33,650 nt of DNA. Source: Clostridia bacterium (GTDB lineage: Bacteria > Bacillota > Clostridia > Oscillospirales > CAG-382). Under the pieces are notes generated by a model, which made no database searches, had not been told where the DNA came from, and worked only from the letters and a program-made list of their open reading frames with translations. Both the position numbers and the translations under genes were made by a program. Within the stretch, counting starts at the first letter, position 1. Each line of letters opens with the position of its first letter. Positions 1 through 33,650 of the stretch are shown piece after piece. The stretch lies in contig JAFYUY010000018.1 in NCBI GenBank assembly GCA_017549405.1, positions 1 through 33,650 on the forward strand. Reading direction: 5' to 3'.

Positions 1-795
1 AAGGGAATCACCATCGATAACCTTTCTCTCAAGTTCACCGGCGGTCACGGTATCGGATTTGGTACAACAAGCGATGTGCGCGTCACAAACTGCGTATTCT
101 CATGGCTTGGCGGTTCCGTTCTTAAATGGAACGATAACAAGACTGCAGTAAACTACGGTAACGCTGTTGAAATTTACGGTGGATGCGACGGCTACCACGT
201 TGAAAACAACTGGATGTATCAGATCTACGATACAGCGGTAACTCATCAGCGTTCCTCCTCCACGGGCGACTGCTATCAGGGTAACGTAAACTACCTTTCC
301 AACCTTATGGAATATGTATTCTGGGGCATCGAATTCTACAATGCTCCCCCCACGGCAGATCAGCTTGGCGGCGGTAAGGACAGATGGGACAGACTTACCG
401 AAAACGTTCGCTCTGCATTCAACGTTCTCCGTCTTGGCGGTTACGGCTGGGGCTCCATCACCCGCTACAGAACTTCTCAGCTCTACTGTGGCTCCTCCCT
501 TTCCGAAAACAAGAACTGTATTGCAGAATACAACATTTTCGACAGAGCAACAGGACAGCTTCTCAACCTTCCCTCCAACTCCACCGAGGTTGAAGATAAG
601 AACATCTACATCCAGACCCTCGGCTTGAACTGGGGCAGACTCAAGGGTGTAGCGGTGGGTTGTAACCTCAACTCTGCAAAAAATATTGCAAATCTGTGGG
701 GTGACAAGAACGCCGTGGTTATAGTAATCGATCCCGAAGTGGAACCCGTTGTTCTCAAAACTCCCGAAGGTCTTGCACCTGCAAGCCTTGGCTGA
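1..795 (+). CDS. Right-handed beta-helix protein, 5' end cut by window
   Basis: The reading frame is open from base 1 and ends with TGA at 793-795, giving the last 264 residues of a longer protein. The visible part reads as successive short strands with G, N and V/I turns (KGITIDNLSLKF, VRVTNCVFSWLGG, GYHVENNWMYQIYDTAV), the pattern of right-handed parallel beta-helix proteins such as pectate-lyase-like and other carbohydrate-active or surface proteins. The codons are rich in C-ending Asn, Leu and Asp codons (AAC, CTC, GAC), like the S-layer gene at 19506, which suggests good expression. A strong terminator follows directly. No catalytic residues can be assigned, and the start and any signal peptide lie outside the window. 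A role in extracellular polysaccharide breakdown is inference only. Confidence 0.75.
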   Translation, partial: KGITIDNLSLKFTGGHGIGFGTTSDVRVTNCVFSWLGGSVLKWNDNKTAVNYGNAVEIYGGCDGYHVENNWMYQIYDTAVTHQRSSSTGDCYQGNVNYLSNLMEYVFWGIEFYNAPPTADQLGGGKDRWDRLTENVRSAFNVLRLGGYGWGSITRYRTSQLYCGSSLSENKNCIAEYNIFDRATGQLLNLPSNSTEVEDKNIYIQTLGLNWGRLKGVAVGCNLNSAKNIANLWGDKNAVVIVIDPEVEPVVLKTPEGLAPASLG

Positions 796-813
796 TATCA
801 GTTTATAAAAATG

Positions 814-845
814 CCGCCGACGGTTTTCCGTCGGCGGTTCTTTTC
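814..845 (+). terminator. Intrinsic terminator after the beta-helix gene
   Basis: A perfect 10-bp GC-rich stem (814-823 with 828-837) and a TTTT loop are followed by a TTCTTTTC tract. It begins 18 bases after the stop codon at 793-795. Confidence 0.9.
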
Positions 846-848
846 AGC

Positions 849-1020
849 TTGTTGCAAAACCATCAAAAGTTTTCAGAGTCAAAAGGCTCTGCCTGTTGTC
901 GTCGCGTGCTGAGGACGAAACCATTTTTGCGTTCGTAAAGTGCAGGAATGGTTGAAAAGAGGGCGAACCCTCACCGGGGTTCGCCCTGAATTATTAAAAA
1001 AGACTTTTGCGACAATCTGA
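849..1020. repeat. Dispersed intergenic repeat, copy A
   Basis: It shares ordered blocks with 12793-13018: GTTGCAAAACCATCAAAAG (851-869), an AGTTTTCAGAGTCAA block (868-882), GCTGAGGRCGAAACC (908-922), a TTTTTGCG...AAAG.GCAG..AATGG block (924-951) and a closing GAC...CGACAA.CTGA block (1002-1020). The middle differs: this copy holds a perfect 10-bp hairpin (961-970 with 977-986, arm GGGCGAACCC). Both copies sit between convergent genes and abut terminator hairpins. It carries no convincing ORF, so it is likely a non-coding interspersed element. Confidence 0.75.
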
Positions 1021-1053
1021 AAAGAGTTGCAGCGTATTTTACGCTACTCTTTT
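1020..1053 (-). terminator. Hairpin at the 3' end of the minus-strand comM operon
   Basis: The outer arms AAAAGAGT/ACTCTTTT (1020-1027 with 1046-1053) and inner arms AGCGTA/TACGCT (1031-1036 with 1040-1045) form a stem with a three-base bulge. It lies 16 bases past the stop of the 1070-1366 gene. The A/T-rich outer arms could act as a terminator in either direction. The U-tract is modest. Confidence 0.6.
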
Positions 1054-1069
1054 ATGATGCTCCGATATT

Positions 1070-1366
1070 TTATTTTTCGTTTGCCGCATCGATGCGCTTG
1101 TTTCGGAAATAAAGGACGATGTCCGTTCCCACCATTATAAGGTTAAGGAAATAGAAATATGTGGGCCATTTTATAACCCCCGTTTCGTGGAATACAAGCA
1201 TCTTCCACACCACTCCGCATATGTATCCGAAGAAGATAAGGCAGAGGAAGGGAAGACTCTTTCCCTTTGCGGTGCGAGCGTGGTAGCTTTTCATAATGGA
1301 AAGCGGCCACGAAAGTCCGAAGCTTATTACCATTGCTGCCTCCAGCAGTTCTTGAACAAGTGCCAT
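1070..1366 (-). CDS. Small PQ-loop / SemiSWEET-like membrane protein
   Basis: This 98-residue protein has three predicted membrane helices (about residues 8-25, 37-58 and 68-86), the length and topology of bacterial SemiSWEET and PQ-loop half-transporters, which work as dimers to move small sugars or similar solutes. The first helix contains a W-P pair followed by SIMKSYHARTAKGKSL, and the last is followed by a basic tail (FRNKR). The ATG is preceded by AAGGAGA, which supports the start. It lies 38 bases after the SGNH hydrolase and is probably the last gene of the comM operon. The family call rests on topology and motif resemblance. The substrate is unknown. Confidence 0.6.
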   Translation of the reverse strand: MALVQELLEAAMVISFGLSWPLSIMKSYHARTAKGKSLPFLCLIFFGYICGVVWKMLVFHETGVIKWPTYFYFLNLIMVGTDIVLYFRNKRIDAANEK

Positions 1367-1404
1367 TGTTTTGTTCTCCTTTTTTATTGAATTTATTTTT
1401 TATT

Positions 1405-2088
1405 TTATAATTTCAGAAGTGCCTCGAGTATTCTGTCGGCAATCGCGCGCATTCCCTTATCTCCGGGGTGTGCGGCAACGCCTGAATGCTCAAAAAGACC
1501 GATCGCTTTCATTTCGTCCATATCGCCGAGATCTGAAAGCTCAACATAAAGCCCATCACATTTTTGCGTGGCTTTTTTTATTCCTCCGTCTGTCCACGTA
1601 CTGTACCAGAAGGAATTTGTTATTACAAGCTTTGCGCCGTTTTTTCCAAGATATTCGCACAGCTGCATAAAGCTATGGTCAAAGTCGTGTTCTTCGCAGT
1701 ACTCACGTCTGCAGTTTTCGCCAAGGCGCAAAACAACAATGTCGGGAGCAAAGTTCAGAACGGCGCGAAGCTGCTCCGGGTATTCATCGCAGGAAATGTC
1801 AAAATTTATTTCCCAGTCTGCCGCCTGACAAATCATAAAGGAGGTGTCGGGGTGATCTTTGCGGTAATCGTGAATTATAAGATGGCAATAATCCTTCTCT
1901 TTACATGATGCCGCCATGCCCCATTCACCGTGCCAGCCGATGTCCTCCTTTATGCCGTGAAGCGTTATGGAATTTCCGATCATGGCAATTCTTTTCTTTT
2001 CGCCTGAGGCAATGTGGTATTTTGTTTTTGCGGTGTCAGCAAGCTGATTTTCCGCAGATACGTTGTTGGCATCTATTGAAAGCTTCAT
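1405..2088 (-). CDS. SGNH/GDSL-type hydrolase
   Basis: This 227-residue protein has no signal peptide and is probably cytoplasmic. Block I is IAMIGNSITLHG with the likely nucleophile Ser40. A second block is VVLRLGENC with Asn125. The C-terminal block is HPGDKGM with His207. Such enzymes are esterases or deacetylases that often remove acetyl groups from sugars or lipids. The residue three before His207, where many family members have Asp (DxxH), is Val204, so the triad may use another acid. The ATG has a GAGGTG ribosome site and lies 9 bases after the comM stop, so the two are almost certainly co-transcribed. The substrate cannot be read from the sequence. Confidence 0.75.
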   Translation of the reverse strand: MKLSIDANNVSAENQLADTAKTKYHIASGEKKRIAMIGNSITLHGIKEDIGWHGEWGMAASCKEKDYCHLIIHDYRKDHPDTSFMICQAADWEINFDISCDEYPEQLRAVLNFAPDIVVLRLGENCRREYCEEHDFDHSFMQLCEYLGKNGAKLVITNSFWYSTWTDGGIKKATQKCDGLYVELSDLGDMDEMKAIGLFEHSGVAAHPGDKGMRAIADRILEALLKL

Positions 2089-2097
2089 TTTTACACC

Positions 2098-3630
2098 TCA
2101 GTTTTTCCAGTATTTTCTGTCAAGGTTGCGGAACTGCACCGCCTGAGCCACATGCTCTTTGCGAATGGTCTCACTTGCGTGCATATCTGCAACGGTACGT
2201 GCCACGCGCAATATCCTGTCGTAACCGCGGGCGGAAAGCCCCATTCTTTCAAAGGCATTTTTCATAACATTTTGCGCCTCGTCATCCAGCACACAGTATT
2301 TGCGTATTAAGGCGGGAGTAAGATCGCCGTTGGCGCAAATTCCCGTGCCTTCATAGCGCTTTGCCATTATCTCGCGCGCATTTATTACACGCTCGCGTAT
2401 TTTTGCCGAAGATTCCGCAAGGCTCTTTTCCGAAAGCTCATCGTAAGTGAGCGACGGGACTTCCACCTGAATGTCCATTCTGTCAAGCAATGGTCCCGAC
2501 ACGCGTGACAAGTATTTGTCTATCACCGCACGCGAACAGGAGCACTCTTTTACCGGATGCCCGTAATAACCGCATTTACAGGGGTTCATTGCGCCCACCA
2601 GCATAAAACGTGAGGGGAAACGATATCTTCCCCCGACTCTGGTTATTGTAACTTCTCCGTCCTCCAGCGGCTGACGGAGAGCGTCTGTTGCATCTTTTGC
2701 AAATTCGGGAAGCTCGTCAAGGAAAAGCACACCATTGTTTGCAAGGGAGATCTCACCCGGCTGAGGGATCTTTCCACCGCCCACAAGACCTGCAGATGAC
2801 ATGGTGTGGTGGGGCGAACGGAAAGGACGGCGGGTTATGAGAGTCTGACCCGCACCGATATTGCCCGATGCGGAATATATTTTTGTTGTTTCAAGGGCTT
2901 CTGCAAAATTCATGGGCGGGAGTATTCCGGGAATGCGTTTTGCCAGCATACTTTTGCCCGTACCGGGAGGCCCTACGAGCAGAATGTTATGCATTCCCGC
3001 TGCGGCGATCTCGATGGCAAGCTTTATCTGCTCCTGCCCTTTGACGTCCGCAAAATCCGGAATACCCTCGTAGGTAAGATCAAAAAGTCCTTCGGTGGAG
3101 CAGGTCGCAGGCTGAATAATGCCACCTTTCAGAAGATGCATGGTGAGTTCGGATATATCTTTAACACCGAAAACGGAAATTCCGTCTACCACGGAGGCTT
3201 CGTTTATGTTGTCATAAGGAACATACATTTCCGAAAATCCCGCATCACGCGCGGCAATGCACATGGAAAGTATGCCGTTCGTTTTACGCAGGGCGCCCGT
3301 AAGAGATACCTCTCCCGCAAAGCATTTGCCCGAAAGGTCGCAGTCGCACAGTACCGTGCAGCGAAGCATGGCAAGAAGTATGGCGAGATCGTATGCCGTT
3401 CCCTGTTTTATCATATCCGCAGGGGCGAGATTTACCGTGACAGACATCATGGGAAATTCGAGACCCGCAGATTTTATTGCCGCCTTTATGCGGTTGTAGG
3501 ATTCCTTTACCGATGTTCCGGGTAGACCGACAATGTCAAATTTGGGGATAGACTGCGATGCATAGCATTCCACATCCACGATATATCCGTCGATGCCGTT
3601 TATTCCCGCACTGTTTACCTTTGAGATCAT
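2098..3630 (-). CDS. comM: YifB/ComM family Mg-chelatase-like AAA+ ATPase
   Basis: This 510-residue protein matches the usual length of the family. The N-terminal ChlI-like domain (about 1-180) starts with the typical VNSAGINGIDGYIVDVE. The AAA+ core has Walker A GPPGTGKS (220-227) and Walker B VLFLDELPEF (301-310). A cysteine cluster CKCGYYGHPVKECSC (351-365) and the Mg-chelatase C-terminal domain (ARGYDRILRVARTVADM) follow. In naturally transformable bacteria ComM is a hexameric helicase that extends heteroduplex DNA by branch migration; in Clostridia the role is less clear. The ATG has a GGAGA site, and a consensus promoter lies about 55 bases upstream. It is the first gene of a three-gene operon. 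No competence genes are seen nearby. Confidence 0.93.
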   Translation of the reverse strand: MISKVNSAGINGIDGYIVDVECYASQSIPKFDIVGLPGTSVKESYNRIKAAIKSAGLEFPMMSVTVNLAPADMIKQGTAYDLAILLAMLRCTVLCDCDLSGKCFAGEVSLTGALRKTNGILSMCIAARDAGFSEMYVPYDNINEASVVDGISVFGVKDISELTMHLLKGGIIQPATCSTEGLFDLTYEGIPDFADVKGQEQIKLAIEIAAAGMHNILLVGPPGTGKSMLAKRIPGILPPMNFAEALETTKIYSASGNIGAGQTLITRRPFRSPHHTMSSAGLVGGGKIPQPGEISLANNGVLFLDELPEFAKDATDALRQPLEDGEVTITRVGGRYRFPSRFMLVGAMNPCKCGYYGHPVKECSCSRAVIDKYLSRVSGPLLDRMDIQVEVPSLTYDELSEKSLAESSAKIRERVINAREIMAKRYEGTGICANGDLTPALIRKYCVLDDEAQNVMKNAFERMGLSARGYDRILRVARTVADMHASETIRKEHVAQAVQFRNLDRKYWKN

Positions 3631-3684
3631 AAATGATAATTCTCCGTTCGGATTTGTCGAAAGATACTACTGTAATGTGAATTT

Positions 3685-3713
3685 ATTATATCATAATGTA
3701 TTTTTCTTGTCAA
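3685..3713 (-). promoter_or_regulatory. Consensus sigma-A promoter of the comM operon
   Basis: On the minus strand there is a perfect TTGACA (3708-3713), a 17-base spacer and a perfect TATAAT (3685-3690). Transcription would start near 3678, leaving about 48 bases of leader before comM. Confidence 0.9.
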
Positions 3714-3777
3714 CCGAATGTTGAAAAGCGCGGATAAAACATTTTTTATTCCGTTTTATTAAGTTTCAAAAAACATA

Positions 3778-3806
3778 TTTACAAACGGAAAAAAATGTAG
3801 TATAAT
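3778..3806 (+). promoter_or_regulatory. Sigma-A promoter of the zinc-ribbon membrane protein / prfB unit
   Basis: TTTACA (3778-3783), 17 bases, TATAAT (3801-3806). It is divergent from the comM promoter, with about 65 bases between the two -35 boxes. The start site would be near 3813. Confidence 0.85.
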
Positions 3807-3860
3807 AAAAAATGTTGAATTGGGTTTTGCGTTGGCAAAATGTCGGGAGGGTGTATATTA

Positions 3861-4481
3861 ATGGAAGAAAACAGAGATATATACCGCGCGCTTGTTCTTC
3901 GCGGAGCATTTCGCATCCTGCGGCCTGCTTTGTGGTACGGTTTTTTTGTGTTCGTGCTTTTCAGGTATGTCATATTCGGCCCATACGAGATACGTGTTAC
4001 CCACATTCCCATGTATATAGGGCTTGCAATAGTAATAATGCTGCCCGTGTTTTGTGGATGGATATCCTCTGCTGCGGGCGTTCCGGGATTTTCGGGCATT
4101 GTGGAGGATACAAAGATACGCCGTGAGCTTGTGGACGGTCACCGCACGATCACGGGAAGAAGAGGACTTGAAAGCAATCAGGTGCTGGTTTTTACCGTTA
4201 CCGTGCGCGATTCCCGCGGAAAAAAACACGTGATCTCCATGCGCGACCCGCAATTTATTGATATTGGCTATATAAAAAAGGGAGATTTTGTCATCCACCC
4301 GTGGGGATGTGAATACCTTGAGAAGGCGGATAAATCTGCCGACAGCGATATATTATGCCTTATTTGCGGCGAAATGAACAGACGGGAAACCGAGCGGTGC
4401 TTCAACTGCAGGCGGACCTTGTGCCGTCGAACGGTCTATTTTGACCGCAACGAATACAGGGAGCGCGGAAGACTGAAATAA
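3861..4481 (+). CDS. Membrane protein with C-terminal zinc ribbon, function unknown
   Basis: This is a 206-residue protein of no recognised family. Two membrane helices lie near residues 23-40 and 49-75 (FFVFVLFRYVIF and MYIGLAIVIMLPVFCGWI). A beta-rich soluble middle domain (VLVFTVTVRDSRGKKHVISM) follows. The C-terminal segment CLICGEMNRRETERCFNC has the CxxC...CxxC layout of a small zinc ribbon. The ATG at 3861 was chosen over an in-frame upstream ATG at 3840 because a GGGAGGG site sits 10 bases before 3861. Promoter and orientation suggest it leads a unit with prfB, 84 bases downstream. It may sense or bind something at the membrane, but no role can be claimed. Confidence 0.75.
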   Translation: MEENRDIYRALVLRGAFRILRPALWYGFFVFVLFRYVIFGPYEIRVTHIPMYIGLAIVIMLPVFCGWISSAAGVPGFSGIVEDTKIRRELVDGHRTITGRRGLESNQVLVFTVTVRDSRGKKHVISMRDPQFIDIGYIKKGDFVIHPWGCEYLEKADKSADSDILCLICGEMNRRETERCFNCRRTLCRRTVYFDRNEYRERGRLK

Positions 4482-4565
4482 ATAAGCGAATAATTCTTGT
4501 CGCAATGCCCAAAATATAACTGCTACATATTTATTACGAAACATAACCTGAAGGGAGAAAATACA

Positions 4566-5680
4566 TTGATAGTACAGCTGGAAGAAGCTCTGCAGAGCCT
4601 TGGCAGACTTGATGAAGAAATAAAGGAGCTTTTCGGTGCTCTTGAGATCGAGACCATGAGAGAAAAGGCGGCGGAACTCGAACAGATAACCTGCGAGCCG
4701 GGATTTTGGGATAATACCGAAAATACCCAGTCGGTCCTCACATCTCTTAAAAATACAAAGCAGACGGTGGAAAGCTATGAAAAGCTTGCGGAGGGTGCAG
4801 AATCGCTCCGTGCTCTCATTGAGCTTGCCATCGAAGAAAACGACGAAAGCTTTACTGAAGAAATACTCAGCGAGCTGAAGGCACTTGAAAAAGAAAAGGA
4901 TGCTCAACGTATCCGTGCGCTTCTTTCGGGCGAATATGACCATAACTCCGCAATCCTTTCCATCCATCCCGGCGCCGGCGGAACAGAGGCTCAGGACTGG
5001 GCAGAAATGCTTTACAGAATGTATTGCCGCTGGGCAGAACGTCGCGGCTTCAAGGTCAAGGTGCTGGATTACCTCGACGGTGAAGAAGCGGGAATAAAGA
5101 GCGTTACCATCCTTGTGGAGGGTGATTATGCATATGGCTACCTCAAGAGCGAAAACGGTGTTCACCGTTTGGTGCGCGTATCGCCTTTGACTCCTCGGGA
5201 CGTCGCCACACATCGTTCACCTCCGTGGAAATACTCCCCGAACTTGACGATAATACCGATATAGAAATAAAAGAAGAAGACCTTGAGATCACCGCTCACC
5301 GCTCCAGCGGTGCGGGAGGTCAGCACGTAAACAAGACCGACTCGGCAATAAGAATCGTCCACAAGCCCACAGGTATTGTGGTAGGATGCCAGACCGAGCG
5401 AAGCCAGCTCCAGAACAAGGAAACTGCGCTCAAGATGCTCAAAGCAAAGCTTGTGGAGATCAAGGAGCGCGAAAACCTCGATAAGATCGAAGATATCAAG
5501 GGCGAAAAGGCAAATATCGAATGGGGCTCTCAGATACGCTCCTACGTATTCATGCCCTATACTCTTGTGAAGGACAACCGCACAGGCTATGAAGACGGAA
5601 ATATCTCTGCGGTCATGGACGGAGATCTTGATGAGTTTATGAACGCATATCTTCGTGCCAAGGGCAACTTTATAAAATGA
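4566..5680 (+). CDS. prfB: Peptide chain release factor 2, interrupted by a frameshift at 5184-5188
   Basis: RF2 reads UGA and UAA stop codons and releases the peptide. The likely start is TTG at 4566, nine bases after a GGAG site. The first frame encodes the coiled-coil domain and domain 2 ([33 protein letters not shown]) and then runs into TAG at 5262-5264. The rest, with the catalytic GGQ loop ([15 protein letters not shown]) and the C-terminus ([18 protein letters not shown]), lies one frame back. Reading CCT at 5184 then TTT from 5186 restores [13 protein letters not shown], so one T appears missing in the TTT run. The usual +1 autoregulatory site (CTT TGA C) is absent: the equivalent place at 4641 reads CTT GAG. 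RF2 is normally essential, so a sequence or assembly error is the simplest reading; a real mutation or unusual recoding is possible. Confidence 0.9.
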
Positions 5681-5723
5681 TCTTTGCTGAGGAATTCATA
5701 TATTCCCGAAAGGAGGGTGCTGA

Positions 5724-6245
5724 TTGAAAAAACACAGACGGATGCTTTTCATACTGTCGGTCGTTGCTCAGCTGATATCTGCGTGCGGGGCGGCAGTAAT
5801 GCTTTTGAAAAAGAAAAAAGGTACAGCAGGACTTTTTGCCGTGCTGGGACTTTTTGGTGCGGTCCTTGCGGGCAGTGTTTTAAAAACGGTGCCTGATAAG
5901 ACTGAAAAACAGATAAAGAACGCTTGCGACACACTGCAAAAGGACATAGACGATTCTCGTGAAGAAGCTCTTTCAGAGGAGCTTGTGAATGATGATACTC
6001 AGAGCTTTTCAAATGCCGTGGATGAGGCATTCTCCTCCATAAACAATGATGAGCAGGAATTTTGTGAAAAAGAGGAAAATGACGGGAACAAAACGCAGAG
6101 TTCTCCCGTCCAACAAAACGGAAAAGCCGAGCTTTGGAGGATCGAGAACGCTATAAACATACTGAAAAATGCGGGAGCGGGAAGCGATGCTGAGTTTTCC
6201 GATATCGATGCGGGAATTGATGATGAAATTTCAAAGCTTCAGTAA
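5724..6245 (+). CDS. Small membrane-anchored protein, function unknown
   Basis: This 173-residue protein starts at TTG 5724 behind a near-perfect AAGGAGGG site. Two hydrophobic segments (about 8-27 and 36-53) are separated by a short basic LKKKKG turn, forming a hairpin anchor. The remaining about 115 residues are acidic and probably helical (KTEKQIKNACDTLQKDIDDSREEALSEEL), with a Gln/Ser-rich linker. It lies 43 bases after prfB and 20 bases before the lipoprotein, so it is part of the same unit. It matches no family I recognise. The acidic tail would face either side of the membrane depending on topology, which I cannot fix. Confidence 0.7.
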   Translation: MKKHRRMLFILSVVAQLISACGAAVMLLKKKKGTAGLFAVLGLFGAVLAGSVLKTVPDKTEKQIKNACDTLQKDIDDSREEALSEELVNDDTQSFSNAVDEAFSSINNDEQEFCEKEENDGNKTQSSPVQQNGKAELWRIENAINILKNAGAGSDAEFSDIDAGIDDEISKLQ

Positions 6246-6265
6246 TTAAAGAGGAGTGTTATTTT

Positions 6266-6880
6266 ATGAAGAAAAAAATTGCCATTTGTCTTTTGTCCGT
6301 GTTGCTTGCAGCGGTAAGCGTTTGCGGATGTACAGATAAAGACGATAAAACAAAAACCGAAAACAGTAATACAGAAAATAACAGCAGCCTTGAAGATATT
6401 ATTAAGGAAAATGACGGCAAAGTTCCCGGGGATACCATTATTCCCGGAACGGATAAGACACTCGATCAGATCATTGCAGAGGCTCAGCAGAGCGAGCTTG
6501 TGATCCCTCAGGGCGAGATCACTGAGATATGGTTTGAAGAAACGTTCAAAGCTTATTATCCCAAACAGCTCAAGGACATTGTTTTCACAAAAATGTATTT
6601 GTACGGAGACCTTGAGTCCAATCAACCCGTTATATGTCTTTGCTCCGAAAAACTTTCGGAAATTGAGGTCTTTGCGGTAGCGAACGGCAAAGCGGGGGAT
6701 GTGCTTTACACGGTCGAAGAGCTTTTGCCTATGGAAGCGATAGTTCTTCAGGTGGAGCTTTCGGAACAGCCTGATATTGGCATGAAATTCAAGGATGAAC
6801 AGGGAAAAGTATCAAGCTATGCCCTTTCGCGCACTGCCGACAGCTCGGAAGTCGTGATGACGGAAATAAGTGCCGAGTAA
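6266..6880 (+). CDS. Secreted lipoprotein, function unknown
   Basis: This 204-residue protein starts with MKKKIAICLLSVLLAAVSVCGC, a lipoprotein signal with the lipidated cysteine probably at residue 22 (lipobox VCGC). A low-complexity linker rich in D, K, T and N (about 23-50) leads to a compact domain of about 150 residues containing WFEETFKAYYPKQLKDIVFTKMYLYGDLES, with mixed helix and strand. The ribosome site is GAGGAG and the start is an ATG. It ends the operon: a strong terminator follows 24 bases after the stop. No family was recognised. Confidence 0.75.
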   Translation: MKKKIAICLLSVLLAAVSVCGCTDKDDKTKTENSNTENNSSLEDIIKENDGKVPGDTIIPGTDKTLDQIIAEAQQSELVIPQGEITEIWFEETFKAYYPKQLKDIVFTKMYLYGDLESNQPVICLCSEKLSEIEVFAVANGKAGDVLYTVEELLPMEAIVLQVELSEQPDIGMKFKDEQGKVSSYALSRTADSSEVVMTEISAE

Positions 6881-6903
6881 TATAATAGCGACGATTTTTA
6901 AAG

Positions 6904-6935
6904 AACGATGCAATATATTTTGCATCGTTTTTTTG
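6904..6935 (+). terminator. Intrinsic terminator of the prfB-lipoprotein operon
   Basis: A perfect 10-bp stem AACGATGCAA/TTGCATCGTT (6904-6913 with 6920-6929) runs into an eight-T tract. Confidence 0.93.
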
Positions 6936-6976
6936 TAAAAAGTGATGAAATCGAAAGCATAAAATCACTTTTCCTA

Positions 6977-7004
6977 TTGACTTTTTAACAAAATTAAATA
7001 TAAT
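6977..7004 (+). promoter_or_regulatory. Sigma-A promoter of the 1888-residue secreted protein
   Basis: TTGACT (6977-6982), 16 bases, TATAAT (6999-7004). The roughly 60-base leader contains a short hairpin (ATCTCC/GGAGAT, 7020-7025 with 7031-7036). That hairpin holds a decoy AAGGAG, whereas the start itself uses AAAGGAAAAG. Confidence 0.8.
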
Positions 7005-7070
7005 AATATATGTATAGATATCTCCCTGAAGGAGATTTATATAATTTTTTATCAAGAAAGGAAAAGAACC

Positions 7071-10000
7071 ATGAAAAAGAGTTTTTCAAGGCTTTTCAGC
7101 GTAATTTTGGCGCTTGTCATGATACTGTCAATATGCAGTTTTCAGGTAAGTGCCACAACCGGAAAACTGTCGGTGGACACAACCGAATTCACTCTCGGTG
7201 AAGCCACATTCCATTTTAAAGACAGTGCTTCGTCAAAAGATTTTATTTCCATTTACTATGCAAACAATCCGGGCGGAACAAATTCCTCCAACGGTGAACT
7301 TGCATGGGCATATACAGTGCCTGCATCCGGTACTGTAACTGTTGACGATTTCAGCAAAAAGGATTGGGCTACAACTCCCGGCAGCTATCTTGCAAAATAC
7401 TGGAGTGCAGACCAATATAAAGTTTGCCTCGACACAGTATATTTCAGCGTGATCGAAGCTCTCCCCGAAGAAAAAGACATTTTCGAATACTATGTTAAAA
7501 AGAATGGTACAGGCGACGGACGTTCTGCTGAAGCTCCCGCAGGTACTATCGGAGATATCATAACAGCTATCAATGATGATGGTCACAGAGCAGGCAGTGA
7601 AGTTACCGTTTACGTTATCGATAGCGGTGAAGCTGCAAAGACTGTTATCGACAGCGACTGCGTTATCGGTTATAACAGAAGCGGTGTTGGTCAGGTTCCC
7701 TCGCATACCGCAACCATAAAGTACACAAGCTATGACGAGAACGTAACTTCCGTTATCGGTCACGTTAATTATCAGGGTTCCGGCAGCAACGCGGCGCATC
7801 TTCTCCTTGCAGGTCCTTCCAAGTTCGAGAATATCAACATTCTTGACATGAGAAACTCCAATAATGGCGGTACCGATATTTACCTCGGCAACCACAGCGT
7901 TTCTTTTAACGGTGTGAAGTTTATGGACCTTAAGGGTGCAAACCAGGGTACCATGGGCGAAATATTCTATCCTTCCTCCACCCATTTTTTACTCGGTCAG
8001 ACCAGAGGCAGAAAGATGGTTACCGGCGATGCGGAGGTCTATCTCGACAACGCAAGCCTTATCGGAGATTACATCGCACTTACAGGTTACAACGATAACA
8101 CCCAGACTCAGGGCATCACCGGAAACCTTACTCTTCGCATAGGCAGCGGTACTCTCAAGAATCTTTATATCAGCGGTACCAAGGCAGATGAAGTAGTTAC
8201 CGGTAATGCAAGTATTGTTTTCGGCAAGGGTGTTACGGTTTCAAGACTTCTTGCAGCATCCAACGGCAAAAACCTCATTGTAAACGGTGCACTCCAGCTG
8301 GTCAAGAACTATGGTGCTACCGTTCCCGCAGGCGCAACAGCGGATGCCACAGCACAAAGAGCATCCAGCGCTCCTTATTACGAAATCACCTCCATGTCTG
8401 ACGATCTTACCATTGATGTAACTGACACAGCAGGTAAATTCACAGTTTCCACAGATAAGATCGCATATGCCGCAACCGAAGATGGCAGAACTATCTACTA
8501 CGGTGAAGATGTTCTCAACATCGGCAAGGCAGGTAAATATGATGTTTATCTTGCAGACAGCGTTGAAGAAATCATTGCAAACGCACAGGAACCCTCCCAC
8601 ACTGTAGCATACCGCTTTGACGGATGGGATACAACAGTTGGCGGCGTTATCACTGCAAAGCTTACATACGTTGGCACAGATGGTGCAGCATACTATGTTA
8701 AGTTTGGCGGAACAGGCAACGGTCTTACTCCCACAACTCCTATCGGCACCGTAACTGATGCTATTGCTGCCATCAATCGTGCAGGCTATACCGCAGACGA
8801 TGAAGTTACAATTTATATAATGGATGCTTATGACATCCCTTACCAGGTATGTGCTGACGGCAGCAGCGCAGTTGGCAAGCCCACATATCAGGCAAATCTC
8901 AAGTCTGCTGTTACAACCTGGCTCAAAGGTGATGCGTATCCCGAAGCGTGGGAAGCAAAGCTTACTGTTACAAGCTACGATTACGAAGCAACAGGAGAAG
9001 CAACACATCTCATGTGGCATGAGGTTTATGGTAAGAACGTAAACCTTACTCTTCATGGTCCCATCGTGTTCAAGGACATCAACCTCATCAACCCCAGAAA
9101 ATATGACCGTGAATACTTTATCAACGGTTATGACGTAACTTTTGAAAACACAAAGTTCTATCATCTTAACACAGACTACCATAGCGGTAACGGTTTAAAA
9201 TATGACGGTATTCTTTACGAAGGTCATGCAAACTTAATGCTTTGTAACAGCGCTACGAATGTAGGCGGCGCAGGCGGATATATCAAGATCGATACACCTT
9301 TTACCGCCACAGGCAATCCTTACGGAATATGGATCGGCGGTACTTATGATGGCACATTCACAGACAGAGTAACGATCGATCTTGCAAACAGCGATATCAC
9401 AACCGACCTTTATTGGGGTTCAAAGATATTCACCTTTGAAAAAGGTCTTGATCTTATCGTCAATGGCGGTACTATAAATGCCATTTCCAATAAGGACGGT
9501 CAGATCAACATCAATAACGGCTTCCAGCTTATTGCAAATGCAGGAAACGCTATATTTGATGTTCCTTACACAAACAACGTTGTTGTTTCCGGCGGTGAAT
9601 GGCTGATCAAGGTTGACTCCAACTATATGTTTATCCATCCTACCGATGTTGCAGGTACATACACTGTTGACGAAGGTTTATATGCGGTTGCCGGAGACGA
9701 AGAAACAGGTGCAACTTATATTGCAGAAGGCACCCTCGTTCTTCCCGAAGGCACATACAATGTAACTTCCGTACCCAAGGCAGAGCTTGAAAACCTTAAG
9801 GTAAACGTTACATTCGATGGAGTTGCCGCAGATGGTATTTTCCTCAAGGGCTATTCCGTTGCACTCCCCGCAAAGAATAATACTCCCGTGGCTGAATTCC
9901 TCGGTTGGGAACTTAACGGTCAGGTTTACAAGGATAGTTACAACATTCCTGCAAACTCCGGTGACCTTGCGTTCGTATCCAAGTGGAGCGGCTATGAAGA

Positions 10001-12737
10001 TACAACAGTCATCTACCTCGATGCTGCGGCAGGTAACGATTCCAACAACGGTGCATCCGTGGCCACAGCAGTTAAAACTCTTGCAAAAGCGTTTGAAATT
10101 GCAAACACAAAGTCCGAAGGCACAAAGAAAGTAGTTGTTATCGGCGAGATAGAAGTTTCCGGAAAGATGCCCGCAAACTCCTCACGCATCATACTCACAG
10201 GCGATGGTACAGGCAATTCCGTATTCGATCTTTACAACGACTGTATCTACCCTGCAGGAGATATCACATTTGAAAACCTCAAGTTTACACACACAACATC
10301 CGGCGGCGGTAAGGTATTCTGTACCGATGATTACCATGTGATCTTCGGCGAAGGCCTCACTGTTGACAGCGATTTCCTTGTACGTATCGGTGGTTATGAC
10401 CACAGCAAGGTCGGAGCTGTTTCCGCAACATTCTTAAGCGGTACATTCGGCACGGTTGAGATCGGTCATTTCTGGATGCAGAACAACCGCGCAAACGTTC
10501 CTTCAGCAAATGTTGTTGTTGATGGTGCCAACATTTCAAAGTTCTATTTCACCTCCAACAGCTGGGATGCCAAGCATACCGGTTCCAATTACACAGGTCC
10601 CGTTAAGATCCACGTAAAATCCGGCAGAGTTGGTGCTATTGAAACTCAGACCAGCTCCGAAAACGGAAGACTCTATGCCGAATTCCAGGATACCGTTCAG
10701 ATAATCATCGATGACGGCATCACAACCAACGTTGACAGCGACTTTGCCGCAGCAGCAAAGGGAGCATGGGTTCTCAACGTAGCAAAAGAAGACGGTGCAA
10801 GTGTAGAATTCGGTGAAACTGCAGGCACATTCAAGGTAAACGGCACAAAGACCGCCCTTGCAACTGCAGAAAACGGCGCTCAATTCGCATCCACAAACGG
10901 TGTTCTTAGCCTTGCGGCAGGAACTTATGATATTGAATTTTCTGATATGATCTATTACATTAACAACGGTGAGCAGATCACTGTATACAGCGACTGCACC
11001 ATCGACCTTTCCACAGTTAAGCACACAGAAAAAGAAGGCAAGGAATTCATCGGCTGGTCCAAGAATGGTGAAGGCTGTGCACTTGTCGGCGCTCACAAGG
11101 CGGGTGACATCATTACTGCAAATTATGTAGACTTCAAGTCTTACGATGCTGAAACAAAAACCGGCGACTTCTTCATCAAGGGCGCTCAGATGAGAACATC
11201 GGGCGAACAGGGCTTGCGTTTCATCGTAGAAAAGAAGAACTCCTTTGCAAATGCACTCCCCAATGTTACTGAATTTGGTACTATCGTACTTCCCACAGAA
11301 CTCACATGGGGCCGTGATATGTTCATCGATCAGGCTCAGGTTGCTGAGTGGACATGGGATTCCGAAACAAAGCTCGTATTTACTCCCAAATCAACAAACG
11401 GATATACTCCCGCAAAGGTTGTGGGCGAGAAGCTTTACGCGAAGACTTCCGATGCTGTTCAGTACACACTCTGCATCACAGGAATAACACCTGAAAAGTA
11501 TTACAGATACTACTCCGTAAAGGCATATATCAAATATAAGGACCTTAACGGTGTTGAACACGTGCTTTACTCCGATTATTACCAGACCAACCTCTACAGA
11601 GTTGCACTTGCAGCTCTTGAAGCAAACGAAACACCCACAGAGGTATTTGAAGGTATTAAGGAATACGTTGAAGTTGACCGCAAGGCAGCTTACATGGCAG
11701 AAAACTACGATACCAGAAAGCTTCTTTCCGGATATCCCACCACAGCAGATAAAGATCCCAACCATGCAATGTATCAGATGGCAAACGGCATGAAGATCAG
11801 AGAAGTTGTGATCGATTCCGGCACGGGCGGAGATGCGGTTGAAATCGCTCACTTTGCCGATACTCACCTCAACTATATCAATCAGAAGGATATGGACCTC
11901 GGCGATATCAACACTCTTTCCACATACCGTGGAAGAAGCTGGCTGAGAAACGGTTCCTCTGTTCCCAACATTTCCAACGCTATGGAATATGCAAGCTTCT
12001 TTGATAAGGCGGTTATTACCGGTGACGTAATGGACTACTTCTCATGGGGCTGCGCAGAGATCATGCAGAAGATGATCGTTGACCAGTCTTACGGCAAGGT
12101 TCTTATGGCTATGGGTAACCACGAGCCCGCAGAACGTATGCAGGCGGATATGTCCGGTCTTTCCGACAAGTACACTCTTGAGCAGAAATACGAAACACTC
12201 CAGGAACTTTGGACAAATGATATCTACTATCATTCCGAGATCGTCAAGAACGATGAAGGTACCGAAAAGGTAATGATAGTTGTTATCGATAACCAGCGCG
12301 ATAGGTACTGGGGCGATAAGCAGGCAGAACCTTTTGCAAGAGATATTGCGATCGCACGCGAAAAGGGCATTCCCATGATCATGTTCCAGCATGACCCCAT
12401 ATGTACCAGAAATCCCGCTGAAAAGAAGGCGACATGGTTCTATGAAGTTGGCGACGGCAGCGGTATCCCCTGCGATATGTCCAACTCCTTTGCAGGTAAG
12501 CCCGGTTCCGATGCAGACACAATGAAGGTTTATAACCTCATTGTTCAGAACCCTGATGTTATTAAGGGCGTATTCTGTGGTCACTGGCACAATCATATGT
12601 ACACAGAGATCCTTGCTCAGAACGCAGACGGTTCGTTTATGACAGATGCTAACGGCGATTACGTTGTAATTCCTCAGCATGTTGTAACTGCAAACGCTTA
12701 CGGCAAGGGTAATGCAATAAAGATTACTATCAAGTAA
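7071..12737 (+). CDS. Large secreted protein: three beta-helix modules and C-terminal metallophosphoesterase
   Basis: This 1888-residue protein begins with a Sec signal peptide (about 1-28, cleavage after VSA). Three modules open with the same type of sequence: YYVKKNGTGDGRSAEAPAGTI (near 136), YYVKFGGTGNGLTPTTPIGTV (near 540) and IYLDAAAGNDSNNGASVATAV (near 980). Each continues as a beta-helix with a GTLKNL/TFGTVEIG-like rung pattern. Short FDGWD/FLGWELNG segments resembling InlB-type B-repeats separate them. A further domain (about 1370-1510, GAQMRTSGEQGLRFIVEKK) precedes a calcineurin-like phosphoesterase with all metal motifs: D1597-x-H1599, GD1652, GN1683-H1684, H1774 and GHWH 1837-1840. 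It should therefore be active on a phosphoester outside the cell. No SLH, dockerin or LPXTG anchor is visible. The substrate is unknown. Confidence 0.85.
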   Translation: MKKSFSRLFSVILALVMILSICSFQVSATTGKLSVDTTEFTLGEATFHFKDSASSKDFISIYYANNPGGTNSSNGELAWAYTVPASGTVTVDDFSKKDWATTPGSYLAKYWSADQYKVCLDTVYFSVIEALPEEKDIFEYYVKKNGTGDGRSAEAPAGTIGDIITAINDDGHRAGSEVTVYVIDSGEAAKTVIDSDCVIGYNRSGVGQVPSHTATIKYTSYDENVTSVIGHVNYQGSGSNAAHLLLAGPSKFENINILDMRNSNNGGTDIYLGNHSVSFNGVKFMDLKGANQGTMGEIFYPSSTHFLLGQTRGRKMVTGDAEVYLDNASLIGDYIALTGYNDNTQTQGITGNLTLRIGSGTLKNLYISGTKADEVVTGNASIVFGKGVTVSRLLAASNGKNLIVNGALQLVKNYGATVPAGATADATAQRASSAPYYEITSMSDDLTIDVTDTAGKFTVSTDKIAYAATEDGRTIYYGEDVLNIGKAGKYDVYLADSVEEIIANAQEPSHTVAYRFDGWDTTVGGVITAKLTYVGTDGAAYYVKFGGTGNGLTPTTPIGTVTDAIAAINRAGYTADDEVTIYIMDAYDIPYQVCADGSSAVGKPTYQANLKSAVTTWLKGDAYPEAWEAKLTVTSYDYEATGEATHLMWHEVYGKNVNLTLHGPIVFKDINLINPRKYDREYFINGYDVTFENTKFYHLNTDYHSGNGLKYDGILYEGHANLMLCNSATNVGGAGGYIKIDTPFTATGNPYGIWIGGTYDGTFTDRVTIDLANSDITTDLYWGSKIFTFEKGLDLIVNGGTINAISNKDGQININNGFQLIANAGNAIFDVPYTNNVVVSGGEWLIKVDSNYMFIHPTDVAGTYTVDEGLYAVAGDEETGATYIAEGTLVLPEGTYNVTSVPKAELENLKVNVTFDGVAADGIFLKGYSVALPAKNNTPVAEFLGWELNGQVYKDSYNIPANSGDLAFVSKWSGYEDTTVIYLDAAAGNDSNNGASVATAVKTLAKAFEIANTKSEGTKKVVVIGEIEVSGKMPANSSRIILTGDGTGNSVFDLYNDCIYPAGDITFENLKFTHTTSGGGKVFCTDDYHVIFGEGLTVDSDFLVRIGGYDHSKVGAVSATFLSGTFGTVEIGHFWMQNNRANVPSANVVVDGANISKFYFTSNSWDAKHTGSNYTGPVKIHVKSGRVGAIETQTSSENGRLYAEFQDTVQIIIDDGITTNVDSDFAAAAKGAWVLNVAKEDGASVEFGETAGTFKVNGTKTALATAENGAQFASTNGVLSLAAGTYDIEFSDMIYYINNGEQITVYSDCTIDLSTVKHTEKEGKEFIGWSKNGEGCALVGAHKAGDIITANYVDFKSYDAETKTGDFFIKGAQMRTSGEQGLRFIVEKKNSFANALPNVTEFGTIVLPTELTWGRDMFIDQAQVAEWTWDSETKLVFTPKSTNGYTPAKVVGEKLYAKTSDAVQYTLCITGITPEKYYRYYSVKAYIKYKDLNGVEHVLYSDYYQTNLYRVALAALEANETPTEVFEGIKEYVEVDRKAAYMAENYDTRKLLSGYPTTADKDPNHAMYQMANGMKIREVVIDSGTGGDAVEIAHFADTHLNYINQKDMDLGDINTLSTYRGRSWLRNGSSVPNISNAMEYASFFDKAVITGDVMDYFSWGCAEIMQKMIVDQSYGKVLMAMGNHEPAERMQADMSGLSDKYTLEQKYETLQELWTNDIYYHSEIVKNDEGTEKVMIVVIDNQRDRYWGDKQAEPFARDIAIAREKGIPMIMFQHDPICTRNPAEKKATWFYEVGDGSGIPCDMSNSFAGKPGSDADTMKVYNLIVQNPDVIKGVFCGHWHNHMYTEILAQNADGSFMTDANGDYVVIPQHVVTANAYGKGNAIKITIK

Positions 12738-12759
12738 TTTTCAAAAGCATAAAAATATG

Positions 12760-12791
12760 GCGGCTGAATCATTTTGATTCAGCCGCTTTAG
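12760..12791 (+). terminator. Intrinsic terminator of the beta-helix/phosphoesterase gene
   Basis: A perfect 12-bp stem GCGGCTGAATCA/TGATTCAGCCGC (12760-12771 with 12775-12786) with a TTT loop is followed by TTTAGTTTG. Confidence 0.9.
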
Positions 12792-12792
12792 T

Positions 12793-13018
12793 TTGTTGCA
12801 AAACCATCAAAAGTTTTTTGATAAAAACTTTTTACAAAAGAGTTTTCAGAGTCAAGAGGTAGTGCCTCTTGTTGTCCTGTGCTGAGGGCGAAACCTTTTT
12901 TGCGTTTGCAAAGCGCAGAAATGGGTGGACTTCGACTGTTTCACGGTCGAAAAGCGGGACCCATTGGTGCGGATACATCACAGAGGTTCGCTGATTTTAG
13001 ACCTTATCGACAAACTGA
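12793..13018. repeat. Dispersed intergenic repeat, copy B
   Basis: This is the second copy of the element at 849-1020, with the same blocks in the same order (12795-12813, 12841-12855, 12881-12895, 12896-12924, 13000-13018). It carries an extra A/T segment of about 27 bases (12814-12840) that can fold as AAAAGTTTT/AAAACTTTT, and a different middle part with a hairpin TTCGAC/GTCGAA (about 12930-12950). Like copy A it lies between convergent genes. A 60-residue ORF inside it shows no coding character. Confidence 0.75.
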
Positions 13019-13045
13019 GGGGAAGGCATTAGCCTTCCCCTTTTT
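13019..13045. terminator. Hairpin between the repeat and the rhamnosidase gene
   Basis: A perfect 9-bp stem GGGGAAGGC/GCCTTCCCC (13019-13027 with 13032-13040) is followed by TTTTT on the + strand. It is strongest as a + strand terminator but also sits just past the stop of the minus-strand rhamnosidase gene, so it may serve both sides. Confidence 0.75.
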
Positions 13046-13078
13046 GAGTATGCCGTTTTAAAGAGTATCAGAGGTCTG

Positions 13079-15004
13079 TCACAGCAGGGTGTGATAATAA
13101 TATATGGGCAGCGCACTCCAGCCATGGCAAAGGCTGCCTGCATCGTCAAACGCACTGCACCCGTCTTCGGTTTCCCACACAGTGCCCGTGCCGTATTCCA
13201 GCATTGGAGTAAAGGTCTTTTCGATGTCGGCAATGATATAATCCTTGTATTTTTCTCTGTCGGCTTTAAGAAGTGCATCATAGCAGAAGCATTTCATGCT
13301 GAGAGAGATGGGAGTGAGCTCGTGTTCGCCCGTGATATATGTGCAGATATCTTTTGCAACATCATCTGATGCCGCACCGCACAGAATCGCAAGGCAGTTG
13401 CCGAGAACGCTTGCGGTGGTTTTTTCGGTGCGGTCGAAGTATATTTTCTTTTCCTTGTCAAAGAAGTTTTTGTTTATGCCGGAATTGAGCTTTTCAATAA
13501 GCGCATCAAAGTCATAGGGTTTTTTAAGGCCTGCCTTGTCGCATATTCTTGAAAAAGCCGCAAGGTTTACGGAAAGTAATGCGTTGAGAATGATATCAGG
13601 CACAGTGGCGTCGATCTCGTGATATCCGTCAAGCTGATTGCACCATTCATAAAAATTCCAGTAATCCTTGCCGGAATAGGGCAAAACACAGCCGTCATCT
13701 TCGTTCATGCGGCGCACAAAAACGTCCATGACCGAGCAGAGCTTGGGATATACCTGCGCAATAAGCTCCTTGTCGCCCGAGTAGTCCAGATATTCCTCAC
13801 ACTGAGTGAAATAATGAAGTGAGAACGAAGGTATTTTGTATACTCTCGGCACGGGATAGGTTATGGAAAGAAGGCCGTCTGCCTGATTGTCTTTTGATAT
13901 AAGTTCAAGGTTTGCACGAGGAAATTCGAATTCCTTAAAAGCGTAGTAGCCAATAAGCATCTGATTTCGGCTGTCCATGGTGTAAAGTGCCTGCTCACGC
14001 CACGGGCAGTCTTCGTAATGCTCGTGCATGCACAGTGTGAGGGTGCGCACGCAGGCATCGTAAATGGCATTCTGTTTTTGCGAAAGTTTTTCGGGGCGTG
14101 CCTGCTCCTTTACGGGGTAGACCGTGGGAACAATGGCAATCTCGGCATCTTTCAGCGGAACCTCCGAGAATATTTCAAGGTATTTGCAACCCAGTCTTCT
14201 GAAGTGATTTGTGTATTCCGTAACACCCTTTTTAAGAACGAGCTCCACGCTGAAATCACGGTGACCGATAAGGCGGCGCACGCATCCGTCTTCAATATGT
14301 TCTCCGTAGGATATGAGTATTTTCTGCTCGCAGGGAGATTCTATCTTTACCGACAAAAATCCAACGGTGTTAATGCCGAGGTCAAAGAGAATGTCGGTGT
14401 CGGTTATTTCTTTTATCTTTTTACCCTGTACGGGCGGTAAAAGTTCCAGCTTCTTGCAGGGACGGATGCGCATGGTTGCAGGTCCGTCGATAATATGTGC
14501 AGGGGCAAATCCCGAAAGCTCGCCGTTTTTCCAGTTGTCATCATGGGTTGCATCGTAAAGGAACGAATATCCCAGCTGCACCGTTATGCCCTTGCAGTAA
14601 TGATTCTTATATGAGGGACTCTTGCGTGCCATAATGTGCTCGCCACTGTGACAAGTCGTTTTTCCGTCCTCGGAAATTTCAAAGATCACGCCTGCTTTTC
14701 CGGGGTAATATACCGAGGAAGTGTCGAGTCCGTAATACCACACAAGAACTGCAAGGCTGTTTTTGCCATCCTTACAGTATTTTGTAATGTCCACAGAGTC
14801 ATAGACTTTGTCATAGGGGTAGTCGGCATACTGACCGAAGGTTGCAAGTTCACCATTTATATATACGGCATAGTTGCTGTCGGCGGATATGTTGAGAATG
14901 GCGTTTTTGCAACCGTGGAAAAATTCCGTGAAAAACTCGCCGTATTCGTCGTTTTGTGCAGAGTTTCCGGTCCATATCCATTGTGAATTTTCAAAGATTT
15001 TCAT
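13079..15004 (-). CDS. Alpha-L-rhamnosidase-like glycoside hydrolase (GH78 type)
   Basis: This 641-residue protein has no signal peptide, so it acts in the cytoplasm on imported oligosaccharides. The N-terminal half is beta-sandwich: SQWIWTGNSAQNDEYGEFF, then ISADSNYAVYINGELATFGQYADYPYDKVYDSVDITKY, the carbohydrate-binding-like fold of bacterial rhamnosidases. The C-terminal half is the (alpha/alpha)6 barrel, with the characteristic HEHYEDCPWREQALYTMDSRN (327-347), whose acidic residues correspond to the catalytic region of GH78. The ATG has a GGGAGGA site. The gene follows the lactate dehydrogenase operon on the same strand (67 bases, with a hairpin between) but has no functional link to it. 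It would release L-rhamnose from plant or microbial glycans; the exact linkage is unknown. At 641 residues it is shorter than many GH78 enzymes. Confidence 0.82.
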   Translation of the reverse strand: MKIFENSQWIWTGNSAQNDEYGEFFTEFFHGCKNAILNISADSNYAVYINGELATFGQYADYPYDKVYDSVDITKYCKDGKNSLAVLVWYYGLDTSSVYYPGKAGVIFEISEDGKTTCHSGEHIMARKSPSYKNHYCKGITVQLGYSFLYDATHDDNWKNGELSGFAPAHIIDGPATMRIRPCKKLELLPPVQGKKIKEITDTDILFDLGINTVGFLSVKIESPCEQKILISYGEHIEDGCVRRLIGHRDFSVELVLKKGVTEYTNHFRRLGCKYLEIFSEVPLKDAEIAIVPTVYPVKEQARPEKLSQKQNAIYDACVRTLTLCMHEHYEDCPWREQALYTMDSRNQMLIGYYAFKEFEFPRANLELISKDNQADGLLSITYPVPRVYKIPSFSLHYFTQCEEYLDYSGDKELIAQVYPKLCSVMDVFVRRMNEDDGCVLPYSGKDYWNFYEWCNQLDGYHEIDATVPDIILNALLSVNLAAFSRICDKAGLKKPYDFDALIEKLNSGINKNFFDKEKKIYFDRTEKTTASVLGNCLAILCGAASDDVAKDICTYITGEHELTPISLSMKCFCYDALLKADREKYKDYIIADIEKTFTPMLEYGTGTVWETEDGCSAFDDAGSLCHGWSALPIYYYHTLL

Positions 15005-15042
15005 TGGTTTTCCTCCCGCCTTTCGGCATATGGATAAAATTA

Positions 15043-15062
15043 CGGGGAGTATTTACTCCCCG
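15043..15062 (-). terminator. Hairpin between the lactate dehydrogenase and rhamnosidase genes
   Basis: A perfect 9-bp stem CGGGGAGTA/TACTCCCCG (15043-15051 with 15054-15062) with a two-base loop lies 9 bases past the dehydrogenase stop. The following tract on the minus strand (TAATTTTAT) is weak, so it may be only a partial terminator. No clear promoter for the rhamnosidase gene fits in the remaining space. Confidence 0.55.
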
Positions 15063-15071
15063 CACGGTTTA

Positions 15072-16463
15072 TTAAAATACTTTTCCGGGGTTAAGAATGC
15101 AGTTGGGGTCAAAGGCGGATTTTATTCCGCGCATGAGCGAAAGCTGAGTTTCGCCGTAATCTTCGGCAAGAAAGCCTTTTTTGGCATAACCTATGCCGTG
15201 CTCACCGGAAACAAGACCGGAAAGCGCACGCGCTTTTTTGTAAAGAAGATCAAAGGCTTTTTCAAGGGCATCTTTCCATGCCGTGTCAGCAAGATCGTCG
15301 CGGCACACATAAACGTGAAGATTTCCGTCGCCTGCGTGACCGAACGAGGGGATGCGCACACCGAGCTGCTTTGAAACCTCGTGGGTGTAGAGCACAAACT
15401 CGGCAACTTTATTGCGGGGAACCACAACATCACACTCGTCCATTTCGGTGGTGGATGCCTTTATGGCTTCAAGGAATGCACCGCGGGCAGACCACACGGA
15501 GCCCTTTCGTTCTTCTGTATCCACAATAAGGGCATCTGTGGCGCCGGCACCGATACAAAGCTCGGCAACCTTATCTATTTCCGCATCAACAACGCTCTTG
15601 TCGTTTCCGTCAACGGTAAGGATCAGGTATGCGGGGGATTTTTTGTCGGGGAAGTTCTTGCCTAAATATTCCTCGCTGAAAAGTATGGTGCCCTGTTCCA
15701 TAAATTCAATGGCGGTAAGGGAAGCACGGCTCTTTATAAGAAGGGGAACTGTCCCAATGGCATCGCTTATAGAGGTGAAGGGAACAAGAAGCGAGGTGGT
15801 GATCTTAGGCAGAGGCACAAGCTTTAGAACTGCCTCGGTAATGACTGCAAGGGTACCTTCGGAGCCTATTATTAAGTCCTTGAGCGAATAGCCCGAACTG
15901 TTTTTAACTACTTTGCCGCCAAGGGTCACGATTTCTCCCGAAGGAAGAACGGCAGTAAGTCCGCGCACGTAATCGCGGGTCACACCGTATTTTACTGCGC
16001 GCATTCCGCCTGCGTTGGTGCTTATGTTTCCGCCGATGGTGGCGCTTTTTTCTCCCGGGTCGGGGGGATAAAGAAAATCGTGTTCCTCGCAGAATGCGGC
16101 AAGCTCCATAAGGAGCACGCCCGGCTGCACGGTAACGGTGAGATTTTCTTCGTCAAGCTCTAAAATTTTATTCATTGCCGTGGTCTCGAGCATTATTCCG
16201 CCGTGAAGCGCAACGGATGCGCCCACAAGTCCCGTTCCGCTTCCGCGGACAACAACAGGTATCTTGTTTTGAGAGGCATGCTTCATAACAGCGGCAACTT
16301 CCTCGGTGGAGAGCACTTTAACAAGTACTTCGGGCATATTGGAGATACCGCCAAGCTCGTCATGGCTGTAATCTTCGCTGATAGATTCACCATACAGCAC
16401 ACGGTCGGCAGATGTTGCGGCAATAAGTGCGTCTATATCTTTTTGTGTTACCTTGTTATACAT
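15072..16463 (-). CDS. lctD: FAD-linked lactate dehydrogenase (LctD/GlcD family)
   Basis: This 463-residue protein of the GlcD/D-lactate dehydrogenase family oxidises a 2-hydroxy acid with FAD. The FAD-binding PCMH domain (about 40-215) has [20 protein letters not shown] and [21 protein letters not shown]. The C-terminal FAD-oxidase domain has [13 protein letters not shown] and [14 protein letters not shown], the family's substrate and cofactor motifs. The ATG lies one base after the stop of the EtfA gene, and its GGGAGG site is inside that gene, so translation is coupled. Together with the two Etf genes it matches the order of the electron-confurcating lactate dehydrogenase of Acetobacterium woodii (LctB-LctC-LctD). 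There, lactate oxidation with NAD is driven by reduced ferredoxin. The substrate is inferred from this context; glycolate or another hydroxy acid cannot be excluded. Confidence 0.87.
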
Positions 16464-16464
16464 A

Positions 16465-17655
16465 TCACGCTTTGCCTCCCTTTATTTTTTCAATAAGTGC
16501 GGGAACGATCTCATAAAGATTTCCCACAAGTCCCACGTGCGCCACGTCGAAAATCGACGCATCGCGGTTGTTGTTTACTGCTATTATGTAGTCGCTGCCC
16601 TTCATTCCTGCCGCAAACTGAACAGAGCCCGAAATTCCAAGGCATATTATGAGTTTTGGTTTCACGGTTCTTCCGGAAAGACCTATCTGGCGCTTGGGGG
16701 ATATCCATCCCGCCTCAACGAGCGGGCGGGTTCCTGCAAGCTGTGCGCCGAGGAGTTCGGCAAGCTCCTTTGCCATGGCAAGGTCGGATTCTTTCTGGAA
16801 TCCTCTGCCGCAGGCAACAACTATATCCGCTTCGGAAATGTCTATTTCTTTTGGTTTTTCTTTTGAACAGATTATCTCGGTGCCGCTTTTTTTCATGGCA
16901 TCGGTTATATCCATCATCACAAGCTCGCCGTATGCGGCATCGGTTCTTTCAGGTGCGGAGAATATCTTGTATCGCACGGTGCAGAACTGCGGACGTGCGT
17001 TGGGGGTTACGATCTGTGCCATGATATTTCCTCCGAAAGCGGGACGTATCTGCACAAGGTCGGTGTTTTCCTTCATCTTAAGAATGGTGCAGTCGGCGGT
17101 AAGTCCCGCACCGCAACGTGCGGCAACACGTGGAGCGAGGGAGCGACCGAGGTTTGTGGCACCGACAAGAATGCTTGATGGTTTTATTTTTTCGATAAAA
17201 TCATAAAACGCTTCGGAATATGGGGTGATGGTAAATTGAGAAAAAGCTTTGTCGTCATATACAAATATTTTGTCCGCACCGTAATGCAGAAGCTCCGATG
17301 CTTTTTCCTTTATGTTATCACCTATAACAACACCGTAAACCTTGTGACCTATAACGTCGGCAAGCTCACGCGCTTTTCCGAGCAATTCAAGCGTTACGGG
17401 GTGTATTTTTCCGTCAACTATCTCGCAGAATACGCAGACTCCGTTCCATTGCGATTTATCAACAGTCTTTGCTGTTTCGTCCTGCCAGGAAACAATGCCT
17501 GCAGGTCCTTTTTTCACGCAAAGCTTACAGCTTTTGCAGGCGGCATTTACGGAAAGCTTTCCGCCTTGGTATTCCAAAGCGCCGAAAGGACAGATATCGA
17601 TAAGCTTTTGTGCATTTTCGGGGGTCATTTTTTCATTATTTATAATAAGTCCCAT
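16465..17655 (-). CDS. lctC: Electron transfer flavoprotein alpha subunit with N-terminal 4Fe-4S module (LctC type)
   Basis: This 396-residue protein is longer than a plain EtfA because of a ferredoxin-like N-terminus. C22 in DICPFGAL and C40, C43 and C46 in CKSCKLC form a CxxCxxC plus distant CP set, enough for one 4Fe-4S cluster of a former two-cluster ferredoxin. The EtfA core follows ([30 protein letters not shown]), then the FAD domain ([36 protein letters not shown]). It pairs with the EtfB encoded 14 bases upstream to carry electrons between ferredoxin, NAD and the flavin dehydrogenase downstream. The extra cluster is a known feature of LctC-type subunits and would be the entry point for ferredoxin electrons. 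The ATG has a GGAGGA site. Confidence 0.9.
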
Positions 17656-17669
17656 AAAGCTTTTCCTCC

Positions 17670-18461
17670 TTATATGAATTTGCGGGTGCTGAGAAGCTCA
17701 AAAAGCTTGTCGCAAAGCTCGTCGGATGAGCCCTCGGATATTTCCTGCCCCGAATTTTTTTCTGGCGGGAAGATCCGCTCGACCTGTGTGGGAGAACCCT
17801 TGAGTCCAAGCATATTTTCGTCAGCATCAGGAATGTCTGCCACGGAATAAACTTTTATGAGCTCGTCGCAATCCATGCTCTTTTTGCGGTTATAGGAAGG
17901 AAGACGCGGTGTGTTTGCGTCTTTTTCGATGGTTATAAGGCAGGGGAGCTTTATTTTTGCGGTCTGTATCACGGTGTCAAGATCTGCTGTGACCGTTATG
18001 TATCCGTCACGGCATTCGAGTATCTCTGTGACATTTGCAATGTGCTCAATGCCAAGCCTTTGCGCAAGCTCGGGTCCCACCTGTGCCGTATCACCGTCGG
18101 TGGTCTGTTTTCCGCAGATTATGATATCGTATTCGCCGAGCTTTTTTATTCCCAGAGCCAGAGCGCAGCTCGTGGCGGCAACGTCTGCACCGCCGAACTT
18201 TCTGTCCGATAACAGTACGCTTTCGGAAGCACCCATCCATAAGGTTTCTTTAAGCGCTTCTTTTGCCTGGGGAGGACCCATGGAAAGAGTCTTCACGCAG
18301 CCGTCTGTTTTTTCTGCAAGCGAAAAGCCTTCTTCAAGGGCAAAAAGGTCATAGGGGTTTATCTTACTGTCCACACCATCACGGATGAGTACACCCGTAA
18401 CCGGGTCTACTGCAACCTTATTTGTGCCGGGAACCTGCTTTACGCACACGATAATATTCAT
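17670..18461 (-). CDS. lctB: Electron transfer flavoprotein beta subunit (LctB type)
   Basis: This 263-residue EtfB begins MNIIVCVKQVPGTNKVAVDPVTGVLIRDGVDSKINPYD. It carries the nucleotide-binding motif CGKQTTDGDTAQVGPELAQRLG. It also has LKGSPTQVERIFPP near the C-terminus, a stretch typical of bifurcating EtfB proteins, which bind a second FAD instead of AMP. It is the first gene of the lctBCD-like operon and lies behind a clear promoter. The ATG has an AAAGGA site. A role in coupling ferredoxin and NAD to lactate oxidation is inferred from gene order and family. Confidence 0.9.
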   Translation of the reverse strand: MNIIVCVKQVPGTNKVAVDPVTGVLIRDGVDSKINPYDLFALEEGFSLAEKTDGCVKTLSMGPPQAKEALKETLWMGASESVLLSDRKFGGADVAATSCALALGIKKLGEYDIIICGKQTTDGDTAQVGPELAQRLGIEHIANVTEILECRDGYITVTADLDTVIQTAKIKLPCLITIEKDANTPRLPSYNRKKSMDCDELIKVYSVADIPDADENMLGLKGSPTQVERIFPPEKNSGQEISEGSSDELCDKLFELLSTRKFI

Positions 18462-18544
18462 AAAATGCAGTTTTCCTTTCGTAAATTACTTGTTTTTTGT
18501 GTTTAAAATTCAAAATGTTATGAAATACAAAAATATACATATCA

Positions 18545-18572
18545 ATTATAACACTTTCACGGAAAAAGTCAA
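18545..18572 (-). promoter_or_regulatory. Promoter of the lctBCD-like operon
   Basis: On the minus strand: TTGACT (18567-18572), 16 bases, TATAAT (18545-18550), with TG one base before the -10 box (extended -10). The leader is about 77 bases. I saw no clear Rex or CggR-type operator in it. Confidence 0.85.
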
Positions 18573-18593
18573 TGATTATTCATCAATATACAC

Positions 18594-18618
18594 AAAAAAA
18601 CCGACGAATTTTCGTCGG
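18594..18618 (-). terminator. Terminator of the 18654-19088 gene
   Basis: On the minus strand the stem CCGACGAA/TTCGTCGG (18601-18608 with 18611-18618) runs into a seven-T tract (18594-18600). It separates the small helical protein gene from the lct promoter. Confidence 0.88.
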
Positions 18619-18653
18619 CTTTGTTAAAAAGGTAACAAATAAAGGCTGCGGCA

Positions 18654-19088
18654 TCAAAGATATCCTCGTATATCCACGGCAAGCTTTTCCTCAAGATTCG
18701 TAAGGCGCTTTGCAATATCCTTTGAAACCTCGTCCGCCGCTTTGTATTTGTTCATATATTTATTAAGGGATTTAACACCCATGTTGCAGCCGTCGGTCAT
18801 AAGGTCTGCCACGGTGCTGTCGGAATCGTTGACGGAAAGCATGACGTTTGTCTTGAGCCACGACATACCTTTTGCCATAGGTGAGGGGTCTTTGCCGTCA
18901 TCACCGTAACGGTCGAGAAGTTCGGTTATTTCTCTGTCGATCTTCTTGTGCTCAACGCAGCAGGTGTCAAGAGTATCACGGAATTTTCTGTTGCCAACGT
19001 AATCCATAACATCATTTATGGAAGAAATTCCCATTTTAACTCCGGCATCGCATTCGCGCAAGAGCTTTACTGTATCTTTTTCTATCAT
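18654..19088 (-). CDS. Small all-helical protein, function unknown (four-helix-bundle-like)
   Basis: This 144-residue protein is charged and without membrane segments, predicted almost entirely helical: DTVKLLRECDAGVKMGISSINDVMDYV, then KFRDTLDTCCVEHKKIDREITELLDRYG, then a linker (DDGKDPSPMAKG), then two more helices. The spacing resembles ferritin-like or DUF2383-type four-helix bundles, but the E/H metal-ligand pattern is incomplete (only EHKK is clear), so no metal centre is claimed. An upstream in-frame ATG at 19157 exists. The ATG at 19088 is preferred because an AAAGGAG site lies before it, though with a long spacer (about 13 bases), and the extra residues look untypical. It is monocistronic, with its own terminator. 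No family is certain. Confidence 0.65.
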   Translation of the reverse strand: MIEKDTVKLLRECDAGVKMGISSINDVMDYVGNRKFRDTLDTCCVEHKKIDREITELLDRYGDDGKDPSPMAKGMSWLKTNVMLSVNDSDSTVADLMTDGCNMGVKSLNKYMNKYKAADEVSKDIAKRLTNLEEKLAVDIRGYL

Positions 19089-19157
19089 ATTTATAAATGC
19101 GCTCCTTTCGGTTTTTATAAGAAAAGTTTTCCCCGAAAAACTTTTTGTTATTCGCAT

Positions 19158-19362
19158 ACCGCCCGGAAATTATTTTTCCACATATATTATATATATAAAA
19201 TCAAAGCATGGCACGGAACAAAATCAAAAATACTGCGTCATATATGTTGTTACCGCAAAAGGCGGCAACAAGTATACACAGCGATTGTTTGCGCATACAG
19301 GGGGGTCCCCGCTTTGCAGGGGCGTGCGTGCTTTAACACATACTGTTACAAAAAAACGCGCC
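19158..19362. other. Intergenic region between divergent genes, upstream part
   Basis: No gene is seen. It holds an imperfect hairpin TTGTTACCGC/GCGGCAACAA (about 19243-19268), a C/G-rich stretch (19301-19325) and one isolated GTTACA (19345-19350), 20 bases upstream of the paired motif. AT-rich sequence near 19180-19200 may hold the -10 box of the minus-strand gene, but no good -35 box pairs with it. Confidence 0.4.
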
Positions 19363-19381
19363 ATGTTACAGTTGTGTTACA
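19363..19381 (+). promoter_or_regulatory. Paired GTTACA motif upstream of first SLH gene
   Basis: The sequence is ATGTTACA, two bases, TGTGTTACA. The two GTTACA units are 11 bases apart, one DNA turn. The motif ends 15 bases before the -35 box. The same motif with the same spacing occurs before the second SLH gene (22696-22714). It is likely a binding site for a shared activator, or a retained duplicated promoter. Confidence 0.65.
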
Positions 19382-19396
19382 AACACTCAAAAGGTA

Positions 19397-19425
19397 TTGC
19401 AAAATTTGCGATTGTGTATTATTAT
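19397..19425 (+). promoter_or_regulatory. Promoter of the first SLH gene
   Basis: TTGCAA (19397-19402), 17 bases, TATTAT (19420-19425). The leader is about 73 bases, ending in an AGGAGG ribosome site at 19492-19497. Confidence 0.8.
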
Positions 19426-19505
19426 ATCAGTGTAAGCAGAACGGGTGGCATCTAAAATGCTTTCCGTATCATGCTACATAAAAAATTTTACAGGAGGATT
19501 TCCAA

Positions 19506-22500
19506 ATGAGAAAGACAACAAAGCTTCTCTCTCTCGTACTTGCGGCTCTCATGCTCGTTAGCATGTTCACAATTTCCGCAGGTGCAAAATTCGATGACGT
19601 TTCTGTTGAAGATTCTGCTCTTTACGATGCAGTTGAACTTCTCAACACTCTCGGCGTAGCTAAGGGTACCACAGAAACAACATTTGGCCCTGGCGAGAAC
19701 GTTACTCGTCAGCAGATGGCAGCTTTCATCTACAGACTTATGAAGGCAGGCCGTAGCGCAGAAGGCGGTACAAACGATTCCGGATTTACCGACCTCGATG
19801 ATTCCACATTCTTCCACATGATCACTTGGGCTAGCCAGACCGGTGTTATCAAGGGAAGAAACGCTACAACATTCGACCCTAAGGGCGGTATCACTCTCCA
19901 GGACGCTTACGTAATGCTCGTTCGTGCTCTCGGTTACGAAGATGACACTGTTCTTCCTTATCCTTTCGGATACATCGATCTCGCTGAAGAAATCGGCCTC
20001 GATGAAAACATCCCTTCCGATGTTAATTACACAAGCACTCTTAACAGAGGCAACGTTGCAATTCTTCTTGCAAACGCATTCTACGCAGAAATGAACAAGA
20101 CTTCTGTTGAGTACAAGTTCATCTCTAACAAGTACACCGACGCTAACGGCGATCCTCAGATCACTTGGGCATACGCAGCAGTTGAAACTGCAGCTACAGT
20201 TGCTAAGGACATCTTCGGTGTTGTAGAAGAAACCTTCAAGGTTAAGGCTACAAACAACTACACAATGGCTGGTTATTCCGCTGTTACTGAAGACGAAGTA
20301 GAAATGCTCGTTGGTAACAGAATTGATGCAGACGGCAAGACAGTTAACACTAACGAAGAATGGAAGCTCGCAGACTTCGGTCTCGAAGGCAAGTCCGATG
20401 ATTACTTCCTCGCTGACATCACTCTCTTCGTTAAGAAGGACCCCGAAGGCATCGTTAAGGATGACGTTGTTGTTGCAGCTAAGTCCAACCTCGTTAAGAA
20501 GATTGTTGCAGCTTCCGATATCGTTATCGACAGATCCACAAAGACAGATGCTAAGTACTATGACGGTGGCGTTAAGTCCAACACTGCTGATAAGGTTATG
20601 ACAGGTCTCATCTCCTTCGGCGGCATTGATGCTTACCTCGACGCTGTTGCAGCTCCTTACGCATACAAGTCTCTCGGTCTCTACGGCAACAACAAGGCTG
20701 CTGTTGACTTCATCACTCTCAACTCCGTTACTAACGAAGAAGGCGTAGCTAAGTTTGTTTATGCAAACACAGGCCTCAACTTCGACGGTGACTTCGACAC
20801 ACTCTCTGGTAACAACGCTTACGAAACTCTCAACGATAACTTCGCAACTGCATTCGGTTACGTTTACAATGATGGTCTCTACGAAGCAGAAGTATACGAC
20901 GCAGATGGCGACGGCTACGCTGAATACGTATTCTTCAAGCAGTACGACTTCATCAAGATGTTCGACAAGAACACCAAGTACATCGGTCTCACTTCCACAA
21001 TCACCGAAAAGGATAAGACAATCGTTGGCGGTGTTAAGAAGGAAGACATCGTTGTTGTAGGCGACTGGAACGACGGCGACGCAGTTCTCGTTTACGCTTT
21101 CGATAACAACGGCTCAACTAACATTGCTACAAACTACGATTACATCGAAGTTAAGGAAGCTATCACTTCCATCGAAACAAAGGCTAAGACAAAGAAGACA
21201 AACGCTAACGGCGCTGATGTTTACACATTCACCACAGGTGAAACTGTTGACTACACTGACTACGCTGACAAGATCGTAGGCGGCGCTCGCAACGATGCAT
21301 TCACTCTTGGCAACAACACAATCATCTGGATCAAGGGCGACGTTCTCCTCTACACTTCCGCAGTATCTACAAGCAACTTTGACGCTACTGCAAACTACGC
21401 TCTCATCCTTCCTATCGACGCTACCACAACTCCTGTGACAACAATCAAGGTTGTTGACAGAGTTATCGACGGCGAATTCGTAGAACAGTTCTACGTAAAG
21501 GCTCTCGTTGACGGTACCGTTAAGACAGTTCTCCTCGGCGAAGCTGTTAACGCATACGCTAACCCCATCGGCTTTGCTGCTGATTCTAACCTCAACACAA
21601 TCAAGGTTAAGGAAGCTGCTGACGCTAAGACTCTTATCGACACATACTTCCTCAACAAGTTCGCAACTTACACCACAAACGACGATGGTTCCTTCAACTT
21701 TACCCAGACTCAGTTCAACGGCAGCATGAGCTCCAACCTCGACGCTACCGCATATGTAACTGCTACAAACGGTAACATCGACCACGTTGCAAGTGCAGTT
21801 TATAAGCTCACTCTCGATGGTACACAGTACCAGGTAGCTCTCCAGGATTACTCCAAGGTTGTTATCAAGTCTAAGGACGATGACAACGAAGATGTTTACA
21901 CATCTTACGATGCAGCTACTCTCGGCAGAATCGAAAACACCAACCTTACAGGCGTTAAGATGATCCTTGTTAACAATACAAAGGGTAACATCGAAAACGT
22001 TGGTATCCTCTATGCAGAACTCGTTGGCGAATTTGGTTCTCCCACAGCTCTCGACTACAGAGTAATCATTTCTTCCTACGAAGAAAAGGCCGGCAGCACT
22101 ACTAAGAACTATGTAGAGCTCTTCAACCTTGTTGATGGCACAACCGAAACAGTTCTCGCTTCTTCCGCTCTCGCAACCGCAGGTATCGCAAACAACAAGA
22201 TCGTTGAAGTTAGAGAAGATGGCAAGGCATACGCTATTACAACTCCTGCTGCTTCCTTCGTTCAGAACAAGATCTTCAAGAACGCGTTCACAACTGCTAA
22301 CGCTACCTACGATTCCGGCATGAAGCTCCTCACATTCGTAAACGATGCAACTTATATGTACTCCATCACCGACGAAACAACCTTCATCTACTATGAAGAT
22401 TCCAACGGTGAAAAGGAACTTGCAGATGTTTCCATCCTTACAAACAAGGGTAACACCTACAACGATAAGTTCAACGATTATGAAAACAGTCAGACAGGTG

Positions 22501-22607
22501 CATTCGACATCTACGTAATTGCTGACAACGATCCTACAGATTACAACAGCAACGTTAAGATCGTTAAGCGCATCATCGTTTGCCCCACAGGTAAGCTTGT
22601 TGCTTAA
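19506..22607 (+). CDS. SLH-domain surface protein, probable S-layer or major cell-wall protein
   Basis: This 1033-residue secreted protein has signal peptide 1-27 (cleavage after SAGA) and three SLH domains: FDDVSVEDSALYDAVELLNTLGVAKG (28-80), FTDLDDSTFFHMITWASQTGVIKG (about 97-145) and PYPFGYIDLAEEIGL...RGNVAILLANAFYAEM (about 156-200). SLH domains bind pyruvylated secondary wall polymers. The remaining about 830 residues are beta-rich, with few Cys, and contain one calcium-type loop DADGDGYAE (465-473). Codon use is extremely biased (CTC, AAC, GAC, AAG, GTT, GCT), as in the most abundant proteins. The gene has its own promoter and terminator. Its neighbour downstream is a paralogue. The name of a specific S-layer protein cannot be given. 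Confidence 0.9.
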   Translation: MRKTTKLLSLVLAALMLVSMFTISAGAKFDDVSVEDSALYDAVELLNTLGVAKGTTETTFGPGENVTRQQMAAFIYRLMKAGRSAEGGTNDSGFTDLDDSTFFHMITWASQTGVIKGRNATTFDPKGGITLQDAYVMLVRALGYEDDTVLPYPFGYIDLAEEIGLDENIPSDVNYTSTLNRGNVAILLANAFYAEMNKTSVEYKFISNKYTDANGDPQITWAYAAVETAATVAKDIFGVVEETFKVKATNNYTMAGYSAVTEDEVEMLVGNRIDADGKTVNTNEEWKLADFGLEGKSDDYFLADITLFVKKDPEGIVKDDVVVAAKSNLVKKIVAASDIVIDRSTKTDAKYYDGGVKSNTADKVMTGLISFGGIDAYLDAVAAPYAYKSLGLYGNNKAAVDFITLNSVTNEEGVAKFVYANTGLNFDGDFDTLSGNNAYETLNDNFATAFGYVYNDGLYEAEVYDADGDGYAEYVFFKQYDFIKMFDKNTKYIGLTSTITEKDKTIVGGVKKEDIVVVGDWNDGDAVLVYAFDNNGSTNIATNYDYIEVKEAITSIETKAKTKKTNANGADVYTFTTGETVDYTDYADKIVGGARNDAFTLGNNTIIWIKGDVLLYTSAVSTSNFDATANYALILPIDATTTPVTTIKVVDRVIDGEFVEQFYVKALVDGTVKTVLLGEAVNAYANPIGFAADSNLNTIKVKEAADAKTLIDTYFLNKFATYTTNDDGSFNFTQTQFNGSMSSNLDATAYVTATNGNIDHVASAVYKLTLDGTQYQVALQDYSKVVIKSKDDDNEDVYTSYDAATLGRIENTNLTGVKMILVNNTKGNIENVGILYAELVGEFGSPTALDYRVIISSYEEKAGSTTKNYVELFNLVDGTTETVLASSALATAGIANNKIVEVREDGKAYAITTPAASFVQNKIFKNAFTTANATYDSGMKLLTFVNDATYMYSITDETTFIYYEDSNGEKELADVSILTNKGNTYNDKFNDYENSQTGAFDIYVIADNDPTDYNSNVKIVKRIIVCPTGKLVA

Positions 22608-22635
22608 TTGTTCAAAAACCTTATAAAGATTTTAG

Positions 22636-22664
22636 CACCCGGCAGAAATGCCGGGTGTTTTTTT
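22636..22664 (+). terminator. Terminator of the first SLH gene
   Basis: A perfect 9-bp stem CACCCGGCA/TGCCGGGTG (22636-22644 with 22649-22657) with a GAAA tetraloop is followed by seven T. Confidence 0.95.
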
Positions 22665-22695
22665 GCATATATGTGGATGAGTAACATAAAATTAT

Positions 22696-22714
22696 ATGTT
22701 ACAAATGTGTTACA
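22696..22714 (+). promoter_or_regulatory. Paired GTTACA motif upstream of second SLH gene
   Basis: ATGTTACA, two bases, TGTGTTACA, identical in arrangement to 19363-19381 and also ending 15 bases before the -35 box. An inverted half-site GTAACAT lies just upstream (22681-22687), giving a GTAACAT/ATGTTAC inverted repeat. Confidence 0.65.
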
Positions 22715-22729
22715 TTTCACTTTTAACTG

Positions 22730-22758
22730 TTGATATTTTTGTGCATTGTTGTTATAAT
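22730..22758 (+). promoter_or_regulatory. Promoter of the second SLH gene
   Basis: TTGATA (22730-22735), 17 bases, TATAAT (22753-22758). The leader is about 108 bases. It can form a hairpin at 22780-22811 (GGCGA/TCGCC outer and GTGCC/GGCAT inner pairs) and a second at about 22823-22847 (GGATAT/ATATCC), before the AGGAGG site at 22859-22864. Confidence 0.85.
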
Positions 22759-22873
22759 GTTTATGATAAATGGAGTATAGGCGATATTTGTGCCCTTTTG
22801 GCATTTTCGCCGTTCTGTTTACGGATATCCGAAAAGATCGTATATCCAAAAAAATCACAGGAGGCATAATCTT

Positions 22874-25800
22874 ATGAGAAAATTAGCAAAGTTCTTATCT
22901 ATGGTTATTGTCGCTGCAACCCTTGCAAGCCTTTCCACAATCACATCTTCCGCTGCAACGTTTACGGATATTTCCTCCAAAAACGAAGCTCTTCAGGAAG
23001 CTGCTGAGATCCTCAACAACCTTGGCATTGCAAAAGGTACAGGCGAAGGAACCTTTAGCCCTAAGGACAAAGTAACACGCGAACAGATGGCGGCATTCAT
23101 GTACCGTCTTATGAAAGCCGGTAAAAGCGTTGAAGGCGGCGATAATGTTTCGGGATTTACCGATCTTAAAGACCCCACCTTCTACTATATGATTTCCTGG
23201 GCAAATCAGTCCGGCATCATTAAGGGTCGTTCTGCCACACAGTTTGACCCTAAGGGAAAGATCACTCTTCAGGATTGCTACACCATGATGGTGCGCGCTC
23301 TTGGTTATGAGAACTACGAAACCATTCCCTATCCTTATGGATACATAAACATCGCTGAATCGCTCGACCTCGATAAAAATGTGAAAGACAGCATTGCTTA
23401 TACAGACGAGCTTACCCGTGGAGATGTGGCTGTTATTCTTTACAACGCTCTCTATGCTCACATGAACGAGACATACACCGTAAATGTAATGCCTCCTCCG
23501 GAAATGTACAGCACAAACACTGCGCTTACTCCCATGACCAAAGAACTTCCTGAGACCGTTTGGCACAAGATCTTCAATGTAACGGAAGTTACCCGCCGTG
23601 TTGTTGCAACCCCTAATTTTGCTGTAGACCTTTCCAAGATCGACTCTGTTCTCAAGGCAGGCAACTCCGAGTATGCGGTTTATAAGCCTACAGGTGTTGA
23701 AGCGCCCGACGTTCCTCTTATATACACAGCTGCAGTTTGTGTAGAAGATGAAATTTACGGCACAAAAAGACTTGCAAAAGAAGAAAATGCATACAAATTC
23801 GCAGATCTTGGTCTTTCCGGCAAAGCTGATGACTACTTCCTTAAGGATCTTACCATGTATATCAATCCCGAAGGAAAAGTTCTTGCTTGTAAGGCAGACG
23901 GTAAAACAGGCTCCGGCAGCATTTCTTTCTCGTATCTTTCCGGTACCGATAAATATAAGTACATCAAGAATTACACCGATGGCAGCACCAGCACTACCAA
24001 GATCCGTAACGGTACTGTAGGCATCGGCGATGCCAAGGCTTACTTCTACAACAAGCCTAACGATATAAACACATATGCGGTTACCCTTTGTCCCACTGAA
24101 CGCGATGACGATGGCAGACTTACTTATACCGCAGGTTATATGTGGTACGGTGAAGCGCCTTCCTCGCAGTTCACATATGAATTCCCCTACGTTGAAGCTA
24201 CTAAAGTGCAGTTTAACATCGCACAGTCTTCTAACGATACACTTCTTGCCCACATTGCAAGTACTGCTACTAACAGCGGCAGATACTTCTGCGATTACTT
24301 CGACACAAACGGCGACGGCATCATTGAATACGTTAATGTTATGCCTATGACATGGGGTCAGATCGTTGTTCAGTCGGGAGACAGAAATTCCACAAAGGCT
24401 CTGCACACAGGCGATAGCAAGTATCGTGCAGCATGGAATGCTTCCACCAGATTCCCCACCATCTACATCAACGAAGACACAATAGTTGAAGGCGGTTCTT
24501 ACGAAGACGGCAAGCTTGTATTTGCATATGTTTCCGGTCCTGCAAACTATGTTCGCATAGCATCCGATGATGTTAACAACGGAATCGGTAACTTCACCTC
24601 CACTATTGTTAAAAAGATCTATCAGAAAAACGGAGCTAGTGCAAATAATGATTGGCGTGGTGACAACCAGCAGTCCGTGTTTGAAAACGGCATTACTCTT
24701 GGCGCTTGGCAGTCAGGTAACAGAATCGTTGGTCACGTTAATTTCGAACGCACAGGTCTTGTTGCTATTTCCACCGATAAAACTGCGAGTGATGGTTTTT
24801 CCGGTAGCTTCCAGAGTGCAACCAAGAATGTCGGAACATCCCTGGAGGTTTACCACCATGGCAATCAGCCTCTCTGGGCAAAAACTGTTGCTGCCGACGA
24901 CCTTGTAAATGTTGGTGAAGATTACGCTATCATCAAGTATGCCGATAAGAATGCAGGAAAGGTAGTATTTGAAGCCGGCGGTATTGAACAGGATGCTTCC
25001 CTCACATACTCCAACCATGTTCGCGCATTTATCGGCGGCGAATATAAAATCGTAAGCATTGCAGATACCTTTAAGGATTCTTCCGGAAACATCGTTTCCC
25101 AGAACGACGCTTACTTCAACAATAACAACCTTGTGGGTGTTCTCAGTACCTACACCGTTGAGGATGACGGCGAATACGTTTTCAAACCCCTCTCCTACAA
25201 GAAGGGCAATCTCGCAGATCCCGATGACGATGCTATCCTCTACATGACCGAGGTCACAGAACCCGTAAGCCTTGAAAAGTATTACGATATTCTTTACAGA
25301 TTCGTTCCCGGTTATTCTGCAAGTTCTATCCCCGCAGGTCTTATTCCCGCAGGCGTAAATCACTTCAAGCTTGACGAAAACTTCAAGATGGTTGTAAACT
25401 ATATCGATGCTGAGGGATACTCAGACTACGCTATTTACGATTATAACAACCAGCCCGATTTCGACGTTGATGAGCTTGAATTCTCCAAGACCATCGCTAT
25501 TTACCGCAACAATACCGAAAGCACCACCACCGAATACCTTAACTTCATCTATGCTGAAGTTGGCGGCGAGCTTGTTATTGACAGAGACGACAATGCTAAG
25601 TTTGGTATTATCATATCCAATTACAAGGAAGTTGACAACAAGGCTAATGTTATTACAAAGTACACCATCATCAATCCTATGACAGGCGAAGAAATCGCAG
25701 ATGTTGCTACTCACACATCAACCACCGAACTTCCTAAATTCAATATGTATGAACTTACCACTGAAGGCAAGATCAATACAGGCAGAACAGGCCATGTTGC

Positions 25801-26122
25801 TGACCTCAATGCAGGCAGTAATGCACTCCATACTCTTGCTGAATATCACCGCGAGAGTGGTCTGTTTACAATGAATAAGGCTGATGGCAGCACAGAAACT
25901 GTTATTATTGATGCCGATACTATAGTTGCAGTATTCGACAGAGAAAACGTTACATACGAAATTGAAGATATGTCTATCTTCGATATCGAATATGTTGATG
26001 ATACCGACTTTAAGTATCATACTCCCGGTGTAACAAACAAGACATTTGCTGTTATCACTCCCGGTTCCAAGGGCAACGATGATTTCTATCATGCAAGCGT
26101 TATCATTGTTGTAAGAGGTTAA
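22874..26122 (+). CDS. Second SLH-domain surface protein, paralogue of the upstream gene
   Basis: This 1082-residue protein has a signal peptide ending near SSAA (residues 25-28) and three N-terminal SLH domains that match the upstream protein closely (FTDISSKNEALQEAAEILNNLGIAKG, FTDLKDPTFYYMISWANQSGIIKG, PYPYGYINIAESLDL). The long C-terminal part is more diverged but shares the order of features. This includes the calcium-type loop DTNGDGIIE (477-485), in the place where the first protein has DADGDGYAE, and a similar ending (VIIVVRG against KRIIVCPTG). The ATG at 22874 follows AGGAGG by nine bases; the frame is open further upstream, but an earlier start would put basic residues before the signal peptide. 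Codon bias is milder than in the first gene, so it is probably a less abundant surface protein. Confidence 0.9.
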   Translation: MRKLAKFLSMVIVAATLASLSTITSSAATFTDISSKNEALQEAAEILNNLGIAKGTGEGTFSPKDKVTREQMAAFMYRLMKAGKSVEGGDNVSGFTDLKDPTFYYMISWANQSGIIKGRSATQFDPKGKITLQDCYTMMVRALGYENYETIPYPYGYINIAESLDLDKNVKDSIAYTDELTRGDVAVILYNALYAHMNETYTVNVMPPPEMYSTNTALTPMTKELPETVWHKIFNVTEVTRRVVATPNFAVDLSKIDSVLKAGNSEYAVYKPTGVEAPDVPLIYTAAVCVEDEIYGTKRLAKEENAYKFADLGLSGKADDYFLKDLTMYINPEGKVLACKADGKTGSGSISFSYLSGTDKYKYIKNYTDGSTSTTKIRNGTVGIGDAKAYFYNKPNDINTYAVTLCPTERDDDGRLTYTAGYMWYGEAPSSQFTYEFPYVEATKVQFNIAQSSNDTLLAHIASTATNSGRYFCDYFDTNGDGIIEYVNVMPMTWGQIVVQSGDRNSTKALHTGDSKYRAAWNASTRFPTIYINEDTIVEGGSYEDGKLVFAYVSGPANYVRIASDDVNNGIGNFTSTIVKKIYQKNGASANNDWRGDNQQSVFENGITLGAWQSGNRIVGHVNFERTGLVAISTDKTASDGFSGSFQSATKNVGTSLEVYHHGNQPLWAKTVAADDLVNVGEDYAIIKYADKNAGKVVFEAGGIEQDASLTYSNHVRAFIGGEYKIVSIADTFKDSSGNIVSQNDAYFNNNNLVGVLSTYTVEDDGEYVFKPLSYKKGNLADPDDDAILYMTEVTEPVSLEKYYDILYRFVPGYSASSIPAGLIPAGVNHFKLDENFKMVVNYIDAEGYSDYAIYDYNNQPDFDVDELEFSKTIAIYRNNTESTTTEYLNFIYAEVGGELVIDRDDNAKFGIIISNYKEVDNKANVITKYTIINPMTGEEIADVATHTSTTELPKFNMYELTTEGKINTGRTGHVADLNAGSNALHTLAEYHRESGLFTMNKADGSTETVIIDADTIVAVFDRENVTYEIEDMSIFDIEYVDDTDFKYHTPGVTNKTFAVITPGSKGNDDFYHASVIIVVRG

Positions 26123-26150
26123 TAAAAGTTAAAAGCTTTAAATACCACAA

Positions 26151-26175
26151 AAGCCCCGCTTAGGCGGGGTTTTTG
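26151..26175 (+). terminator. Terminator of the second SLH gene
   Basis: The stem CCCCGC/GCGGGG (26154-26159 with 26164-26169), extended by flanking A-T and G-T pairs, is followed by TTTTTT. Confidence 0.9.
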
Positions 26176-26278
26176 CTTTTGAAAAGTTGGTTTTACGAAG
26201 TTTTATGTATTATAGATTTATATTCCGAAAAAACAGTAAAACAAACTTAGATATTGAGAAGAATTATTCATATTTTTC

Positions 26279-26287
26279 TGTTAAAAT
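26279..26287 (+). promoter_or_regulatory. Possible extended -10 promoter of the ECF-DUF1893 operon
   Basis: TG, one base, TAAAAT (26279-26287). No good -35 box is present 17 bases upstream, so this is a weak call. The rest of 26176-26325 is AT-rich and shows no riboswitch that I recognise. Confidence 0.4.
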
Positions 26288-26325
26288 AGCATTAAAGAAA
26301 TTCGTTTTTGCGAAAGGAGATTATT

Positions 26326-26874
26326 ATGTCCACAAAATCCATTGCTTCACAAAGAAAACTTTCAGTGAAAAATCAAACTCTTGCGACACTTGTTGCAATA
26401 GTAGCATCTGTGGCACTTCCTCAGTTTTTCCACCTTTTGGGTGCGGCATCGGGTCTTGGCACCTCCCTCGGTGAAGTTTTTCTTCCCATGCATTTGCCGG
26501 TAATACTGGTTGGTCTTTTTGCAGGTCCCATGGCGGGCGCGCTTACAGGTGCTGTGTCTCCCATGATCAGTTTTGCTCTCACAGGAATGCCTGTGGCTGC
26601 CATGCTTCCTTTTATGGTTATAGAGCTTTTTGCGTACGGCATCGTTGCAGGGCTTTTGCGTGAAGTAAAGATGCCTTGCGTTGCAAAAGTTTTTGCAGTG
26701 CAGATTATCGGTCGTGTGGTAAGACTTGTTGCAATCCTTTTTGCAATCCATCTTCTCGGTAAAGAAAATATGAATGCCATGTCGGTGCTCTATAGTGTAA
26801 AAACGGGTCTTTTCGGTCTTGTTCTTCAGTGGACCATGATCCCCCTCATTCTTTATCGCGTTGAAAACAGATAA
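26326..26874 (+). CDS. ECF transporter S component (substrate-binding membrane subunit)
   Basis: This 182-residue, very hydrophobic protein has about five to six membrane helices and the pattern of ECF S components: LHLPVILVGLFAGP-like helix (here MHLPVILVGLFAGPMAGALTGAVSPMISFALTG) and VIELFAYGIVAGLL. S components bind a vitamin or other micronutrient and dock onto a shared energising module (EcfA, EcfA', EcfT), which is not encoded in this window. The ATG at 26326 follows AAAGGAG by seven bases; an in-frame ATG at 26308 lacks a ribosome site. The stop lies one base before the ATG of the DUF1893 gene, so the two are coupled. Neither a riboswitch nor residues typical of RibU, ThiT, BioY, FolT or PanT could be identified, so the substrate is unknown. 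Confidence 0.82.
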   Translation: MSTKSIASQRKLSVKNQTLATLVAIVASVALPQFFHLLGAASGLGTSLGEVFLPMHLPVILVGLFAGPMAGALTGAVSPMISFALTGMPVAAMLPFMVIELFAYGIVAGLLREVKMPCVAKVFAVQIIGRVVRLVAILFAIHLLGKENMNAMSVLYSVKTGLFGLVLQWTMIPLILYRVENR

Positions 26875-26875
26875 A

Positions 26876-27304
26876 ATGACAAAAAATCTATTATCCGCAA
26901 AAGCAACACTCGAAGAACAAAACCTCACATGCTGTTTGACTGACGGAGTAAATGTCATAAAAAGTTGTGAGCGCGGTGTAAAACCGCTTCTTCAACTGCT
27001 TGACAGCGGTACCGATGTGAGCGGATTTTCCGCAGCTGATAAAGTTGTGGGAAAAGCGGCTGCCTTTCTGTATGTGCTGCTTGGCGTTTCCGAAGTGTAT
27101 GCTTTTGTTATCAGTCAAAAGGCGGCGGATGTTTTTGAAAAACACGGCATCACCGTGTATTTTGAATCTTGCGTTCCTGCCATCATCAATCGTGCGGGTG
27201 ACGGATTATGCCCAATGGAAACAGCCGTGGGCGAAATATCGGATGCACATATTGCGCTTTGCGCCATCAAAGAAAAGCTTGCACAGCTTTCGGCATCTAA
27301 ATAA
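26876..27304 (+). CDS. DUF1893 (TM1506-like) protein
   Basis: This protein of about 142 residues carries the DUF1893 hallmarks: SCERGVKPLLQLLDSG, then ADKVVGKAAAFLYVLLGVSEVYAFVISQKAADVF, then ESCVPAIINRAGDGLCPMET. The Thermotoga TM1506 structure has a deaminase-like fold. Its reaction is not known to me. The conserved Asp, Lys, Asn-Arg and Cys-Pro-Met-Glu residues are all present, so it is probably functional. The ATG at 26876 sits one base after the S-component stop with no good ribosome site, which points to translational coupling. A TTG at 26861 inside the previous gene is an alternative start. Pairing with an ECF S component suggests it handles the imported compound; this is inference. 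Confidence 0.82.
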   Translation: MTKNLLSAKATLEEQNLTCCLTDGVNVIKSCERGVKPLLQLLDSGTDVSGFSAADKVVGKAAAFLYVLLGVSEVYAFVISQKAADVFEKHGITVYFESCVPAIINRAGDGLCPMETAVGEISDAHIALCAIKEKLAQLSASK

Positions 27305-27307
27305 AAT

Positions 27308-27357
27308 GTTTTAAACGAGCTGCAGCTAAATGTTGCAGCTTCGCTTTTGTTTAAAAC
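27308..27357 (+). terminator. Terminator of the ECF-DUF1893 operon
   Basis: The long hairpin has outer arms GTTTTAAAC/GTTTAAAAC (27308-27316 with 27349-27357) and an inner AGCTGCA/TGCAGCT stem. It starts four bases after the stop. The T-rich 3' side (CTTTTGTTT) supports termination. Confidence 0.7.
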
Positions 27358-27441
27358 AATAAACAATTACATGGATGAACGAACAACTACTTTAAGAGTC
27401 TATTATAAATGGGGAATTTTTATAACTTCCGCTTTATAACA

Positions 27442-27479
27442 AATCCTCCTGCGACAATTCTGCTGCAGGAGGATTTTTT
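27442..27479 (+). terminator. Second hairpin-T tract downstream
   Basis: A perfect 11-bp stem AATCCTCCTGC/GCAGGAGGATT (27442-27452 with 27465-27475) runs into a T tract. No gene ends directly before it, so it is a back-up terminator or part of an intergenic element. Confidence 0.75.
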
Positions 27480-27513
27480 GCTTTTGCAAAGTTTTTAGGG
27501 TTATCTGTGCCCA

Positions 27514-27593
27514 GCCCGTCCCGCCGCGTGTGCGTGTGATTTTTATATATGTTGTGGTAGTACGGCAAAATACGCACGTGCGGCGGGGTGGGC
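27514..27593 (+). repeat. Long palindromic (REP/MITE-like or structured RNA) element
   Basis: The arms 27514-27535 and 27572-27593 form a 22-bp GC-rich stem. Four positions are not Watson-Crick, and all four are G-U pairs when read as + strand RNA but A-C mismatches on the minus strand. An inner ATTTT/AAAAT stem (27539-27543 with 27567-27571) closes a roughly 23-base loop. It has no ORF. The surrounding 27594-27718 shows no gene or clear signal. Confidence 0.65.
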
Positions 27594-27718
27594 GACCGCG
27601 GATGTAAGGTGACATTGATTCGTGAAGCAAGCTTTGAGCTTTATAATAGCCGTTGATCAGGGTATGTGCTCATGTGAATCTTTGTAAATACGCAGGAATT
27701 CCACCGATTCTGCCATGC

Positions 27719-27747
27719 TTGACAATGGTTAGTTTTTAGTGTATTAT
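27719..27747 (+). promoter_or_regulatory. Promoter of the ABC-DUF1854-ABC operon
   Basis: A perfect TTGACA (27719-27724), 17 bases, TATTAT (27742-27747). The leader is about 89 bases and AT-rich, ending in an AGGAG site. Confidence 0.88.
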
Positions 27748-27842
27748 ATAAAATGGATTATTACAAAATATAAATATTTATCAATATAAATTACCGCCAT
27801 ACGAAGTATTGAAAATACAAAGTGCTTAAATCAGGAGAAAAA

Positions 27843-30122
27843 ATGCAAGATAAGAATAAAATACCCGAAAGGGTGCTGGAGGTCTTTGCCTCAAAAGGTC
27901 TTTTTGAAAAAGACATAATAATTTTCTTGAAAAGTGACGTGGATATAGAATTCCGTTATGCCGATGTATATTGTGCGGCAACAAAGGATACTCTTGCGGT
28001 TCTTTCGGGGAAAACAGTGGTAAGCTCTGTGCGTAAGCCTTTTGGTGCTCCGCGGGCAGACATTGCTTTTGAAGAATATTCTTATGACGAATTTGAACTC
28101 GATAAATTGAGTGACTTTTCCTGTGATATGAATATTTCATCAGGGTTACTTTCTGCTGTGTATGATGGTGAGCGTGTAGGACTGACCCGCTTTTCCATGT
28201 CCGTGAAGAATAAGGTTTACACATTCCTCACAAATATAAAGACCCTTTCCGAAAAAGGCGAGCTTATGCCGGAGGACATCAAAACCGATGACAGCGACCC
28301 GTATTGCCCCAAATGCGGCACAAGATATACGGATGCGGCACGCAAGATTTGTCCCAAATGCATGGACAAGGCAAAGCTTTTGCGAAGGCTCTCCGTATTT
28401 TTCGGTAAATATAAGCTCTATATGCTTGTTTCTTTGATAAGCCTTGTGTTCACAACTGCTCTTGCCGCAGTTCTACCATATATCAAGGGCTCCGTGCTGT
28501 ATGACGATGTGCTGGCGGAAGATGGAAAGCTTTACGGAAAAATACTTTATGTGGTTCTGCTTGTGGCATCCACAAAAATATTAAGCGTCATTGCTTCCGT
28601 TGTAAACGGTGTTATAACATCAAAAATATCAGCGCGCGTGGTATACGATATTAAAAAGACCGTCTTTTCTGCAATATCAGGTCTTTCCTATGGCTTTTTC
28701 ACCTCCCGACAGACAGGCGGTCTTATGACATCCGTCAACGGTGATGCAAATTCCGTATATTACTTTTTTTGTGACGGACTGCCGTATCTTCTCATAAATA
28801 TCGTGCAGTTTATTGCCGTCACGTGTATAATGCTCAGTATAGATCCACTTCTTACTTTGGCGGCATTCATATCCGTTCCCGTGTTTTTACTGCTTTACCG
28901 TTCAGTCCTTTTGTTGTTTGATAAGCTCTATGCGGGTAATTTTTCAAAGCGCCGCTCTTTCAATTCGCTTGTAACAGATGTCTTGTCCGGAATGCGTGTT
29001 GTAAAAGCTTTTGCAAGAGAGAAAGACGAAGTGCAGCGGTTTGACAGAAAAAGCACCGCCTATACCGAATCCGATAAGAGGATCGGACTTATGAATTCTG
29101 CAATCTTTCCCTTTGTAAACTACATAATCCACATCGGAAACTTTGTTGTGTGGGCATACGGCGGCTGGCTTGTTATGCAGGATAAAATGGAGCTTGGTAT
29201 GCTCATGACATTTGTCGGGTATCTTGGAACCATATATTCACCGCTTGGCTTTTTCTCGGAAGTTTCACGCTGGTGGGCAGAATGTATGAACGCCATTCAG
29301 AGAATTTTTGAGATCCTCGATTCTATCCCCGAAGTGGAGGAAAGTCCGTCCCCCGTACCGTTGCCGTCAGTTCGCGGCGATATAGAATTCTCCCATGTAA
29401 GCTTCGGGTACGATAAAACAAAAAAGACCCTTGATGATATAGATTTTTCCGTGAAAGCCGGAGAGACCATCGGAATTGTGGGCGAAACGGGCGCGGGAAA
29501 AAGCACACTTGTCAATCTTCTTATCAGGCTTTATGACGTGAGCGACGGAAAAATAACGATAGACGGAGTGAATGTCAAGGATCTGTCGTTCCGTGATCTG
29601 CACAATTCTGTTGCCATAGTATCTCAGGAGACCTATATGTTTGAGGGCACGATTTTGGAAAATATCCGCTATGCGAAGCCCGATGCCACCGATGAAGAAG
29701 TATTTCATGCGGCAAAAATTGCAGATGCCCACAGCTTCATAATAAAATACCCCGATGCTTATGAGACCCTTGTGGGCAGGGGCCACAAATCCCTTTCGGG
29801 CGGTGAGTGTCAGCGCATCTCCATTGCCCGTGCAATTCTCAAGGATCCGAGAATCCTTATTCTCGATGAAGCAACCAGCGCCATGGATACTGCTACCGAG
29901 CGCCGCATACAGCGCGCGCTGACAAAGCTTTCCAAAGGCAGAACTACTCTTATGATAGCACACCGACTTTCCACCCTGCGTGATGCCGACAGGATAGTTG
30001 TAATAGAACACGGCAAAATGCCGGAATGCGGCACACACCGCGAACTGCTTGATAAAAAAGGCACATATTACGGTCTTTATAAACTGCAGGCAGAAGCACT
30101 CAAGACGATTGGCATAGAATAA
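27843..30122 (+). CDS. ABC exporter half-transporter with N-terminal domain and zinc ribbon
   Basis: This 759-residue protein opens with about 150 residues of unknown domain (IIIFLKSDVDIEFRYADVYCAATKDTLAVLSG), then a zinc ribbon CPKC (155-158)...CPKC (170-173), which must lie in the cytoplasm. Six membrane helices of an exporter domain follow (about 190-490), then the ATPase domain with Walker A GETGAGKST (near 547), signature LSGGE (near 652), Walker B ILILDEATSAMD (near 670) and the H-loop MIAHRLS. All ATPase motifs are intact. The ATG at 27843 follows AGGAG. It is the first gene of a three-gene operon with a DUF1854 protein and a second, similarly built half-transporter, so the two halves probably form a heterodimer. 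The substrate is unknown. Confidence 0.88.
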   Translation: MQDKNKIPERVLEVFASKGLFEKDIIIFLKSDVDIEFRYADVYCAATKDTLAVLSGKTVVSSVRKPFGAPRADIAFEEYSYDEFELDKLSDFSCDMNISSGLLSAVYDGERVGLTRFSMSVKNKVYTFLTNIKTLSEKGELMPEDIKTDDSDPYCPKCGTRYTDAARKICPKCMDKAKLLRRLSVFFGKYKLYMLVSLISLVFTTALAAVLPYIKGSVLYDDVLAEDGKLYGKILYVVLLVASTKILSVIASVVNGVITSKISARVVYDIKKTVFSAISGLSYGFFTSRQTGGLMTSVNGDANSVYYFFCDGLPYLLINIVQFIAVTCIMLSIDPLLTLAAFISVPVFLLLYRSVLLLFDKLYAGNFSKRRSFNSLVTDVLSGMRVVKAFAREKDEVQRFDRKSTAYTESDKRIGLMNSAIFPFVNYIIHIGNFVVWAYGGWLVMQDKMELGMLMTFVGYLGTIYSPLGFFSEVSRWWAECMNAIQRIFEILDSIPEVEESPSPVPLPSVRGDIEFSHVSFGYDKTKKTLDDIDFSVKAGETIGIVGETGAGKSTLVNLLIRLYDVSDGKITIDGVNVKDLSFRDLHNSVAIVSQETYMFEGTILENIRYAKPDATDEEVFHAAKIADAHSFIIKYPDAYETLVGRGHKSLSGGECQRISIARAILKDPRILILDEATSAMDTATERRIQRALTKLSKGRTTLMIAHRLSTLRDADRIVVIEHGKMPECGTHRELLDKKGTYYGLYKLQAEALKTIGIE

Positions 30123-30145
30123 CCGAATTACGAAAGGTACTGTGT

Positions 30146-30832
30146 ATGGAAGAAAAACTCAATAACCTTGAAATAAAAAGCGATACTTCCTTTACCGATA
30201 TTGTGGATGTTGTGTATCTCACCCCCGAAAACTCGGAATTTTCGCTTACCAAAAACGGATTTCTGACTCTTATTTCCACGGTTGATGCAAAACCGGAAAA
30301 GCTTTTTGATGATAATGATGTTAAGGAAGATAAAGACTTGCACGTAGGGCACGGAGCTTCCCACGGCGGGCATCGCGGTGCGGGCAGAAAAAGATCTGCC
30401 GAAGTAAAATATACTTCCGACGGCAGACGTGATTACGGAAGGGTGATCTTGCACAGAGCTTTCCCTTTCGACCGTCCCGACAATATGATATCTGTGCAGT
30501 GTGAGGACGGATTTGAAATAGGTATAATAAAAAACATATGGGATTTTGATGAAAAGACCGTCGGTTTTCTTTCCGATAGCCTTGGAAAAAAGTATTATAT
30601 TCCCGAGATCACGCGAATAACGGGAGTTAAAGACAGATTTGGCTTTGTGTATTTCAACTGCGAAACAAACAGCGGTACGTGCGATTTTGTGGTACGCAAT
30701 CCCTTTGGAAGCATCATCCGCGTAAGCGATAAGCATATCTTCATAATAGATATTGATGGCAACCGATATTCCATATCCGATGTTTTTGCCCTTGATCGCA
30801 AAAGCTACAGGAAGATCGAATTATATATATGA
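30146..30832 (+). CDS. DUF1854 family protein
   Basis: This 228-residue soluble protein's C-terminal about 130 residues match DUF1854: VILHRAFPFDRPDNMISVQCEDGFEIGIIKNIWDF, then KKYYIPEITRITGVKDRFGFVYFNCETNSGTCDFVVRN, then IIDIDGNRYSISDVFALDRKSYRKIE. The N-terminal 90 residues are variable and contain a His/Gly-rich stretch (HVGHGASHGGHRGAGRK, about 67-83) that could bind metal. It sits between two ABC half-transporters (23 and 15 base gaps) and is surely co-transcribed. DUF1854 proteins accompany ABC transporters in other bacteria too, and I recall some proteobacterial ones being annotated as linked to cyanophycin metabolism. Here no cyanophycin gene is visible. It is probably a cytoplasmic partner of the transporter; the mechanism is unknown. 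Confidence 0.87.
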   Translation: MEEKLNNLEIKSDTSFTDIVDVVYLTPENSEFSLTKNGFLTLISTVDAKPEKLFDDNDVKEDKDLHVGHGASHGGHRGAGRKRSAEVKYTSDGRRDYGRVILHRAFPFDRPDNMISVQCEDGFEIGIIKNIWDFDEKTVGFLSDSLGKKYYIPEITRITGVKDRFGFVYFNCETNSGTCDFVVRNPFGSIIRVSDKHIFIIDIDGNRYSISDVFALDRKSYRKIELYI

Positions 30833-30847
30833 TAATACAGGTGCAGA

Positions 30848-33103
30848 ATGAATTTGTTGAAAAAGATATTCCGCCGCCGCGGAAAGTTCTCAAAGGATAA
30901 AAAAACTGTCTCGGCGCTCAGGGAAAAAATAAAAACAGAGATTGGCGAAAAGGTGCCGATATATAATTTCCGCTATAACCTCACGCGCGAGAACAGCCTG
31001 ATAAACGGCCTTTGCGCCATAACCGAAGAGGCGGTTTATTGTGCACATATGCCTCAGAAGGGCGGAGAGATAACCCTTGAGATCTATGATATAAAGGTTC
31101 TTTCCGATTTTGGCTTTACTAAAAATTACGGCTGTGTTTCCCTTGAATGCAGAAATGCTGACGGTGAGCTTATGGAGATATGCCGTGCAGACACCCGCCT
31201 TGAAGAGGGAGTAATGACAGCCTCAGACTGTCTTTGCGATATGTGTTCGGGGCACGAAGTTAATGCCCCGAAAGATAAGAAAAACCGCACCTGTCCCAAG
31301 TGCGGAAGAGCATATTTCAAAAATTCCACCACGTGTCTTCACTGTGGCGGTACAAAAAAGATAATAATGCGGCTGTTTTCCGTGGCAAAGCCGTATCTGC
31401 CGCTGTTTTTAGTATCTATACTTCTGTTTTTTGCAGTGAGCGGGCTCAACCTTCTCATACCGGAAATAAACAGGGTTCTTATTGATGAACGCATAAAAGC
31501 ACCCAATGCATCGGAGCTTACATTTTATTCGCTATTTATCGTGGTGTTATCCCTTGCCGTGACTCAGCTTGCGGTAAATGTCCTTTCTGTTGTCCGAAGC
31601 GGTCTTATGCTTAAAATAAGCAGCAAGATGCTGGTCAAAATTCGCTCAATGCTGTTTGATAAGGTGCAGAAAATGTCTATCGGTAAAATATCCGAGCATA
31701 CTGCGGGTGACCTTATAACGCGCATAACATCCGATACTCAGGTGCTTAACGAGTTTTTGACCTATGACTTTCCCGAATGCATTCAGCAAGGAGTCTTGCT
31801 TTTGGGAATAATAATATTTATGGCAATGAAAGATCCTTTAATGACCTTCCTTGCCATACTCCCTTGCCCCGTTGTAATGCTCATGTATGCGGGCATAAAT
31901 CGGTTTATGCACAGAATATACCGCCGTCAATGGTTTGTGGGAAGCCACGCAAACACCATAATGCACGATATTTTTGGCGGAATTCGTGTGGTAAAGGTCT
32001 TTGGTATGGAAAAGACCGAAGCCGATAAGTACGGTGCCACGGTCCTTAAGGAACGGAATGTTCGCGAGCAGAACGAAACTCTGTGGAATTTCATAATTCC
32101 CGCCACAAATCTTCTTATGGAGCTTGGGGAATTTGTGATTCTTTACTATGTCGGAACGAAAATACTGAACAAACAAATGACGCTTGGCGAGCTTACGCAG
32201 ATGACAAGCTATATTATGCTCATATACGGTCCGTTGCGCTATTTTTCTCGCCTTCCCAGAAAACTTGTACGTACGGGCACATCTGTTGCAAAAGTATTTG
32301 AAATAATAGACGAAGAAAACGATGTTGCAGATGCAGAGAGCGCAAGAAATATGGATATCGACGGCACGGTGGAATTCAAAAACGTGTGCTTCGGTTACAA
32401 CAGTCACGAAACCGTGCTGCAAAATATATCCTTCACTGCGGGCAAAGGCGAGATGATAGGAATCGTCGGTCATTCGGGTGCGGGCAAAAGCACGCTTATA
32501 AATCTTATCATGCGCCTTTATGATGCAAACTCGGGAGAAATATTAATCGACGGAGTAAATATCCGTGATATTTCCCAGGAATCTCTCCGAAGCCAGACGG
32601 GAGTGGTGCTTCAGGAAACGTTTTTGTTCAGCGGTACGGTATACGACAATATTGCCTACGCAAAGCCTTCCGCTTCCCGCGATGAAGTAATTCGCGCGGC
32701 AAAGCTTTCGGGCGCACACAAGTTTATAATAAAACTGCCCGATGCATACAACACTGTTGTAGGAGAGCGTGGAAATACTCTTTCGGGCGGAGAACGTCAA
32801 CGAATAGCCATTGCCCGTGCGATCCTTTGCAACCCAAAGATCCTTATTTTAGATGAAGCCACAAGTGCTCTTGACACCAAGACCGAAAAGCTTATTCAGG
32901 ATGCGCTTGCACAGCTCATTAAGAACCGCACCACATTTGCCATAGCGCACCGACTTTCCACCCTCAGAAATGCCACGCGCCTTATAGTGCTTGATAAGGG
33001 CGAAATTGCCGAAGTGGGCACACATGATGAACTGGTACGCAAAAAAGGAATTTATTATGGCCTTGTGATGGCACAGCGGCAGATGGCAAAGGGCGAATCG
33101 TGA
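30848..33103 (+). CDS. Second ABC exporter half-transporter with N-terminal domain and zinc ribbon
   Basis: This 751-residue protein has the same plan as the gene at 27843. A basic start (MNLLKKIFRRRGK) and an unknown domain to about residue 145 (VPIYNFRYNLTRENSLINGLCAITEEAVYCAHM) are followed by a zinc ribbon CPKC (149-152)...CLHC (163-166). Six exporter helices (about 175-480) and the ATPase domain come next, with Walker A GHSGAGKST (near 541), LSGGE, ILILDEATSALD and AIAHRLS. Both halves of the presumed heterodimer thus have intact motifs, unlike heterodimers with one degenerate site. The ribosome site (AGGTG) is weak, suggesting coupling to the DUF1854 gene. A cell-wall amidase gene follows after 26 bases. 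Confidence 0.88.
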   Translation: MNLLKKIFRRRGKFSKDKKTVSALREKIKTEIGEKVPIYNFRYNLTRENSLINGLCAITEEAVYCAHMPQKGGEITLEIYDIKVLSDFGFTKNYGCVSLECRNADGELMEICRADTRLEEGVMTASDCLCDMCSGHEVNAPKDKKNRTCPKCGRAYFKNSTTCLHCGGTKKIIMRLFSVAKPYLPLFLVSILLFFAVSGLNLLIPEINRVLIDERIKAPNASELTFYSLFIVVLSLAVTQLAVNVLSVVRSGLMLKISSKMLVKIRSMLFDKVQKMSIGKISEHTAGDLITRITSDTQVLNEFLTYDFPECIQQGVLLLGIIIFMAMKDPLMTFLAILPCPVVMLMYAGINRFMHRIYRRQWFVGSHANTIMHDIFGGIRVVKVFGMEKTEADKYGATVLKERNVREQNETLWNFIIPATNLLMELGEFVILYYVGTKILNKQMTLGELTQMTSYIMLIYGPLRYFSRLPRKLVRTGTSVAKVFEIIDEENDVADAESARNMDIDGTVEFKNVCFGYNSHETVLQNISFTAGKGEMIGIVGHSGAGKSTLINLIMRLYDANSGEILIDGVNIRDISQESLRSQTGVVLQETFLFSGTVYDNIAYAKPSASRDEVIRAAKLSGAHKFIIKLPDAYNTVVGERGNTLSGGERQRIAIARAILCNPKILILDEATSALDTKTEKLIQDALAQLIKNRTTFAIAHRLSTLRNATRLIVLDKGEIAEVGTHDELVRKKGIYYGLVMAQRQMAKGES

Positions 33104-33129
33104 TCGGATTTCGGAAAATAAGGGGTTTT

Positions 33130-33650
33130 ATGAGATATATATTATTGACAGTTGCGGTGCTTATGCTTTTTTGCTCCTGCGCAGTCTTGCCGCAGGAAAG
33201 CACTTTGCAAGCCGAATTACCGCAGACCGAAACTCAGCTTCAGCTTCCGCCGGAGCAAGAGGAAAAAACAGACGAAATTATTTCCGATGTTTCTCCTCTT
33301 GCTAAAGAATATTTCCTTGAACCGCAGGAAGAATATTCGTGGGAGCGGGAGTTTCCCTCAGAAAAAATAGTGCTCCATTTCACAAGTGCCGTCATGCTTT
33401 CAAGGGAAACCCCCTACGATATGACTCTTGTGCGCAGTATTTTTGAGGAAAACAAGCTTAGTATTCATTATATCATCGACCGTGACGGCAAAATTTATTG
33501 CTATATGCCGGAATCCCGCTGTGCGTGGCACGCGGGTGCGGGCACATACGGCGGTGATGAAAAATACACAAATGCCATGAACCGGTATTCTTTTGGAATC
33601 GAACTTGTGGCAATGGGGTCACAAAAGGATATGGCACAGTATCTTACCCC
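33130..33650 (+). CDS. N-acetylmuramoyl-L-alanine amidase (amidase_2) lipoprotein, 3' end cut by window
   Basis: The frame is open from ATG 33130 to the window end (173 residues seen). The N-terminus MRYILLTVAVLMLFCSC is a lipoprotein signal with a likely lipidated Cys17. A Gln/Glu/Pro-rich linker follows. The catalytic domain then begins with KIVLHFTSAV (first zinc His), HYIIDRDGKIYCYMPESRCAWHAGAGTYGG (WHAG) and YSFGIELV, the pattern of type-2 amidases (T7 lysozyme/PGRP fold). These cut the bond between N-acetylmuramic acid and the stem peptide outside the cell. The last zinc ligands lie beyond the window. The ribosome site is AGGGG. The 26-base gap suggests co-transcription with the ABC operon, though the functional link is unclear. 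Confidence 0.85.
   Translation, partial: MRYILLTVAVLMLFCSCAVLPQESTLQAELPQTETQLQLPPEQEEKTDEIISDVSPLAKEYFLEPQEEYSWEREFPSEKIVLHFTSAVMLSRETPYDMTLVRSIFEENKLSIHYIIDRDGKIYCYMPESRCAWHAGAGTYGGDEKYTNAMNRYSFGIELVAMGSQKDMAQYLT

Follow-up and report, generated by a model that had tools for sequence, protein, structure and literature searches.

A WalR-box-like direct repeat as a putative clade-wide operator of S-layer-type genes in Clostridia

Introduction

To our knowledge, the matching of S-layer subunit output to expansion of the cell wall is poorly understood. An 11 bp tandem geometry is a known signature of OmpR-family dimers. For the Bacillus subtilis regulator WalR (YycF/VicR), the consensus used in PMC9210968 is TGTWAH-N5-TGTWAH. 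In Staphylococcus aureus, WalR sites upstream of the -35 box activate (PMC10746227). PMC9210968 gives six S-layer genes (cwp2, 5, 12, 16, 17 and 66) that are raised by overexpression of WalR in Clostridioides difficile, and cites WalRK work in Bacillus anthracis for a suggestion concerning the S-layer. The kind of switch proposed below is thus already known, WalR control of S-layer genes having been reported in C. difficile (PMC9210968). In the literature searched, no paper was found that treats an S-layer gene and a promoter together with a response regulator and the SLH domain, nor one that describes the WalR box as an SLH operator throughout a clade. Here, we analyse a 33,650-nucleotide stretch of Clostridia DNA, referred to in full as the window, in which two S-layer-type genes are each preceded by such a box.

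Results

The two SLH genes and their promoters

The features of the locus are as follows (window coordinates).

19344..19350, + strand: extra half-site TGTTACA, 20 bp 5' of the SLH1 box
19363..19381, + strand: operator ATGTTACAGTTGTGTTACA of SLH1, core TGTTAC-N5-TGTTAC at 19364-19380
19397..19402, + strand: -35 box TTGCAA of the SLH1 promoter, 15 bp past the operator; orthologues have the same gap
19420..19425, + strand: -10 box TATTAT of the SLH1 promoter, 17 bp spacer
19506..22607, + strand: SLH1, secreted S-layer-type protein of 1033 amino acids; AGGAGG ribosome site at 19492-19497
22636..22664, + strand: terminator-like hairpin CACCCGGC-6-GCCGGGTG followed by 7 T, 3' of SLH1 (found by eye)
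22681..22687, - strand: inverted half-site ATGTTAC (GTAACAT on the + strand), 5' of the SLH2 box
22696..22714, + strand: operator ATGTTACAAATGTGTTACA of SLH2, core TGTTAC-N5-TGTTAC at 22697-22713
22730..22735, + strand: -35 box TTGATA of the SLH2 promoter, 15 bp past the operator
22753..22758, + strand: -10 box TATAAT of the SLH2 promoter, 17 bp spacer
22874..26122, + strand: SLH2, secreted S-layer-type protein of 1082 amino acids; AGGAGG ribosome site at 22859-22864

The SLH domain (Pfam PF00395) was recognized in SLH1 (E = 5.2e-13) and SLH2 (E = 1.3e-13) near the N-terminus (residues 29-72 and 29-73, respectively), and N-terminal hydrophobic signal-like segments were identified by eye in both proteins. 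With a predicted signal peptide and an SLH domain, both are classed as S-layer proteins of the SLH type. The genes are tandem paralogues with approximately 59% identity over the first 200 residues. The terminator-like hairpin after SLH1 suggests that SLH2 has its own transcript, and two separate transcripts would explain why each gene has its own promoter and operator.

The paired motif had been picked out in a sequence-only reading of this DNA. When the window was read directly its coordinates all proved to be correct, with two copies of ATGTTACA-N2-TGTGTTACA, one at each SLH promoter, and the geometry described (half-sites with a period of 11 bp, 15 bp to the -35 box and a 17 bp spacer) was the same at both. 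The extra half-sites that it listed are both present but do not form a general feature. Only that of SLH1 recurs, in three of the five genomes of the genus, with TGTWACA at the same -20 offset from the SLH1 box in G001 (TGTAACA) and G002; the inverted half-site at 22681 is not conserved in the upstream regions of relatives. Because the TGTTACA at 19344 recurs in G001 and G002, it may be an accessory site. As derived from the positions of the promoter boxes, and not from a mapped start, the repeat would have its midpoint at approximately -59 to -60 relative to the expected start of transcription, which is the position of a class I activator.

An Rfam search of the window returned no RNA element. 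The leader of SLH2 begins with a sequence (AAATGGAGTATAGG or a close variant; window 22768-22780 and L044-L047) that is conserved across the genus. Elsewhere in the window, prfB (release factor 2; 4497-5680) is split between two reading frames by a shift of one base near 5185 (CCTTTGAC). Joined, its two parts give a single normal protein, and the shift may therefore be an assembly error. Positions 7071-12737 encode a secreted protein of 1888 residues, the sole recognized domain of which is a C-terminal calcineurin-like phosphoesterase (residues 1592-1841).

Frequency of the box in the window and genome

The draft genome searched comprises 1.69 Mb and is 59% complete, so that further copies of the box could be missing. 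Exact TGTTAC-N5-TGTTAC was found twice in it, both times at the SLH promoters, and the reversed control was not found; the random scatter through the genome that the sequence-only reading had named as a reason to abandon its proposal was therefore not observed. Allowing up to three mismatches, the window contains three matches compared with 0.12 expected, the third being the second site on the opposite strand. Allowing up to two, the whole draft genome contains 111 matches compared with 138 for the control, which is background level. In G001, G003 and G007, most sites with one mismatch are intragenic.

Conservation in relatives

The exact core was counted 83 times in 149 relatives, compared with 29 for the reversed control, and in the genera with the SLH pair core and control stand at 24 to 1. 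The exact box is present in all 14 family members that have the SLH pair and in five of the 49 that do not (Fisher 3e-10). In these 14 members the box is retained at all 27 readable SLH-pair promoters (22 exact, five with one or two changes), which is the outcome favourable to the proposed operator in the alignment of orthologues that had been suggested, and the five altered boxes keep the same position. Each orthologue set has conserved flanks of its own, which differ between the SLH1 and SLH2 sets; the earlier statement that the sequence between the motif and the -35 box is unconserved is right for the paralogues, whereas among the orthologues of each gene this sequence is partly conserved. 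Upstream of SLH1 in G002 and G003 the unit of box and promoter is doubled, with the copies approximately 113 bp apart.

A strong sigma-A promoter lies 3' of the box at 45 of the 76 distinct sites in relatives. At 41 of 76 distinct exact sites in the 149 relatives, a sigma-A promoter is placed with a gap of 14-15 bp and a 17 bp spacer, a geometry expected at approximately 0.1% for random positions or shuffled tails. SLH-type genes from further families within the order (L034, L056-L058, L227, L235, L240, L241 and others) have the same layout; these genes were recognized by eye from their proteins. Among cultured relatives, Intestinimonas butyriciproducens bears the box at an SLH-type gene (L113). 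Judged by these comparisons, the box is a selected operator that is clade-wide at SLH genes and, as had been proposed, not just a product of duplication, being kept across genera with a constant spacing to the promoter.

The box was also observed in other settings. An exact box lies 97 bp 5' of a gene that was judged by eye to be CdaA-like (diadenylate cyclase) in three genomes (L059, L242 and L243) from a different family within the order. In G119 and G147 (L218, L220-L222) an exact box and promoter, with a gap of mostly 14, precede several lipoprotein-like genes that are not of the SLH type.

Scan of species genomes

When 84,980 species genomes were scanned for the box plus promoter, at least 120 stretches were obtained, from which 80 loci were examined; the counts are lower bounds and the 80 loci are perhaps not a random sample. 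The loci examined are overwhelmingly from Clostridia, many of them named Oscillospiraceae, and approximately 13 of the 80 listed are outside Bacillota or unnamed, with no SLH-like genes among them. SLH was found in 36 of 73 downstream proteins among the matches listed, and 54 of these 73 matches have a spacing of 15/20 or 14/20 (bases from box to TTG/bases from TTG to -10), although 15 gap-spacer combinations were allowed. A few listed downstream genes belong to classes typical of wall regulation: NlpC/P60, M23 with G5, two D-Ala-D-Ala carboxypeptidases (S11) and LytR-CpsA-Psr (LCP).

The same box and promoter accompany a secreted MKRKIA.LLA... family (L095, L126, L127, L129, L132, L148, L152 and L164). 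No Pfam match was obtained for L095 and L127, which were tested singly, and the family is possibly another S-layer-type protein. In Gastranaerophilales (L130, L136 and L153) a box with a 12 bp gap precedes genes for PilT-like ATPases (T2SSE matches) and is perhaps a site of RpaB, a relative of WalR.

Candidate regulator

The SLH boxes match TGTWAH-N5-TGTWAH exactly, as direct repeats with a 5 bp gap, and are located upstream of the -35 box as is characteristic of WalR sites at activated genes. A walRK-like pair of adjacent genes is encoded in the genome, with the regulator at G000:C134:11567-12289. The top NCBIfam match of this regulator is YycF (288.9 bits, with the second-best family, RpaB, at 239; equivalog cut-off 340) and that of the kinase, which is truncated at the locus end, is WalK (289.5 compared with a cut-off of 725); both proteins are therefore below the NCBI equivalog cut-offs. 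For the DNA-binding domain of the regulator five solved WalR/VicR domains rank first, and its recognition helix is GD[LV]RTVDVT. G007, which is 98% complete and in which each of the two SLH promoters has an exact box, encodes three OmpR-family regulators. Only one is WalR-like; the DNA-binding domains of the remaining two match non-WalR regulators better.

With a relaxed WalR consensus, G003 and G007 gave no peptidoglycan hydrolase gene preceded by a promoter of this geometry, so that the classic WalR regulon could not be seen in the family. Either the other sites of WalR are looser, or WalR has been turned to the S-layer, or another regulator acts at the boxes.

Discussion

WalR is the best candidate for the protein that binds the SLH boxes, and we consider this assignment likely. 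In the proposed mechanism, the sensor kinase WalK would phosphorylate WalR, an OmpR-family response regulator, a dimer of which would bind each 11 bp direct repeat. From the box, 5' of the sigma-A promoter, WalR would recruit RNA polymerase to each SLH gene in the manner of a class I activator, and the supply of S-layer subunits would thereby track peptidoglycan synthesis. Binding by WalR, activation on binding and the link to wall growth are all inferred by us from sequence comparisons. The conserved box, with its constant spacing to the promoter, fits a WalR site, and the operator is therefore a probable link between growth of the cell wall and production of the S-layer. More tentatively, and with slightly less than even confidence, we propose that WalR has been rewired in this clade, with its strongest and nearly invariant sites at S-layer genes rather than autolysins, so that sensing of wall growth sets the supply of subunits.

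Another OmpR-family regulator, either the MtrA/PhoB/SaeR-like type L060/L338 or the PhoB-like type L063/L339, could bind the box and activate the SLH genes instead. Both types are present in G000 and G007, regulators such as the MtrA and PhoB types also use 11 bp direct repeats, and the lack of a peptidoglycan hydrolase with the site in G003 and G007 would fit a regulator other than WalR. Their recognition helices (RTVDVH and RTLDTH), however, differ from the RTVDVT of WalR, and WalR is not the best match of either DNA-binding domain. The PstS promoters, moreover, have TTTACA repeats in genomes that have TGTTACA at SLH-type genes: those of G135 and G146 bear TTTACA-N5-TTTACA and that of G129 a similar TTTACA-type repeat (by eye). 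A PhoP/PhoB box was rejected on these grounds, the phosphate regulator being an unlikely binder of the SLH boxes, and we regard a different family member as unlikely overall.

The sequence-only reading had attributed the site to an undescribed activator. The position is indeed activator-like, but an undescribed regulator is not supported, as the box fits a published consensus exactly and the genome carries genes for a WalRK-like pair. As tandem repeats of 11 bp are moreover typical of OmpR-family dimers, recognition by an unrelated activator that is not a response regulator is very unlikely. That WalR binds as a repressor or modulator appears highly improbable: WalR is able to repress in other Firmicutes, but in S. 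aureus a position 5' of the -35 box is associated with activation (PMC10746227), and S-layer genes go up with WalR in C. difficile (PMC9210968). A non-functional leftover of a recent promoter duplication, which the tandem paralogy of SLH1 and SLH2 might suggest, is rejected with near certainty, because the flanks of the paralogues differ while each orthologue set keeps its own, so that the shared box is not a mere copy, and because the box is found at a constant distance across genera and at unrelated SLH genes in other families.

With WalR as the preferred binder, an operator common to the SLH promoters of many uncultured gut Clostridia would provide a testable link from WalK to the S-layer and extend the expression-profiling result from C. 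difficile. The box would also serve as a simple sequence signature for the main surface-protein genes in unannotated genomes.

Compared with known systems, the SLH boxes are most like the WalR box of B. subtilis, in that both half-sites are exact, the gap is 5 bp, the period is 11 bp and the site is upstream of the -35 box. They differ from it in their targets (SLH surface proteins here, autolysins there), in half-sites that are mostly TGTTACA compared with the looser consensus TGTWAH, and in a gap to the -35 box that is fixed at 14-15 bp. WalRK of C. difficile likewise links WalR to the output of S-layer genes; there the link comes from expression data (PMC9210968), whereas here it comes from a conserved box and the genes are of the SLH type. 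The PhoP/PhoB box shares the arrangement of an OmpR-family regulator on an 11 bp direct repeat, but the repeats at the PstS promoters of relatives are TTTACA rather than the TGTTACA of the SLH genes. The HLR1 element of cyanobacterial RpaB, a regulator related to WalR, is also a tandem repeat of the TTACA type, but belongs to another lineage and to other target genes, and its repeat spacing differs from 11 bp.
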